Source: Prevotellaceae bacterium (GTDB lineage Bacteria > Bacteroidota > Bacteroidia > Bacteroidales > Bacteroidaceae). From it: a DNA stretch of 60,762 bases. Made by a program: the position numbers and the translations under genes. Every line of letters starts with the position of its first letter. Position 1 is the stretch's first letter. Positions 1-60,762 of this stretch are shown here, one piece after another. Under the pieces are notes generated by a model, which was not told where the DNA came from, did no database searches, and saw nothing but the letters and a program-made list of their open reading frames with translations. The stretch covers positions 1 through 60,762 of the forward strand of contig JAUNOM010000012.1 of assembly GCA_030531085.1 (NCBI GenBank). The letters are read 5' to 3'.

Positions 1-102
1 ACGCTTCTTGTACTACTGTCTCTTCTGTCTATGTAAAGCCGTTCAAAGAACTCGTGTCTAATCGCTTGTCGAAGAATTGTTGTTTCTTGTCGTAAGCGAA
101 TG
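1..102 (-). other. probable rRNA operon leader (5' end only)
   Basis: Read on the minus strand, the DNA downstream of the promoter at 103-133 contains no ORF. It carries short words such as AGTTCTTTGA and AGTAGTACAAGAAG that I associate with the leader upstream of 16S rRNA in Bacteroidales. The 16S gene itself would lie outside the window. The assignment rests on recalled leader motifs and the very strong promoter; a leader of another stable RNA is possible. Confidence 0.5.
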
Positions 103-133
103 CAAAGGTACGCAGTTTTTTTCATTCTCGCAA
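103..133 (-). promoter_or_regulatory. strong Bacteroidetes promoter reading out of the left edge
   Basis: On the minus strand, TTG (131-133) is followed by a 20-bp A-rich spacer and TACCTTTG (103-110), matching the Bacteroidetes -33/-7 consensus. It fires leftward into the presumed rRNA leader and is divergent from the GH97 promoter. Confidence 0.7.
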
Positions 134-212
134 CACTTTTCAAAAGAAATTACATCAAAGAGCCCTCTTTAATGAAAATATTTGACTAATATCAAACAAA
201 TGTGTACATTTA

Positions 213-244
213 TTTGGTTAATTAAGAATAAAAGAGTATTTTTG
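213..244 (+). promoter_or_regulatory. promoter of the GH97 gene
   Basis: TTTG at 213-216, a 20-bp spacer and TATTTTTG at 237-244 match the Bacteroidetes housekeeping promoter. Transcription should start near 250, about 35 bases before the ATG. Confidence 0.75.
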
Positions 245-284
245 CACTAAATACAAAACCTATCAATTAATCTATTTATTTTTT

Positions 285-2285
285 ATGAGTAGCAAACACA
301 CATTATTAGTATTATTAGGAGCCGCACTTATCGCTCCGTCTGCGACAAAAGCCAATACCTATAATATAGGATCACCAGATGGAAAGTTATTGGTAAGCAT
401 AGATGACTCCAACGGCAAACTTTTCTACACGGTAAACTACGAAGGCAAAGAAATGCTCAAGCCCTCACAGCTTGGACTAAAGACAGACATGGGTGACTAC
501 ACCCAGGATTTGAAGGTTACAAACAGCAAAGAGGAGAAAGTATCGTACAGCTATACAATGACAGGTACTAAGGCTTCCAACAAAACATACGAGGCAAATG
601 CGCTGAACCTTGAGACCACCTCCAAGACAGGCAAGCGCAGCATGACAATCGAAATTCAAGTCAGCAACAACAATATCGCATACCGATATAAGTTAGGCGG
701 TGCATTAACCAAAGACCGTGATGAACCACGCCGCACCACCATTCTCGAGGAGGTCAGCGGCTTCAATTTTCCCGATGCCACCACCACGTTTGTCTGTCCA
801 CAAATAGACGGTGACCACAAAGGATGGATGAGCACCAAGCCAAGCTATGAGGAAGAGTATAAGGCCGACGCCCCTATGGCAGAGAAGTCAAGATACGGCA
901 AGGGTTACACATTCCCATGCCTGTTCCACGTAGGTGACGCCGGATGGGTCCTTGTCAGCGAGACAGGCGTAGGCAGCAACTATTGCGGCAGCCATCTGAG
1001 CGATTATAATCCCAATGCAGGCTACACGATAGCATTCCCTGACGTTACGGAGCAACACGGTTTGGGGTCTACCACGCCTGCCATTAGTCTTCCTGGTAGC
1101 ACGCCATGGCGCACAATAACTGTAGGCAGCACACTGAAGCCTATAGCCGAGACCACCATAAGCTACGATGTGGTAGAAGAGATGTATCCTGCCCGTGAGG
1201 AATACAAGCCAGGACGCTACACATGGAGCTGGCTGATATGGCAGGACAATTCAATCAACTACAAGGATCAGAAAGAGTTCATTGATGTCGCCGCAGCAAT
1301 GGGCTTCGAGTACTGTCTGGTGGATGGTTTCTGGGACGAGACCATCGGCCGCGACAAGATTGCCGAGCTAAGCAAGTACGCACAGTCAAAAGGCGTACAC
1401 CTATTATTATGGTATAACAGCAACGGCTACGCCAACGACGCTCCACAGACTCCGCGCAACTGCATGAACACCTCCATCGCCCGTGAGAAAGAGATGGCGT
1501 GGATGGAGAGCATTGGTATAAAAGGCATAAAGGTAGACTTCTTCGGCGGCGACAAGCAGCAGACCATGCAACTGTATGAGGATCTGCTCAGCGATGCCAA
1601 CCGTCATGGCCTGCAGGTTATATTCCATGGCTGCACCCTGCCACGCGGATGGGAGAAGATGTACCCGAACTTCGTTGCCTCCGAGGCTGTGCTGGCTTCC
1701 GAGAACGTATACTTCAACGAGCACCATGCCAAGCGCGAGGGTTTCGAACTTACCATGCACCCCTTCTGCCGCAACACCGTGGCAAGCATGGACTGGGGCG
1801 GCAGCATCATGAACCGTTTCCTAAGCAAGGACAACAAGAGCCGCCATAAGCGCTACACCAGCGACACCTTCGAGATGGCCTCCGCCATCATGAACCAGAC
1901 AAGCATACAGTGCATCTGTATGCAGAAGAGCAATCTCACCGAACTGGAGCAGTTTGAGATGGATTTCCTCAAGGCCGTGCCCACGACATGGGACGAGACA
2001 ATGTATATAGACGGCTATCCCACCAAACACTCCGTCATGGCACGCCGTCATGGCGACAACTGGTATGTGGCAGGCCTCAACGGCGAGGACACCGCCAAGA
2101 CCCTTACCATCAATCTCCCAATGTTTGCAGGCAAGGAGGTGACATTCTACACCGACGCCGCACCGAAGAAAGGCAGCATCGCACCGCTCACACCAGTAAA
2201 GAAGACCATCAAGGTTGACAAGAAGGGCAACGCCAAAATTACCCTACAGGCCTTGGGCGGAATAATCATCACTGACGGTATTTAA
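285..2285 (+). CDS. glycoside hydrolase family 97, probable retaining alpha-galactosidase
   Basis: This is an exported GH97 enzyme of 666 residues, the usual family length. A signal peptide of about 23 residues (ending ATKA) is followed by the N-terminal beta-sandwich, the TIM barrel and a small C-terminal beta domain. The barrel contains IKVDFF with Asp418 and, 55 residues later, Glu473 in VLASEN. These align in position and spacing with the nucleophile and acid/base of the retaining alpha-galactosidase branch (BtGal97b) rather than with the inverting SusB-type alpha-glucosidases, which use glutamates as base. It has its own promoter and no SusC/SusD genes nearby, so it does not sit in an obvious polysaccharide utilisation locus. 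Substrate specificity is inferred. Confidence 0.9.
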   Translation: MSSKHTLLVLLGAALIAPSATKANTYNIGSPDGKLLVSIDDSNGKLFYTVNYEGKEMLKPSQLGLKTDMGDYTQDLKVTNSKEEKVSYSYTMTGTKASNKTYEANALNLETTSKTGKRSMTIEIQVSNNNIAYRYKLGGALTKDRDEPRRTTILEEVSGFNFPDATTTFVCPQIDGDHKGWMSTKPSYEEEYKADAPMAEKSRYGKGYTFPCLFHVGDAGWVLVSETGVGSNYCGSHLSDYNPNAGYTIAFPDVTEQHGLGSTTPAISLPGSTPWRTITVGSTLKPIAETTISYDVVEEMYPAREEYKPGRYTWSWLIWQDNSINYKDQKEFIDVAAAMGFEYCLVDGFWDETIGRDKIAELSKYAQSKGVHLLLWYNSNGYANDAPQTPRNCMNTSIAREKEMAWMESIGIKGIKVDFFGGDKQQTMQLYEDLLSDANRHGLQVIFHGCTLPRGWEKMYPNFVASEAVLASENVYFNEHHAKREGFELTMHPFCRNTVASMDWGGSIMNRFLSKDNKSRHKRYTSDTFEMASAIMNQTSIQCICMQKSNLTELEQFEMDFLKAVPTTWDETMYIDGYPTKHSVMARRHGDNWYVAGLNGEDTAKTLTINLPMFAGKEVTFYTDAAPKKGSIAPLTPVKKTIKVDKKGNAKITLQALGGIIITDGI

Positions 2286-2376
2286 AGCCATTTACAATAC
2301 GCGACAGCAAAAGGTACAGTTTTCTGTTCTCAATCCCAAGAGCTGTCGCCCAACAGTACACATTATCAAGCATCGT

Positions 2377-2418
2377 AAAAAAAATGGGGATGTGCCGTTA
2401 TTCCGGCGCATCCCCATT
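2377..2418 (-). terminator. intrinsic terminator of the Ig-like surface protein gene
   Basis: AATGGGGATG at 2383-2392 pairs with CATCCCCATT at 2409-2418 and the stem extends inward through GCCG/CGGC. On the minus strand it is followed by a run of eight T. It ends the minus-strand pair of surface protein genes. The other strand, downstream of GH97, lacks a comparable T run. Confidence 0.8.
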
Positions 2419-2442
2419 GTCATTCACCAATATTATTCTTGC

Positions 2443-4740
2443 TTACTTCACTATTCTCACGCTGTTCTTGCCATCATTCACGATATACAGGCCCTTCGGC
2501 AGCTGGCCGAGGACCTTGCTCGCCTTACCCTGTGCCATGCGGATGCCCTTCATGTCATAGACGGTCACCTCGCCTTCTATTCTCGGCTGGAAAATTCCAG
2601 TAGCAGGACTCTCCACGCCACGCATTAGCAGGGCATAATAACCGTAAAGTTCCGTCTGATAGAACGTTCCATTACCAACCTGACACGCATAGACGCGGCC
2701 ACTGGTGCCAAAGCCCTTGGTGCCGCTGAAATATGCACCCATAACCTGTGGGGCGATGGACTGTTTATAGTCAGACATGGCAGGGAAGAACAGGCTGGCG
2801 CCATTCTTCCTCGACGTTACAAGGTTACCCTTTACGCCATGGTATGTCACCCACTCCCTATCACAGTTGTTCACAAGCTCCTGGTACTCATTATATGTAG
2901 GCAGGCAGCGTGTCTTGTCTGTATTGTTGTATATGGCGTCAAACTCTGTGGCTGCTATTTCCTTAGGCTCCGGACTCTGCCAGTTATCCGCGCTTCCGTT
3001 TGCCTCCACAGGAGTCAGACCGCCCCACAGATACTTGTCACCAAGTTCCCAAGGATTATCCGCACCGAGGTTACAGCTCATCCATTTTACAGAAAGTCCC
3101 ATATCCACTACGCCGCTGGCGGCAATCTCTGGGAATTTCCTGACCTTTACGGTCACGGAAGAGCGGACATCGCCAAGAGCCAACGATATTACGGCCTCGC
3201 CCTCGCTCACTCCTGTAACATTTCCATAGGCATCCACGACAGCGATGGCCTCATCTGAAGAGGTCCATGTGGCATCCTTTGTGTCAACGCCAAGCGGTGA
3301 GGTCTCGAATGTCAGGCGCACACTGTTCTCTGCATAGACCGTTGCCTCTGCCGGTGCAATGACAAACTCCTTCAAGGCAGGGGTCTCCTCCTTCAGCTTC
3401 ACCGACAGCAGAGGATATGCGTACTCTGGAGTAGAGGAAGTGCCAACCACCAATCCGCCGTTGCTGGTTCTGCACTGATAAGCACTCTTCTGGTCCTCGC
3501 TGCAGTCACCTATATAGAAGCCAGTCTCCATCTGCTCGGACAGGAAGATTGACTTGCCGTTTATTTTCGATGTCAGCAGATAGCCACTCACGCCATTCTG
3601 CGTCGTCTTCAGCACACATACAGCATCAAGCAGCTCCTCCGTCTCGCTCTTTGACGGCATACGCTGCTCGCCGTTGGTGCCCTTGGCTATCGCGTCATAG
3701 CGTATGTCACCCCTAATTGCCTTTGGCAGCACACGGTCCTCAAAGCCGAACCAATAGGTTGACGTTCCTGCAATTGACCTACTCACCTTTGCGAAAGAAT
3801 ATGCCGGCGCCGTTGCGCTTGCAGACTTCGCGCCATAATAGTTTGAGGCCCACAGCACGCTCACACCAAGGTCCACAAACGCCTCGTTGGCGGTCTCAAC
3901 CGCTGTCACGTTCACTGTTATGGAACCTGTAACATCGCCGCACTTCATGGTTATGTCCGCAGTACCAGCTCCCACGGCTGTCACCACTCCGTTGGCCACT
4001 GTGGCAACATTCACGTCAGATGAGCTCCACACCGCACCTGCCACACTCGCATCGGCCGGGGTTGCGGTCACTTTTATCTGCATGGTGGTGTTGGCGAACA
4101 TATTATTTGACTCACAGCTAAGCGCCACCGACTCCAGAGCCGGTCCACTCACTGCTCCGGCCACAGGACGCACAGCCAGACCGCGCCATGGAGAGCTTGT
4201 ATAAGTCACCAATCCTGAACCTAAAGAGAATTCTGCAATATAAGCATTAGACCCATTGTTGTCTGAAGCGAAATACTGAGACCGGGATCCATTACCATCC
4301 GCTGGCAGGAATATGGAATTACCGTTGATCTTCGATGTCAGCAGAGTTCCTGCCGTTCCTCCCACGGTAGTCCATTCCGCATTACAGTTGCTTATAAGCT
4401 CTCTCCACTGTTTGCTCGTAGGCATCTGCCATCTTCCGTCTGTCGTGGCTGCCGCAACGTCGTACTCCACATCACCGGCAAAGTCCTTCTTGGGAAATAC
4501 CACTGCCCATTCGTTCCTATCATAGAACTTATACATCGATTTGAATGGTGCATTATTGTCCATACACCCATACGCATACAGGCTTCCCTTTTTCGCAACT
4601 TCCTCCGAACCAAGGTCATAAGCCCTCCATGCCACACTGACGCCCATGTCTATGGCCTCCCCTTCCGTAGGGGTCTGCGCCCTGAGCGACATCACCACTG
4701 CAAGCACCGCTATGCAGAGAATTAATTTAAATTTGTTCAT
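2443..4740 (-). CDS. exported Ig-like (BIG2) repeat protein with T9SS-like C-terminal tail
   Basis: The protein has 765 residues from the ATG at 4740, chosen because a clean signal peptide (MNKFKLILCIAVLAVVMSLRA) starts there; in-frame codons upstream overlap the previous gene. Three related modules open with I/VDxGxSVxW near residues 30, 290 and 545, resembling the FISUMP-type domain of Bacteroidetes surface proteins. They alternate with two BIG2-like bacterial Ig folds (WSSSD..VATV and WTSSDEAIAVV). The last 45 residues (TVYDMKGIRM ... GLYIVNDGKNSVRIVK) look like a type IX secretion sorting domain, so surface delivery is inferred. It starts 2 bases after the stop of the BACON lipoprotein gene, indicating co-transcription. 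Ligand unknown. Confidence 0.75.
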   Translation of the reverse strand: MNKFKLILCIAVLAVVMSLRAQTPTEGEAIDMGVSVAWRAYDLGSEEVAKKGSLYAYGCMDNNAPFKSMYKFYDRNEWAVVFPKKDFAGDVEYDVAAATTDGRWQMPTSKQWRELISNCNAEWTTVGGTAGTLLTSKINGNSIFLPADGNGSRSQYFASDNNGSNAYIAEFSLGSGLVTYTSSPWRGLAVRPVAGAVSGPALESVALSCESNNMFANTTMQIKVTATPADASVAGAVWSSSDVNVATVANGVVTAVGAGTADITMKCGDVTGSITVNVTAVETANEAFVDLGVSVLWASNYYGAKSASATAPAYSFAKVSRSIAGTSTYWFGFEDRVLPKAIRGDIRYDAIAKGTNGEQRMPSKSETEELLDAVCVLKTTQNGVSGYLLTSKINGKSIFLSEQMETGFYIGDCSEDQKSAYQCRTSNGGLVVGTSSTPEYAYPLLSVKLKEETPALKEFVIAPAEATVYAENSVRLTFETSPLGVDTKDATWTSSDEAIAVVDAYGNVTGVSEGEAVISLALGDVRSSVTVKVRKFPEIAASGVVDMGLSVKWMSCNLGADNPWELGDKYLWGGLTPVEANGSADNWQSPEPKEIAATEFDAIYNNTDKTRCLPTYNEYQELVNNCDREWVTYHGVKGNLVTSRKNGASLFFPAMSDYKQSIAPQVMGAYFSGTKGFGTSGRVYACQVGNGTFYQTELYGYYALLMRGVESPATGIFQPRIEGEVTVYDMKGIRMAQGKASKVLGQLPKGLYIVNDGKNSVRIVK

Positions 4741-4742
4741 AG

Positions 4743-7718
4743 TTATCTTTCTATTATATTGGTAAATTTGTTCCAATAGTTTGCCTTGCGATACTTCTCT
4801 GCGCATCCCACAGGTACGTACAGCGTACATTTAGAATAATCAAAGTCCCCCCAGAACAATGCCGTCGGCAATTCCGGCGGTGTTGTCATGCGGCAGTCCA
4901 GCGCGGAGAACTCACAGCCTTTGAACGGGTATCTTCCTATCTTCTCCACGCCTGCCGGAAGCACAAGGGTTTTGAAGTTTCCCATAGTTCCATGCCATGC
5001 GAAGGCATTGTCCCCTATCCTTTTCAGCGTGCTGGGCAGGGTTATGGACCTCATGCCCGTCCATTCCAGTGCGCTGTTCCCTATCTCTTCCACGCCCTCT
5101 GGTATTACCAAGTGCGGGATTGATGTATGGTTAAGCGCTCCCTCCTCTATCACCTTCAGTCCCTTGGGGAATTTGATGGAGGACAGCGACTCACAATTAT
5201 TAAATATGTTTCGCGGAAGATTTGCCAACGTTCCCTCAAACACCACGTCCGTCAACTGGGTGCAGTAGTCAAACGCCGTCCTTCCGATTGACGTCACACT
5301 GGCCGGTATTGTCAGCGTCCTGATGCGCGCGCCCATGAATGCCGCATTGCCTATCTCCCTCACCGTCTCGGGTATCGTCAGTTCTGTCAGCAGGTTCTGG
5401 CTGTTCTCCCCAAGAGACCTTGCGAAAGCGGCATCACCTATCTTCTCCAGACCGTTGTGCAGCCCCACCTTTGCAAATACCGGCGTATGGATGCACGTAT
5501 AATAAGGTATCTCCTTCAGCGTGGCAGGGAAATCCATCTCGCTCAGATTGGAACAGCCATTAAAGCAGCTACCTTCCATTGTCTGCAATGCGGCAGGCAG
5601 CTTCACGTACTTGACGGCCGCGCCCGCAAAGACGCTCATCCCCATCTTGGTCACCGTCGCCGGCAGTTTCACAATCTCCAGTTTTGTATTGGCAAAGGCA
5701 TTATCACCTATCGTGTTGTCGGTCCTGACAGTCCCGTCGGCCTTGACAGAGGCGTTCGTCAGGTCCAGCACCTTCAGCTTGCCCTCTGTGGCCATCTTCT
5801 TTATCGTGGCCATGTCATTGCTGTTAATCTCACCGCTCAATGACAGGTCCTCCATCGCCATCAGCTCCTCTGTCGGCTTTTTCGCCAGGCTGCCCGGCTC
5901 TGTCAGCGTCACTTTATTCTCCGCCTCCACGCCTATGGGATTGGTTGTCTGCCTTATGTTCACATTTCCCGTCCATCTGCCGCCAGCGGTGGAGAACGTC
6001 ACCACCGCACTGCGATCCTCGCGTGAATTGTTGGCTGCCACTGTGAAGGTGAAGTAGTCATTACTCTCCCCGTTGCCCACGGTGGCCTGCTTGTACTTCA
6101 GCCATGACGGCGTGCCTGAGACAACGGCCTTCATGTCACTGTTGCATCTCACAGTAATGACAAGGTCTCCGCCCTTATAGCCCACGTTATAGTCCGTCAT
6201 CTCGAACTGTGGAGTCACCACACGGCTCTGATGCACCGCGTATGACTTCATATTCTTTCCGTTCACCAAGACATTGATGTGGCGCAGCGTGCTTGTGGAC
6301 ATACTTGTATTGGCATTTATCTGATACTTGTTGTCGCCAAGGGACGTGATGCCGTCCGGCAGCTCCAGCGTGCAGTTGCCGTTGGTGTTTACGTCAATGG
6401 TAAAGGTGTGTGTGCGCGCATCCGCAAAATCGCCGTCCACCAGCGAGGACGTGCACGTGAACATCAGCCCCGCCTGGGTCACTGTAACCTTGTCCAACAC
6501 CTCGCCGGTACTCTTGTCCACGAACTCTATCACTCCCGTGCGCGCCTCCGTCTCCATGTATGGCGGTATGCTCACCCACAGCTCGTACGGTTCCATGGAG
6601 CGTGTCCGGCCTTCCATCCCGTTCACCACGCTTATCCACTCGGGCATCCTCACATCCATCTGCCTGTTGGCGGTGTATTTTATAGGCAGGGTGCCACCTG
6701 CCGCCGAGATTTCCATCTCCTTGCTGTCAATGACTACGGCTCCCTTGTAAGTCTGGTACACCGTCAGCACCTCTGTCCTGCCGTGCGGCCCCTTAAACTC
6801 AACCGTGGCCTTGCGGTTCTCATTCGTGTTGTTGTAAGCGTCGTAGGAAAAGTAGACCGTATGCGTTGACATGGAGCGTGTGGCGGACTTATGCAGCCAT
6901 TCATCGCCCGTGGTTATGGTATAGTCAAAGTCCGTATATGAGCTGACGTCAACCTGCAGCGTTCCGGCCATGCTGGTGACATAAATCTCGTTAGTTGACA
7001 GCACAATCGTCTCATCCACCTTCTGATACACGTGGACCGTCTCCGTCAGTCCCTCCGGCGAAGTGAAAACTATCTCGCCCTCACGGAAATTCCCCGAAGC
7101 GTTGGCGTCCGCCTCAAAAGTCACAGTGCTCTTGGTCAGCCCCCGCGTGCCACGCGTGGGCGCCTGCCGCAGCCATCCCGCATACTGCGGGGCAATGCTC
7201 ACGGTATATCTCACATTGGCCTGCACCTCGATGTCGAAGCGGCCTCCGCCGCTCTCCATCTCCACCCTCGCGCTGCTCAACAGCAGGGCGTTCGCCGGCT
7301 TCTGCGTCACCACCACCGTCCTCGTGGCGTTGCCTGCCGTAATGGCGACAGAGGCGTTGCGCTCGTCGTACGTGTCGTTATCATCCACGGTGACCGTGAC
7401 GCTGTGCGCGCCGGACTCGCCGGACGTGGCGGAGAGATGGCACCATGAGGCCGCCTCGCTCTGGCCCGTAAACCTGATCTGCCAGTTTTTGCTGGCCTCA
7501 AATGAGATTGTCTGCTTCGCTGACTTGCTTGTGAAGTTCAGATGCCCATTGGCAGCGTCACCGTACAGGGTCAGTCTGTCGGACGTGGTGGTGCCGCCGC
7601 CATCGTTCTTTCCGCCATCGTCGGGCTTTCCGCCATCGTCAATACTGTCTCCACCGCCTCCGCCGCATCCTGCAAGAATGCACGTCATAAAGGCAATCAA
7701 TAACGTTAGATATTTCAT
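4743..7718 (-). CDS. surface lipoprotein with BACON repeats and BspA-type leucine-rich repeats
   Basis: The protein has 991 residues from the ATG at 7718, which places a lipoprotein signal with lipobox LAGC (Cys18) directly at the N terminus; upstream in-frame codons were rejected. A Gly/Asp-rich linker follows, then about six BACON-like beta-sandwich repeats (roughly residues 45-600) with typical SW or W..L strands and closing VxVxQ strands. From about 640 to 930 there are BspA/LRR_5 repeats of the pattern IGxxAFxxCxxLxxxxxP. The end (TLYVPVGCAEKYRKA) is the usual cap of such proteins. BACON domains are thought to bind glycans or mucins and BspA repeats mediate adhesion; a role in attachment is inferred. 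It is the first gene of a two-gene unit. Confidence 0.85.
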   Translation of the reverse strand: MKYLTLLIAFMTCILAGCGGGGGDSIDDGGKPDDGGKNDGGGTTTSDRLTLYGDAANGHLNFTSKSAKQTISFEASKNWQIRFTGQSEAASWCHLSATSGESGAHSVTVTVDDNDTYDERNASVAITAGNATRTVVVTQKPANALLLSSARVEMESGGGRFDIEVQANVRYTVSIAPQYAGWLRQAPTRGTRGLTKSTVTFEADANASGNFREGEIVFTSPEGLTETVHVYQKVDETIVLSTNEIYVTSMAGTLQVDVSSYTDFDYTITTGDEWLHKSATRSMSTHTVYFSYDAYNNTNENRKATVEFKGPHGRTEVLTVYQTYKGAVVIDSKEMEISAAGGTLPIKYTANRQMDVRMPEWISVVNGMEGRTRSMEPYELWVSIPPYMETEARTGVIEFVDKSTGEVLDKVTVTQAGLMFTCTSSLVDGDFADARTHTFTIDVNTNGNCTLELPDGITSLGDNKYQINANTSMSTSTLRHINVLVNGKNMKSYAVHQSRVVTPQFEMTDYNVGYKGGDLVITVRCNSDMKAVVSGTPSWLKYKQATVGNGESNDYFTFTVAANNSREDRSAVVTFSTAGGRWTGNVNIRQTTNPIGVEAENKVTLTEPGSLAKKPTEELMAMEDLSLSGEINSNDMATIKKMATEGKLKVLDLTNASVKADGTVRTDNTIGDNAFANTKLEIVKLPATVTKMGMSVFAGAAVKYVKLPAALQTMEGSCFNGCSNLSEMDFPATLKEIPYYTCIHTPVFAKVGLHNGLEKIGDAAFARSLGENSQNLLTELTIPETVREIGNAAFMGARIRTLTIPASVTSIGRTAFDYCTQLTDVVFEGTLANLPRNIFNNCESLSSIKFPKGLKVIEEGALNHTSIPHLVIPEGVEEIGNSALEWTGMRSITLPSTLKRIGDNAFAWHGTMGNFKTLVLPAGVEKIGRYPFKGCEFSALDCRMTTPPELPTALFWGDFDYSKCTLYVPVGCAEKYRKANYWNKFTNIIER

Positions 7719-8060
7719 AAACATATTGCAGCGTGCCACCCAAATTATTCTATGCTGGTAAAAAGGCCTGACTTTGTGGCACATAAGGAAGCCGGGCTTT
7801 GTCTATTTCTGATAACAGATTTTCATTACCATAACCACAGTTATTTTATGCAAATTTAATTATTTTTATCTTATTACGAAAGAAAAATGTACAGAAAGAA
7901 GATATTTTTGCTAAATATACCGTGTTATCACCCCCCCAACTGACATTTTCGGCCGTCAGAGTACTATTCTGAACCGAAAGGCTGTGACATGAAGCAGAAA
8001 CAGGGGACAGAATTTTCCGCCACGGCGCAGCATCGTATCCTGTAAATAATCCTGAAATTC
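7719..8060. other. intergenic region between divergent genes
   Basis: About 340 bases lie between the BACON lipoprotein gene and the DUF4112 promoter. A plus-strand TATTTTTG occurs at 7903-7910 but lacks a good upstream box. No convincing promoter for the minus-strand lipoprotein, no ORF and no RNA gene were found. Confidence 0.5.
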
Positions 8061-8092
8061 TTTTGCAGTGAATACAATTCTTCTTAACTTTG
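8061..8092 (+). promoter_or_regulatory. promoter of the DUF4112 gene
   Basis: TTTTG at 8061-8065, a 19-bp spacer and TAACTTTG at 8085-8092 match the Bacteroidetes consensus. The expected start of transcription is near 8098, about 24 bases before the ATG at 8122. This argues against the longer reading frame that begins at 8068 inside the promoter. Confidence 0.75.
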
Positions 8093-8121
8093 CAAAAAAT
8101 AAAAAATCAAGCACTACCAAT

Positions 8122-8574
8122 ATGAGGAACAGGGAATACATACAACAGCATCCGATGTTCAGGACCATGGAGACCATAGCGCGGTATATGGACCAGTACT
8201 ATTTAGACGGAGTCATAGGGCTTGTACCCGGCATAGGCGACGTTTTCTCGGCCTTATGCGCACTGCCGTTTGTCTATTTCTCACTTTTCATAGTACGGTC
8301 TGTACCGCTGACACTGGCCGTGCTGTGCAATTCTTTATTGGATGTGCTGGCAGGGATGATTCCATTCTTCATCGGCAACGTTCTTGACTTCATCTACAGG
8401 TCAAACACGCGCAATCTAAAAATGATCATAGGCTATGTAAGGGATGAGAGGACGATAGTCCGTGATGTGAACCGCAGGGCTTTGGCATCCGCCGTAACCA
8501 TTATTCTCCTGATGGCGCTTATAGTTCTGACGGCCGTACTTCTATGGAAATTGGGCAAATGGATATTCTCATAA
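8122..8574 (+). CDS. DUF4112 membrane protein
   Basis: This 150-residue protein starts at the ATG at 8122 (MRNREYIQ), downstream of the promoter. It contains the DUF4112 signature region (DGVIGLVPGIGDVFSAL near residues 33-49), two hydrophobic stretches in the first two thirds and a third near the C terminus (about 120-146), so it is an inner-membrane protein. The biochemical function of the family is unknown to me. It is a single-gene unit. Confidence 0.8.
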   Translation: MRNREYIQQHPMFRTMETIARYMDQYYLDGVIGLVPGIGDVFSALCALPFVYFSLFIVRSVPLTLAVLCNSLLDVLAGMIPFFIGNVLDFIYRSNTRNLKMIIGYVRDERTIVRDVNRRALASAVTIILLMALIVLTAVLLWKLGKWIFS

Positions 8575-8870
8575 GCCGCAGATGGAAGAGCTGAAACTGT
8601 CCTCTGTTTTTCCGGAACGTTCCAGAAATCTCTGGGGACGTTAGATTTTTTTCTGCGGACCATAGATTTTTTCAAAAAGACCATAGATTTTTCGCAGGGG
8701 ACCGTCTACAGAGAGGCAGCGGCCATCCGCAGAGGTTCCTACCCCATGGATATTGGTGCCTGAACGCGTCACAGCCCAAAGAACACTATAATTATATGTA
8801 CGCGTACCTTATTTATATATAGCATACGCATACTTTTTTCCCTGTCCCCCACTCTTTTTATGTCTTTTTC
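8575..8870. other. intergenic region upstream of ilvE
   Basis: About 300 bases without a plausible gene. The left part holds the 21-bp tandem repeat listed separately. The rest (8705-8870) is AT-rich toward the ilvE promoter and shows no ORF or clear RNA structure. Confidence 0.6.
8635..8703. repeat. three-unit 21-bp tandem repeat
   Basis: The word T/ATAGATTTTT recurs at 8641, 8662 and 8683, exactly 21 bp apart, and GGACC or a close variant ends each interval (GGGACG, CGGACC, AAGACC, GGGGACC). The spacer bases vary. It lies between DUF4112 and ilvE. Two helical turns per unit would suit a protein-binding array, but no binder is known. Confidence 0.6.
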
Positions 8871-8901
8871 TTGCGTAAATGCAATATTCTTGCTAATTTT
8901 G
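8871..8901 (+). promoter_or_regulatory. promoter of ilvE-trmB
   Basis: TTG at 8871-8873, a 20-bp spacer and TAATTTTG at 8894-8901. The expected start near 8907 leaves a leader of about 58 bases before ilvE. Confidence 0.7.
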
Positions 8902-8964
8902 CATCTGCTAACCGTGAATTAATCCACGATACAGTTTCCAACAAACAATAAAAACAAGTATGAT

Positions 8965-9981
8965 ATGGAAAATTTAGATTGGAGTAACCTTGGCTTTGGT
9001 TACCGAAAGACAAATTACAACGTTCGTTGCTATTATCGTGACGGCAAGTGGGGCGAGATAGAGGTTTGCTCGGAGGAGACCATACCTCTGCATATGGCCG
9101 CCACGAGTCTGCACTATGGTCAGGAGGCCTTTGAGGGTCTGAAGGCCTACCGTTGTCCGGACGGCAAGGTACGTGTGTTCCGTACAGACGAGAACGCCGC
9201 GCGTCTTCAGTCCACCTGCCGTGGCATTCTCATGCCCGAGATGCCTACAGAGCTCTTTAACGAGATGGTGGACAAGGTTGTCCGCCTCAATCAGGAGTTC
9301 ATACCACCATACGAGAGCGGCGCGACACTCTATATACGCCCTCTGCTCATAGGAACCAGCGCACAGGTGGGTGTGCATCCTGCAACAGAATATCTATTCC
9401 TCATCTTCGTGACACCCGTAGGCCCGTACTTCAAGGGCGGATTCTTTGCCAATCCATACGTGATAATACGCGACCATGACCGCGCAGCGCCTTTGGGAAC
9501 AGGCATATACAAGGTAGGCGGTAACTATGCAGCGTCTCTGGTGGCAAACCAGAAGGCTCATGAGTTGGGATATGCCTGCGAGTTCTATCTCGACGCAAAG
9601 GAGAAGAAATATATCGACGAGGCCGGAGCCGCAAACTTCTTCGGCATCAAGGATAACACGTACATCACTCCGAAATCCACATCCATCCTGCCTTCAATCA
9701 CAAACAAGTCGCTCATGCAGCTTGCCGAGGACATGGGAATAAAGGTGGAGCGCAGACAGATTGCCGAGGAGGAGCTGGAGACATTCGAGGAGGCCGGCGC
9801 CTGCGGCACCGCCGCCGTCATTTCTCCGATTTCTCGCATTGACGATGTGGAGACTGGCAAGTCATACGTGTTCGGCGACAAGCCGGGCCCTGTAAGCGAG
9901 AAACTCTTCAACAAGCTGCGCAACATCCAGTACGGCATTGAGGAGGACGTTCACGGCTGGACGCGTGTTGTCATTGAATAA
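8965..9981 (+). CDS. ilvE: branched-chain amino acid aminotransferase
   Basis: This is a fold-type IV PLP aminotransferase of 338 residues that transfers the amino group from glutamate to the 2-oxo acids of Leu, Ile and Val, the last biosynthetic step, in the cytoplasm. The N-terminal half has [14 protein letters not shown] (about 49-62). The PLP lysine is Lys183 in [12 protein letters not shown], equivalent to the AAKAGGNYL lysine of E. coli IlvE. The C-terminal [15 protein letters not shown] loop (about 274-288) is the phosphate-binding region of this family. trmB follows 26 bases downstream on the same strand and probably shares the transcript. Confidence 0.96.
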
Positions 9982-10007
9982 AGTCCACAAAATGTGACCT
10001 TGTTTTA

Positions 10008-10778
10008 ATGGGAAAAGGAAAACTTGCAAAATTTGCGGACATGGAACGCTACGAGAACGTGTTCCAATATCCATACAGTGTTGTCGACAATGTGCCTTTC
10101 GACATGAAGGGCCATTGGCGGCAACAGTATTTTCATAATGATAACCCCATAGTGCTGGAATTGGGATGCGGCAAGGGAGAGTATACCGTGGAACTGGCGA
10201 GGCTGTACCCAGACATCAACTTCATAGGCGTGGACATCAAGGGTGCGCGGATGTGGACGGGAGCCACACAGGCCCTGCAGCAGGGCTTGCGCAATGTAGC
10301 TTTCCTGCGTACGAGCATCGAAATAATTGACCGTTTCTTTGATACCGACGAGGTACAGGAGATATGGCTGACGTTCTCTGACCCGCAGATGAAGAACCCG
10401 CGCAAGCGCCTCACCTCCACGTACTTCATGGAGCGCTACCGGCGCTTCCTTGTGGATGGCGGCATAGTGCATCTGAAGACAGACTCCAACTTCCTGTTCA
10501 CATACACATCATATATGGTGGACAAAAACGGTCTGCCGCTACTGTTCCGCACGACAGACCTGTATCATCACGAGGGTCTGGACGAGGAGACGCAGCGCAT
10601 CCTCTCCATACAGACATACTACGAGTCCATGTGGATAGCCCGTGGACTGAAAATAAAGTACCAGAAGTTCCGCCTGCCGCATGACCTGCCGTTGCAGGAG
10701 CCCGATGTGGAGATAGAACTCGACGATTACCGCTCATACCATCGCGACAAGCGCTCCGGACTTGATAAGGCGGTTTAG
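10008..10778 (+). CDS. trmB: tRNA (guanine-N7)-methyltransferase
   Basis: This SAM-dependent enzyme makes m7G46 in tRNA. The 256-residue protein contains the SAM-binding motif [15 protein letters not shown] (about 45-59), [12 protein letters not shown], and the TrmB-specific [17 protein letters not shown] (about 121-137). A C-terminal extension of about 40 residues lies beyond the core. Its TAG stop forms part of the left arm of the large inverted repeat at 10775-10884, so its 3' end and that of the convergent serB meet in a shared repeat block. Confidence 0.95.
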
Positions 10779-10939
10779 TTGTTTGGTGGTTTTGTGGTTT
10801 AGTTATTTGGTTGTTGGGATGTAGTGGATATATTTTTTTCTGCTAATCGCAAATAACTAAACCACAAAACAACCAAACAACTAAACGACTCATAAACAAT
10901 CAACCAAACAACTAAACCACAAAACAACCAAACAACTAA
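10775..10939. repeat. G/T-rich inverted repeat between convergent trmB and serB
   Basis: A 34-base left arm (10775-10808, beginning TTAGTTGTTTGGTGGTTTTG) pairs with 10851-10884 with a single mismatch; the loop is about 42 bases. A further 30-base direct copy of part of the right arm occupies 10910-10939. The arms overlap the stop codons of both genes. The hairpin could terminate transcription from both sides, though neither arm has a classic T run. The same word occurs between folA and thyA. Confidence 0.85.
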
Positions 10940-12153
10940 TTAATGTAGCTATCCTTAAACCCAAGGAAATACAGCACGCCGTCCAGTCCTATGGTGCTTA
11001 TGGCCTGCTTTGCCGTAGCCTTGACACGCGGCTTGGCGTGGAACGCTATGCCGAGGCCGGCGACAGAAATCATCGGCAGGTCGTTGGCGCCATCGCCCAC
11101 AGCGATAGTCTGCTCCAGATTGACCTTCTCAACCTGCGCAATGAGCTTCAGCAGTTCCGCCTTACGGTGTCCGTCCACTATATCACCCACATAACGGCCC
11201 GTCAGCTTGCCATTACTGTCCACCTCAAGCTCATTGGCATACATATAGTCGATGCCGTAGCGGCGCTGTAGGTATTCTCCGAAATAAGTAAAGCCACCAC
11301 TAAGAATTGCAATCTTGTATCCATACAGTTTGAGCACCTGCATCAGCCTGTCTACGCCCTCCGTGATAGGCAGCGACTCCGCTATCTCCTTCATAACGCT
11401 CACATCCAAGCCCTTCAGCAGTGCCACGCGCTCCTTGAAGCTCTCCTTGAAGTCTATCTCTCCCCTCATGGCACGCTCCGTGATGGCCTTCACCTTATCT
11501 CCCACGCCAGCGCGCTGTGCCAGCTCGTCAATACATTCGGCCTGTATCAGCGTGGAGTCCATATCGAAGCATATCAGCCGCCTCATCCTGCGGAACATAT
11601 TGTCCTGCTGTATGGAAAAATCAAAATCCATGTCCGCAGACAGGTGCATCAGCTCCGACTGCATATCATTGAGGCTGCTGGGGGTGCCGCGCAGCGAGAA
11701 CTCTATGCACGCCCTGATATTCTTTTCTGGCCGCCTGATGCTCTGGCGACCCGTAAGGCGTATGATGGAGTCAATGTTCAGCCCCTGTTTCTTTATCACC
11801 TGCGTGGCTGCGGCTATCTGCTTTGCGGAAAGGCTGCGTCCTATGACCGTAAGGATAATACGGTTCTTTCCCTGCTGGCCAACCCACTCCTCGTACTGGT
11901 CATCTGACACTGGCGTGAAGTCAATGTTGATGTTCAGCTCCGTAGCCTTGAACAGCAGTTCCTTCATGACCTGTCCCGACAGGCTCTCCTTTATCCTAAA
12001 CAAAATTCCCAACGACAGTGTGCTGTGTATGTCCGCCTGACCGATGTCCAAAATCCTCGCGTCATACTTGGCAAGTATCTCTGTGACAGACGCTGTAACA
12101 CCCGGACGGTCCTGGCCTGCAATTCCTACAAGTATTTGTTCTTCCTTTTCCAT
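10936..12153 (-). CDS. serB: phosphoserine phosphatase with two ACT domains
   Basis: This HAD-family enzyme hydrolyses O-phosphoserine to serine. The 405-residue protein begins with two ACT-like regulatory domains (about 6-80 and 98-175), as is common in Bacteroidetes SerB, so amino acid feedback is likely. The catalytic HAD domain follows: CFDMDSTLIQAECIDEL has the nucleophile Asp197 and Asp199, then ILSGGFTYF (motif II) and VGDGANDLPMI (motif III). It is the last gene of the minus-strand run and starts 20 bases after rsmF. Confidence 0.96.
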   Translation of the reverse strand: MEKEEQILVGIAGQDRPGVTASVTEILAKYDARILDIGQADIHSTLSLGILFRIKESLSGQVMKELLFKATELNINIDFTPVSDDQYEEWVGQQGKNRIILTVIGRSLSAKQIAAATQVIKKQGLNIDSIIRLTGRQSIRRPEKNIRACIEFSLRGTPSSLNDMQSELMHLSADMDFDFSIQQDNMFRRMRRLICFDMDSTLIQAECIDELAQRAGVGDKVKAITERAMRGEIDFKESFKERVALLKGLDVSVMKEIAESLPITEGVDRLMQVLKLYGYKIAILSGGFTYFGEYLQRRYGIDYMYANELEVDSNGKLTGRYVGDIVDGHRKAELLKLIAQVEKVNLEQTIAVGDGANDLPMISVAGLGIAFHAKPRVKATAKQAISTIGLDGVLYFLGFKDSYIN

Positions 12154-12173
12154 CTATTATAATATGCTTTAAT

Positions 12174-13421
12174 TTATAAATTCCTTATCTTCCACTCCTG
12201 CGGATAAAGATTATTGGCACGGTTGCCTATATTCTTCACAAATCCAAGCGGTATCTGCCTATATGTGACAATCACGAAACCACGCGGAGCTGTATCGGGC
12301 AGCACCACCGCCTCATGGTGCAGATAGCGGAGGGCCTCATCGTGCGTCAGCTCCACACGCGCATACCTGTCGGCCGGCAATCCAGCCAGCAATGCCTCCG
12401 CGTGCGCAGGGATGATGCTCTTTCCCTTCTGAACGCCCACAGGATGCCCGTCGCTGAGGATACGCAGCCTGCCGAAAGCCTTACGGAGGTTCAGCGGCCT
12501 GCACTTATAATGGCTGTCGGGACTCTTGCGCATCACGGCAACAAACAATCCCTCGCTGCACGTTATGCCTGGAATGAAACGGTACACCGGGCCAGTCCAG
12601 CCTTCAAGCAGCGATTCTGTAATGCCCCACCGCGCGTCAATATCCACAGGCAGCAGTTCCGCGCCCAGTGTCTCCGCTATCCAGCGTACATTCTCCTCGT
12701 TCTCATGCGTGTTGAAGGTGCAGGTGCTGTACACCAATATGCCCCCAGGCCTTAGGCGTGGCCAAATCTCTTCGATGATGCTGCGCTGCAATGCCGCACA
12801 CTTCATCACATTCTGCAGGCTCCACTCCCCTATCGCCCCGTCATCCTTGCGGAACATTCCCTCTCCCGAACATGGCACATCCGTAAGTATGAGGTCAAAC
12901 TCCATATCTGTACGGGCGTAGTCCTTAGGATAGTTATTGGTAACGACAACCTCCTGATGCCCCTGCTTCTGCATATTCTCCATGAGTATGTTGGCGCGCC
13001 GCCTGTCGGGCTCATTGCTCATCAGCAGCACGCCATCAGGCAGAGCAGCGCGCAACAGCGTGCTCTTGCCTCCCGGAGCGGCGCAAAGGTCAAGCGCCGT
13101 TCCATTCTGAAAGAAGTCCGCTGGACAATACTGCCGCAGGATATTGTCAAGGAACATGGAGGCCGCCTCCTGCACATAATATGCGCCGGCATGAAAAAGC
13201 GGGTCAAGGGTGAAGTTGGGACGCTCCGAGAGATACCATGCGTCACGGCACCACGGCACCTCACGTTCAATGGGCAGATGGTTTAACGCAACGGGCTTGA
13301 AAGGATTGCGCCGTATGCTGACGGGAACCTGCTGACTGAAAGAGTCAACATAGCGCTGCCACCGCTCCTCACCGAACAGTCCCTTTGTGTATGTAGTAAA
13401 TTCTACAGGAAACTCTGTCAT
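12174..13421 (-). CDS. rsmF: RsmF-type rRNA m5C methyltransferase (NOL1/NOP2/Sun family)
   Basis: This is a SAM-dependent cytosine-C5 RNA methyltransferase of 415 residues. The start at 13421 (MTEFPVEFTTYTKGLFGEE) was chosen because upstream in-frame codons lie inside porE. Motifs in order: LDLCAAPGGKSTLL (SAM site), TDVPCSGEGMFRK (release cysteine) and VYSTCTFNTHENE (catalytic cysteine). The C-terminal region ending near LGFVKNIGNRANNLYPQEW resembles the RNA-binding extension of RsmF/YebU. Most likely it modifies 16S rRNA; the exact position is inferred from family. Confidence 0.88.
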   Translation of the reverse strand: MTEFPVEFTTYTKGLFGEERWQRYVDSFSQQVPVSIRRNPFKPVALNHLPIEREVPWCRDAWYLSERPNFTLDPLFHAGAYYVQEAASMFLDNILRQYCPADFFQNGTALDLCAAPGGKSTLLRAALPDGVLLMSNEPDRRRANILMENMQKQGHQEVVVTNNYPKDYARTDMEFDLILTDVPCSGEGMFRKDDGAIGEWSLQNVMKCAALQRSIIEEIWPRLRPGGILVYSTCTFNTHENEENVRWIAETLGAELLPVDIDARWGITESLLEGWTGPVYRFIPGITCSEGLFVAVMRKSPDSHYKCRPLNLRKAFGRLRILSDGHPVGVQKGKSIIPAHAEALLAGLPADRYARVELTHDEALRYLHHEAVVLPDTAPRGFVIVTYRQIPLGFVKNIGNRANNLYPQEWKIRNL

Positions 13422-13452
13422 TGATATAATAAACTCTGTTCTCGATTTTATT

Positions 13453-15522
13453 CTAAAAGTCAAAGATGAACTCATCTTCCGCACCTTCCTCCACAGGGCG
13501 CTTGCGTGGCTTTGGCAGCTGCTTGATATTTCCGTCCTTGTCAAACATATTATATGTGGTGCGCAGTACGGAGAACTCTGTACGGCGGTTCAGAGCATTC
13601 GCCGTCTCTTGCTCCTTTGGCTTCAGGCGCTTTATGAACTCCTCCGTAAGGACATCGTCCTCCTTCAGCCACTCATATCTCTCCGCCACCTTGCGCCGAA
13701 TTTTCTTAGGCTTCTCCTCACCATAACCTTTTGGTGTAAGCCTGTCGGCGGCGATACCCTTGCCTATAAGATATTTGACGACAGCTTCGGCACGCCGCTG
13801 TGACAGGTTTCTGTTATATTCCGCAGAACCTTTGTAGTCCGTGTGCGCCGCCAGCTCTATAGTGATATTCGGATTGTCGTTGAGCAGCATGACAAGAGAG
13901 TCAAGCGCCTTGGTACTTGTGGAAAGCAGCGTGGCCTTGTCAAACTCATAGAATATATTGTCTATCAGCACGGGAGCGGATATGCTTGGCAACGCAAACT
14001 GCAGCGTGTATGTCTCCGATTCCTTTGTCTCTGGTATTATTATCTCCTCCTTATGGTTCAAATAGCCCGGGCACGTGGCAAGTATTATATACTGCACGCC
14101 CGGCTCTGCGACATACTCAAACGAGCCGTCGCTCTTCACCGTGATACGCTCATTGGTTCCGTCATCGCCAACAATCCGCACATCGGCATTGTTCAGCTCA
14201 TAACCGTCCTGCTCATATACCCATCCCTTTATCAGCTGCACTATCTCGGGGTTCTCAAAGGAGAATATATGGTCATTTCCCCTGCCGTCACCACGGCTTG
14301 AGGAGAAGAAGCCACGGTTATAGGGACCTTCAAACGTCATACCGAAATCATCCCCCTGCGAATTAAGAGGATATCCCGGATGAGTGATATGATAGCGGTT
14401 GTCCTCTCCTATAGTGGCAATGTATATGTCAAGTCCTCCCATACCGGGATGTCCGTCAGACGAGAAATACAGGTCGCCGTTTGGCCGGAACGTTGGAAAC
14501 ATCTCATCACCGGGTGTATTGACAGGTTCTCCAAGGTTCTCCACTCCCATCGGGCCGGCGGCCGTCAGCCTTGTGCGCCAGATGTCAAGTCCTCCCTTGC
14601 CCCCCGGCATATCACTGACAAAATACAGCCACTCACCGTCAGGCGATATGGCCGGATGGGCAAATGCAGAAAGCGTATCATTGGAAACCTTGAAATCCGT
14701 CACCGCTCCCCACAACGCATCGGCCCTGTTGGATGTAACAATCTTGGCGTAACGTGGCGAAGAGGGATCGGATGTACACTGCGTAAGATACATCTGGCTT
14801 CCGTCAGGAGTAAGACAGCACGCCCCCTCATCGTATTCTGTATTCAGCCCAGTGCCAATAGCCTCGGGCTTACTCCATTTACCCTTGTCATCCTTTTCGG
14901 AATAGAAGATATCCGCAGACTTCATTCCCGTCACACCGTTCAGTTCATCGCCCAAAGCATCATTACGTGTCGATGTGAAATAAAGCCTGTCATAATCCTC
15001 ACCGCCCAATACAGGGGAATAGTCATCCCTGCGGCTGTTGAAGATGTCCGCCTTCCTTACAGTATAACGCGAGCCCTCCTTCTTCCATTCTGGTGCCTTC
15101 TGCGCGGACAGCAGTCCGTTTCTCACAAGTATATTCTCCGGCATAGACTGATGCAGAGCACTGAACACCTGCTCTGCAGCCCTGTATTCACCGTTCTTCA
15201 ACAGCAGCCGCCCGTAGTGCAGACTGTCTTCCGCTGCCGCCTTGCCATAACGCGCCGCATTCCTGTATGCGGCAATAGCCTTGGCGCTACTGTTGAAACG
15301 CTCATAACATCGCCCCATCTTCAACGCACGCTCACCGCGCGTGTCGCGTTCCGAGGCAGGAGTCTTGGAATACGCCCTGCGATAGTTCTCCGCCGCCACA
15401 TAGTACTCGCCCAACGCCAGAGCCTTGTCACCCTTACGCATATAAGCGTCAGCGCCACATGACAAAAGCATCTGTGCCACAAAAAGGGCTGCGGAAAACG
15501 TTATAATGTATGATTGTTGCAT
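13453..15522 (-). CDS. porE: T9SS-associated PorE-like lipoprotein (TPR, beta-propeller, OmpA)
   Basis: The 689-residue lipoprotein has lipobox LLSC at about residue 22. The order of parts matches PorE of the type IX secretion system: TPR-like helices (about 30-140), a WD40/PD40 beta-propeller with blades such as AISPDGEWLYFVSD and FRPNGDLYFSSDG, a carboxypeptidase-regulatory-like domain (about 435-510), and a C-terminal OmpA domain (IFYEFDKATL ... ELAAHTD ... NLSQRRAEAVVKYL) that should bind peptidoglycan. PorE is thought to anchor the T9SS to the cell wall. Assignment rests on architecture; other Bacteroidetes OmpA-propeller proteins share it, but porQ lies three genes upstream. A C-terminal tail of about 75 charged residues follows the OmpA fold. 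Confidence 0.75.
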   Translation of the reverse strand: MQQSYIITFSAALFVAQMLLSCGADAYMRKGDKALALGEYYVAAENYRRAYSKTPASERDTRGERALKMGRCYERFNSSAKAIAAYRNAARYGKAAAEDSLHYGRLLLKNGEYRAAEQVFSALHQSMPENILVRNGLLSAQKAPEWKKEGSRYTVRKADIFNSRRDDYSPVLGGEDYDRLYFTSTRNDALGDELNGVTGMKSADIFYSEKDDKGKWSKPEAIGTGLNTEYDEGACCLTPDGSQMYLTQCTSDPSSPRYAKIVTSNRADALWGAVTDFKVSNDTLSAFAHPAISPDGEWLYFVSDMPGGKGGLDIWRTRLTAAGPMGVENLGEPVNTPGDEMFPTFRPNGDLYFSSDGHPGMGGLDIYIATIGEDNRYHITHPGYPLNSQGDDFGMTFEGPYNRGFFSSSRGDGRGNDHIFSFENPEIVQLIKGWVYEQDGYELNNADVRIVGDDGTNERITVKSDGSFEYVAEPGVQYIILATCPGYLNHKEEIIIPETKESETYTLQFALPSISAPVLIDNIFYEFDKATLLSTSTKALDSLVMLLNDNPNITIELAAHTDYKGSAEYNRNLSQRRAEAVVKYLIGKGIAADRLTPKGYGEEKPKKIRRKVAERYEWLKEDDVLTEEFIKRLKPKEQETANALNRRTEFSVLRTTYNMFDKDGNIKQLPKPRKRPVEEGAEDEFIFDF

Positions 15523-15547
15523 CTAATGGAATAAATTAAGAATGAAT

Positions 15548-16336
15548 TCACTGTATTCTTCTGTGGAGTTCAAAGAATCCTATGGCGTTGTCTGTAGTGA
15601 TCCGGGCCACCTCCTCTGCCATCACCCCATAGCATTCCGCCATCTTCTCTATAATGTCTACTACGAAAGCACTCTCATTACGCTCTCCACGATGTGGCAC
15701 TGGGGCCATATACGGTGCATCCGTCTCAAGCACTATGCGCTCCAGCGGCACTGCATTCGCCAATGTCTGTGGCAGCTTGCTCTTCTTGAAGGTAAGCACA
15801 CCGCCTATTCCGAGGAAGAAGTTTTCAAACTCCAGCAGCTGTGACGCCTCCTGCTCATTCCCCGTAAAGCAGTGAAACACTCCTCCTGGTAACTGTTCCT
15901 TATACCTGCGCAGTATGCCTATCATCTCGTTCTGCGCCTTACGGCAGTGTATCATCAGCGGCAGACGTGTGTCAACACTCCACTGCACCTGTCTTTCAAA
16001 AGCTATGAGTTGCTCTTTCTCAAACTCACGGGACCAGTAAAAGTCAAGCCCCACCTCGCCTATGGCAATCCATTCTGTGTCATGCAAGTGCGTCTCCATC
16101 GCCTTCAGCACATCCTCGTAGTCCGCATTCACCTCCTCGGGATGCAGTCCTATCATGCCATAGCAATAATCAGGGAACCTGTTACACACATCCTGCACGG
16201 ACTTTACAGATGCGAGACTGATACCTGGCACAAACAGTTTCAGCGCACCGGCATTCCTGGCGCGCTGAACAACAAGGTCAAGGTCATCCTTGAACTCCTC
16301 ACCGTCTATATGTGTGTGAGTATCTATAAAGTTCAT
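15548..16336 (-). CDS. tatD: TatD family metal-dependent deoxyribonuclease
   Basis: This 262-residue TIM-barrel metal hydrolase has the family landmarks DTHTHID (4-10, metal histidines), IAIGEVGLDFYW, LPLMIHCRKA, GVFHCFTG and LETDAPYMAP. TatD enzymes act as 3'-5' exonucleases or DNases on damaged DNA. It lies 6 bases after the polyprenyl synthase gene and 25 bases before porE in the same run. Confidence 0.93.
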   Translation of the reverse strand: MNFIDTHTHIDGEEFKDDLDLVVQRARNAGALKLFVPGISLASVKSVQDVCNRFPDYCYGMIGLHPEEVNADYEDVLKAMETHLHDTEWIAIGEVGLDFYWSREFEKEQLIAFERQVQWSVDTRLPLMIHCRKAQNEMIGILRRYKEQLPGGVFHCFTGNEQEASQLLEFENFFLGIGGVLTFKKSKLPQTLANAVPLERIVLETDAPYMAPVPHRGERNESAFVVDIIEKMAECYGVMAEEVARITTDNAIGFFELHRRIQ

Positions 16337-16342
16337 ATACAG

Positions 16343-17299
16343 TTACTTTTCACGTTTCATCATCATAGCGGCATATTCGCGAAGAGGCTGTTTCCTTGCT
16401 TCCTCCACATTCACCTTGTCGAGATAAGCCAGAGCATCATCATAATAACGCTCCATCCTCGCCTTCGCCATATCTCCTATGCCTAGTTTATTGTATATGG
16501 CGGTAACGGCCTTCACCTTCTCATCACGGTCAAAGTCCGTTGCAGTAATCCACCGCTTCAGTTCCGCCTTGTCCTCACCCTCTGCCTTGTTAATGGCATT
16601 GATGAGCATATATGTCTTCTTATTGCTTGTGATGTCACCGCCTATCTCCTTGCCAAAGGTCTTAGGATTGCCATATACGTCAAGATAGTCATCCTGCAAC
16701 TGGAAAGATAGTCCTATAGCCTCTCCGAACTTATACAGGTTCTCCACGTCCTGCTGTGGCGCATCAGCCATTATGGCCCCAATCTTCAATGCGCACGCCA
16801 ACAGCACACTTGTCTTCAGGCGTATCATCTCTATATATTCTTCCTCACGCACATCCTGCCTTGTCTCGAAATCCACATCCTGCTGCTGTCCCTCGTCTAT
16901 CTCTATTGCAGTTGTTGTAAATACTTCAAGAACAGCCGGCAGTTTGTCCGCAGGACACTGCTGCATCAGCTTAAACGCAAACACAAGCATATTGTCACCG
17001 GACAGAATTGCGGTATTCTCGTTCCACTTCTTGTGCACAGTAGGGTTTCCGCGGCGCACGTCCGCATGATCCATCACATCGTCATGCAGCAGCGTGAAAT
17101 TATGGAATGTCTCCAAAGCCACTGCCTGTGGCAGTATAGCGTCACTGTCCTTTCTCCACAGTTCGTATGCCATAAGCATGAGGACAGGACGTATACGCTT
17201 TCCTCCAAGTGAAAGAATATATTCTATAGGTTCATACAGTCCGCGCGGCTCCTTGTCAAGTGGCAGACTCTTTATGTAGTCATTGATTCTTTTCAGCAT
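16343..17299 (-). CDS. trans-isoprenyl diphosphate synthase (polyprenyl synthetase family)
   Basis: This 318-residue enzyme condenses isopentenyl diphosphate with allylic diphosphates. The first Asp-rich motif is DDVMD (73-77) with GGKRIRPVL upstream (32-40); the second is LQDDYLDVYG. Chain length (farnesyl, geranylgeranyl or longer) cannot be fixed from sequence alone. It uses products of the MEP pathway, two enzymes of which (Dxs, IspH) are also in this window. It is located between porQ and tatD with gaps of 4 and 6 bases. Confidence 0.92.
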   Translation of the reverse strand: MLKRINDYIKSLPLDKEPRGLYEPIEYILSLGGKRIRPVLMLMAYELWRKDSDAILPQAVALETFHNFTLLHDDVMDHADVRRGNPTVHKKWNENTAILSGDNMLVFAFKLMQQCPADKLPAVLEVFTTTAIEIDEGQQQDVDFETRQDVREEEYIEMIRLKTSVLLACALKIGAIMADAPQQDVENLYKFGEAIGLSFQLQDDYLDVYGNPKTFGKEIGGDITSNKKTYMLINAINKAEGEDKAELKRWITATDFDRDEKVKAVTAIYNKLGIGDMAKARMERYYDDALAYLDKVNVEEARKQPLREYAAMMMKREK

Positions 17300-17303
17300 A
17301 TTA

Positions 17304-18248
17304 TTAAAAATTAAATGATGCGTTAAACATAAGACTTGTTGAAGCTAAATGATATTTTCCATAAGCTATATTCAGTTTGAAGCGGTCCAGCAGCAGTCCG
17401 CCGCCAATGGTTAGTCCTGCTCCATGCGCACTCTCATCGTCCTCTGTCACTATCTTCATGTCATGCACACGCTTCAAATTATAGCCGAGGGCAACATAGA
17501 ACTGTGGCGCCAGTATTATGTCGGTGCCGATATTCATGTGTCTAAGGAATGCGTAGTCCCAGTTATTCAATTCACAGAAGGTCACGTGCACCCTGAAAGG
17601 CGTATTATGTATCCTCTGCGACAGTCCTACAATAACATCAACCGGCAGTTTCTCAAACTCTTCATCATACGCGGACAGCTGTCCTCCGAGATTCTTCACC
17701 GCTATGCTTGCGGAGAAATCCTTATCGGGATCATAATAGTTTAGTCCAAGATCCACCGCCATCGCCGTGCTGCTGTAACTACCTATCTTGGAATATATAA
17801 ACTTTGCTCCAATACCTCCCACCAAATTCTTGGACAAGGTGTAGGCGAACAGCCCCTCCATAGTGAGATCCGAGGGTGAGAAAGTGCCCATCTCCTGCCC
17901 ATCATAGTCTGTCTCAGCCATGCTGCCATAATTAAGATAATGAACAGCACCACCAACAGTGGCCTTGTCATTAATCACGTGCGTATAATTGGCTGTGTAC
18001 ATACTCGTACCGCTCATATAGTTCATGTAGCCCAATGACACAGTACGGTGAGTCACCGAGCTAAGCAGTGCCGGATTATGCAGCGCCAGCGACGCATCAT
18101 CCTCTATCAGGGAGATATTCTCGCCACCAAGTGCAGCGGCATGAGCACTGACAGGGATGCGCAGAAAGTTATAAACAGTCTGACTCTCCTGCGCCATGCC
18201 AGACAGCGCAGACAGCGTTAGTGCCAGTATAGAAAGTGTCCTCTTCAT
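17304..18248 (-). CDS. porQ: type IX secretion system protein PorQ
   Basis: The 314-residue protein has a signal peptide (MKRTLSILALTLSALSGMAQ) and is predicted to be an outer-membrane beta-barrel of the PorV/PorQ (FadL-like) group. The N-terminal NFLRIPVSAHAAALGGENISL and DDASLALHNPALL are the hallmark of PorQ. The chain ends in aromatic FNASFNF, typical for a barrel. PorQ is an outer-membrane part of the T9SS cargo-attachment machinery. It probably shares a transcript with the genes to its left. Confidence 0.9.
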   Translation of the reverse strand: MKRTLSILALTLSALSGMAQESQTVYNFLRIPVSAHAAALGGENISLIEDDASLALHNPALLSSVTHRTVSLGYMNYMSGTSMYTANYTHVINDKATVGGAVHYLNYGSMAETDYDGQEMGTFSPSDLTMEGLFAYTLSKNLVGGIGAKFIYSKIGSYSSTAMAVDLGLNYYDPDKDFSASIAVKNLGGQLSAYDEEFEKLPVDVIVGLSQRIHNTPFRVHVTFCELNNWDYAFLRHMNIGTDIILAPQFYVALGYNLKRVHDMKIVTEDDESAHGAGLTIGGGLLLDRFKLNIAYGKYHLASTSLMFNASFNF

Positions 18249-18335
18249 TATTTACATATAACGCATGAAGGCTGTTTTTATTTTTTAACGCACCTCTTTA
18301 TTATATAAAAAGTTCCTGCGTACGCCTTTGAGCAT

Positions 18336-18815
18336 TCAAGAAGCCACATAGTCCACAAACGAGAAGCGCTGTGCGTGCTTCTCATCAATGCCATGCTCAT
18401 CACGCCATACCTCCCTCCACGTGCTGTAATCGGGGAAGAAGGCATCAGCATTGCACGGTATATCGTCCACTTCTGTCAGACACAGACGGTCCGCCAATGG
18501 CAGCGCCTGCTCATATACTGATGCTCCACCTATTATATATATATCCTCATCCGCTGAACAGTGCGCAAGAGCCTCCTGAAGTGACGCATACACATCACAT
18601 CCGTCAATCTCGCCCGTGGTTCTTGACAGCACCACATTACGTCTGTTCGGCAATGCCCCTTTGGGTAATGACTCAAAGGTCTTGCGCCCCATAATGATAG
18701 TATGGCCCGTAGTGAGTGCCTTGAAACGCTTCAAATCATCAGGCAGCCAGTAGAGCAGTTTATTATTATTGCCTATCGCCCTGTTACCGGCTACAGCCGC
18801 TATTACAGTTATCAT
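18336..18815 (-). CDS. folA: dihydrofolate reductase
   Basis: The 159 residues match E. coli FolA in length. It reduces dihydrofolate to tetrahydrofolate with NADPH. Visible landmarks: MITVIAAVAGNRAIGNNNKL, WLPDDLKRFK (catalytic acidic residue), IIMGRKTFESLP and YIIGGASVYEQALP. thyA, which produces dihydrofolate, lies just upstream in the same direction, separated by a G/T-rich repeat region. Confidence 0.97.
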   Translation of the reverse strand: MITVIAAVAGNRAIGNNNKLLYWLPDDLKRFKALTTGHTIIMGRKTFESLPKGALPNRRNVVLSRTTGEIDGCDVYASLQEALAHCSADEDIYIIGGASVYEQALPLADRLCLTEVDDIPCNADAFFPDYSTWREVWRDEHGIDEKHAQRFSFVDYVAS

Positions 18816-18816
18816 T

Positions 18817-18966
18817 TTAGTTGTTTGGTGGTTTTGTTGTTAAGTGGATTTGTTGCTTTGTGATCAACAAGCCATATCGATTTCAGTTGTTTGTTGGTTT
18901 TTGATGTTTAGTGGTTTTGTTGCTTGGGGCGTTGATTGTTTAATCTTTATGCACCATCAGGCCATA
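18817..18966. repeat. G/T-rich degenerate tandem repeat between thyA and folA
   Basis: The 150-base gap begins with TTAGTTGTTTGGTGGTTTTG, identical to the first 20 bases of the trmB-serB inverted repeat. It can be read as two diverged copies (about 18817-18881 and 18884-18969), each starting near AGTTGTTTG, continuing with GTGGNTTTGTTGCTT and ending with GCCATATC. The second copy touches the thyA stop codon. No ORF, no hairpin as good as the one near serB. Confidence 0.65.
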
Positions 18967-19761
18967 TCACACACTCACCTCCGCCTTGATATGCGGCCAT
19001 GGGTCATATCCCACAAGCTCAAAATCCTCATAACGGAAGGAGAATATATCCTTTACGTCAGGATTAATCACTATCTTAGGCAATGGACGCGGCTCTCTCG
19101 TCAACTGCAAACGGGCCTGCTCCAGATGATTAAGATACAAATGCGTGTCACCTGTAGTATGCACAAAGTCACCACACTCCAATCCCGTCACCTGCGCCAT
19201 CATCTGCAACAGCAGAGCGTATGACGCTATGTTGAACGGAACTCCAAGGAAAGTGTCCGCCGAACGCTGGTACAGCTGCAGCGACAGTCTGCCGTCAGCC
19301 ACATAGAACTGGAACAGACAGTGGCATGGCGGTAAAGCCATCTGGTCCACTTCGGCCGGATTCCACGCGCTCACAAGCATACGGCGCGAATCCGGATGCT
19401 GCCTTATCGTGTCCACCACCTGCTGTATCTGGTCTATCGTTCCACCCTTATAGTCGGGCCATGAACGCCACTGGTGTCCATAGACCGGCCCTAACTCGCC
19501 ATTCTCATCGGCCCACTCGTTCCATATTCTAACACCGTGCTCCTGAAGATACCTTACATTAGTGTCGCCATTAAGAAACCACAGCAACTCATATATGATA
19601 GACTTCAGATGCAGTTTCTTTGTCGTGAGCAGCGGAAAGCCGTCAGCCATATCAAAACGCATCTGATGTCCGAAAACACTCTTCGTACCGGTACCGGTGC
19701 GATCGGTCTTGACCGTCCCCTCATTCATTATCCTGTCCAGCAGGTTCAAATATTGTCTCAT
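18967..19761 (-). CDS. thyA: thymidylate synthase
   Basis: The 264 residues equal E. coli ThyA. It converts dUMP to dTMP using methylene-tetrahydrofolate. The nucleophile is Cys146 in [39 protein letters not shown] and the terminal substrate-contact regions are all present. It lies 27 bases after the Lrp-type regulator on the same strand and probably shares its transcript. Confidence 0.98.
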
Positions 19762-19788
19762 CGCTTACTGTTCCTTATTATGTAGTGA

Positions 19789-20292
19789 TTATTCCGCACT
19801 CCTCACGGTATCGTCATCCTCATCCTTCTGCATATCGAGCATTGTTATAGGGCGGTGTATAGCCTCATGAAAAGATATGATGGTCTCGGAACGTGACAAC
19901 CCCAAAGGCTGCAGCTTGTCGTGGATAACTGTTAGCAGATGATGATTATTGTAGGCGTATATCTTTATGAACATATCAAAGCCGCCTGTAGTATAATGAC
20001 ACTCCACTACCTCTGGTATCTTCTCCAGTGCCTCCACCACCTCGTCAAAGCGTTCCGGCTCCTTTAGATACAAACCAATATAGGCACACGTCTCATATCC
20101 TATCATTTCCGGATCAACTATATACTGCGACCCTTTAAGCACGCCAATGTTCGTCAGTTTCTGTATGCGCTGATGTATTGCCGCACCGCTTACATTACAT
20201 ACGCGGGCCACCTCAAGGAACGGCACGCGCGCGTCCTTCAGCACAAGGTCTATGATCTTCCTGTCAAGGGAGTCGAGTTTATAATGTGACAT
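19789..20292 (-). CDS. Lrp/AsnC family transcriptional regulator
   Basis: The 167-residue protein has an N-terminal winged helix-turn-helix (LDSLDRKIIDLVLKDARVP then VSGAAIHQRIQKLTNIGVL, about 6-53) and a C-terminal RAM/ACT-like effector domain (about 70-150). Such proteins are usually octameric, amino-acid-responsive DNA-binding regulators. The effector is not visible. It is placed between exbD and thyA within the long minus-strand run. Confidence 0.9.
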   Translation of the reverse strand: MSHYKLDSLDRKIIDLVLKDARVPFLEVARVCNVSGAAIHQRIQKLTNIGVLKGSQYIVDPEMIGYETCAYIGLYLKEPERFDEVVEALEKIPEVVECHYTTGGFDMFIKIYAYNNHHLLTVIHDKLQPLGLSRSETIISFHEAIHRPITMLDMQKDEDDDTVRSAE

Positions 20293-20332
20293 TTGCTATA
20301 TTAATTGATTTGACCTAACTGTTTAGTATTAC

Positions 20333-20779
20333 TTATTTCCTATCCATCTCCGTGGCACTGTACCTTATATTCAGCGCCCCTACCTTACGCAGTTCCTGCT
20401 TTACGTCCGTTACCACCCCCATCGGTGTATGGCGGTCCGCACGTATGTTCACCACACATGACGCGGCATCATCACCGCCCATACGGTCACGGGCGTCCAT
20501 GACAGCCGCACCGACCTTTTCCAGCGGCACTGTATGTTCCCCAACCTGTATACGGGTCATCCCATGAGAGTCCCTGCCTATATACAAGTTTACTATGGCA
20601 CGCCTGTTCTTGGCTTTCGTCAGCTCCCTGCCATCAGGAACCTCCAGCTCCATCCTCACCGTTTCTGTCCTCATGTGCGTCACAATCATGAAGAAGAACA
20701 GCACGGTGAATATCAAGTCCGGCATGGAAGCCATATTCAATCCCGGCACACTGCGGCGCCTCCTTCTCCTTATCTTCAT
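20333..20779 (-). CDS. ExbD/TolR family biopolymer transport protein (second copy)
   Basis: The 148-residue protein has an N-terminal arginine-rich cytosolic tail (IRRRRRRSVPGLN), a single membrane helix with the conserved aspartate (MASMPDLIFTVLFFFMIV) and a periplasmic domain. With ExbB it forms the proton-driven motor that energises TonB-dependent transport. Its ATG overlaps the upstream exbD stop by 4 bases, indicating translational coupling. It is clearly diverged from the first ExbD. Confidence 0.92.
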   Translation of the reverse strand: MKIRRRRRRSVPGLNMASMPDLIFTVLFFFMIVTHMRTETVRMELEVPDGRELTKAKNRRAIVNLYIGRDSHGMTRIQVGEHTVPLEKVGAAVMDARDRMGGDDAASCVVNIRADRHTPMGVVTDVKQELRKVGALNIRYSATEMDRK

Positions 20780-21306
20780 CGTGTGGATGCCTGCATATTG
20801 TTCGTTAACTCCTGTACACGCAGCGGATAAGCCTCTGCTATGCTGTTACGCTGCTCCTCATCGCACTCTCCTATCGGTACACCGTACTTCTTTATAGCCG
20901 CCGCATTACGCAGTTCCTTATATGCCCGGACTATATGGTTCTGCAACGTGAAATAGGATTCATAGTCAGCATCCCTGTCCACAAGCAGCTCTATGATGTG
21001 ACTCCGTCCCTTCTCTAATATGAAGTGGCGCACCATCCTGCGTAAACCGTCGTCAAGCGCCGCCTTCTCTTCGTTCACGGTGAGCCTGCCACCGCTCATG
21101 AGACGTATGGTCATGACCATTTTTCTATCCACATCCTGCACAATCTCCTGCTCATCCAGCTCTATAGGCGGCATCTGCCGCCCCAGTCCCTTGTCGCTGT
21201 CCATGGAAGTGGTGACAAGGAAGAAAATCAGCAGCATGAACGAGATGTCGGATGTCGCCGTAGTGTTCAGCCCTGGAGTGCTCTTATGTTTTCTGAATAA
21301 CTTCAT
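20776..21306 (-). CDS. ExbD/TolR family biopolymer transport protein (first copy)
   Basis: The 176-residue protein starts at 21306 (MKLFRKHKSTPGLNTTATSD), overlapping the preceding small gene by 4 bases. Its membrane helix (ATSDISFMLLIFFLVTTSM, about 17-35) contains the conserved aspartate of the proton path. The periplasmic part is longer than in the second ExbD. Two unequal ExbD genes behind one ExbB are a common Bacteroidetes arrangement. Confidence 0.92.
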   Translation of the reverse strand: MKLFRKHKSTPGLNTTATSDISFMLLIFFLVTTSMDSDKGLGRQMPPIELDEQEIVQDVDRKMVMTIRLMSGGRLTVNEEKAALDDGLRRMVRHFILEKGRSHIIELLVDRDADYESYFTLQNHIVRAYKELRNAAAIKKYGVPIGECDEEQRNSIAEAYPLRVQELTNNMQASTR

Positions 21307-21626
21307 CTTAATCCTTTCCGCCGTCCTTGTCGGCGCAGCGTCCTCACTGTTCCCAACCCCACCAAGGCTACAGCTGTCACAAGCATGACAGCCACCGTGA
21401 CTATACACATATCAGCCAAAGAGCCAAACAGAAGCGACGGCACGGCCACAAGCACAGGAAGAGCGGCGGAACCCAACGCTATCCTGCCCACAGGCAGACC
21501 ATTCTCCATCCTCTCACGTCTGCTCGCACGCAAGGAATGCACCACGGAATACGCGGTAGAGGCTATTGCCGCAAGCAAAACCAGCAACACCAGAACAATC
21601 ATTATACCTGCTATAATAACATCCAT
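21303..21626 (-). CDS. small membrane protein in the exbB-exbD operon
   Basis: I do not recognise this 107-residue protein. It has a hydrophobic N-terminal helix (about 3-28), a short basic loop (RASRRERMENG), a second hydrophobic stretch (about 48-70) and a third (about 72-94), then a strongly basic tail (RTLRRQGRRKGLR). It starts 16 bases after exbB and overlaps exbD by 4 bases, so it should be made together with the motor proteins. A role as accessory subunit or assembly factor is only suggested by position. Confidence 0.75.
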   Translation of the reverse strand: MDVIIAGIMIVLVLLVLLAAIASTAYSVVHSLRASRRERMENGLPVGRIALGSAALPVLVAVPSLLFGSLADMCIVTVAVMLVTAVALVGLGTVRTLRRQGRRKGLR

Positions 21627-21642
21627 ACACTAAAAACTGTCG

Positions 21643-22473
21643 CTACTTGTTAGTATAAACCTTCAGAATGTCCATCAGAGTGATTGCACTCTCCTCCATC
21701 TGCGCCGTCAGATGATCTATCTTTGACAGCACATAATTATAGAACAGCTGCAGCACCAGAGCGGTGATGATACCAAAGATTGTCGTTATCAGCGCCACCT
21801 TCATGCCCGAAGCCACGATGGTCGGGCTGATATCACCAGCCAGCTCTATCTGGTCAAACGACATCACCATACCTATCACCGTACCCAGAAAGCCCAATGA
21901 CGGAGCCATGGCTATAAACAGTGTGATCCATGAGCAGCCCTTCTCCATATTCCCCAACTGCACAGAGGCGTATGAGGTCACAGAACGCTCCACTATGTCA
22001 AGGCTGCTCCCGACACGCAGCAGTCCCTGATAACAGATACTCGCAACCGGTCCGCGGGTATTGCGGCACAGTTCCTTCGCCGCATCCACACCTTCAGCGT
22101 TCAGTTTAGCCTCAAGCTCGCCCATGAACCGCTTGGCGTCTATCTCTGACATACACAGATACACTATCCTCTCTATGCAGCACGCCAGACCAAGTATAAG
22201 TACTATAGCCACCAGCGACATGAAAAACACACCACCATCCATGAACTTGCTCTTCAGCTGCCCATACACTCCACCGTCAGCCAGAGCGTCCACTGCCGCA
22301 GTGTCATCCAGTTCCAGCGCGCCCTCGTCAAACATCACAGTGGAAGCCGAGTCCAATACAGCGGTAGCTGTATCAGCAGAGACCGCTGCAACATCCTGTG
22401 CCATAGCGGTAGCGCTCAGCGCCAACGCTATAACGGGCACCACTGCATAACGGAAAACATTTTTTTTCTTCAT
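21643..22473 (-). CDS. MotA/TolQ/ExbB family proton channel protein
   Basis: The 276-residue protein has a signal-like first helix (about 9-25), an Ala/Asp/Thr-rich periplasmic segment, then three membrane helices (about 77-105, 165-195, 215-245). The region around APSLGFLGTVIGMVMSFD is the ExbB/TolQ signature. It builds the pentameric stator of the TonB motor. It is the first gene of the run and is driven by the promoter at 22503-22533. Confidence 0.93.
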   Translation of the reverse strand: MKKKNVFRYAVVPVIALALSATAMAQDVAAVSADTATAVLDSASTVMFDEGALELDDTAAVDALADGGVYGQLKSKFMDGGVFFMSLVAIVLILGLACCIERIVYLCMSEIDAKRFMGELEAKLNAEGVDAAKELCRNTRGPVASICYQGLLRVGSSLDIVERSVTSYASVQLGNMEKGCSWITLFIAMAPSLGFLGTVIGMVMSFDQIELAGDISPTIVASGMKVALITTIFGIITALVLQLFYNYVLSKIDHLTAQMEESAITLMDILKVYTNK

Positions 22474-22502
22474 CTTTTATGTTTTGGTTGCTTTTGGAAT
22501 TG

Positions 22503-22533
22503 CAAAGTTAATCATTTACTTTGTAATCCACAA
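22503..22533 (-). promoter_or_regulatory. promoter of the exbB run
   Basis: On the minus strand, TTG (22531-22533), a 20-bp spacer and TAACTTTG (22503-22510). Transcription should start near 22497, about 24 bases before exbB. It is the only clear promoter found for the run from exbB towards serB; internal promoters are possible. Confidence 0.7.
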
Positions 22534-22773
22534 CTTTTTTAACTCATTTTGTATTATCAACGACACTTGAAAAGAGTGCAGTATGGAATACAGCCTCATT
22601 ATATGGGAAGTGAAAGGCCTGTATATATACTTTAGCACATAAAATCATGGAAGAGAGAAGGGGTATCAGCATATTATTCAAGCTGTACTTCCGGAGCTTA
22701 AACACTATATAAATCTGTTACAATGTACACACGGCTGTATATATAAGAAATGACAACATTTCCCTATCAGTCC
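22534..22773. other. intergenic region between exbB and repeat element copy A
   Basis: About 240 AT-rich bases with no ORF that resembles a gene and no hairpin or repeat that I could recognise. Confidence 0.6.
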
Positions 22774-23223
22774 ATTTTGACAAAACGTTACTTTTCGGGC
22801 ACTTTTCGTGACGTTTTGATATTTTGAGATAATCACCTTCACTTCGCATTCTGGAGAGATTACAGCGGAAAACATCGCACTTTTTCTCGCAAAGACGGCA
22901 TTTAAGGGTGAAGGATGCCGCGTTTAAAATGCCAAAGGCCGCATTTGGCACCGCCAAAGCTATCGTTTCACCCAGTAAAAGATGCCCTTTAGCTATGCAA
23001 AAGCTATCAAATTGCAGTGTGAAAGCTATCAAATTGCGGAGCTTTCACGCAGAAATCGAGGTACAAATAATATAACTGTAAGGCCGTCAGATATTTATAA
23101 AAACGCGCGGAGAATGCGCTGTACGCGGCCGTCAGGAAATAATTTTGAAACGAGGGCATTCTCCGAAGGTTGAAAAAATCAAAGTGTCAGAAAACAAGGC
23201 GTTTTTCTGACACTTTGATTTTG
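22774..23223 (-). repeat. 450-bp structured dispersed element, copy A
   Basis: This is nearly identical to 49330-49780 in reverse complement; by hand I count about 29 differences in about 450 positions (roughly 93% identity), with the central 60 bases (22981-23040) identical. Read on the minus strand it starts with a perfect 20-bp stem (23175-23194 with 23203-23222, 8-base loop), then GGAGAATGC/GCATTCTCC, a pair of 22-bp-spaced repeats (23000-23015, 23022-23037), TGCCAAA/TTTGGCA and CAAAACGT/ACGTTTTG. Open frames exist on both strands but differences are mostly non-synonymous, so it looks non-coding. Confidence 0.9.
23175..23222 (-). terminator. 20-bp hairpin at the end of element copy A
   Basis: The arms 23175-23194 and 23203-23222 are perfectly complementary around an 8-base loop, and the 3' arm on the minus strand ends in a T run. 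It could act as a second terminator about 50 bases beyond the topB terminator. It belongs to the dispersed element. Confidence 0.6.
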
Positions 23224-23266
23224 AAGCCTATGCCTACATAGAGGCTTTTAATAACGTGAGTTCTAT

Positions 23267-23313
23267 AAAAAATAATCCCCACAATCATAAGGATATTGAC
23301 TGTGGGGATTATT
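23267..23313 (-). terminator. intrinsic terminator of the xseB-topB operon
   Basis: AATAATCCCCACA (23271-23283) pairs perfectly with TGTGGGGATTATT (23301-23313); on the minus strand the stem is followed by a T run. It starts a few bases after the topB stop codon. Confidence 0.88.
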
Positions 23314-23316
23314 CCT

Positions 23317-25191
23317 TCACTCCGCATCCAGCTCCAGCTTGCGGTTGGTATTGTCTGCCAGCACTTGGTTTACAATATCCGTTATCTGCTCCTTCAACTC
23401 GTTAATGAACTGTGCCGCATCGTATTTGCGGTGCTCTATGTCACGGAGCTTCTTCTCCCATATACCTGTGAGTTCAGGACTCTTGAGCAAATCCTCCCGT
23501 ATCAGGTCCATAAGACGCATACCAGTGGCTGTGGGAACAAGGCGCTTGCGTTCACGCCGTATGTAATTGCGGCGGAACAGTGTCTCGATGATTGCGGCCC
23601 TGCTTGATGGGCGACCAATTCCGTTCTCCTTCATGGCAGCACGCAACTCGTCATTGTCCACAAACTTTCCTGCCGTCTCCATGGCCCGGAGCAGAGTTGC
23701 CTCGGTATAATATGGCGGTGGCACCGTCTTCTTCTCGGTCAGCGTAGGCTTATGCGGCCCCTGCTCCCCCTTTACAAATGTGGGCAGCAGACCCTCGGCG
23801 GCGTTATCATCACTGCTATCTGCGGCAGCTGTGTCCGGTTCCTCTGGAGTATCCTTCTTCTGTTTTGCAAATACCACACGATACCCTGGCTCAAGTATCT
23901 CCTTACCCGCGGCCTTGAACTTCACTTCGCCAGCCTTTCCCTCCACTGTCGTTGTGGAGAACTTGCAGTCTGGATAGAACACTGCAATGAAACGGCGCGC
24001 CACAAGGTCATAGACGTTACGCTCCATGTCTGTAAGTCCTGCAGGAACGACCCCTGTGGGAATGATGGCATGGTGGTCCGTGACCTTCGAGTTGTCAAAG
24101 ACCTTGGTACTCTTGCGCAACGCCTTGCCGCCTAACGGACGGATAAGCTCCGCATAAGGCGCCACGCCTGCAACCTTTATACGGAACAGTCCGTTAAGCG
24201 TCTGGGGGCACTTGGCATAGATATCGTCTGTAAGATACTGTGTGTCCACACGCGGATAGGTAGTGACCTTCTTCTCATAAAGGCTCTGAATGAGCGAGAG
24301 TGTCATCTCCGCAGTATATGAGAACTTCTTGTTGCATTCAACCTGCAGCGTCGTCAGGTCAAAAAGCTGTGGAGGTTTCTCCGTACCGTTCTTCTTTGAC
24401 ACAGATGTCACCTCAAAAGGCTTGTCCTGTATCTCTGCGAAAGCGGCCTCCCCCTCCTCACGCTTCATGAATTTGCCCTTGGTGGCCGTAAACAGCGTGT
24501 CGCGGTATATTGTAGACAGCACCCAATATGGTTCAGGCTTGAAATTGTCTATCTCCTTTTGCCTGTTAACTATTATGGCAAGCGTTGGTGTCTGTACCCT
24601 GCCAATGGACAATACGGACGAGGCACCGACCTGACGGTTGTTCTGGTTGCGGTATTTCAGGGTGTAAAGGCGCGTGGCGTTCATGCCAAGCAGCCAGTCA
24701 CCTATGGCACGCGACAGCCCTGCCATATACAGAGGGTCATAGTCTTTCTGCTCATGCAGGTTCTCAAAGCCCTCGCGTATGGCCTCTTCTGTTAATGAAG
24801 ATATCCACAAACGCTGCACAGGACAACGGGCACCAGCCTTCTGCATCACCCACCGCTGTATCAGTTCACCCTCCTGTCCGGCATCACCACAGTTGATAAT
24901 ACGGTCTGCATTCCGCATCAGCCTTTCTATTACCGCAAACTGTTTCTTTATACTGTCCTGCTCTATGAGCTTGATACCGAAACGGGGTGGAATCATCGGC
25001 AGCGAGCCAAGCCCCCAATGCTTCCACATATCTGTGTAGTCATGCGGCTCTTTCAAGGTGCACAGGTGTCCGTATGTCCATGTCACCTGGTAACCGTTAC
25101 CTTCCAAATATCCCTGATGCTGGGAGGTGGCTCCGAGGACACTGGCTATGTCACGCGCTACGCTGGGTTTCTCTGCTATGCAAACTACCAT
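23317..25191 (-). CDS. topB: DNA topoisomerase III
   Basis: This is a type IA topoisomerase of 624 residues that passes single strands to decatenate and relax DNA. The Toprim part opens with VVCIAEKPSVARDIA and contains INCGDAGQEGELIQRWV (acidic metal site). The active-site tyrosine is Tyr312 in VTTYPRVDTQYL. The C-terminal domain lacks zinc-finger cysteines. Plasmid or conjugative-element copies of TopB are common in this phylum, but this one lies in a housekeeping operon, 10 bases after the ispH-cmk fusion, and is its last gene. Confidence 0.95.
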   Translation of the reverse strand: MVVCIAEKPSVARDIASVLGATSQHQGYLEGNGYQVTWTYGHLCTLKEPHDYTDMWKHWGLGSLPMIPPRFGIKLIEQDSIKKQFAVIERLMRNADRIINCGDAGQEGELIQRWVMQKAGARCPVQRLWISSLTEEAIREGFENLHEQKDYDPLYMAGLSRAIGDWLLGMNATRLYTLKYRNQNNRQVGASSVLSIGRVQTPTLAIIVNRQKEIDNFKPEPYWVLSTIYRDTLFTATKGKFMKREEGEAAFAEIQDKPFEVTSVSKKNGTEKPPQLFDLTTLQVECNKKFSYTAEMTLSLIQSLYEKKVTTYPRVDTQYLTDDIYAKCPQTLNGLFRIKVAGVAPYAELIRPLGGKALRKSTKVFDNSKVTDHHAIIPTGVVPAGLTDMERNVYDLVARRFIAVFYPDCKFSTTTVEGKAGEVKFKAAGKEILEPGYRVVFAKQKKDTPEEPDTAAADSSDDNAAEGLLPTFVKGEQGPHKPTLTEKKTVPPPYYTEATLLRAMETAGKFVDNDELRAAMKENGIGRPSSRAAIIETLFRRNYIRRERKRLVPTATGMRLMDLIREDLLKSPELTGIWEKKLRDIEHRKYDAAQFINELKEQITDIVNQVLADNTNRKLELDAE

Positions 25192-25201
25192 CTTGTCACT
25201 T

Positions 25202-26788
25202 TTATGCCTGTACCCTTTCCCTGAACCGTTGCATCAGCCACTCCTTCTGTTCGGGAATGGTCATGTCACTGTTGTCAAGAAGCAGCGCATCTTCCGCCTG
25301 ACGCAATGGTGAGACTTCACGGTGGGAGTCAATATAATCACGTTCCTGCACATTCTTCAGGATGTCCTCGTACTCCGCAGGCATACCCTTAGCCTTCAGT
25401 TCATCATAACGCCTTTGTGCCCTCACTTCCGCAGAGGCCGTAACAAATATCTTCAGTTCTGCGTCCGGGAAGACCGTAGTGCCAATATCACGGCCATCCA
25501 TGACGATTCCCTTCTCCTTGCCCATCACTCTCTGCTGCTCTACCATAGCTTCTCTTACAAAAGGGATGGCAGCAACCTTGCTGACTTTATTGGAAACATC
25601 TATGGACCGTATCTCATTCTCAACAAGCTCACCGTTCAGATAAGCATCAGGACGACCGGTATGCTCATTAAGTTTGAAGCTGACTGTGATGTGCCGCATT
25701 GCCTCCTGCAACTGCTCCACAAGGACATCACCACAAGAATCAAACAGTTTGTGACGCATACAGTAGAACGTTACCATACGATACATCGCGCCAGTATCCA
25801 CATATATATATCCCACCTCCTTGGCAAGGTCCTTTGCCATAGTACTCTTACCACATGAGGAATGGCCATCTATGGCCACGACAATCTTTCTCATTTCCTT
25901 GTTATTCGTTTCTATTAATGTTATATTTCCTGTCAGTGTCTCTATTCTATCCCTGCACTGCTCCATCAACCACTTTGGTGTGCTGGTGGCACCGCATATT
26001 CCCACACTGTTCACACCATGCAGCCACTGTGCGCATATCTCATCAGGCGACTCTACCAGATATGTGTTTGGATTATGTTTCTTACACGCGTTAAATAGCA
26101 CCCTGCCGTTGCTGCTCTTACGTCCACATACGAACAGCACCATATCGTGGCGTGTTGCAAACTGACATATATTGGGCATACGGTTGGCTACCTGTCGGCA
26201 TATAGTGTCAAAAGACAGGAATGTGGCACCAGAGGCTATATGCTCCTTGCAGTAGTCTATGATACGGTGAAACTCATCCAATGACTTTGTTGTCTGGGAA
26301 TAAAGGTATATGTCACGGGAAAAGTCAAGTTTCCCAACATCCTCCACGTGTTCTATCACTATGGCGTTTCCTTCTGTCTGTCCTACAAGTCCAAGCACCT
26401 CCGCATGGCCCTTCTTGCCAAAGATGACAATCGTAGCTTTTGACTTGTCCATCATATCATATCGCTTCTTGATACGTTTCTGCAAGGCCAGCACCACAGG
26501 ACAAGTGGCGTCAATGATATTAATATTGTTGCGGCGTGCCTGTTCGTATGTGGCAGGAGGCTCGCCATGTGCACGCAGCAGCACAGTGGCATCATGCAGC
26601 CTTACGAACTCATCATGGTCTATAGTGCTAAGCCCCATACGGCGCAGTCTCTCGCACTCCATCCCATTATGTACAATATCACCAAGACAGCTCAGGCGCT
26701 GTCCTGTGCGCAGTGTCTCCTCCGCCTTCTCTATCGCCGTAGTGACACCGAAACAAAAGCCGGAACCGTTGTCTATCTCTATCTTCAT
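25202..26788 (-). CDS. fused IspH (HMBPP reductase) and cytidylate kinase
   Basis: One uninterrupted 528-residue frame holds two complete enzymes. Residues 1-298 are IspH, the 4Fe-4S enzyme that ends the MEP pathway, with cluster cysteines in FCFGV, DATCPVV and TICRQ, the histidine of LRAHGEPP, and SSNGRVLF. Residues 299-528 are Cmk, which phosphorylates CMP and dCMP: P-loop [27 protein letters not shown] and [12 protein letters not shown]. The junction [13 protein letters not shown] has no long linker, and Met299 could also serve as an internal start because AAGGA lies just before it. Both halves have normal lengths. Its start overlaps the meaB stop by 4 bases. A sequencing error masking a stop cannot be excluded. 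Confidence 0.9.
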
Positions 26789-27900
26789 TTGTCTGAAAGG
26801 CCAGTGAGTAATTGTTTATAGTACATATCCATAAGGGCGCTTGCGGCCATGAAGCTCGTCTTCTCTCCATGCTGCACGCTGTTCTCCATATCCTTTAACG
26901 CCTGTTTTATGACCGGATTGTTATAGAACTGGTTTCTAAGACTATTGTCAATGGTCTCATACATCCAGTATTTGTTCTGCTGTCGCCTACGATAGTCAAA
27001 GTATCCATTCTCCTTCACGAAGTCAAAATACTGGTATATCATGTCCCATACTTCCTTTATACCATAGCCATAGAATCCGGAGTATGTCAGTACCTTTCTG
27101 TCCCAGCCACTCTCCGATACAGGAAAGAAATGCAGGGCATTACGAAATCCCTGTGCAGCCATCTCGCATCGCTTTACATTATCACCGTCACATTTATTTA
27201 TAACGATGCCATCTGAAATCTCCATAATGCCACGTTTGATGCCCTGCAACTCGTCACCTGTTCCCGCCACCTGTATCAGCAGAAAGAAATCCACCATTGA
27301 ATGACAGGCCGTCTCACTCTGTCCTACTCCCACTGTCTCTATGAATATCTTGTCAAAGCCTGCTGCCTCACACAATATCACGGTCTCACGGGTCTTCCGC
27401 GCAACGCCGCCAAGGCTGCCGGCAGATGGACTGGGACGTATAAATGCATCAGGATGGACAGCCAATTTCTCCATACGTGTCTTGTCTCCAAGTATTGATC
27501 CCTTGGAACGTTCAGATGAAGGGTCTATGGCAAGCACCGCGAGTTTGCCGCCATAACGCTCCAATACATGAATGCCAAACTCGTCTATGGATGTTGATTT
27601 ACCTGCTCCAGGTACTCCACTGATACCAATGCGCACCGACTTGCCGCTATATGGCAGGCATCGTTCTATCACCTTCTGCGCCTTTTCCTGATGCTCAGGA
27701 TTAAGACTCTCCACAAGAGTTACGGCCTGGGACAACATGGTGACATTACCATCAAGTATGCCTTTCACCAGTTCATCCACCGTATACTGCCTACGAGTGT
27801 ATCGTTTACGGTTCAGATAAGGGTTTACTATTGATGGCTGCTCGACACCACTGTTTACTGTCAGCCCTTTATATTCATCATTGTTCTCTGGATGTTCCAT
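26785..27900 (-). CDS. meaB: methylmalonyl-CoA mutase-associated GTPase MeaB
   Basis: This G3E-family GTPase of 371 residues protects and reloads the B12 cofactor of methylmalonyl-CoA mutase. Motifs: P-loop [18 protein letters not shown] (about 94-111), [30 protein letters not shown] and the guanine-specificity motif NKCDGDN. The mutase genes are not in this window. It overlaps ispH-cmk by 4 bases and follows the DUF1573 gene by 18 bases. Confidence 0.94.
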
Positions 27901-27918
27901 ATCGCAATATATAATATA

Positions 27919-28980
27919 TCATTTCTTTATAGTTATGATTACCTTCTGGCGGTCCGGATCATTGGTTATCATTATGATACGGGGACGTCGCTTGCTTTTG
28001 CGCAGTTCCTTGGCATACCCTGTTACCTTTAGTTTAGTCGACTCACCAGGCTCAAGCAAGGCCTTGCCAAGCTGTACTTCAAGCCCGGAAGTAAACATCT
28101 GCAGTTTAGATATATTCAGCACAGAACGGCCATTGTTGGTAATTATTATCTCTCCCTTTGCCTTGGACTTTCTGGCTAAGGCAGTCATATCGAGTTCATC
28201 AGCGGACATGGTAAGCCTTGCAGCGTATGGACGTGATATGTCATCCTTTGCAACTGCCGGTGGAAGCAATACGGCTGACACCGTTATCTCCTTGTCCGCA
28301 GACACCTTGTCTGACGGATTTTTAGCCAGATAGAATGATGTCTGGGTAAGACCATAGTCACGCAACTCGTTTGACTTCAGTGTAACAGTCACCAATCCCT
28401 TCTGCTTCGGACCGAGTATCGCAGGATATGTCTCCACTTTTAGATACGGGGGAAGACGAAGAGCCGTTGGCTGCACATTCTGATTCGTTGGATTCATGAT
28501 ATGCATCTCCTGCACAAGACGCTGCCCTTTGTTAACATCATCAAACTCAATGTTGTCCACATCGGTAAGCAATACACCAAGCTTACAGGGATAATCACCA
28601 GAATAATTGACAAGTTTGCTTACCACCTGCCCACGAAGATTTATCTCCGCAGGAGTGGAGGATGAAGAATCCGTTACACGTAGAGTACGAAAGAAATATC
28701 CCAACTGCTTTCCATCAAAAGTCAGTTTTATTTTCGCTATGCCTCCAGGCATAATGTCTCCCTTGTCATAATCAGCCGCCGTACATCCGCAACCGGTGTC
28801 AACCTCCTTTATTCTCACTGTCTGGGCTGTATTATTTCTCAACTCTACAGTGAAGGAAGTGCTGTTACGAAACAATATCTGTCCACAATCCACTTCCTTG
28901 AACACAGGTGTAAGAGTCTGTGCGGAGGCCGTTGAGAGTGTACAGCCAAGTATGACAGAATATATAAACTTTATGTTCAT
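27919..28980 (-). CDS. exported DUF1573 protein
   Basis: The 353-residue protein starts at the ATG at 28980 (MNIKFIYSVILGCTLSTASA, a signal peptide); an in-frame TTG at 28983 is also possible. The N-terminal DUF1573 domain shows the typical FRNSTSFTVELRNNT and VDTGCGCTAADYDKGDIMPGG with the conserved Cys pair. A second, similar Ig-like domain and a third segment near the C terminus (IITNNGRSVLNISKL) follow. Such ASPM/SPD-2/Hydin-like domains are common in secreted Bacteroidetes proteins of unknown function. It is placed between the alpha-2-macroglobulin-like gene and meaB. Confidence 0.85.
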   Translation of the reverse strand: MNIKFIYSVILGCTLSTASAQTLTPVFKEVDCGQILFRNSTSFTVELRNNTAQTVRIKEVDTGCGCTAADYDKGDIMPGGIAKIKLTFDGKQLGYFFRTLRVTDSSSSTPAEINLRGQVVSKLVNYSGDYPCKLGVLLTDVDNIEFDDVNKGQRLVQEMHIMNPTNQNVQPTALRLPPYLKVETYPAILGPKQKGLVTVTLKSNELRDYGLTQTSFYLAKNPSDKVSADKEITVSAVLLPPAVAKDDISRPYAARLTMSADELDMTALARKSKAKGEIIITNNGRSVLNISKLQMFTSGLEVQLGKALLEPGESTKLKVTGYAKELRKSKRRPRIIMITNDPDRQKVIITIKK

Positions 28981-29006
28981 CAAAATATTTTTATAATATC
29001 ATTTAC

Positions 29007-32000
29007 TTATTTTATCGATACTGTATACGCGCCGTCGGTCCCACGGAACTCATTTGCGTATGCGCATTCTGCCGTCACAGTGCCAGAACGGTAGTCACCC
29101 ACTCTGTCAACATAATAATCAGCCTGCATCACGTGTGTACCTTTAGCCATTTTACAGAAATGGAAAGCCGTTGCCGCATCCTTAACCTCCTGATAATAGC
29201 CGTTACGGTAACCTGATACGGCAGCGACCGGCTCGAGACAGGCCGCCTTGTTGTCAACAACAGAGACAAAATCATAATCCCTATCTGCAATAACAGTAAT
29301 GCGAACAGTCACCCTGTCACCAACCTTCACGTTGTCACCAGTAGTCTTTACACCATTCACAAGCACCTCACGCTTCACTGACAAGCCCGTTGCCGTGGCC
29401 TTTACATCCGTTACATTCTGCTTATACGTAACATAAGCCGCAGCCCACGACTCGCAATCGCTCTGTTTGTGCAGCGTCACAGTGGCGTTCTTCGCAGTAA
29501 CATCCTTGTCGGCAAGCACCTGTTTACCTTTCTCATACTTCAAGACTGCCACATCACCACCGAAGAATGCGTGCACAGCATTAACCGTATTATATGGATT
29601 TCCCCACTCTTGCGTACGCTTGCTGCTAAGCAACCAACGCTGCATCTCGGCTATTGTGGTGCGGTCTTTAGGTGTTACCTCACGCATAGCCTCTATTGCC
29701 ATGGTCTGGGTTGGTATGCGATAATCACACCATGAGTATGCCGCGCGGTATGAGTCAAAATATCTTCCAACATCTTTTCTGTAAACAGTATGTTGCTTTA
29801 TGGACTCCACAAAAGTGCGGGCATCGCCCTTCCTGCCGTTATTCGCAAGCACAATAGCCGCCACAGCCTTCCTTGCCATGTCAGACTTCACCATGTCTTT
29901 GGCAACGTGTGACAGCAGGTAATCGGCAGAAGAGCCGCCTTTCCTACCCTCAAGAGTAAGAGAATACAGCCAGTCAAGATGCGTATGCGTAATGCTCACG
30001 CCATATTTCTTCTCCTGCTGCCTCATTCTTCTGACATCCTCGTCCATCTCTTTCTGCATGAAACGGAAGGCTTTGTCGAGCAACTGTTGCATATCCGCCT
30101 GACGACCGCACAGTCTGTTAAGCCTGGCAAGAGTCTTCACTACTGCCGATGTCATATAAACACTGCCCTCCATACCTTGCCACCACGAGAAAGAGCCGTC
30201 ACTGTTCTGCAACTGCTGCAATGCGTTGAGGATATTCTCTGACTTGTTTTCTGACCATTTCAGGCTTGCAGCAACCCTGTTCGCATACAACGCTGTCACT
30301 AATGATATTGCATTCTGACTCTTACACTCGGCTATTTCCGGCAGAGTCTCCATCATAAGCCACGCCGGATTGTCCACATAGTCCACTTTAAGATGCGCTT
30401 TACGCACTGCCTGTGGTATCATATCAGAGAATGAGAGCACCGTGTCCGTAGGATTAATGAATGTATATGCCGCCGTGGCCGTAATCATCTCCTCGTCTGA
30501 TAGCACCGTGATATACCGCTGCTCACCGTCAGTATGCTCCGCACCCTGTGCCGTAATGCGACAAATATACGCACCCTCCGGCATCTTGGCAGCATCCACG
30601 GGGAATGTCACCACACCCGTCTCGCCATTCTTTACGCTTACCTTCTTGGTGAAACCAAATATCTTCTTCTCCGTCTCCGCATCAAGAACGGTCATCGTCA
30701 CCTTTATATTCTGAACCTTGTCAGAGAGGTTTGCCACTGTAGTGGCGATTGTGGCGTTATCCCCATAACGCAGGAAACGAGGCATATTAGGCTGCACCAT
30801 CAGTTTTTTCTGCGCCACAGCATCCGCCGCAAGCGTTGCATTGCGCATAGCCTCATCATGAGCCAATGCCATGAAACGCCATGTAGTGACACTCTCGGGC
30901 AATGTAAATCTGACGGTGGCAACACCTTTTTCATCCGTCATCACGGCCGGCATGAAGAACGCTGTCTCTGCAAAATCACTGCGAAGAGGTATGCTCTCCT
31001 CCACATCAGCCTCCTGCGGAGCAGACTCTTTGACACTTAACATCTCGCCCTCATCAGCATTTCCGGCCATATCATACGTGGCAACAGCTGGCACGTTACA
31101 AGCAACCTTCACTTCTCTTAATTCTTGCTTTGCCATAGGGATGCTGCCGAGACGCATGAGCTTGCCACCACTGGTGGTATGAGCCACGTCCATCACACAG
31201 TCAAAGACTCCTCCACCATGCCAAAAACGTGTTACACCATTAGCGAAGTGTGTAAAACGCAAATTCTGATAAGGCAAATACTTATAATCACCATTAGCAA
31301 ATCCTCCAAAAGACCTTCTTATCGGCGCTGACCAACTGGTGTAAGGAAGGCTCAAATGACGCATATCCGTAAACTCCCAACGGTGCTTTGCCAGCTGATC
31401 CAGAGACTTATCGTACAGCACCGCCATCATCCTTGCCTTGGCAGGAGTACCATCCGGATTGGTGATACGCACCGCCCACTGCTCCTTCTGACCTGGAACA
31501 AGGCGGTCACGAAATGTCTCCCACTCCATGTTCAACTTATTCTCCGGCAACGGACGGCGCAGAACTATATTCTGAGAATAAAGCACTCCTTCCTTTACCC
31601 ACGCCAAAGCGATAGTCAGTCCGTCACCATACTCTTCCTTATATGATAATGTCTGCGTGACGTTCTCATTGCTGATACGCTTTGAGCCACGCTGTATCAT
31701 CCTGTCGCCAGCATATACCGTATAGAATACATGGACATCCTCGTCCGATGAACCTACCTGTACCCACACATCACCGCCATCCGCAGGAAATGACTGTGCA
31801 GACTGATAGCACCACTGATGGGTGTATTTCATGGGGCGGACATCGCTCTTTCTGAACGCCACAAAGGTATTCTTCACCGTGTCCTCACCACATATTGCCA
31901 TGAGATTATGCTCTCCCGATGGTATGCTCTGCGCCAAAGCGTATGGCTTGTTAGCCTCCGCTGCCTGCAGTTCCACACCGTCAAGAATCATTCTCACGCT

Positions 32001-34205
32001 ACCCTCTATCTCTGTTCCTGCCGCGTTCCTGCGCGAAACGGTCACCATTATGACAGAATCTGCAAGAACCTCACGCGGCATCATGCACGACAGGTATGCC
32101 TCCCTGTTACTTAATGGCAGAGACATCGTGGCACTATGGGTCTCTCCTGCATTGTCTGTGACACTCGCTGTAGCGTCAATGCTGTAAAATCTCGGAATAA
32201 ATGCCGTAGCAGACGGTGGCATAACCATTGGCATCTTGATGCAGAACGTGCCGTCAGCGGCAGTCACCACGGTGTCATTGAGCAGGTTTCCATCCTCTGT
32301 CTCATAGCTGCGCCACCACCATGACAGGTTTCTCCGCACACTGTAAGCCACCTTTGCATCGGCCACAGGCATACCACTGTAAGTGCGCGCCGTGCCCTTC
32401 ACCATAACAGTATCGCCATTGGCATATCCCATTACGGGTTTCTCCAGTGTCACGTCAAATGTCGGACGCTTGTATTCTTCAACCCTTATGCTCGCCGTTC
32501 CGTTCCCTGCATGAATGAGCCATGAACCGTTACGTCTACCGGAAGGCAGTTGGAAATCCACTGAAGCCGCACCGAAACTGTCGGTAACGACCTGTCTTTT
32601 CTCCACTTCCTTCCTCTGAGCGTCACACAGAACGACCTCCACCGTGTCTCCGCTTGCAACAATAAAGTCCTTGTCATGTGACAACTTATAGTCTGCAAGC
32701 GCAACCTTTACAGTCTGTCCCGGCCTGTATATCGCCCTGTCCGTATAGATTTTGCACCGTTTCTGCACCTCTTCCACCTTGTTATACATATAGTAGCTAA
32801 ATAGCGGTTGCGGCTGCATGGCTATGTCATCACCATTTGTAGCATATATGCTGGCGTACTCTTTCACCGATGGCATGATGAAACCTCCCGTATTATCTGT
32901 TCTCACTACCTTGTCCATCTGACCCTCTTTACGTGAAGACAGATGTACCGTCGCTCCCGGAACAGGATGTCCTGTAACGGCGTTCACCACTGCAATGTAT
33001 GCGCTGCTGTCATCGATAGGAATATAAACCGGCATCAGGTCTGACACATACAGTTCTGCATTGTCCGCCTTTGTCTTGCCTCCCATATCAGTAACAGTAA
33101 TCTTCCACTTGCCAAGAGGCAGTCGGCCAAGGCTCAAGGAGTCCTCGACCATCTCATAGTCATTGCTAATCTTTATGGCCTTCTCATAGTTGCGAATCAT
33201 GTCAAAACCCGTCTTTGCCTTTTTATTGACACGCTTTAGCGTCACTTTCACGCCCTTCACGTTGCGCACATCGAACAGTTGCAGCACCACGTCCTTATCC
33301 GTTGTCACTGTCTGACGCAGCGAACGAAAACTTATTTGTGGACAAGTCAATGAGTTGCGCCTATTCCTCAGTGCATTATTCTCCCTCCATTCCGGCCACC
33401 GACGCAACGCCTCGTCTATCCATTCAATTTGCTTCCCCGCATCTTCCCTGTACATATTTTTCATCTTCCGCACTGCCAGCACGCCACATTCAGGCAAGTC
33501 CCGATAAATGTTTATCAGCGAATCAATACGCTGCGGCGTCCTTTCCCATCTCATCCAGAGGCTGGCGGCTATGCAGGCAGCCCTTCTGTCTGTGGTTGAG
33601 GCATAATAATCATACAGAGCACGATCCTGCCCAGTATGCTTGGCGATAAGGCTTATAAGGTTATCGCCAAAATATCTGCTGTCATTCTCTTGCTCTACGA
33701 GCGGCTTATAGGCAAGTGCGCCATTCTTCTTAAGGTACTCTTGCGCATCAGGAGAAGCGAGCAGCGAGTCCACACGGGGCGCTCCGAACTCCTCGTACAT
33801 CGTAGTCCGACAGATGGTAGCCAGCACTCCGTTGGTATTCCGCCACTCCTCATACTTTGACAAGATTCTTTCCTTTACCGTCTTTACAGAATCCGGAGAT
33901 ATACGTTCTATCTTGTAACACTCCTTTATCATTGCATACAGCAGATCCCCATAGCTTTTCTGCCGTTCTGCCTTATCCTGAATGCGGCGCAATATGGCGA
34001 CAGCAGTCTTTGGATGGTCCTTCTTCTCCGCAACGACATAATCGTTCCACAGTTTCTTAAGGCTTGCATTGTCACCGTAAGCCGCTGTTCCTCCAACTGT
34101 AAGCATTAGCGCCAGCAGCCCGCCTCTCGCAGCCTTGGCGGCGAAAGGAGAGCCACTGTTCCACATTTCCATTATTCTTGATAACAGGACTGTTACTTTA
34201 TCCAT
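29007..34205 (-). CDS. alpha-2-macroglobulin family protein with altered thioester motif
   Basis: This giant exported protein has 1732 residues. A hydrophobic signal (about 28-43, GLLALMLTVGGTAAYG) follows an unusually long N-terminal stretch, so a later start such as Met12 or Met14 is possible. The first 300 residues are helical; then come macroglobulin domains (YTDRAIYRPGQTVKVALADYKL is the MG hallmark), a bait-like region near 1000, FAETAFFMPAVMTDEKGVATVRFTLPES (A2M domain) and the alpha-helical toroid around 1290-1560. The thioester motif CxEQ is replaced by CKSQ (Cys1294, Gln1297): the two bond-forming residues remain but the glutamate is lost. Bacterial A2M proteins are thought to trap proteases. 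It lies 15 bases after mrp in the same operon. Confidence 0.85.
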   Translation of the reverse strand: MDKVTVLLSRIMEMWNSGSPFAAKAARGGLLALMLTVGGTAAYGDNASLKKLWNDYVVAEKKDHPKTAVAILRRIQDKAERQKSYGDLLYAMIKECYKIERISPDSVKTVKERILSKYEEWRNTNGVLATICRTTMYEEFGAPRVDSLLASPDAQEYLKKNGALAYKPLVEQENDSRYFGDNLISLIAKHTGQDRALYDYYASTTDRRAACIAASLWMRWERTPQRIDSLINIYRDLPECGVLAVRKMKNMYREDAGKQIEWIDEALRRWPEWRENNALRNRRNSLTCPQISFRSLRQTVTTDKDVVLQLFDVRNVKGVKVTLKRVNKKAKTGFDMIRNYEKAIKISNDYEMVEDSLSLGRLPLGKWKITVTDMGGKTKADNAELYVSDLMPVYIPIDDSSAYIAVVNAVTGHPVPGATVHLSSRKEGQMDKVVRTDNTGGFIMPSVKEYASIYATNGDDIAMQPQPLFSYYMYNKVEEVQKRCKIYTDRAIYRPGQTVKVALADYKLSHDKDFIVASGDTVEVVLCDAQRKEVEKRQVVTDSFGAASVDFQLPSGRRNGSWLIHAGNGTASIRVEEYKRPTFDVTLEKPVMGYANGDTVMVKGTARTYSGMPVADAKVAYSVRRNLSWWWRSYETEDGNLLNDTVVTAADGTFCIKMPMVMPPSATAFIPRFYSIDATASVTDNAGETHSATMSLPLSNREAYLSCMMPREVLADSVIMVTVSRRNAAGTEIEGSVRMILDGVELQAAEANKPYALAQSIPSGEHNLMAICGEDTVKNTFVAFRKSDVRPMKYTHQWCYQSAQSFPADGGDVWVQVGSSDEDVHVFYTVYAGDRMIQRGSKRISNENVTQTLSYKEEYGDGLTIALAWVKEGVLYSQNIVLRRPLPENKLNMEWETFRDRLVPGQKEQWAVRITNPDGTPAKARMMAVLYDKSLDQLAKHRWEFTDMRHLSLPYTSWSAPIRRSFGGFANGDYKYLPYQNLRFTHFANGVTRFWHGGGVFDCVMDVAHTTSGGKLMRLGSIPMAKQELREVKVACNVPAVATYDMAGNADEGEMLSVKESAPQEADVEESIPLRSDFAETAFFMPAVMTDEKGVATVRFTLPESVTTWRFMALAHDEAMRNATLAADAVAQKKLMVQPNMPRFLRYGDNATIATTVANLSDKVQNIKVTMTVLDAETEKKIFGFTKKVSVKNGETGVVTFPVDAAKMPEGAYICRITAQGAEHTDGEQRYITVLSDEEMITATAAYTFINPTDTVLSFSDMIPQAVRKAHLKVDYVDNPAWLMMETLPEIAECKSQNAISLVTALYANRVAASLKWSENKSENILNALQQLQNSDGSFSWWQGMEGSVYMTSAVVKTLARLNRLCGRQADMQQLLDKAFRFMQKEMDEDVRRMRQQEKKYGVSITHTHLDWLYSLTLEGRKGGSSADYLLSHVAKDMVKSDMARKAVAAIVLANNGRKGDARTFVESIKQHTVYRKDVGRYFDSYRAAYSWCDYRIPTQTMAIEAMREVTPKDRTTIAEMQRWLLSSKRTQEWGNPYNTVNAVHAFFGGDVAVLKYEKGKQVLADKDVTAKNATVTLHKQSDCESWAAAYVTYKQNVTDVKATATGLSVKREVLVNGVKTTGDNVKVGDRVTVRITVIADRDYDFVSVVDNKAACLEPVAAVSGYRNGYYQEVKDAATAFHFCKMAKGTHVMQADYYVDRVGDYRSGTVTAECAYANEFRGTDGAYTVSIK

Positions 34206-34220
34206 ATCTCCATGTTGTTT

Positions 34221-35318
34221 TTAATTCGTCCTCACTCTTTCCGTCTTCGCCTTCTCGGCATTGCGTCTGTTGGTAACGGTCACCACACTCTGCGCAAAGG
34301 CTATGAAAGCCTGCCCTGAAGGCGATGCTACATCAAGCGCAACAGGAGTGCCGTTGTCGCCATTCTCGCAGATACTCTGCACTATCGGTATCTGCGCCAG
34401 CAGCGGCACATTCATCTCCTGCGCAAGATTCTTACACCCTTCCTTGCCAAAGATATAGTATTTGTTCTCCGGCAATTCGGCAGGAGTGAACCAAGCCATA
34501 TTCTCCACAAGTCCCAAGATAGGCACATTCACCTTGTCATTGGTGTACATATCTATGCCTTTCCTTGCATCCGCCAACGCCACCTGCTGCGGTGTGCTCA
34601 CTATTATGGCGCCAGTGATGGACAATGTCTGCAACAGTGACAGGTGAATGTCGGATGTTCCAGGCGGAGTGTCAAGCACGAGGAAGTCAAGTTCGCCCCA
34701 ATCCGCATCTGCAATAAGCTGTTTCAGTGCGCTACAAGCCATTCCTCCTCTCCACAAAGTAGCTGTATCCTTGTTCACAAAGAACCCTATGGACAGGAGT
34801 TTCACGCCATACTGCTCCACAGGCTCTATGAGCTGCCTCCCATCCTTCTGCACTACATACGGGCGCGCATCCTCCAACTGGAACATTTTTGGCATAGAGG
34901 GACCGAAGATGTCAGTGTCAAGCAGTCCGACACTGTATCCTAACCTCGCCAATGATATGGCAAGGTTGGCGCTAACGGTGCTCTTGCCCACTCCGCCCTT
35001 GCCGGAACTCACGGCTATGATGTTCTTAACGCCTGGCAACAGATTGTCATCCGCCGGCCTTGGCGCAGACTTGAATTCCGTCTTGATTGTAACCTCCACG
35101 TCTTTTGACACATGATAGTGTATTGCTGCTTCGGCAGCCTTCACCGTTGACTTCAGGAACGGATCCGTCTCACGCGGAAATACCAGTATCACCTCAACCT
35201 TCATGCCGTCAATCTTCGGCTGGTCGGCAAGCATATCACTCTCTATAAGGTTCTTTTTCGTACCGGCGTATGTCACTGTAGCCAGCGCGTCTGTAATAAG
35301 TTTTGGATATAGTGTCAT
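34221..35318 (-). CDS. mrp: Mrp/ApbC/NBP35 family P-loop ATPase
   Basis: This 365-residue protein carries an N-terminal DUF59-like domain (about 1-90) and a deviant Walker A motif SSGKGGVGKST (104-114), DTDIFGPSMPKMF and LDTPPGTSDIHLSLLQ. The family handles iron-sulfur cluster transfer. The usual CxxC cluster-binding motif after NMAWF is absent here; that stretch reads TPAELPENKYYIFGKEGC, with only one cysteine. As far as I recall this is normal for Bacteroidales members, but it makes classic cluster carriage doubtful. It follows xseB by 60 bases. Confidence 0.92.
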   Translation of the reverse strand: MTLYPKLITDALATVTYAGTKKNLIESDMLADQPKIDGMKVEVILVFPRETDPFLKSTVKAAEAAIHYHVSKDVEVTIKTEFKSAPRPADDNLLPGVKNIIAVSSGKGGVGKSTVSANLAISLARLGYSVGLLDTDIFGPSMPKMFQLEDARPYVVQKDGRQLIEPVEQYGVKLLSIGFFVNKDTATLWRGGMACSALKQLIADADWGELDFLVLDTPPGTSDIHLSLLQTLSITGAIIVSTPQQVALADARKGIDMYTNDKVNVPILGLVENMAWFTPAELPENKYYIFGKEGCKNLAQEMNVPLLAQIPIVQSICENGDNGTPVALDVASPSGQAFIAFAQSVVTVTNRRNAEKAKTERVRTN

Positions 35319-35378
35319 TATTATTTTATATTAAACGTACAATAATTGTTATATTTTCATTTGGAGATAACGCTACCA

Positions 35379-35579
35379 TTACCCCTCAACATCTTCCTCG
35401 GCAAGAATCTTCTTTATCTCCTCTTCCGTCTTAGTCAGTTTTCCCCGACACAGCTTGATCAGTTTCTTCGCCTTCTTCAGCTCCGCAATCATGGAGTCTA
35501 CATTAAGCTCCCCACTCTCCATTTTCTGTACTATCTCCTCTAACTGCCTCATGGCAACCTCATAGTTGGGCTCTTTCAT
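35379..35579 (-). CDS. xseB: exodeoxyribonuclease VII small subunit
   Basis: This 66-residue, mostly helical and charged protein is typical of XseB: YEVAMRQLEEIVQKMESGEL (about 6-25) is the family signature, and the C terminus is acidic. Several copies wrap the XseA subunit to form the single-strand-specific exonuclease VII. xseA is not adjacent but about 14 kb away at 49794-51125 on the same strand. xseB is the first gene of the minus-strand operon and has its own promoter. Confidence 0.93.
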   Translation of the reverse strand: MKEPNYEVAMRQLEEIVQKMESGELNVDSMIAELKKAKKLIKLCRGKLTKTEEEIKKILAEEDVEG

Positions 35580-35608
35580 ACTCTATACATTTAAAATAAT
35601 TCAGACTA

Positions 35609-35640
35609 CAAAATTACGAATAACTTTCCATGCAACCAAA
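35609..35640 (-). promoter_or_regulatory. promoter of the xseB-topB operon
   Basis: On the minus strand, TTTG (35637-35640), a 20-bp spacer and TAATTTTG (35609-35616). Transcription should start near 35603, about 24 bases before xseB. All seven genes down to topB follow with gaps of at most 60 bases. Confidence 0.78.
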
Positions 35641-35788
35641 TTTTTTAACAAATTATAGGGTTAGCCACAGCGGCGCAAGTAACTGTTCCGTTCATCACAA
35701 TGAGCATCTTGGATGCGAAATTTAACAAACTGTATGCTAACCATAACTCCTATTTTATGGGTATTTTACCATACAGTTTCTTAATGCA
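35641..35788. other. intergenic region upstream of the xseB promoter
   Basis: About 150 bases without ORF. The words around 35729 (AACTGTATG) and 35771 (CATACAGTT) form a short inverted repeat just before the periodic repeat block begins. Nothing else stands out. Confidence 0.5.
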
Positions 35789-35910
35789 AAAGCTATGCAA
35801 TTACAGTGCTATCAAATCGTCCTGTAAAAGCTATCAAATTACCATGTAATCTCTATCAAATTACACGGTAATCTCTATGCTTTTACTGTGTAATTTGATA
35901 GCTTTTACAG
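35789..35910. repeat. 22-bp periodic repeat block with perfect 21-bp inverted repeat (copy C)
   Basis: CTAT occurs at 35793, 35809, 35831, 35853 and 35875; the last four are exactly 22 bp apart and three continue as CTATCAAAT. 35822-35842 and 35890-35910 (CTGTAAAAGCTATCAAATTAC and its complement) are perfectly complementary over 21 bases, enclosing 47 bases. The core word AAAGCTATCAAATT and the 22-bp spacing are shared with elements A and B, but the flanks are not. No coding potential. Confidence 0.88.
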
Positions 35911-36000
35911 AGGCGCACATTACACCTTGATTGCCAACAAGTTACAAACACGAGTACTCGCAGAGTTTTTATCTTCATCCTTAATGTGACAAAGACGAGT

Positions 36001-36037
36001 AAAGGCAGGTAGAATATACTTTAATCTACCTGCCTTT
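36001..36037. terminator. 13-bp hairpin downstream of the DUF418 gene
   Basis: AAAGGCAGGTAGA (36001-36013) pairs perfectly with TCTACCTGCCTTT (36025-36037). It lies 28 bases beyond the DUF418 stop codon on the minus strand. Neither side has a long T run, so termination is likely but not certain. Confidence 0.65.
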
Positions 36038-36064
36038 CTATACATTATTTATAATATGGAAACA

Positions 36065-37231
36065 TTATAACCAAGTTCCCTTACGCCACAGAGCCTCAAG
36101 TGGGCCACGCTTATGATTGCGGAACCACCAATGACAAAAAGCCATCTGCAACAGGAACAGGCATAAACCGACACAGACACTGGCCGAGATACTAAGATAA
36201 CGATACAAGCCAAAGCCCCAGTGATAGAACAACATGGAGCCGATGACGCTCTGAGTAACATAATTGGTAAGACTCATGCGGCCGTAGGGGGCAAAAATCA
36301 TCAGGCGTGAATTTAATCCAAATGTGTAATAAATATGTATAATACCAGAGACAAGAATCAGTGTGAATGCGAACTTATGCAATGAGGAGACAAGAAGCTG
36401 CAACGGTTGGAGAAGTTCCTTGTTTGATATAAAGTCTGGAAGCATATTGTCTATGCCATAAAGCGGAAAGAACGTAATCATGGCACAGGCAAGCACACGG
36501 CCCCATACATGAAGATTCTCACGCAGGAAAAGCCGACGACGCCCGATAAGATGTCCTATAAGGAAAAGGGAGGCAGTCTGGAACACCCTGCCATACTCCC
36601 ACGCCCATGCCAAACTGGCCAGCTGCCCCTCCCAAAGGTTCACTCTGCACATTTCCAAAAATGTGCCGGAGGTCTGCGCATTGTAGGTAGCTGCCCACAA
36701 AGGGGCTGACTCTATTGCCGCAAACGAGAAAGTTGAATCACAGACAGCCCGGACTATGCAATAAAGAGCCACGGGTTGCATCATCAGTATGGATGCGAGA
36801 ACAATAAGCCATCTGTCACTGAGGCGGCAGGTAAGAGGGAGAATGAAGCCTACAAGCGAATAAAGCACCAGCACCTCACCCGTAAAGAACATTGCGTTAA
36901 TATTGCCAAAAAGGAAAAGCAATACAAGACGCCAGCAGAAGCGCAGCCGGAAATCAGTGCCACGGCGTTGCTGATGGTCATTCATTATAAAGAAGCTAAA
37001 GCCAAAAAGCATGGCGAATATGGCATATCCCTTACCGCCAAAGGTGAAAAACAAGCCATCCCAGACCGCGCGATCGGTAAAATTCAGCCACTGACTCTGC
37101 CCAGCTGTATCGGGAAAGCTGTAGAAGTTGAAATGTTCGATAGAATGCAGCAGGATAATACCCATTACGGCAAAGCCACGCAGCACGTCCGCCACATCTA
37201 TACGACTGTTGTCTACATTTGTCTTATTCAT
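36065..37231 (-). CDS. DUF418 family integral membrane protein
   Basis: The 388-residue protein has about eight to ten membrane helices. The N-terminal RIDVADVLRGFAVMGIILLHSIEHFNFY and the C-terminal PYGRMSLTNYVTQSVIGSMLFY are signatures of DUF418 proteins, which are related to membrane acyltransferases. The substrate is unknown. It follows the flavoprotein gene by 28 bases on the same strand and probably shares its promoter. Confidence 0.88.
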   Translation of the reverse strand: MNKTNVDNSRIDVADVLRGFAVMGIILLHSIEHFNFYSFPDTAGQSQWLNFTDRAVWDGLFFTFGGKGYAIFAMLFGFSFFIMNDHQQRRGTDFRLRFCWRLVLLFLFGNINAMFFTGEVLVLYSLVGFILPLTCRLSDRWLIVLASILMMQPVALYCIVRAVCDSTFSFAAIESAPLWAATYNAQTSGTFLEMCRVNLWEGQLASLAWAWEYGRVFQTASLFLIGHLIGRRRLFLRENLHVWGRVLACAMITFFPLYGIDNMLPDFISNKELLQPLQLLVSSLHKFAFTLILVSGIIHIYYTFGLNSRLMIFAPYGRMSLTNYVTQSVIGSMLFYHWGFGLYRYLSISASVCVGLCLFLLQMAFCHWWFRNHKRGPLEALWRKGTWL

Positions 37232-37259
37232 ATTTAAAATTTTAGTTTATTCATATCAG

Positions 37260-38477
37260 TCATGTCTGCGCTATGGCCCGTGCCGCCACATAGCCCATAG
37301 TCCAGGCCGCCTGAAGGTTGAAGCCACCGGTAACTGCATCAACATCTGTAACCTCTCCTGCAAAATACAGTCCTGGCCATTGTCGTGACTCAAGAGTATC
37401 AGGGCGCAAAGCTCCGAGCGCCACACCACCACAGGTTACGAATTCCTCCTTGAAGCGGTTCTTGCCAATGACGTTATATATGTCATTAGTAAGGATATTG
37501 ACAATACGGTTAATGCCTTTACCATGCAATTCCCTCCAACGCGTGTCTTGAGACATGGAAGCCCTCTGCAACAGATGCCTCCACAGTCTGGCATTCAATT
37601 CGGTAGGATATGCACTGTGTAACTGTTTCTGTGCATTCTGCCGTGCCAGTTCCTTCACTATCTGAAGCACTTCATCGCTGTTATGGCATGACATCCAGTT
37701 TATGGAAACAGCAATACCAGTATAGTTACACTCCGCCAACATACGCGCCGCGATAGATGACAGTCTTAACGTAGCGGGACCACTGATTCCCCAATGTGTT
37801 ATAAGCAACGCACCAGAAGTCCTTATCTTTGTACCTACAAGCGACAACTGCACCTGCTCCACAACAGTTCCCATGAGGGATGTCAGTTCCTGATCTGCTA
37901 TGCTGAGTGAAAACAGACTGGGTACAGGCGGTACAATGTCTATGTCTAATACTGACAGCATATTGAAACATGACAAGCGTGGCTGCCCACCTGCCGCCAC
38001 CAGCACACGATCTGCCGTATACGCATATTCAGAAGTATCTATACGGTAGCCTGAATTCAAGGGGGATATACGTTGCACTGTGCATCCTGTAACCAGACAC
38101 ACACCATAACTGCGCATCAATCCCAGCAAAGTGTCAACCACCTGCATGGCATCCTGTGACCGTGGGAATACGCACTCGTCACTCTGTGTAACCAATGGCA
38201 CCCCCTCGTGTTCAAACCATTGAAAGGTATCCTGATATGAGAAATGGTGCAGCAGTCTTTTCATAAGCCTGTGACCACGCGGATACACCTGCTCCATACT
38301 GCGCATACCGGCAAAGGTATTAGTTATATTACAACGTCCACCTCCTGTCACCGCAACCTTGGCAAGGGCCTTAGGACCACGCTCAAGTACGGTAACACAG
38401 ACATCAGACCTGCGGCGCTTTATCTCTATAGCGGCAAAGCAACCTGCCGCTCCTGCTCCTATTATCACTACTTTCAT
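37260..38477 (-). CDS. BaiN/HI0933-type NAD(P)/FAD-dependent oxidoreductase
   Basis: This is a flavoprotein of 405 residues. The start at 38477 is fixed by the dinucleotide fold at the very N terminus (MKVVIIGAGAAGCFAAIEIK). TGGGRCNITN, the internal CFPRSQDAMQVVDTL and the C-terminal YFAGEVTDVDAVTGGFNLQ are typical of the HI0933/BaiN family (the YhiN/aminoacetone oxidase group). The physiological substrate of these enzymes is mostly unknown; bile acid reduction is shown for some gut members and is not implied here. Its promoter lies so close that the message is probably leaderless. Confidence 0.9.
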   Translation of the reverse strand: MKVVIIGAGAAGCFAAIEIKRRRSDVCVTVLERGPKALAKVAVTGGGRCNITNTFAGMRSMEQVYPRGHRLMKRLLHHFSYQDTFQWFEHEGVPLVTQSDECVFPRSQDAMQVVDTLLGLMRSYGVCLVTGCTVQRISPLNSGYRIDTSEYAYTADRVLVAAGGQPRLSCFNMLSVLDIDIVPPVPSLFSLSIADQELTSLMGTVVEQVQLSLVGTKIRTSGALLITHWGISGPATLRLSSIAARMLAECNYTGIAVSINWMSCHNSDEVLQIVKELARQNAQKQLHSAYPTELNARLWRHLLQRASMSQDTRWRELHGKGINRIVNILTNDIYNVIGKNRFKEEFVTCGGVALGALRPDTLESRQWPGLYFAGEVTDVDAVTGGFNLQAAWTMGYVAARAIAQT

Positions 38478-38482
38478 TGGTG

Positions 38483-38514
38483 CAAAGATACTAAAGGTTT
38501 GCTTTTTCACAAAA
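38483..38514 (-). promoter_or_regulatory. promoter of the flavoprotein gene, probably leaderless
   Basis: On the minus strand, TTTTG (38510-38514), a 19-bp spacer and TATCTTTG (38483-38490), followed by only five bases before the ATG at 38477. With the usual start 5-7 bases after the -7 box, transcription would begin at or next to the start codon. Confidence 0.72.
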
Positions 38515-38529
38515 TATAAGACATGAAAA

Positions 38530-38561
38530 TTTGCGGATATCAGGATAAAAGAGTAATTTTG
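38530..38561 (+). promoter_or_regulatory. promoter of tonB
   Basis: TTTG at 38530-38533, a 20-bp spacer and TAATTTTG at 38554-38561. It is back to back with the flavoprotein promoter; the two -33 boxes are 15 bp apart. The leader before the ATG at 38638 would be about 70 bases. Confidence 0.7.
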
Positions 38562-38637
38562 CAATTGTTTTATAAAGAAAAACATGACATGAAATGCCAC
38601 TGTCAGTATCTTTAACCTGATTTTCACACATCTATCA

Positions 38638-39333
38638 ATGGAGGAGAAGAAATCATACAAAGCTGATCTGGAACACAGAACCCCATTAGTTTTCGCCATT
38701 GCCGTAGTGGCTGTGACAGCCGCTTTTGTGGGTATACTGTTCATACCTTTCAAGAAACTGGATGATATAAACATGGACTTCTTCGATGACTACTCCATGG
38801 AGCTTAACATTAAGGCCAACAATCAGGATGACATGATCTCGGCGGCAAAACCTGAAGAGCAACAGAAACAGGAAAGCGACAAGCTCAATAAGGTGGATGA
38901 AATGACGGAACTGCCACCCGAGACATTGGAACAGACACAGGAAGAGACGAATGAAGATATTAAAGAGGAAGAAAAAACAGAGGAAGAACCACAACCGATA
39001 AACCTCAACGGAGATGACGAGAATAAGCTACGCATTGTAGAACAACTGCCAGAATATCCAGGAGGAATGGTGGAGTTCATGAAATGGCTCACTGCAAACC
39101 TGAAATATCCTGACACAGCTTTACGGCAAAAGATGCGAGGGCAGGTAATGATCAGCTTTATCGTGGAACAGGATGGCACTCTAACTAACATGAAGATAAT
39201 AAAGAGTGCCGGACAACTGTTTGACAACGAGGCCATGCGAGTGGCAAAACTAATGCCTAAATGGAAACCAGGGTTGCAGGATGGCAATCCTTGTAGAACA
39301 ATGATTGCCATTCCTATTGTGTTTGATATATAA
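38638..39333 (+). CDS. tonB: TonB family energy transducer
   Basis: The 231-residue protein has a short cytosolic N terminus, one membrane helix (about 17-36), a long acidic, Glu/Gln-rich periplasmic spacer (about 50-125) instead of the Pro-rich one of E. coli, and a C-terminal TonB domain (EYPGGMVEFMKWLTANLKYP, then GQVMISFIVEQDGTLTNMKI). It transmits ExbB/ExbD energy to outer-membrane receptors. The exbB-exbD genes are 16 kb away. It converges on the antiporter gene with only 10 bases between the stops. Confidence 0.92.
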   Translation: MEEKKSYKADLEHRTPLVFAIAVVAVTAAFVGILFIPFKKLDDINMDFFDDYSMELNIKANNQDDMISAAKPEEQQKQESDKLNKVDEMTELPPETLEQTQEETNEDIKEEEKTEEEPQPINLNGDDENKLRIVEQLPEYPGGMVEFMKWLTANLKYPDTALRQKMRGQVMISFIVEQDGTLTNMKIIKSAGQLFDNEAMRVAKLMPKWKPGLQDGNPCRTMIAIPIVFDI

Positions 39334-39343
39334 TGATTCTGTT

Positions 39344-41467
39344 TTATTTCCGGATAAAGCGCTGGAAGAAGTTCAGCACCATCTGATATGCAGAGAGCTG
39401 TTCCGTATGCTGTGCGGCGGCGAATGTCATGCTATCAAGAGGTGGGCCATACTGGTCTGGGAATATAATCATAATGTTATGGCCCATATAATAATTTGTA
39501 AGTTCATCAGGCAGACGGTCAAGTGCCACTTTATAAGACACAGTACCCTGACGTGCCGTCACTACTATCAGCATCTCCTCACTGCTGGTATTCTGCGCCA
39601 AGTTGATGACACCACTCCATTTCGGCATCTCTGTATACTCCGCCCTAACATGGGGATGACGATTGGTGACATACTGCCTGATAAGTCTCAAGGTCTCACT
39701 GCGTCCATTAAACTCTGTTCTACAGCCAATGCTTGCAGCAAAACGACAAAGACGCTCTACCCAACGATAGAACCCAGGTTCAAACTCTGCACGTGAAGGA
39801 ACGGCAACACGCAATGCACGCAGAGTACTGAATGGCTGTGTGCAGCGTGCAATGATAATCTGTCGTGAAAGACCATTGAACACACTCTGCGCAAAATCTC
39901 CCCAAAACAACCGTGATGAGTTGTCATGGACGTGCAGTCCAAGAATAATCTCGGAACAATCATACTCTTTAAAGGCGTGCTTTATACCATTACCTATATT
40001 AGTAGCAAGACGAACCTGTGTCTGAACTCTTACATCCATGGCACTGGCACGACTTACAACACTGTCAAGCAGCTGCTGTCCCTTGCGCTGGTTTACCTCC
40101 GCGTCATCATCATCATACACCACATTCAGGGCTATCAGTCCCCTGTTTAAATGATGATTGCTCATCATTATTGCGAGATTTACAAGAGTATTGCACGTTT
40201 CCGGATATTTTACCGGAATAAGTATCTTCTCATCATCTCCCTCCTCCATACGTCTGGCATAATTGGGATCTGTAAGTATTATACGTTTTGCAGAAGCATC
40301 TGTTATGATAGTAGAGATGATACACGTTACAAGAATCATTATCACCACTCCATTCAGCATATCATGCCCTATAAGACTGACACCTGATACCGTCGTTAGA
40401 TTCATACCTATCATAACTATCGCTATGCCACCAGCGGCGTGCGCAGAGGTGAGGCCAAACATAAAGTGTCCGTTAAGCCAAGGCATACGCAACATGAAGC
40501 ATGACAGATAAGCCGCCATTGCCTTACCGAGAGTACCAACTATAACAATACACAGCACTGTAAAGATAATCCCTCCACCCTCGAAAAGGAGTCCAACATT
40601 TATAAGCATTCCAACTCCTATGAGGAAATACGGTATGAATATAGCATTGCCTATAAACTCTATACGATTCATTAACGGGGATATGGATGGGATAAAACGA
40701 TTTAAAATCAATCCACTGAAGAACGCTCCGAGAATACCCTCCAAACCTATTATCTCACATAATGACGCACTCATGAACAGCATCGAAAGTACAAATATGA
40801 ACTGCATCACCGCATCACTGTAACGACGCAGAAACCAGCGCGTAAGAGAACGTATTGCGAAAAATATGAAAACGCAATAGCCAAAGAACTTTAATACAAA
40901 CAGAACCCAATAGCCCAAACTACCTCCACCATCGTAGGAACCGACAACGGCTGCTACCACAACAAGGGCCATAAGCAACGAAAGCATGGACGCACCAACA
41001 GAAAGAACCGAGATATCATGTTTCTGAAGGCCATAACGTGCCACTATTGGATAAGCTATCAGCGTGTTGCTCGACATTATACAGCAAAGCAGAATAGAAG
41101 CTATATGTGAATAATGCAACAAATAGATGGCAGCAAAGTACATCATTACAAATGGCAGTGCAAACGTAAGCACACCGAAAAGTCCCACACTGCGCAAATT
41201 ACGTTTCAGACCTGCAAAATCCATCTCAAGGCCTGCAAGGAACATTATATATAATAATCCCACGCGGCCAAACAACTCAAACGACGAGTCTCGCTCTATT
41301 ATGTTGAAGCCATACTTACCTATCACAACACCGGCAAGCACCATACCAACAATATGCGGAATACGGAGTTTACTCATAACGATAGGCGCAAAGAGTATTA
41401 TTATAAGCACCGTAAAGAACACCATCGTCGGATTCTCTATAGGGAAATATTGCAACAGGTCAGACAT
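39344..41467 (-). CDS. CPA2-type cation:proton antiporter with C-terminal USP-like domains
   Basis: The 707-residue protein has about twelve membrane helices in residues 1-385 (MSKLRIPHIVGMVLAGVVIGKYG is the typical start of the exchanger fold). The cytoplasmic C-terminal half (about 400-700) begins with KILIPVKYPETCNTLVNLAIM and contains LDSVVSRASAMDVRVQTQV and CSEIILGLHV, resembling two universal-stress-protein-like folds. The family exchanges Na+ or K+ for protons; the ion is not decidable here, and the soluble part may sense nucleotides or stress. Confidence 0.87.
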   Translation of the reverse strand: MSDLLQYFPIENPTMVFFTVLIIILFAPIVMSKLRIPHIVGMVLAGVVIGKYGFNIIERDSSFELFGRVGLLYIMFLAGLEMDFAGLKRNLRSVGLFGVLTFALPFVMMYFAAIYLLHYSHIASILLCCIMSSNTLIAYPIVARYGLQKHDISVLSVGASMLSLLMALVVVAAVVGSYDGGGSLGYWVLFVLKFFGYCVFIFFAIRSLTRWFLRRYSDAVMQFIFVLSMLFMSASLCEIIGLEGILGAFFSGLILNRFIPSISPLMNRIEFIGNAIFIPYFLIGVGMLINVGLLFEGGGIIFTVLCIVIVGTLGKAMAAYLSCFMLRMPWLNGHFMFGLTSAHAAGGIAIVMIGMNLTTVSGVSLIGHDMLNGVVIMILVTCIISTIITDASAKRIILTDPNYARRMEEGDDEKILIPVKYPETCNTLVNLAIMMSNHHLNRGLIALNVVYDDDDAEVNQRKGQQLLDSVVSRASAMDVRVQTQVRLATNIGNGIKHAFKEYDCSEIILGLHVHDNSSRLFWGDFAQSVFNGLSRQIIIARCTQPFSTLRALRVAVPSRAEFEPGFYRWVERLCRFAASIGCRTEFNGRSETLRLIRQYVTNRHPHVRAEYTEMPKWSGVINLAQNTSSEEMLIVVTARQGTVSYKVALDRLPDELTNYYMGHNIMIIFPDQYGPPLDSMTFAAAQHTEQLSAYQMVLNFFQRFIRK

Positions 41468-41558
41468 AATTTTACTCTATATATTTGTCTTTTCTTAATT
41501 TTTGCCTGCAAAATTGCAAAAAAAAACTCAAATATGCGAGGAATAAAGTAAAAATTTG

Positions 41559-41566
41559 TAATTTTG
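41559..41566 (+). promoter_or_regulatory. possible -7 box of asd
   Basis: TAATTTTG lies 50 bases before the asd ATG, with GC immediately after as in other promoters here. No TTTG is present at the expected -33 position, so the assignment is weak. No clear promoter was found for the divergent antiporter gene. Confidence 0.4.
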
Positions 41567-41615
41567 CAAACAAAAAGTACTCTGAAAACGTAACATTTAT
41601 ATAAAAAAGAAGAAA

Positions 41616-42674
41616 ATGAAAGTAGCAATTGTAGGTGCAAGCGGAGCTGTAGGACAAGAATTCCTCCGCGTGCTTGATGAGAGAAACTTCCCTATCGATG
41701 AACTTGTACTTTTCGGTTCAAAGCGTTCAGCCGGAACAAAATACACTTTCCGTGGTAAGGAATACGAGGTAAAACTACTTCAGCACAATGACGACTTCAA
41801 GGGTGTAGACATTGCCTTCACCAGTGCAGGTGCTGGTACATCAAAGGAATACTGTGAGGATATAACCAAATACGGAGCTGTGATGATTGACAACTCCAGC
41901 GCGTTCCGTATGGATGAGGATGTCCCTCTTGTTGTACCAGAGTGTAATGCTGAGGATGCACTGACACGTCCACGCGGCATTATAGCCAATCCTAACTGTA
42001 CCACAATCATGATGGTTGTATGCCTGCAACCTTTGGAAAAGCTTTCACACATAAAGCGCATACACATTGCATCATATCAGTCCGCATCTGGAGCGGGAGC
42101 AGCCGCTATGGCAGAACTAAAGCAGCAGTACAAGGAATTAGCCAATGACGAGCAGCCTACTGTAAATAAGTTCGCATACCAGTTGGCTTATAACGTAATC
42201 CCTCAGATTGATGTATTCCAGGATAATGGTTATACAAAGGAGGAGATGAAGATGTTCAATGAGACAAAGAAGATCATGCACACTGACGCACGCTGCTCTG
42301 CCATGTGTGTACGCATCTCATCACTGCGTGCCCATTCCGAGGCTGTATGGATTGAGACAGAAGAGCCTATTTCTGTAGAAGCAGCCCAAGAGGCTCTGCG
42401 TAACGCTCCTGGTGTGACACTTATTGATGATCCTAAGCGTGTTGGTACAAAGGCTAATCCAAATGCAGAAGCAGAGACAATGGAGGGGCTGCCTTATCCA
42501 ATGCCTCTGTACACCGCTGGCAAGGATGACGTATATGTAGGACGTGTGCGCGAGGATCTCGCAAATGACAATGGTCTTACATTCTGGCTCTCTGGAGACC
42601 AGATAAAGAAGGGTGCTGCTCTGAATGCCGTTCAGATTGCAGAGTATCTCATAAAGGTTGGCAATGTAAAATAA
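41616..42674 (+). CDS. asd: aspartate-semialdehyde dehydrogenase
   Basis: This enzyme reduces aspartyl phosphate to aspartate semialdehyde with NADPH, the branch point to Lys/diaminopimelate, Thr and Met. The protein has 352 residues. The dinucleotide fold opens with [20 protein letters not shown]; the catalytic cysteine lies in [25 protein letters not shown] and the C-terminal [19 protein letters not shown] are also present. A strong intrinsic terminator follows. Confidence 0.97.
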
Positions 42675-42684
42675 AGAAAGTGAC

Positions 42685-42731
42685 AAGTCTGTAAGCTGGG
42701 GTCTAATAGATTTCAGCTTACAGACTTTGCT
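42685..42731 (+). terminator. intrinsic terminator of asd
   Basis: AAGTCTGTAAGCTG (42685-42698) pairs perfectly with CAGCTTACAGACTT (42714-42727), followed by a T-rich tract (TTGCTTTT). The next gene begins 15 bases after the stem. Confidence 0.85.
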
Positions 42732-42741
42732 TTTAACACTT

Positions 42742-44637
42742 GTGGAATACAAATACTTAAACAATATCAAATATCCGGCAGACTTGCGCAAACTGTCTGT
42801 TGAACAGCTGCCTGATGTTTGCAAGGAATTGCGTGACGATATCGTCAAAGAATTGTCTGTGAACCCTGGACATCTGGCATCAAGCCTTGGTGTAACAGAG
42901 CTTACAGTAGCCTTGCATTATGTATATAACACGCCTGAAGACCGCATAGTATGGGACGTGGGACACCAGGCATACGGCCACAAGATTCTTACAGGAAGGA
43001 GAGAGAGTTTCTGCACCAACCGCAAATTAGGCGGTCTGCATCCTTTCCCATGTCCGGAAGAAAGCGAATATGACACCTTCACTTGCGGTCATGCATCCAA
43101 CAGCATTTCCGTAGCATTGGGAATGGCCGTGGCAAATCATGACATCAACAGAAACGTTGTGGCAGTAATCGGTGACGGTTCCATGTCCGGCGGTCTTGCC
43201 TTTGAAGGACTTAACAATGTATCCTCATCCCCCAACAACCTGCTTATAATCCTTAATGACAATAATATGTCTATAGACCGTTCGGTAGGTGGGATGAAGC
43301 AGTACCTGCTTTCACTGAATACCAACGAATCATACAACCGCTACCGCTATAATATTGCGCAGTGGATGAACAGTCACGGACTTCTTGATGACAACCGGAA
43401 AAAACTCGTCATAAGGCTTGGTAATGCTGTAAAGGCCGCATTGTCAGCCCAGCAGAACATCTTTGAGGGTATGAACATCCGGTACTTCGGTCCCATAGAC
43501 GGTCATGACATAAAGGAGCTGGTACGTGTGATACGACACCTAAAAGACATGAAGGGTCCAAAGCTACTTCATATCCATACCACAAAAGGCAAGGGGTACG
43601 CACCGGCAGAAAAGCAGGCTACGATATGGCACGCACCGGGAAAGTTCGACCCAAAGACTGGTGAAAGGCTGTGTGATGACCCAAGCAACAAGCCACCCAA
43701 GTACCAAGACGTATTCGGGGAGACACTTATCGAGCTTGCAAGGCAGAACGATAAGATAGTGGGAGTAACACCTGCCATGCCTACAGGATGCGGAATGAAC
43801 AAGATGATGGAACTGATGCCAAAGCGCACATTCGATGTCGGTATTGCAGAAGGCCATGCCGTAACATTCTCCGGAGGCATGGCAAAAGAAGGTCTCACAC
43901 CTTTCTGCAACATATACAGTGCATTCGCACAACGTGCATACGACAACATCATTCATGATCTTGCAATACAGCGTCTCGGTGTTGTATTATGCCTTGACCG
44001 TGCTGGAATAGTAGGCGAAGACGGTGCCACACACCATGGAGCTTTTGACTTGGCGGCATTACGCCCTATACCGAACATTACAATATGTGCCCCGATGAAC
44101 GAACACGAGCTGCGCAAGATGATGTTCACCGCACAACTCCCCAACCAAGGACCGGTAGTGATACGCTATCCGCGTGGCAGCGGAGTGCTGACAGACTGGA
44201 GATGCGCCCTCGAAGCCATTCCTGTAGGTAAAGGCAGGAAGTTGGCATCAGGCAAAGACATAGCCATACTGTCCATAGGACATATAGGAAATCATGTCAC
44301 CAAAGCCATAGAAGCATTACGAGAACAAAGGCCACACATCACAATAGCGCATTACGATATGCGTTATCTAAGGCCCATTGACAAGGACATACTCAACGAA
44401 GTCGGACATAACTTCAAGAATGTGATAACCATTGAGGACGGAGTACGTGACGGCGGACTCGGTTCCGCTGTACTGGAATATTTTGCCGACAATGGACTGA
44501 CACCTCGTGTAATCCGTCTCGGCATACCAACAGACACATTCATGGAGCATGGCACTATCGCCCAGTTGCAGCACATAGCCAGAATAGACACGGACGCCAT
44601 CATCAACGCTGTGGACAGTATCTGCGAACAGGAATAG
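42742..44637 (+). CDS. dxs: 1-deoxy-D-xylulose-5-phosphate synthase
   Basis: This thiamine-diphosphate enzyme condenses pyruvate and glyceraldehyde 3-phosphate, the entry to the MEP isoprenoid pathway. The GTG at 42742 (read as [15 protein letters not shown]) was chosen because relatives start with that sequence; the TTG at 42727 lies in the asd terminator. The protein has 631 residues. The ThDP motif is [21 protein letters not shown] to [10 protein letters not shown] (split over about 135-175); [23 protein letters not shown] and the transketolase C-terminal domain follow. It is the first gene of the dxs-trkA-trkH-endonuclease-Smr run. Confidence 0.96.
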
Positions 44638-44661
44638 GACACTTATCATCACACTGATATT

Positions 44662-46005
44662 ATGAAGATTATCATTGCCGGAGCATACGCTATAGGCAGT
44701 TACCTCGCCACCCTCCTCACAAGAACAAATGAGGAAATAACCATTATCGACGATGATGAGGAAGCTATAAACGCCCTTAATTCTGATCTCGATGTGCTCA
44801 CGATGCACGCCTCACCAATAAGCATCAAAGCCCTAAAGGATATTGGTACAGCGGAGACAGACCTGTTCATCGCTGTCACAAAAGATCAGAAGGTCAATAT
44901 GTGCTCATGCGCCTTGGCAAAGTCACTTGGTGCAAAGCAGACGGTGGCAAAGGTAGAGGACTATGAGTATGCTAACGAAAAGAACAGGGATGTGCTACAG
45001 AAGATGGGCATTGACTCTGTCATTTACCCGGAGATGCTGGCCGCCCACGACATTATTAACGGTCTCAAGATGTCATGGGTACGGCAGAGATGGGACGTAC
45101 ATGGCGGTGCTCTCGTCATGCTTGGCATCAAACTAAGGGAGACCTGCGAGATTCTCAACCAGCCCCTTAAAGACCTCTGCGGCCCGGATGACCCCTACCA
45201 TATAGTAGCCATAAAGCGTGACAACGACACCATCATTCCTAATGGCAACGATATGCTGCAACTGTACGACATAGCATACTTCATGACAACCCAGAAGTAC
45301 ATTCCTTACGTAAGGCGTATTGTCGGTAAGGAGAAGTATGCAGACGTAAGCAATGTGATGATTATGGGTGGCGGCAAGACCGCAGTACGTACAGCTCACA
45401 GTATGCCAGAGTACATACGATACAAGATTTTCGAGATAGATCCGCTACGCTGCGAGGCCCTTAACGACCTGTTACCCGACACTGCCGAATATGTCATAAA
45501 CGGAGACGCACGCGATACCGCACTTCTGCAGGAGGAAGGCATACGCAGCGCACAGGCATTTGTAGCCCTTACAGGCAGTTCGGAGACAAACATCCTGGCC
45601 TGCCTCACTGCCAAGCGTAACGGTGTGCGCAAAACAGTCGCGGTAATAGAGAACATAGACTATGTCGACATGGCAGAAAGCCTTGACATCGGAACAATCA
45701 TTAACAAGAAGACCATTGTGGCGTCGCACATCTATGAGATGATACTGAAAGGCAAGGCGTCAAATGTCAGATACCTGATGCAGGCAAAAGCCGATGTCGC
45801 GGAATTCACCGCGCAGCCAAATTCCAAAATAACCAAGAAGCGCATTTTCGAGCTTGGACTGCCAAAAGGCATAACATTCGGAGGACTGGTGCGTGGCAGC
45901 GAGGGTATGCTCATATCCGGAGGCACACAGATCCAAGCCGGTGACATCGTCATGGTATTCTGTCACAATGCCGACATGAAACGAATAGAAAAACTCTTCC
46001 TATAG
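44662..46005 (+). CDS. trkA: Trk system potassium regulatory subunit TrkA
   Basis: The 447-residue cytosolic protein has two RCK halves, each with a Rossmann NAD-binding domain and a TrkA-C domain. The first Rossmann motif opens with MKIIIAGAYAIGSYLATLL: the usual GxGxxG is degenerate (GAYAIG). The second begins NVMIMGGGKTAVRTAH (about 233-248). It gates the TrkH channel. trkH follows 18 bases downstream. Confidence 0.94.
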   Translation: MKIIIAGAYAIGSYLATLLTRTNEEITIIDDDEEAINALNSDLDVLTMHASPISIKALKDIGTAETDLFIAVTKDQKVNMCSCALAKSLGAKQTVAKVEDYEYANEKNRDVLQKMGIDSVIYPEMLAAHDIINGLKMSWVRQRWDVHGGALVMLGIKLRETCEILNQPLKDLCGPDDPYHIVAIKRDNDTIIPNGNDMLQLYDIAYFMTTQKYIPYVRRIVGKEKYADVSNVMIMGGGKTAVRTAHSMPEYIRYKIFEIDPLRCEALNDLLPDTAEYVINGDARDTALLQEEGIRSAQAFVALTGSSETNILACLTAKRNGVRKTVAVIENIDYVDMAESLDIGTIINKKTIVASHIYEMILKGKASNVRYLMQAKADVAEFTAQPNSKITKKRIFELGLPKGITFGGLVRGSEGMLISGGTQIQAGDIVMVFCHNADMKRIEKLFL

Positions 46006-46023
46006 GAAAGCAACTAATATGGC

Positions 46024-47478
46024 ATGATTAACTTCAAACTTATATACAAGATTCTCGGTTCCTTACTGTTTTTAGAATCTTTATTCATGTCAATATGCCT
46101 CGTAATAGCCATAGGCTATAATGAGGACGACATCCTTTCATTCATTTTCTCCATACTCCTAACGCTCCTCACCGCATTCATATTCCGTTACAGCGGCAAT
46201 AACGCCAACAACAACATGAGCCGCCGTGACGCATTTCTTGTAGTAACCCTGACGTGGAGCGTATTCAGCCTGTTCGGTTCCCTGCCCTATCTTATCGGAG
46301 GTTATATACCCAATTTCACAAACGCATACTTCGAGACCATATCAGGCTTCACCACTACGGGGGCAACCATCCTCGATGACGTGGAGCATCTGCCCCATGG
46401 CATACTGTTCTGGCGCACATTCACACAGTGGATAGGCGGTCTCGGAATAGTGTTCTTCACCATTGCCATCCTTCCGTCACTGGTAGGCGGCTCCGTCAAG
46501 GTGTTTGCGGCAGAGGCCACAGGCCCTGTAAGGACCAAGCTACATCCGCGCCTGTCCACCTCAGCCCAATCCATCTGGGTGGTCTTCCTGCTCATCACCA
46601 TTGTGTGCACGCTGTCATTCAAGGCTCTTGGCATGAACTGGTTTGACAGTATAAACTACTCCATGACAACAATAGCCACAGGCGGCTTCTCAACACATAA
46701 TGACAGCGTGGAGTTCTTCAGGTCGCCTGCAATGGAATATGTCTCCACTTTCTTCTGCTTCCTTTCCGGTATAAACTTCATTCTATTGTACCGCGCCGCC
46801 ATAAACCGTGAGGTCAAGAAGCTGTTCAATGACAGCGAGGTGAAGTTCTACGTCGGCATCATCGCGGTGTTCACCGCATTCATCATGCTGCTGCTGATAT
46901 TCTCCAACGGCTATGGCATAGAGCAGGCATTCCGTTCTGCCATATACCAGGTCGTATCATTCATAACCACGACAGGACTTTTCAATGACGACGCCGCACA
47001 GTGGCCGCACGTCACATGGATTGTTCTCGCTATATGTATGTTTATCGGTGGCTGTGCCGGCAGCACCAGTGGTGGTTTCAAGAGCATACGCTGCCTAATG
47101 CTGCTGAAGATTGTAAGCAACGAGTTCAAGCAGATGCTGCACCCCAAGGCCGTACTGCAACTGAAGGTAGGCTCAAACAACATCTCCATGCAGAACCGCG
47201 TCACCCTACTGGCGTTCCTCACCACCTATATCCTGCTGTTTGTATTCTGCGCCTTCGCCATGACTGGAATGGGAGTGGACAATACCAACGCCATAACAAT
47301 AACCCTATCCACACTGGGCAATGTAGGCCCGACATTAGGAACGGAGATAGGCCCAACCATGTCATGGAACGAGCTGCCTGTACTGGCTAAGTGGATATGC
47401 TCACTGCTAATGCTGATGGGACGTCTGGAACTGCTCTCCGTCCTCGTTATCTTCACCCCACAATTCTGGAAAGAGTGA
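46024..47478 (+). CDS. trkH: Trk potassium transporter membrane subunit TrkH
   Basis: The 484-residue membrane protein has the four pore loops of the SKT family: TISGFTTTGATIL, MTTIATGGFSTH, SFITTTGLFNDD and TLSTLGNVGPTLG, with selectivity-filter glycines. Together with TrkA it imports potassium. Its TGA stop overlaps the GTG start of the next gene (GTGA). Confidence 0.95.
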   Translation: MINFKLIYKILGSLLFLESLFMSICLVIAIGYNEDDILSFIFSILLTLLTAFIFRYSGNNANNNMSRRDAFLVVTLTWSVFSLFGSLPYLIGGYIPNFTNAYFETISGFTTTGATILDDVEHLPHGILFWRTFTQWIGGLGIVFFTIAILPSLVGGSVKVFAAEATGPVRTKLHPRLSTSAQSIWVVFLLITIVCTLSFKALGMNWFDSINYSMTTIATGGFSTHNDSVEFFRSPAMEYVSTFFCFLSGINFILLYRAAINREVKKLFNDSEVKFYVGIIAVFTAFIMLLLIFSNGYGIEQAFRSAIYQVVSFITTTGLFNDDAAQWPHVTWIVLAICMFIGGCAGSTSGGFKSIRCLMLLKIVSNEFKQMLHPKAVLQLKVGSNNISMQNRVTLLAFLTTYILLFVFCAFAMTGMGVDNTNAITITLSTLGNVGPTLGTEIGPTMSWNELPVLAKWICSLLMLMGRLELLSVLVIFTPQFWKE

Positions 47479-48470
47479 CACGCGCACTACTGCTGTTGAT
47501 GGCATCCGTTACCCTTGTCATTGCCGCGGCGCAACAAAAGCCGTCTGCCGCAATGCCATTCACCGTTGTGGAATACAACTGTGAGAACCTGTACGACTGC
47601 CGCCACGACTCTCTGAAGGACGACACGGAGTTCCTGCCTGACTCTAAACGGCAGTGGACACCTTCCAGATATTGGCGCAAGCTGAACGGCATTGCCAGGG
47701 TCATACACCAATGCGGAGGAAAAGGCAAGGCATGGAGACTGCCGGACATCGTGGCGCTGCTGGAGGTGGAGAATGACAGCACCATGCTTGCTCTTACAAG
47801 ACGCAGTATGATTAGGACGGGAGGATACAGATATGTCATGACACAGTCGCCGGACATACGCGGCCTTGACGTGGCGATGCTGTACAATCCGTTGACCTTT
47901 CAGGTGATAAACCATCATGCCATACGCATAACACCTACAAGGAAGCAGCGTCCCACACGCGACATCCTGTATGTAAAAGGCCGCACACGAACCAACGATA
48001 CCCTGCACATCTTTACGATACACGCACCAAGCCGCAGAGGCGGACAGGCGGCAACAGAGCCATACAGGATAGCGGTGGCGCAACGCATGATACAGGCGAT
48101 AGACTCAATACGCGCCATACACCATGCCGCAAGTATCATCATTGCAGGAGACTTCAACGACTACAAATATAACAAGGCGTTGAAGCTGCTGAAGGCCAAG
48201 GGCATGAAAAACGTCACAGAACACGCCAAGGGCAGAATAGCCAGAGGCACATACAAGCATCAAGGGCAATGGAACAGCCTGGACCACATCCTGGTATCAA
48301 CGCCACTGGCAGGCAGGGTGCGCGAAAGTATCATACAGGACAGCCAGTGGATGCTGGCGGAAGAGAAGAACGGCGGCCACAAACCGTACCGGACATACCT
48401 CGGTCCACATTACAATGGCGGAGTAAGCGACCACCTGCCACTGGTGATAAGGATGGAATTTGAATATTAG
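47475..48470 (+). CDS. exported endonuclease/exonuclease/phosphatase family protein
   Basis: The start was moved to the GTG at 47475, which overlaps the trkH stop by 4 bases and places a signal peptide (MTRALLLLMASVTLVIAAAQ) at the N terminus; the longer frame from 47391 would run 88 bases into trkH. The protein has 331 residues. EEP landmarks: VVEYNCENLYDC, DIVALLEVENDS, IHAPSRRGGQ, IIAGDFNDY and the terminal VSDHLPLVI. The substrate (nucleic acid, phospholipid or other phosphoester) is not evident; export suggests a periplasmic or extracellular role. Confidence 0.88.
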   Translation: MTRALLLLMASVTLVIAAAQQKPSAAMPFTVVEYNCENLYDCRHDSLKDDTEFLPDSKRQWTPSRYWRKLNGIARVIHQCGGKGKAWRLPDIVALLEVENDSTMLALTRRSMIRTGGYRYVMTQSPDIRGLDVAMLYNPLTFQVINHHAIRITPTRKQRPTRDILYVKGRTRTNDTLHIFTIHAPSRRGGQAATEPYRIAVAQRMIQAIDSIRAIHHAASIIIAGDFNDYKYNKALKLLKAKGMKNVTEHAKGRIARGTYKHQGQWNSLDHILVSTPLAGRVRESIIQDSQWMLAEEKNGGHKPYRTYLGPHYNGGVSDHLPLVIRMEFEY

Positions 48471-48504
48471 ACACTATAATCCATAAAAACTAAAGAACAA
48501 GACT

Positions 48505-49305
48505 ATGAACATAAACATCGGAGACAAAGTCCGTTTCCTCAATGACATCGGCGGAGGAAAGGTGTCAGGATTTCAAAAGAACGGCATAGTACTCGTGGAG
48601 GACGAGGACGGTTTCGAGATACCCATGCAGGCATCAGAGGTGGTGGTTGTAGAGAATACAGACAATCAGAACAGGCCCGTCAGGAAAGCAGAGCCTGCGC
48701 GCCCCGTCATACAGGAGAAGCCACGGAAGGAGAAGCCTGTGGAGCCTACGGAAGAGGACCTGCGCATAGCGGAGCTTAGAGAATACTATGACAACAAGAG
48801 AAAAGACAAGGAAGCGGAGAAAGTGGCAAAGCCACAGCCGACAACAGCACAGCAGCCGGCCAATGACAATGAGGAAACACTGGAGGCACGCATCATAAGG
48901 CTGGAAATGACGGTACGAAAGCTGCAGATGAGACTGGAACGCCTGGAGGATGCCAAGGCCCTGCGCGAGAAGATAAAGGCCAATGACCTGCAGAAGCGCA
49001 ATGACAGCACACGCCAGCACAACGAGCCGATGGAGGTGGACCTGCACGCTCACGAGCTGCTTGAGACCACCGCAGGCATGGAGGCCAAGGATATAAAGGA
49101 GTACCAGCTTAAAACTGTACGCGACACCATTAACAGCCATATCAGGAATAAGGGACAGAGGATAGTCTTCATACACGGCAATGGTAACGGAATACTGCGC
49201 AAGGCCATCACAGATATGCTGCGCCATGAATACCCGTCATGCCAATATCAGGACGCTTCGTTCCAACAGTACGGCTTTGGCGCGACAATGGTAACCATAC
49301 ACTAA
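48505..49305 (+). CDS. DUF2027/Smr domain protein
   Basis: The 266-residue protein combines an N-terminal DUF2027-like part (IGDKVRFLNDIGGGKVSGFQ, about 5-24, a small beta-barrel like that of MutS2), a charged, helical middle segment (about 55-180, coiled-coil-like KLQMRLERLEDAK) and a C-terminal Smr domain (VDLHAHELLE ... IVFIHGNGNGILRKAI). Smr domains are nucleases or RNA-binding modules. DNA- or RNA-related function is inferred. It ends 24 bases before the dispersed element copy B. Confidence 0.87.
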   Translation: MNINIGDKVRFLNDIGGGKVSGFQKNGIVLVEDEDGFEIPMQASEVVVVENTDNQNRPVRKAEPARPVIQEKPRKEKPVEPTEEDLRIAELREYYDNKRKDKEAEKVAKPQPTTAQQPANDNEETLEARIIRLEMTVRKLQMRLERLEDAKALREKIKANDLQKRNDSTRQHNEPMEVDLHAHELLETTAGMEAKDIKEYQLKTVRDTINSHIRNKGQRIVFIHGNGNGILRKAITDMLRHEYPSCQYQDASFQQYGFGATMVTIH

Positions 49306-49329
49306 AATATAAGGATTAATACTATACCA

Positions 49330-49780
49330 CAAAAATCAGAGTGTCAGAAAAACGCCTTGTTTTCTGACACTTTGATTTTTACAACCCTCGGAGAATGCCC
49401 TCGTTTCAAAATTATTTCCTGATGGCCGCGTACAGCGCATTCTCCGCGCGTTTTTATAAACACCTGACGGTCTTGTAGTTATATTATTTGCACCTCGATT
49501 TCTGCTTGGAAGCTCCGCAATTTGATAGCTTTCACACTGCAATTTGATAGCTTTTGCATAGCTAAAGGGCATCTTTTTATTGGTGAAACGATAGCTTTAG
49601 CAGTGCCAAATGCAGCCTTTGGCATTTTAAACGCGGCATTCTTCACCCTTAAATGCCATCTTTGCGATAAAAATTGCGATGTTTTTCGCTGTAATCTCTC
49701 CAGAATGCGAAGTGAAGGTGATTATCTCAAAATAACAAAACGTCACGAAAAAGGGCCAAAAAGTAACGTTTTGTCAAAAT
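49330..49780 (+). repeat. 450-bp structured dispersed element, copy B
   Basis: This is the inverted partner of 22774-23223. It begins with a 20-bp hairpin (49332-49379), then GGAGAATGC (49390-49398)/GCATTCTCC (49437-49445), the 22-bp-spaced direct repeats GCAATTTGATAGCTTT (49517-49532 and 49539-49554), TGCCAAA/TTTGGCA, and at the far end CAAAACGT (49736-49743)/ACGTTTTG (49766-49773). It fills almost the whole gap between the convergent Smr and xseA genes, ending 14 bases from the xseA stop. Confidence 0.9.
49332..49379 (+). terminator. 20-bp hairpin downstream of the Smr gene
   Basis: The arms 49332-49351 and 49360-49379 pair with one G.U in place of the A-U of copy A, around an 8-base loop, and the 3' arm runs into a T tract. 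It lies 26 bases after the Smr stop codon and probably terminates the dxs-Smr transcript. It is the first structure of element copy B. Confidence 0.75.
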
Positions 49781-49793
49781 CGGCCTTTTCCAC

Positions 49794-51125
49794 TCACGCC
49801 GGACTGCCATCTGAATTTGCAGGCATTTTCCTTGTCACCTTCACCTCCACACACCCTGATGCCAGTATCAGAGACAGCCTGTCACCCAACTGCAACATAT
49901 CGCCGTCCGTCACCGCCACCCCATCATGCAGAGCGACGGAATAGCCGCGACGCAGTATGTTCACAGGGTCAACGGCCTGCGAGCGCTGCTCCACCATATC
50001 CAGACGATGGCGCTCACGCTCCACTCGTGCTGTCACAAGCCATGGCAGGCGCTGCAGGACGTGCTCAAGTCTGTTACGCTCCGTCAGCAGACGGTTAGCA
50101 ATAACATACCGCATACGCTCCGCGCACTGCGCCAGACGATTCTCCTCCCTTGTCCGGCGCAGGGTCACAACAGCGGAAATCATCTGCTCCAAACGCTGCA
50201 GGCGCATCTGTTCATGCCGCATACACTGCACGACAGAGTCTGTTATGCGTTCCGCACAGTCGTCAATCCGCTCCAATGTTCCTGCAAGATGCGAGATAAG
50301 GAAGGCGGCCACGGCCGTAGGAGTCTTCTGACTGACACAGGCTATGACATCAAGCACGGACTTGTCACGCTCATGCCCTATGCCAGTAATGACAGGAAGG
50401 GGGAAGTTTGCCACATTCTCCGCAAGCGCCAGAGTGTCAAAACCCGAAAGGTCTGCCGTGCTGCCGCCACCTCTTATTATAACCACCACATCGAAGTTGT
50501 CCGCCTTGGCGTTCACGGCCTCCAAGGCATTGATTACACTCTGCTGCACCTTCTCGCCCTGCATGACAGCAGGAAACAGCTGTGTACGGAACTTGAAGCC
50601 ATACTCATTATCTGCCAGCTGATTGCAGAAATCGCCATATCCTGCCGCCGTGGCACTTGAGATTACGGCCACCCGTGTTGCGAATTGTGGAACATGAAGC
50701 GTCTTGTTCATGTCTATTACACCCTGGGCACGCAGGGTGTCCAGTATCTCCTGACGGCGACGCGCCATGTCGCCCATAGTATATGACGCGTCTATGTCAT
50801 TGACAATCCACGAGAAACCGTATGCCTCATGGAATGTGGCATGGAGAAGTAACAGCACCTTCATGCCCTGACACAGCGGCTGTCCGGTATGGTGCATGAA
50901 ACGGGGAGCAAGACGTGACCACGTGCCACGCCAGCAACAAGCACGCGCCTGGGCAACAGGAGTATTGCCGAGAGCGCTCTTCTCCACAAGTTCCATATAG
51001 CAGTGACCGCGGTTCTCATGCACGCTCGCCAGCTCGGCCGTGACCCAATAGTCCTGGGCCATGGAGAGTTCTATGACATCGCGTACAAGGCTGTTAGCCT
51101 GAGAGAGTGTTATTGTTGAGGCCAT
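49794..51125 (-). CDS. xseA: exodeoxyribonuclease VII large subunit
   Basis: The 443-residue protein carries an N-terminal OB fold (ITLSQANSLVRDVIE, VTAELASVHENRGHCYMELVEK), the catalytic domain (VAVISSATAAGYGDFCNQL, VVVIIRGGGSTADLSGFD, GIGHERDKSVLDVIA) and a long helical region (about 280-400). The C terminus (VNILRRGYSVAL ... LSLILASGCVEVKV) is typical. It degrades single-stranded DNA with XseB. xseB does not follow it here; element copy B takes that place. Confidence 0.95.
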   Translation of the reverse strand: MASTITLSQANSLVRDVIELSMAQDYWVTAELASVHENRGHCYMELVEKSALGNTPVAQARACCWRGTWSRLAPRFMHHTGQPLCQGMKVLLLLHATFHEAYGFSWIVNDIDASYTMGDMARRRQEILDTLRAQGVIDMNKTLHVPQFATRVAVISSATAAGYGDFCNQLADNEYGFKFRTQLFPAVMQGEKVQQSVINALEAVNAKADNFDVVVIIRGGGSTADLSGFDTLALAENVANFPLPVITGIGHERDKSVLDVIACVSQKTPTAVAAFLISHLAGTLERIDDCAERITDSVVQCMRHEQMRLQRLEQMISAVVTLRRTREENRLAQCAERMRYVIANRLLTERNRLEHVLQRLPWLVTARVERERHRLDMVEQRSQAVDPVNILRRGYSVALHDGVAVTDGDMLQLGDRLSLILASGCVEVKVTRKMPANSDGSPA

Positions 51126-51160
51126 CGGGATATTTTTATTTTCATCTTAGGTTTGCATTG

Positions 51161-51192
51161 CAAAGTTAACCGAAAATTGTCAGACCACAAAA
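51161..51192 (-). promoter_or_regulatory. promoter of xseA
   Basis: On the minus strand, TTTTG (51188-51192), a 19-bp spacer and TAACTTTG (51161-51168). Expected start near 51155, about 30 bases before the ATG. Confidence 0.75.
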
Positions 51193-51207
51193 TTTTCTCG
51201 CTGTTTG

Positions 51208-51239
51208 TTTTGCCATGCAATAAAAAATGACTAACTTTG
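51208..51239 (+). promoter_or_regulatory. promoter of the MATE-purT run
   Basis: TTTTG at 51208-51212, a 19-bp spacer and TAACTTTG at 51232-51239. The -33 box lies 15 bp from that of the divergent xseA promoter, the same layout as at 38.5 kb. The leader would be about 70 bases. Confidence 0.72.
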
Positions 51240-51315
51240 CAGACAATACAGCATCGGCTGCACACATGACAGTATCAATGCTAAGAGCCTATGGCTGTTA
51301 ACCAATATTTCGGAA

Positions 51316-52680
51316 ATGAGCAATAAACAGAACGCGCTGGAATTAGGGATCCAACCTGTGGGCAAACTGCTGCTGCAGTATGCTCTGCCTGCCATTATAG
51401 CCATGGTGGCATCATCACTTTACAACATTATTGACAGTATTTTCATAGGCCATAGCGTAGGTGCGATGGCCATTTCCGGCTTAGCCATCACTTTCCCTTT
51501 CATGAACCTGTCAGCCGCATTCGGCGCTGCCATAGGCGTAGGCTCATCCACTTTTCTCAGTGTTAAGCTGGGACAGCGTGACTATGGCATAGCCAACAGC
51601 ATTCTTAGCAACTGCGTTCTCCTCAACATCATTACAGGTCTGGTCTTTGGTGGGGTGTGTCTGCTGTTCCTTGACAGCATTCTGCGCTTCTTCGGAGCCA
51701 GTGATGCCACCCTGCCCTACGCCCGTGACTATATGGTGATAATCCTATTGGGCAATATGGTGACGCATCTGTACCTTGGACTGAACGCTGTACTGCGCGC
51801 ATCGGGCAAGCCGCGCATAGCCATGAACCTGACAATCATCACTGTCATAGTCAACGCTATCCTTGATCCTCTGTTCATCTACACCTTTGGCATGGGCATA
51901 CGCGGCGCCGCATGGGCTACAGTGCTGTCACAGACCGCAGCGCTCTGCTGGCAGTGGTGGCTGTTCAGCGACAGGAATGAGCTGTTACACTTTGACTACA
52001 GCAAGTTCAAGATAAAGAAGAATATCGTACGCAGCATTATCAGCGTGGGCATATCTCCATTTTCCATGAATGCCTGCGCCTGTATTGTCGTCATCTTCAT
52101 CAACAACACACTGATGCAGTATGGCGGTGACATAGCCGTGGGAGCCTTCGGAATAGCAAACCGTGTGGCCTTTGTCTTTGTGATGATAACGTTCGGAGTA
52201 TGCCAGGGAATGCAGCCGATAGCAGGATACAACTACGGAGCACAGAACTATAACCGTATGTTCGAGGTGTTAAGGCTTTCCGTTATATCAGGTGTGTCAA
52301 TATGCTGTGTAGGATTTCTCACCGCAATGTTACTGCCCCGTCAGGTTGCGGGACTGTTTACCACTGATGAGGCTCTCATATCCATGTCTGTCACTGCCCT
52401 GCGTTATGCTTTCGCAGCGTTCTGCGTCATTGGCTCACAGATAGTGATTACCAATTTCTTCCAGTCCATAGGCAAGGCCAAGGTAAGCATATTCCTGAGC
52501 CTTTCACGACAGCTTGTGTTCCTGGTGCCGGCCTTGGCGGTGCTGCCAAAGTTCATCGGCCTTAACGGAGTATGGCTGGCTATGCCCCTGTCTGACTCTG
52601 TTGCCACGCTGATGGCAGGCACTATCTTATGGAACTACATGAAGAAGCACAAAAGATTCTTTAATATAACAGACAAATAA
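51316..52680 (+). CDS. MATE family efflux transporter
   Basis: The 454-residue protein has twelve membrane helices in two halves of six. NIIDSIFIGHSVGAMAISGLAITFP, VLRASGKPRIAMNLT and MQPIAGYNYGAQNYNRM are MATE signatures. It exports drugs or metabolites with Na+ or H+; the substrate is unknown. A cytidylate-kinase-like gene follows after 26 bases. Confidence 0.92.
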   Translation: MSNKQNALELGIQPVGKLLLQYALPAIIAMVASSLYNIIDSIFIGHSVGAMAISGLAITFPFMNLSAAFGAAIGVGSSTFLSVKLGQRDYGIANSILSNCVLLNIITGLVFGGVCLLFLDSILRFFGASDATLPYARDYMVIILLGNMVTHLYLGLNAVLRASGKPRIAMNLTIITVIVNAILDPLFIYTFGMGIRGAAWATVLSQTAALCWQWWLFSDRNELLHFDYSKFKIKKNIVRSIISVGISPFSMNACACIVVIFINNTLMQYGGDIAVGAFGIANRVAFVFVMITFGVCQGMQPIAGYNYGAQNYNRMFEVLRLSVISGVSICCVGFLTAMLLPRQVAGLFTTDEALISMSVTALRYAFAAFCVIGSQIVITNFFQSIGKAKVSIFLSLSRQLVFLVPALAVLPKFIGLNGVWLAMPLSDSVATLMAGTILWNYMKKHKRFFNITDK

Positions 52681-52706
52681 CTGCTAACTCATAATACAAT
52701 ACCAAC

Positions 52707-53336
52707 ATGGAGAATCTCATAATAAGTGTAGGCCGACAGCTTGGAAGCGGAGGCTGCGAGATAGCGAAACTGCTTGCAGAGGAGTTTCATTGTAAGTTTT
52801 ATGACAAGGAACTGATAAATCTGGCAGCGGAACGCAGCGGCTTTAACCCTAAGATATTCGAGCGGAACGATGAGAGCCATGGCAGGCTGAAGTCGATTAT
52901 TGGAGCTTTCTCCGGACGTATGGGACGTATAGGCGGAACATTATACAGCAACAGCATATCGCCGGAATCTTTGTTCCTTGTGCAAAGCAAGGTGATACAG
53001 CAGGCTGCAGACCAGTCTTCGTGCGTATTTGTGGGGCGTTGCGCGGACTATATACTTCGTGATAGCCCACGTATGTTCAGCATTTTCATCACCGCAAATG
53101 ATGATGACCGCATCAAGACCGTTGCCGAACGCCTGGGATGTGACAGCGCAACCGCGGCAAAGTATATAGAAAAGAAAGAGGATGAGCGCGCCTCGTACTA
53201 TGACTACTACACATCAAAGAAATGGGGAGCATCGCAAAGCTATAACCTATGCATCAACTCCTCCATGCTCGGCATAGAGCGTACAGCGCAGACCATAGCG
53301 AAGATAATAAGGGATGTGTACGGAATGGAAAGGTAA
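52707..53336 (+). CDS. cytidylate kinase-like family protein
   Basis: The 209-residue P-loop protein belongs to the cytidylate kinase-like (Cmk2) family. IISVGRQLGSGGCEIAKLLA replaces the classic P-loop (GRQLGSGG), FYDKELINLAAE and VFVGRCADYIL follow, and the end contains SYNLCINSSMLGIERTA. Its role is uncertain; true Cmk activity is already supplied by the ispH-cmk fusion. It lies between MATE and purT. Confidence 0.88.
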   Translation: MENLIISVGRQLGSGGCEIAKLLAEEFHCKFYDKELINLAAERSGFNPKIFERNDESHGRLKSIIGAFSGRMGRIGGTLYSNSISPESLFLVQSKVIQQAADQSSCVFVGRCADYILRDSPRMFSIFITANDDDRIKTVAERLGCDSATAAKYIEKKEDERASYYDYYTSKKWGASQSYNLCINSSMLGIERTAQTIAKIIRDVYGMER

Positions 53337-53368
53337 ACGACGACAAAACAAACTAAATAAATAAAGAT

Positions 53369-54523
53369 ATGAAAAAGATTCTTCTGTTAGGTTCTGGCGA
53401 ACTCGGCAAAGAGTTCGTGATTGCAGCAAAGCGTGCAGGGCAGTATGTCATTGCCTGCGACCGTTATGACAACGCTCCGGCCATGCAAGTAGCGGACGAA
53501 CGAGAGATTTTCTCCATGCTTGACGGTGACGCCCTCACCGCTGTTGTAAACAAACATCAGCCGGACATCATCGTGCCGGAGATTGAGGCCATACGCACAG
53601 AGCGCCTGTTTGACTTTGAGAAGCAGGGCATTCAGGTTGTGCCATCAGCACGCGCCGTGAACTATACCATGAACCGTCAGGCCATACGTGACCTTGCTGC
53701 GAAAGAGCTTGGACTGCGCACGGCAAAGTACTTCTATGCGAAGACATACGAGGAACTGCTGGATGCAAGCAAGGAGATAGGATTTCCATGTGTCATAAAG
53801 CCCCTGATGTCAAGCTCCGGCCATGGACAAAGCACCGTGAAATGCGCGGAAGACCTGCGCAAGGCATTTGATGACGCTATGGCAGGCTCACGTGGTGACG
53901 TAAAGGAGGTTATCATAGAGGAGTTCATTCACTTCACATCTGAATTTACACTGCTCACCGTTACGCAGAAGAATGGTCCCACACTGTTCTGTCCTCCTAT
54001 AGGCCATGTTCAGAAAAGTGGTGACTATAGGGAGTCCTGGCAGCCGTATCAGATTTCAGACAAGGACCTGAAAGACGCGCAGATGATGGCGGACAAGGTC
54101 ACTGCAGCACTGACAGGAGCCGGTATATGGGGTGTGGAGTTCTTCCTTACTGATACTGGTGTCGTGTTCTCGGAGCTGTCTCCACGTCCGCATGACACTG
54201 GTATGGTGACCCTCGGACACACAACCAACCTGTCAGAGTTTGAGCTTCACTTCCGTGCCGTTATGGGACTGCCCATCGCAGGCATACACCTTGAGCACGC
54301 AGGTGCCTCTGCCGTCGTACTGGCCGACAAGGAATACGACTGTCAACCGGAGTATAACCTCATGGATGCGCTGAAGGAAGACCATACTCGTGTGCGCATA
54401 TTCGGCAAGCCGAATGCGGAGAAAGGCCGCCGAATGGGCGTTGTATTGACGTACGGACCTGTCGAAGAGGGTACGGACACACTGCGCGAACGCGCAAAAC
54501 GCCTTGCCGGCACCGTACTATAA
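53369..54523 (+). CDS. purT: formate-dependent phosphoribosylglycinamide formyltransferase
   Basis: This ATP-grasp enzyme of 384 residues forms formyl-GAR from GAR, formate and ATP, the third step of purine synthesis. [20 protein letters not shown] (N-terminal domain), [37 protein letters not shown] and [18 protein letters not shown] are diagnostic. yeiH follows 9 bases downstream. Confidence 0.96.
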
Positions 54524-54535
54524 TATAATAAGGTG

Positions 54536-55594
54536 ATGGACAAAGGAAAGTTATATGGCATACTGCTCATAACAGCCATGTCAGTTATAGCGCTGTTACT
54601 GGCAGCCATACCTGCAATAAAGGCCCTGTCACTCAGTTCTCTGATAATGGGTATAATACTGGGTATGCTGTTCGCGAACACCTATAGGACACGCATTCCA
54701 TCCACATGGGAGCCGGGATTGAAGTTCTGCTCCAAGCGTATGTTGCGCTTAGGCATAATACTCTACGGTTTCCGTCTGACCTTTCAGGATGTGGTTGCAG
54801 TTGGTGTCAGCGCACTTGTGATTGACGGCATAATTGTTGCTGGCACAATATTGCTCGGCATCTGGTTCGGAAAGCTTATAGGTCTGGACAGGGACAGCAC
54901 TCTGTTGACTTCCACTGGAAGCGCTATATGTGGAGCGGCAGCAGTATTAGGCGCGGAGCCAATAGTGAGGGCATCACAGCATAAAGCCGCAATAGCCGTC
55001 AGTACGGTTGTCATTTTCGGCACGATATCAATGTTTCTGTACCCTATTGCCTACAGGGCCGGACTGTTTGACGACTTCACTGCACAGCAGATTGGCATCT
55101 ATACAGGAGCGACTCTGCATGAGGTGGCGCACGTTGTTGGCGCAGGTAACGCCATGGGTGAGCAGGTAGCCACATCAGCACTCATTGTAAAGATGGTAAG
55201 GGTGATGATGCTTGTACCGGTATTGCTCATCATGAGCTACTGCCTTGCGCTTGAGGCGGCACGCCGTTGCAACACCATTGAGGACACAACTGAAAAGAAA
55301 AAGAAGATAATCGTGCCATGGTTCGCGTTCATCTTCCTGCTGATGATATGCGTAAACAGCTTTCTGCACGCATACTTCGACGGTCAGCAATGGCTTGTAC
55401 TGGCACTGAAAGTGATAGAGGTTGTGTCCACCTTCATGCTTACCATGGCGATGACGGCACTCGGTTGTGACACAAGCATAGCCAAATTCCGCCAAGCTGG
55501 GGCGCGACCCTTTGTGCTTGCGGCCATGCTTTATGTATGGCTTGTTGCAGGAGGCTACCTTCTGGTACGATATATAGTGCCTGTCTTGGGATGA
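54536..55594 (+). CDS. YeiH family putative sulfate exporter
   Basis: The inner-membrane protein has 352 residues from the ATG at 54536; a GTG at 54533 is in frame directly before it. About nine to ten membrane helices are visible. LSSLIMGIILGMLFANTYR, KRMLRLGIILYGFRLTFQDV, STGSAICGAAAVLGAEPIV and TLHEVAHVVGAGNAMGE are typical of the YeiH/UPF0324 family. Transport of sulfate is suggested for the family but not proven. Confidence 0.9.
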   Translation: MDKGKLYGILLITAMSVIALLLAAIPAIKALSLSSLIMGIILGMLFANTYRTRIPSTWEPGLKFCSKRMLRLGIILYGFRLTFQDVVAVGVSALVIDGIIVAGTILLGIWFGKLIGLDRDSTLLTSTGSAICGAAAVLGAEPIVRASQHKAAIAVSTVVIFGTISMFLYPIAYRAGLFDDFTAQQIGIYTGATLHEVAHVVGAGNAMGEQVATSALIVKMVRVMMLVPVLLIMSYCLALEAARRCNTIEDTTEKKKKIIVPWFAFIFLLMICVNSFLHAYFDGQQWLVLALKVIEVVSTFMLTMAMTALGCDTSIAKFRQAGARPFVLAAMLYVWLVAGGYLLVRYIVPVLG

Positions 55595-55632
55595 ACATTA
55601 CCAGATCAAACTGTAATTCGTTATAGTACTTA

Positions 55633-56301
55633 ATGCGACCGATAGCAACCTTCCATTCCCCGTTTAGCAGTAAGTTTGGCATTCCACGCCAGGCCGGTAT
55701 CGTAACAGGCATCACTGGACAGATAATCCTGGCAAAGGAATACCGCAATGCTGACGCTATACGTGGAATGGAAGAGTTTGACTATTTATGGCTGATATGG
55801 GGATTCTCCGCAAATAAGCATAAGGCTAATGGCATAACAGTGCGCCCTCCACGCTTGGGAGGCAACAGACAGCTTGGCGTTTTCGCCACACGCTCACCAT
55901 TCAGGCCTAATCCTATCGGCCTGTCCTCGGTGCGCATAGACCACATTGACTATCACTCCACGGAGGCACCAGTCATCCATGTACTTGGCGCAGACCTCAT
56001 GGACGGCACACCTATATATGATATAAAACCATATATACCATACACTGACGCACATCCTGAGGCACGCGGCGGCTTCACAGACACCAACGAATGGCATCCT
56101 TTGAAAGTTATTGTGCCCAAGGAACTGAAGATGCTGATATCAGCACAGCTGATACAGGTCCTGGCACAGGACCCAAGACCACAATACCACAATGATCCTG
56201 ACCGCATATACGGTATGCCATTCGATGGTAAGGATGTACGCTTCAAGGTACAGGGACATACACTGACAGTGGTGGACGTAGCGCCTTTGAAACAGAATTA
56301 A
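55633..56301 (+). CDS. trmO: TrmO-type tRNA (t6A37) N6-methyltransferase
   Basis: This 222-residue protein of the TsaA/YaeB family uses SAM to methylate t6A37 of tRNA. MRPIATFHSPFSSKFGIPRQ, DYLWLIWGFS, GVFATRSPFRPNPIGLS and HVLGADLMDGTPIYDIKPY are the family motifs. The C-terminal extension ends with VRFKVQGHTLTVVDV. Confidence 0.93.
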   Translation: MRPIATFHSPFSSKFGIPRQAGIVTGITGQIILAKEYRNADAIRGMEEFDYLWLIWGFSANKHKANGITVRPPRLGGNRQLGVFATRSPFRPNPIGLSSVRIDHIDYHSTEAPVIHVLGADLMDGTPIYDIKPYIPYTDAHPEARGGFTDTNEWHPLKVIVPKELKMLISAQLIQVLAQDPRPQYHNDPDRIYGMPFDGKDVRFKVQGHTLTVVDVAPLKQN

Positions 56302-56339
56302 ACCCTATTTGAAATACTAACTAACTTACAACTGAAATT

Positions 56340-57704
56340 ATGAAGAAACTATTCATGGCTGCACTCATGGTAGTGCTAACATTATCGCAGACATACGCTG
56401 CGAAAAAGAAATCAAAAGATCTCTTCCCGGACGGAACAGAAATACCGGAATGGTTCCGCAACACCAACGCAGTAAACATAGAAACGCTTGGCAAACAGTA
56501 CAAGCTGACAGACCATCGCATATTCGCGGACGGTCGGGTACACACCACAGAGATACAGCAACTGATAGACAAAGCCGCAGCAAATGGGGGCGGTGTCATT
56601 GTGATACCGCAAGGTATATACATCACCGGCGGCCTACACTTCAAGCAGGGCACCCACCTTTACCTCGAGGATGGTGCGGTTCTCATGGGCTCGGACTTTA
56701 TAGGCGACTATCCACTCGGCACAACACGCATAGAAGGAGAGACCTGCACATATTTCGGAGCACTGATTAATGCTGACGGACTGGATGGCTTTACCATATC
56801 AGGCAAGGGTACAATAGACGGCAACGGACTGCGTTACCACCAGCAGTTCTGGCTGCGCCGCACCTGGAACCGCAAATGTACCAACAAGGATGAGCAGCGT
56901 CCACGACTTGTTTATGTAAGCAACTGCAAGAATGTGCAGATAGAAGGCGTGAAACTGCAGAACTCCGCTTTCTGGACCTCTCACATATACAACTCCGAGA
57001 ACGTCAAGATGCTCAACCTGCGCATATACTCTCTCGGCAAGCCCAACGACAGCAAAGGGCCTTCAACCGATGCCATAGACCTCGATGTTGTCAAGAACGT
57101 GCTCATAAAGAACTGCTATATGTCCGTTAATGACGACGCGGTAGCCATCAAAGGCGGCAAAGGCCCATACGCGGACGCATTCAAGAAGGAATACCCCGGT
57201 GTAGAGATTCCAAAGGAAAGCATAGGAAACGGAGCCAACAGCAACATTATCATAGAGGACTGCGAGTACGGTTTCTGTCATGGATGCCTGACTCTCGGTT
57301 CTGAATCTGTACACAGCCGTAACATAATCCTGCGCCGTATCAACATAAGTTCACAGGCCAACAACCTGCTTTGGCTGAAGATGCGTCCCGATACACCACA
57401 ACTCTATGAGTACATCACCGTTGAGGACATCAAAGGCCCTGTGAAAAACTTCATCCTTGTAGCACCATGGACACAGTTCTATGACCTTAAAGGACGCAAG
57501 GACGCACCGATGTCATACTCTGACCATATAACAATGCGCAACTGTGACGTGGACTGTAACACTTTCTTCAACGTGAAACAGCAGAAAGAAGTATACCAGC
57601 TGTCAAACTTCACCTTTGAGAATCTCACCATACGCGCTAAGAACAAGGACTTCCATCCTGAATATGTAGAGGGCTTCATTCATAATAATATTGATGTGAA
57701 ATAA
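56340..57704 (+). CDS. glycoside hydrolase family 28 (polygalacturonase-like)
   Basis: The 454-residue exported enzyme begins with a signal peptide (MKKLFMAALMVVLTLSQTYA). The right-handed beta-helix shows GH28 motifs: STDAIDLD (NTD-like), SVNDDAVAIKGG (catalytic DD), FCHGCLTLGSES (GHG-like) and LWLKMRPD (RxK-like). The order and spacing match exo-acting family members. The substrate is probably galacturonan or rhamnogalacturonan. No other pectin genes are nearby; it follows trmO by 38 bases. Confidence 0.87.
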   Translation: MKKLFMAALMVVLTLSQTYAAKKKSKDLFPDGTEIPEWFRNTNAVNIETLGKQYKLTDHRIFADGRVHTTEIQQLIDKAAANGGGVIVIPQGIYITGGLHFKQGTHLYLEDGAVLMGSDFIGDYPLGTTRIEGETCTYFGALINADGLDGFTISGKGTIDGNGLRYHQQFWLRRTWNRKCTNKDEQRPRLVYVSNCKNVQIEGVKLQNSAFWTSHIYNSENVKMLNLRIYSLGKPNDSKGPSTDAIDLDVVKNVLIKNCYMSVNDDAVAIKGGKGPYADAFKKEYPGVEIPKESIGNGANSNIIIEDCEYGFCHGCLTLGSESVHSRNIILRRINISSQANNLLWLKMRPDTPQLYEYITVEDIKGPVKNFILVAPWTQFYDLKGRKDAPMSYSDHITMRNCDVDCNTFFNVKQQKEVYQLSNFTFENLTIRAKNKDFHPEYVEGFIHNNIDVK

Positions 57705-57716
57705 CGCAACGCATCC

Positions 57717-57857
57717 GTGAACAGATTTGACACAGCGGATGACAGGCGCAGAGATGACCTCATCCGTAATATAGAACACAATATAGAACAGCTTTCATTG
57801 CCCGAACTGGAGGCTATATATTATGACCTTGTATCAAAAGGTTACATCCAACTATAA
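57717..57857 (+). CDS. small ORF of 46 residues
   Basis: A GTG at 57717 opens a frame that ends at TAA 57855-57857. The product is polar and helical, with RRRDDLIRNIEHNIEQLS followed by LPELEAIYYDLVSKGYIQL. It begins 12 bases after the GH28 stop and is closed by a clear terminator 26 bases later, which supports expression as the last gene of the run. No ribosome-binding site is evident and no domain is recognised. I vaguely associate such small LxxIYYDL proteins with Prevotella and Bacteroides, without certainty. Confidence 0.5.
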   Translation: MNRFDTADDRRRDDLIRNIEHNIEQLSLPELEAIYYDLVSKGYIQL

Positions 57858-57882
57858 TTCTATATTCTGAATAGATCAAGAT

Positions 57883-57922
57883 ACAGCCTGTTCTAAAGAC
57901 GACATTAGAACAGGCTGTTTTA
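57883..57922 (+). terminator. intrinsic terminator after GH28 and the small ORF
   Basis: ACAGCCTGTTCTAA (57883-57896) pairs perfectly with TTAGAACAGGCTGT (57905-57918), followed by TTTTATT. Confidence 0.87.
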
Positions 57923-57973
57923 TTAACAGACAAGTCACAAAGACTTTCTGCTCCATACAAAGTAGACTATCAA

Positions 57974-59320
57974 ATGACGTACAACCGCGATTCTTTAGAT
58001 TTCAGCACCGAACCCATAGACCGCCTGTTCAGACGTATGTTCTTCCCTACCCTGATCGGTATGGTGTCCATAGTCATCCTGAACATCACAGACGGTGCAT
58101 TTGTAGGTCACGGTGTTGGCAGTGACGCACTTGCAGCTGTCAACATTGTTGCCCCATTATTTCTCATCACAAGCGGCATAGGACTGACATTCGGCATAGG
58201 CAGCAATGTTGTAGCCAGCATCCATCTGTCAAAAGACAACAGTCACGCCGCAAACATAAACCTAACCCAGGGCCTTCTGGCAAGTGTCATAACAGGAGCC
58301 ATTGTCGGTGCGGTAACACTCATTTTCCCAACGGAGACCTGCCGTATTTTCGGCTGTTCTGACACCCTTATGCCAGCAGCGTGCTCATATCTGCGGTGGA
58401 TTGCAGCCTTCCTGCCATTCAACCTGTTCGGCATGACGGCCATGTTCATGGTGCGTCTTGACGGCTCACCGCGCTTTGCCATGACAATGAACTGCATTAT
58501 GGCCGCAGCAAACATAATACTTGACTACGTGTTTATATTCCCATTACAGATGGGACTGGAAGGTGCCGCCATCGCCACATCATTGTCTTTCGGCCTTGGC
58601 TCTATCCCCATACTGGTGTATCTTCTGCGATATACCACCACAGTGCATCTACATCCTATAAAGACAACCATTACCAGCATACGTCTCACAGCACGCAACA
58701 TAGTCTACCAGATAAAGATCGGCTTCTCTGCATTCCTCGGTGAACTGGCCATTGCATCCATTATCATAGTAGGCAACTACGTGTTCATACGCTATTTGGG
58801 CGAGGACGGCGTGGCGGCATATTCTGTTGGATGCTACTGTCTGCCCATAGCCTTCATGGTTGGTAACGCCATAGTGCAGAGTGTACAGCCTATAATAAGT
58901 TTCGCGTACGGAGCTAACAACGCAACACGTCTTAAAGAGGCACGTTCCATAAGCCTGCGCACAGCCATATTATGCGGCCTTTGCGGTATGCTGTTTATAT
59001 GGTTCGGAGCAGAACACATATCTGCGGTATTCCTACCATCAGGTTGCAATGCGTACATATCATGCAGCGAGGGACTGCCATACTTCTCATCTGCCTTCCT
59101 CTTCGTAAGCATAAACATCGTAATGGTGGGATATCTGCAAAGCACAGAGGCCGCAAAACAGGCCACAGCATTCACACTCACGAGGGGATTCATACTCTCC
59201 ATTCCGTGTTTTATTCTCATGCCACAACTTACAGGGACACCGGGACTCTGGTTAGCGCTGCCAACAGCAGAGGCTATCACGTGCATGATTATGCTTGTAT
59301 ACAACAAGACACACACATAG
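57974..59320 (+). CDS. MATE family efflux transporter
   Basis: The 448-residue protein has twelve membrane helices. SIVILNITDGAFVGHGVGSDALAAV, GIGSNVVASIHLSKDN, MVRLDGSPRFAMTMN and QSVQPIISFAYGANNATRL are MATE motifs. It differs clearly from the other MATE in this window. It is a single-gene unit between two terminators; its promoter is not evident. Confidence 0.92.
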   Translation: MTYNRDSLDFSTEPIDRLFRRMFFPTLIGMVSIVILNITDGAFVGHGVGSDALAAVNIVAPLFLITSGIGLTFGIGSNVVASIHLSKDNSHAANINLTQGLLASVITGAIVGAVTLIFPTETCRIFGCSDTLMPAACSYLRWIAAFLPFNLFGMTAMFMVRLDGSPRFAMTMNCIMAAANIILDYVFIFPLQMGLEGAAIATSLSFGLGSIPILVYLLRYTTTVHLHPIKTTITSIRLTARNIVYQIKIGFSAFLGELAIASIIIVGNYVFIRYLGEDGVAAYSVGCYCLPIAFMVGNAIVQSVQPIISFAYGANNATRLKEARSISLRTAILCGLCGMLFIWFGAEHISAVFLPSGCNAYISCSEGLPYFSSAFLFVSINIVMVGYLQSTEAAKQATAFTLTRGFILSIPCFILMPQLTGTPGLWLALPTAEAITCMIMLVYNKTHT

Positions 59321-59384
59321 TCACGCTGTCCTGACACGCCAGACTATGGGGATTTCAATTACACAAGCCGAAACATTACAATAT

Positions 59385-59425
59385 GCCTTGCCGTTATGAC
59401 TATATAGCAGCAAGGCTTTATTTTT
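59385..59425 (+). terminator. intrinsic terminator of the second MATE gene
   Basis: GCCTTGC (59385-59391) pairs with GCAAGGC (59410-59416) and is followed by a T-rich tract. It lies about 65 bases after the MATE stop codon and before the recombinase gene. Confidence 0.7.
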
Positions 59426-59447
59426 ATAATTTAAATATAGTTTAATC

Positions 59448-60662
59448 ATGGCAACTGTAAAATTGAAATTCCGCCCATCAACAGTCAAGGGCAAAAAGGG
59501 AACCTTGTACTATCAAGTCACACAAAAGCGTAAAGTATCCACAGTCAGTACACCTTACCAGATATTTACTGACGAATGGGACAAGAAGAATGCTGACATC
59601 ATCATAAAAGGCGATAAAGAAAGAAAGGCAACCCTTCAACTGTTCCATTCCAAGATAAAATGGGAGATAACACAGATTAGGGAAATAATCCAAAGGAAAG
59701 CCCTCAACACAAAAGAATACCCACTCAGCGAGCTGCTCAAGGAAATAAAGGAAATCCCAAACTGCATCAGCGTATACAGCTTTATACAGGAACAGATTGT
59801 GAAAAAGACTGAAATGAAATGCTACGGTACAGCAAGGACCTATAAAAACACACTGCGCATTCTGCAAAAGTTCAGGAACCAAGAGGACCTTGTATTCAAC
59901 TGGATGGACCATGACATGATGGTACACTTTGAAGTATGGATGCTTCACTCAGGACTGAAACGTAATTCGGCGTCATGTTATCTAAGAACGCTGCGCACAC
60001 TATACGGCATGGCGGTAGAACAGGGACTGACTGAAGACATGAATATATTCCGGCACGTACACACTTCTATAGGAAAGACAGGTAAACGTGCCGTCACCGC
60101 CGAGCATATCTGCATCATAGGGCGGATGGACCTTTCAGACAAGCCATCCTTAGCATTTGCCCGTGATGTATTCATGTTCAGTTTCTACACAAGGGGAATG
60201 TCATTCGTAGATATAGCATATCTCAAGAAAAGTGACATTAAGAATGGAATACTAACCTACAACCGCCGCAAAACCTTCCAGTGCCTGCACATAGAATGGG
60301 AAACAACAATGCAATCCATCGTAGACCAGTACGCAGAACAGACTAAAGACTCGCCGTACATATTCCCGATAGTAAAAGGCAACAGCATAGAAGACTACAG
60401 ATTATACGAGAGGGCGGAACAAAGAGTAAACAGGAACCTAAAAAAGATAGGCGAAAGAATAGGACTGACCATTCCATTAACAACCTACGTAGCACGCCAC
60501 TCATGGGCAAGCATAGCCAGAAGCATGGATATTCCATTATCCATAATCAGTGAAGGACTGGGACATGACTCTGATAAAACAACACAAGTATACCTCGCCT
60601 CACTGGATACGGCAATGGTAAATACAGCCAACAAGAAAATAATAAAACTGATAACCAAATAA
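59448..60662 (+). CDS. tyrosine recombinase (site-specific integrase)
   Basis: The 404-residue protein has the Bacteroidetes layout: an N-terminal arm-binding-like segment (KLKFRPSTVKGKKGTLYYQV), a SAM-like core-binding domain (about 105-205) and the catalytic domain. Catalytic residues visible: Arg in FYTRGMSFVDI, the Arg of YVARHSWAS with its adjacent His, His in EGLGHDSD and the Tyr in TTQVYLA. Such enzymes either insert mobile elements or flip invertible promoters. No attachment site or partner gene is visible before the window ends. Confidence 0.9.
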   Translation: MATVKLKFRPSTVKGKKGTLYYQVTQKRKVSTVSTPYQIFTDEWDKKNADIIIKGDKERKATLQLFHSKIKWEITQIREIIQRKALNTKEYPLSELLKEIKEIPNCISVYSFIQEQIVKKTEMKCYGTARTYKNTLRILQKFRNQEDLVFNWMDHDMMVHFEVWMLHSGLKRNSASCYLRTLRTLYGMAVEQGLTEDMNIFRHVHTSIGKTGKRAVTAEHICIIGRMDLSDKPSLAFARDVFMFSFYTRGMSFVDIAYLKKSDIKNGILTYNRRKTFQCLHIEWETTMQSIVDQYAEQTKDSPYIFPIVKGNSIEDYRLYERAEQRVNRNLKKIGERIGLTIPLTTYVARHSWASIARSMDIPLSIISEGLGHDSDKTTQVYLASLDTAMVNTANKKIIKLITK

Positions 60663-60719
60663 AAAAAGCAATAGCCCACAATCTAAACAACACAAAATCT
60701 CTGCGAACTTAAAGCAAAA

Positions 60720-60761
60720 ACCATAATGCCCGTTTTCTTAATGTAAAACGGGCATTATGGT
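60720..60761. terminator. 17-bp hairpin after the recombinase gene
   Basis: 60720-60736 (ACCATAATGCCCGTTTT) pairs perfectly with 60745-60761 around an 8-base loop. It may be a terminator (the T tract would lie outside the window) or one inverted repeat used by the recombinase. The window ends one base later. Confidence 0.65.
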
Positions 60762-60762
60762 G

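Follow-up and report, generated by a model that had tools for sequence, protein, structure and literature searches.

A 450-bp, apparently non-coding element occurs twice in the window (the whole 60,762-nucleotide stretch of a Prevotellaceae bacterium contig analyzed here), and a preliminary description of this DNA left it undecided between a non-autonomous mobile element and a family of structured RNAs. Which of the two is it? Alignment confirmed the pair, which lies in opposite orientations (Table 1): there are 30 differences over 451 alignment columns, one of them a gap, and the longest identical run is 68 bases, close to the roughly 29 differences and 60-base identical core counted earlier. 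The four stem-loops then proposed can be written, by eye, in both copies. The longest among the window ORFs listed is a 1732-aa open frame at 29007-34205 on the minus strand.

Table 1. Coordinates in the window of both element copies, their parts and their neighboring genes.
Feature	Position	Strand	Remarks
Element copy 1	22774..23223	+	MotA/TolQ/ExbB-family gene on start side, DNA topoisomerase gene on stop side
MotA/TolQ/ExbB-family gene	ORF 21643-22473	-	Adjoins start side of copy 1
DNA topoisomerase gene	ORF 23317-25191	-	Adjoins stop side of copy 1
Arm-to-arm span, copy 1	22781-23217		
5' terminal site, copy 1	22781..22818	+	11-bp half-site, 16-bp spacer, inverted 11-bp half-site
Conserved leader, copy 1	22840..22859	+	CACTTCGCATTCTGGAGAGA; by eye; like the leader in UBA3627, also by eye
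Brick array, copy 1	22929..23048	+	Units of about 22 bp, some inverted; limits approximate, by eye
Conserved core, copy 1	23109..23164	+	GCTGTACG (23118-23125), AATAATTTT, arms GGAGAATGC/GCATTCTCC of the preliminary description
3' terminal site, copy 1	23180..23217	+	Inward T-run on minus strand; outward ATTTT at 23218-23222
Element copy 2	49330..49780	-	Occupies whole gap between two convergent genes
Smr-domain gene	Stop at 49305		Convergent neighbor of copy 2
Exonuclease VII large-subunit gene	Stop at 49794		Convergent neighbor of copy 2
Arm-to-arm span, copy 2	49337-49773		
5' terminal site, copy 2	49736..49773	-	
3' terminal site, copy 2	49337..49374	-	One half-site difference, CACTCTG

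The pair is a small part of a large set. In the genome to which the window belongs (G000, a draft of 2,374,037 bases in 61 contigs, 81% complete), a BLAST search with the 450 bases returned 104 pieces, so that the pair cannot be a chance match; these were grouped into 40 loci, and a 41st copy (L160) was added by an end-site search. The whole-genome search that the preliminary description had proposed thus gives about 41 copies rather than two: the original observation is right, but far too small. Full-length matches at 92% identity or more comprise three copies, including the query, the third being on contig C5 (92%). In most of the others, the matching parts are a 5' piece (about 86 bases) and a 3' piece (about 115 bases), and the middle varies. 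The end-site search, which allowed up to two mismatches, found 75 sites, against none for a backward control; among the sites listed, two fall outside the known loci, namely the element L160 and a solo 38-bp site, L159 (G000:C21:82231-82268), which lies in a divergent intergenic region and has a left half of the 3' type and a right half of the 5' type.

We oriented 39 of the 40 loci, leaving out one (L042) that is cut by a contig end, and three more (L013, L045 and L046) were removed by hand for low 5' boundary scores to give the 36 copies on which most counts rest; by eye, L045 and L046 do show a 5' site and L013 does not. Median pairwise identity among these 36 copies is 0.60, and only 3 of 630 pairs reach 0.9. 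Their lengths range from 373 to 580 bp, the longest open frame per copy, read stop to stop, is 38–143 aa, and no long conserved ORF was found among these frames. The element is, as expected of a MITE, short, non-coding and dispersed mostly between genes; in a crude survey of flanking ORFs, some ORFs of at least 120 aa overlap the estimated element.

The copies share a modular anatomy, typically consisting of a 38-bp end site, a leader, a variable segment, bricks of 22 bp in an array, a core of the form GCTGTACG...AATAATTTT, and a second 38-bp end site, with the T-run of the end site facing inward. Each end site is made up of two inverted 11-bp half-sites separated by a 16-bp spacer. When spacers of 8–27 were searched, 16 was best in 39 of 39 3' sites and in 35 of 37 5' sites, the exceptions being L041 (21) and L046 (20), and this search found no 5' site for L013 and L014. 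Both ends were registered in at least 36 of 39 copies, in a count that imposed the 16-base spacer. The half-sites are of several types, and the two 5' arms are often unlike (n = 36: 14 TAC/CAC, 11 CAC/CAC, 5 CAC/AAG, 3 AAG/AAG and 3 others); the 3' ends of L044–L046 have a different sequence, and so, by eye, do their 5' ends. As each end is a palindromic 38-bp site, one end repeats the other in both inverted and direct orientation. The absence of terminal inverted repeats, noted at first, is therefore only partly right, as a palindromic site stands at each end.

The arm-to-arm lengths of the 36 copies fall into two main classes about one brick apart (20 copies at 414–418 and 11 at 436–440; the others are listed as 373, 427, 518, 580 and 580). 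Consistent with a brick of this size, self-match in these copies peaks at lag 22 (0.434; mean over lags 8–39, 0.262), and the second-best lag is 11 (0.354).

Both end sites have features of terminators that face inward. An inward T-run follows the 5' site in 33 of 36 copies (at least five T in seven); the 3' site is followed by one, read on the minus strand, in 35 of 36 (at least four T in seven). These counts have unequal thresholds and no shuffle control. Outward T-runs are fewer, occurring in 22 of 36 copies on the 3' side and in 5 of 36 on the 5' side. At least one terminator-like hairpin is present in 33 of 36 copies in the forward direction and in all 36 in the reverse direction, compared with 24% and 17% of dinucleotide shuffles, and such inward terminators would insulate the element.

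No target site duplication, a further feature of MITEs, was evident in the flanks of either species for which they were compared. In the 36 copies of G000, matching flanks are not above permuted pairings (k 3–8), which bears out the earlier statement for this genome, and in a relative, UBA3627, there are at most 3 in 39, with 0.97 expected (k 4–6). Flank composition in G000 (AAA/GCCC on the left, GGG/TTT on the right) suggested insertion into the loops of rho-independent terminators, which we rejected because, across 35 copies, a copy's own left and right flanks complement each other no better than permuted pairs do (488 of 2000 permutations reach the mean). In L014 and L007, the left and right flanks are mutually complementary, as if within a palindrome.

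The search of other Prevotella genomes, likewise proposed in the preliminary description, did yield matches, though in few genomes. BLAST with the 450 bases matched 4 of 40 relatives, the own genome included, and a sequence-only model built on the 3' module had matches in 13 of the 200 genomes searched within the genus (E ≤0.001, own genome again included) under strict filters that miss diverged forms; as 20 candidates were scored per genome, copy counts from this model are lower bounds. One relative (G001) has many copies with the same order of parts and different core and end sequences. In three of its loci (L050, L067 and L072, at about position 1501), brick arrays lack element ends by eye within about 450 bases, some arrays lie directly behind a gene end, and bricks seem to occur alone; in three others (L047, L048 and L049), the inner part of the core is seemingly inverted relative to other copies, with the flanking arms kept. 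L078 and L090, in genome G172, show at about position 1501 an apparent relative that is much shorter, about 110 bases, and has a CAAAGTGTCAGCAAAAACGCG dyad, upstream of which no bricks were seen.

Scanning GTDB r220 for the core pattern gave 16 matches, all within Prevotellaceae; Prevotellaceae bacterium UBA3627 accounts for 14 of them, and RGIG1502 (from goat abomasum) and RGIG10298 (from yak rumen) have one each. Nothing matched in plasmid and phage collections, and the single IMG/VR pattern match, which lies in an apparent phage gene, was taken as chance. UBA3627 contains 97 matches of the end motif RATAGGACAWWWT, against 2 for the control, and its elements end in direct repeats (AATAGGACA) in place of dyads. 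We examined 39 of these elements, chosen as pairs of repeats 345–358 or 381–382 bases apart. They keep the leader and the core (by eye) and, in 12 copies, bricks of period 22 (lag-22 self-match 0.516 versus 0.257). Their median pairwise identity is 0.65, with 11 of 741 pairs at 0.9 or above. There are thus about 41 copies in 2.4 Mb (G000) and at least 39 in 2.1 Mb (UBA3627).

No long terminal hairpin was seen by eye in the UBA3627 elements. Behind the leader, a hairpin is terminator-like, with a score of at least 12, in 18 of the 39 and absent from 4, the mean best score being 13.4 versus 0.5 in mononucleotide shuffles; in about half of the copies (L164–L202) these hairpins stand at the same place, with a sequence that differs from copy to copy. 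The left flank ends in TACATAG in 14 of the 39 and a common right extension is present in 11, with both in 2. Truncated copies (L147, L149 and L152) and a solo repeat (L150) also occur. At a contig end (L154, G216:C59), a left extension, one direct repeat and a right extension follow one another as in an empty or excised site, with only 9 bases to the left of the repeat. RGIG10298 was considered as a close relative in which to seek empty sites and rejected, its two longest aligned gene stretches being 69% alike. It has three end-motif matches, two of them of AATAGGACATTTT, where the control gives two in all; given so few end motifs and the 69% match, its UBA3627-like contig may be mis-binned, which is our guess.

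Do related genomes carry the element at the same positions? The topoisomerase gene beside copy 1 has orthologues in three relatives (G008, G001 and G114) that are 80–82% identical, and the 900 bases behind the gene lack the element in all three. When the flanking ORFs of 40 G000 loci were compared by tblastn at 45% identity or more, they matched at 1 of 30 G001 loci (some overlapping) and at 2 of 15 other loci (14 from UBA3627 and one from RGIG10298), both in UBA3627. By our own arithmetic, this is about what the sampled 3–5% of these genomes would give. Two of the three (L044/L070 and L008/L145) have one and the same gene beside the element in both species, so that some positions could be shared. 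As the sampled positions are largely not common between species, we infer from this comparison of species that most were gained or lost since the species parted.

An autonomous element with the same ends, which would be expected for a MITE, was not found: no gene-bearing pair of ends appeared in the draft genomes among the sites listed. In G000, no two of the listed end sites are 0.6–5 kb apart; in UBA3627, the two lone end sites at 2.2 and 4.6 kb from a complete element are the truncated copies L152 and L147; and nine further genomes, where the pattern caught 0–7 sites per genome, yielded no such pair. A Y1 transposase partner (PF01797), as for an element derived from REPIN/RAYT or IS200/IS605, was not found in the own genome, with no match in this 81% complete draft and a positive control in 5 of 14 genomes.

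On balance, with confidence a little better than even, we consider the element a non-autonomous mobile DNA repeat of Prevotellaceae. The computed basis consists of diverged copies with a fixed anatomy, ends that differ between species, sampled positions that are largely not shared, terminator-like hairpins with inward T-runs at both ends and the lack of a long conserved ORF. A recombinase or transposase encoded elsewhere would bind the two 38-bp terminal dyads (in UBA3627, an enzyme in the same role would act on the terminal direct repeats) and, acting in trans, would copy the unit, or move it, to intergenic sites, leaving no target duplication. Its inward terminators would keep out transcription from neighboring genes and may end the neighbors' transcripts, while the bricks, two helical turns apart, may form an array for a DNA-binding protein, whole units being gained or lost.

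Against mobility, the copies look old, their divergence being beyond what a recent burst would leave, yet they are whole, as would be expected from selection on each copy no less than from mobility. The most surprising finding of this analysis is that so diverged a set has kept its ends, which leaves room for a host function. The main rival holds that selection by the host maintains the element, each copy serving both as an array bound by a nucleoid or regulatory protein and as a two-way transcription insulator between genes. In agreement with this, copies that are about 60% alike nevertheless keep both end sites in at least 36 of 39 cases, two genomes hold some 40 copies each (about 41 in G000, at least 39 in UBA3627), the 22- and 11-bp periodicity suits the helical phasing of DNA, inward T-runs are found in nearly all copies, and two genes adjoin an element in two species. 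However, a host function sits poorly with sampled positions that are largely unshared, with ends that differ between species, and with the small number of genomes matched within the genus (13 of 200), though the strict filters there miss diverged forms, and we regard it as unlikely. We see a rather smaller chance for a more specific version, in which some 40 host-maintained sites per chromosome, with phased protein-binding bricks and two inward terminators, organize or insulate the chromosome and are moved and renewed by a recombinase, ends being swapped between species and the core kept.

A cassette that site-specific recombination moves by way of its terminal sites, in the manner of an integrated circle flanked by attL and attR, would explain why the half-sites within a single 5' end vary separately (5 CAC/AAG and 14 TAC/CAC among 36), as well as the direct repeats at UBA3627 ends, the joining of a 3'-type to a 5'-type half-site in the solo dyad L159, and the solo repeats of UBA3627 (L150, and L154 at a contig end). 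Every insertion would then need a pre-existing site, whereas a single solo site is present among the G000 sites listed and L154 has just 9 bases left of its repeat, and we think this quite improbable.

The reading as RNA depends on the helices. The preliminary description had proposed looking for compensatory changes, and had named two copies in one genome with no covariation as the outcome that would speak against it; since the 3' dyad covaries, that outcome did not occur. In the 3' dyad, 94.4% of cells are paired, with 16 cells of two-sided change versus 3.1 in shuffles and a covariation score of 0.137 versus 0.044; none of 500 shuffles attained four of the five measures and 1 of 500 attained the fifth, although related sequences can exceed shuffles without any structure. 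Conversely, the inner stem of the preliminary description (GGAGAATGC/GCATTCTCC) pairs no better than shuffles (82.7% versus 83.0%). Pairing inside the 16-base spacer of the 3' dyad is 0.062 versus 0.030 in shuffles (2 of 500 reach it), slid versions being equally high. Of the helices that can be written out, among them the 5' dyad, TGCCAAA/TTTGGCA and a TAAC/GTTA stem, these counts cover the 3' dyad, its spacer and the inner stem. For 39 copies of the 3' module, RNAalifold returned the terminal dyad and no other conserved pairing, so that neither this prediction nor the inner stem provided the covarying internal helices expected of a structured RNA. A two-fold protein site would be expected to covary as well, a reading favored by the constant spacer and the unlike arms. 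Homology to an Rfam family was rejected, as no family reached its gathering threshold in the window and the ten weak matches were all under the family cut-offs.

A family of structured small RNAs, transcribed from within the element and ended by the 3' hairpin, could draw on the covarying 3' dyad, the pairing in its spacer (no higher than in slid versions), an outward T-run beside the 3' site in 22 of 36 copies and a putative Bacteroidetes-type promoter in the leader. Against it stand the lack of any other predicted conserved pairing in the 3' module, the failure to see a 3' hairpin in UBA3627, the 14 of 36 copies with no outward T-run, the lack of an Rfam family at gathering threshold in the window, and the fact that a palindromic protein site would covary too; it is the reading to which we give the least credence. 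Of the two original readings, the mobile one is thus supported, by a high copy number at positions largely not common to relatives, and the RNA one is weakened, by the dyad-only RNAalifold result, an inner stem no better paired than shuffles, often unlike 5' arms and UBA3627 ends at which no long hairpin was seen by eye. Overall, what we see resembles a DNA element more than a set of folded RNAs.

If the element is indeed a mobile DNA repeat, a branch of Prevotellaceae, two of whose named carriers come from ruminants, would hold a large, unnamed class of modular repeats that are easily mistaken for regulatory RNA. Terminators and protein-binding arrays would have been placed between dozens of genes, affecting the boundaries of transcription. 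Furthermore, ends that change between species while the core stays offer a route to the enzyme that moves the element, and copies that are highly diverged and yet whole raise the question of whether dispersed repeats of bacteria are parasites or have been put to use.

How does the element compare with known systems? REP/REPIN sequences with their RAYT transposases, and the palindrome-ended IS200/IS605 elements, have palindromic ends, lie between genes and make no target duplication. The element resembles them in all three respects; it differs in that G000 has no Y1 transposase domain and in its two often unlike half-sites with a constant 16-bp spacer. A closer likeness, in architecture, is to BrickBuilt, whose host, Porphyromonas gingivalis, belongs to the same order as the Prevotella host. 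Among the best matches in the open-licence literature we found no paper on the present repeat, which is weak evidence.

According to passages of its description, BrickBuilt is an intergenic MITE without an Rfam match that consists of a leader, tandem 23-nt bricks and a tail; one strain has 19 copies, of which 4 have both ends intact, and the ends are IS5-like (GAGACCTTTGCA and variants) (PMC4596501). Together with BOX, it is closest to the element in architecture. The differences from what those passages report are that BrickBuilt bricks are 23-nt direct repeats, whereas those of the Prevotellaceae element have a period of 22 and run in both directions; that its ends are IS5-like, in contrast to 38-bp dyads or direct repeats; and that both ends are intact in 4 of 19 copies, compared with at least 36 of 39. 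None of three patterns for such IS5-like terminal repeats (GAGACCTTTGCA) occurs in 36 G000 and 12 UBA3627 elements (0 of 48).

BOX of Streptococcus pneumoniae, as portrayed in passages of PMC3049150, is a composite boxA-(boxB)n-boxC element with variable central modules and many dispersed copies, judged non-autonomous and mobile, whose ends are reported to be similar to an insertion sequence. By that description, the Prevotellaceae element is likewise composite, variable in module number and dispersed; it differs in belonging to another phylum and in that no insertion-sequence partner was found for it. Since its size is that of a MITE, no target duplication was found, the BrickBuilt ends are absent and no autonomous partner appeared in the draft genomes, we call the element a member of neither family. 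Without BrickBuilt's ends, it nonetheless has a BOX- and BrickBuilt-like architecture.
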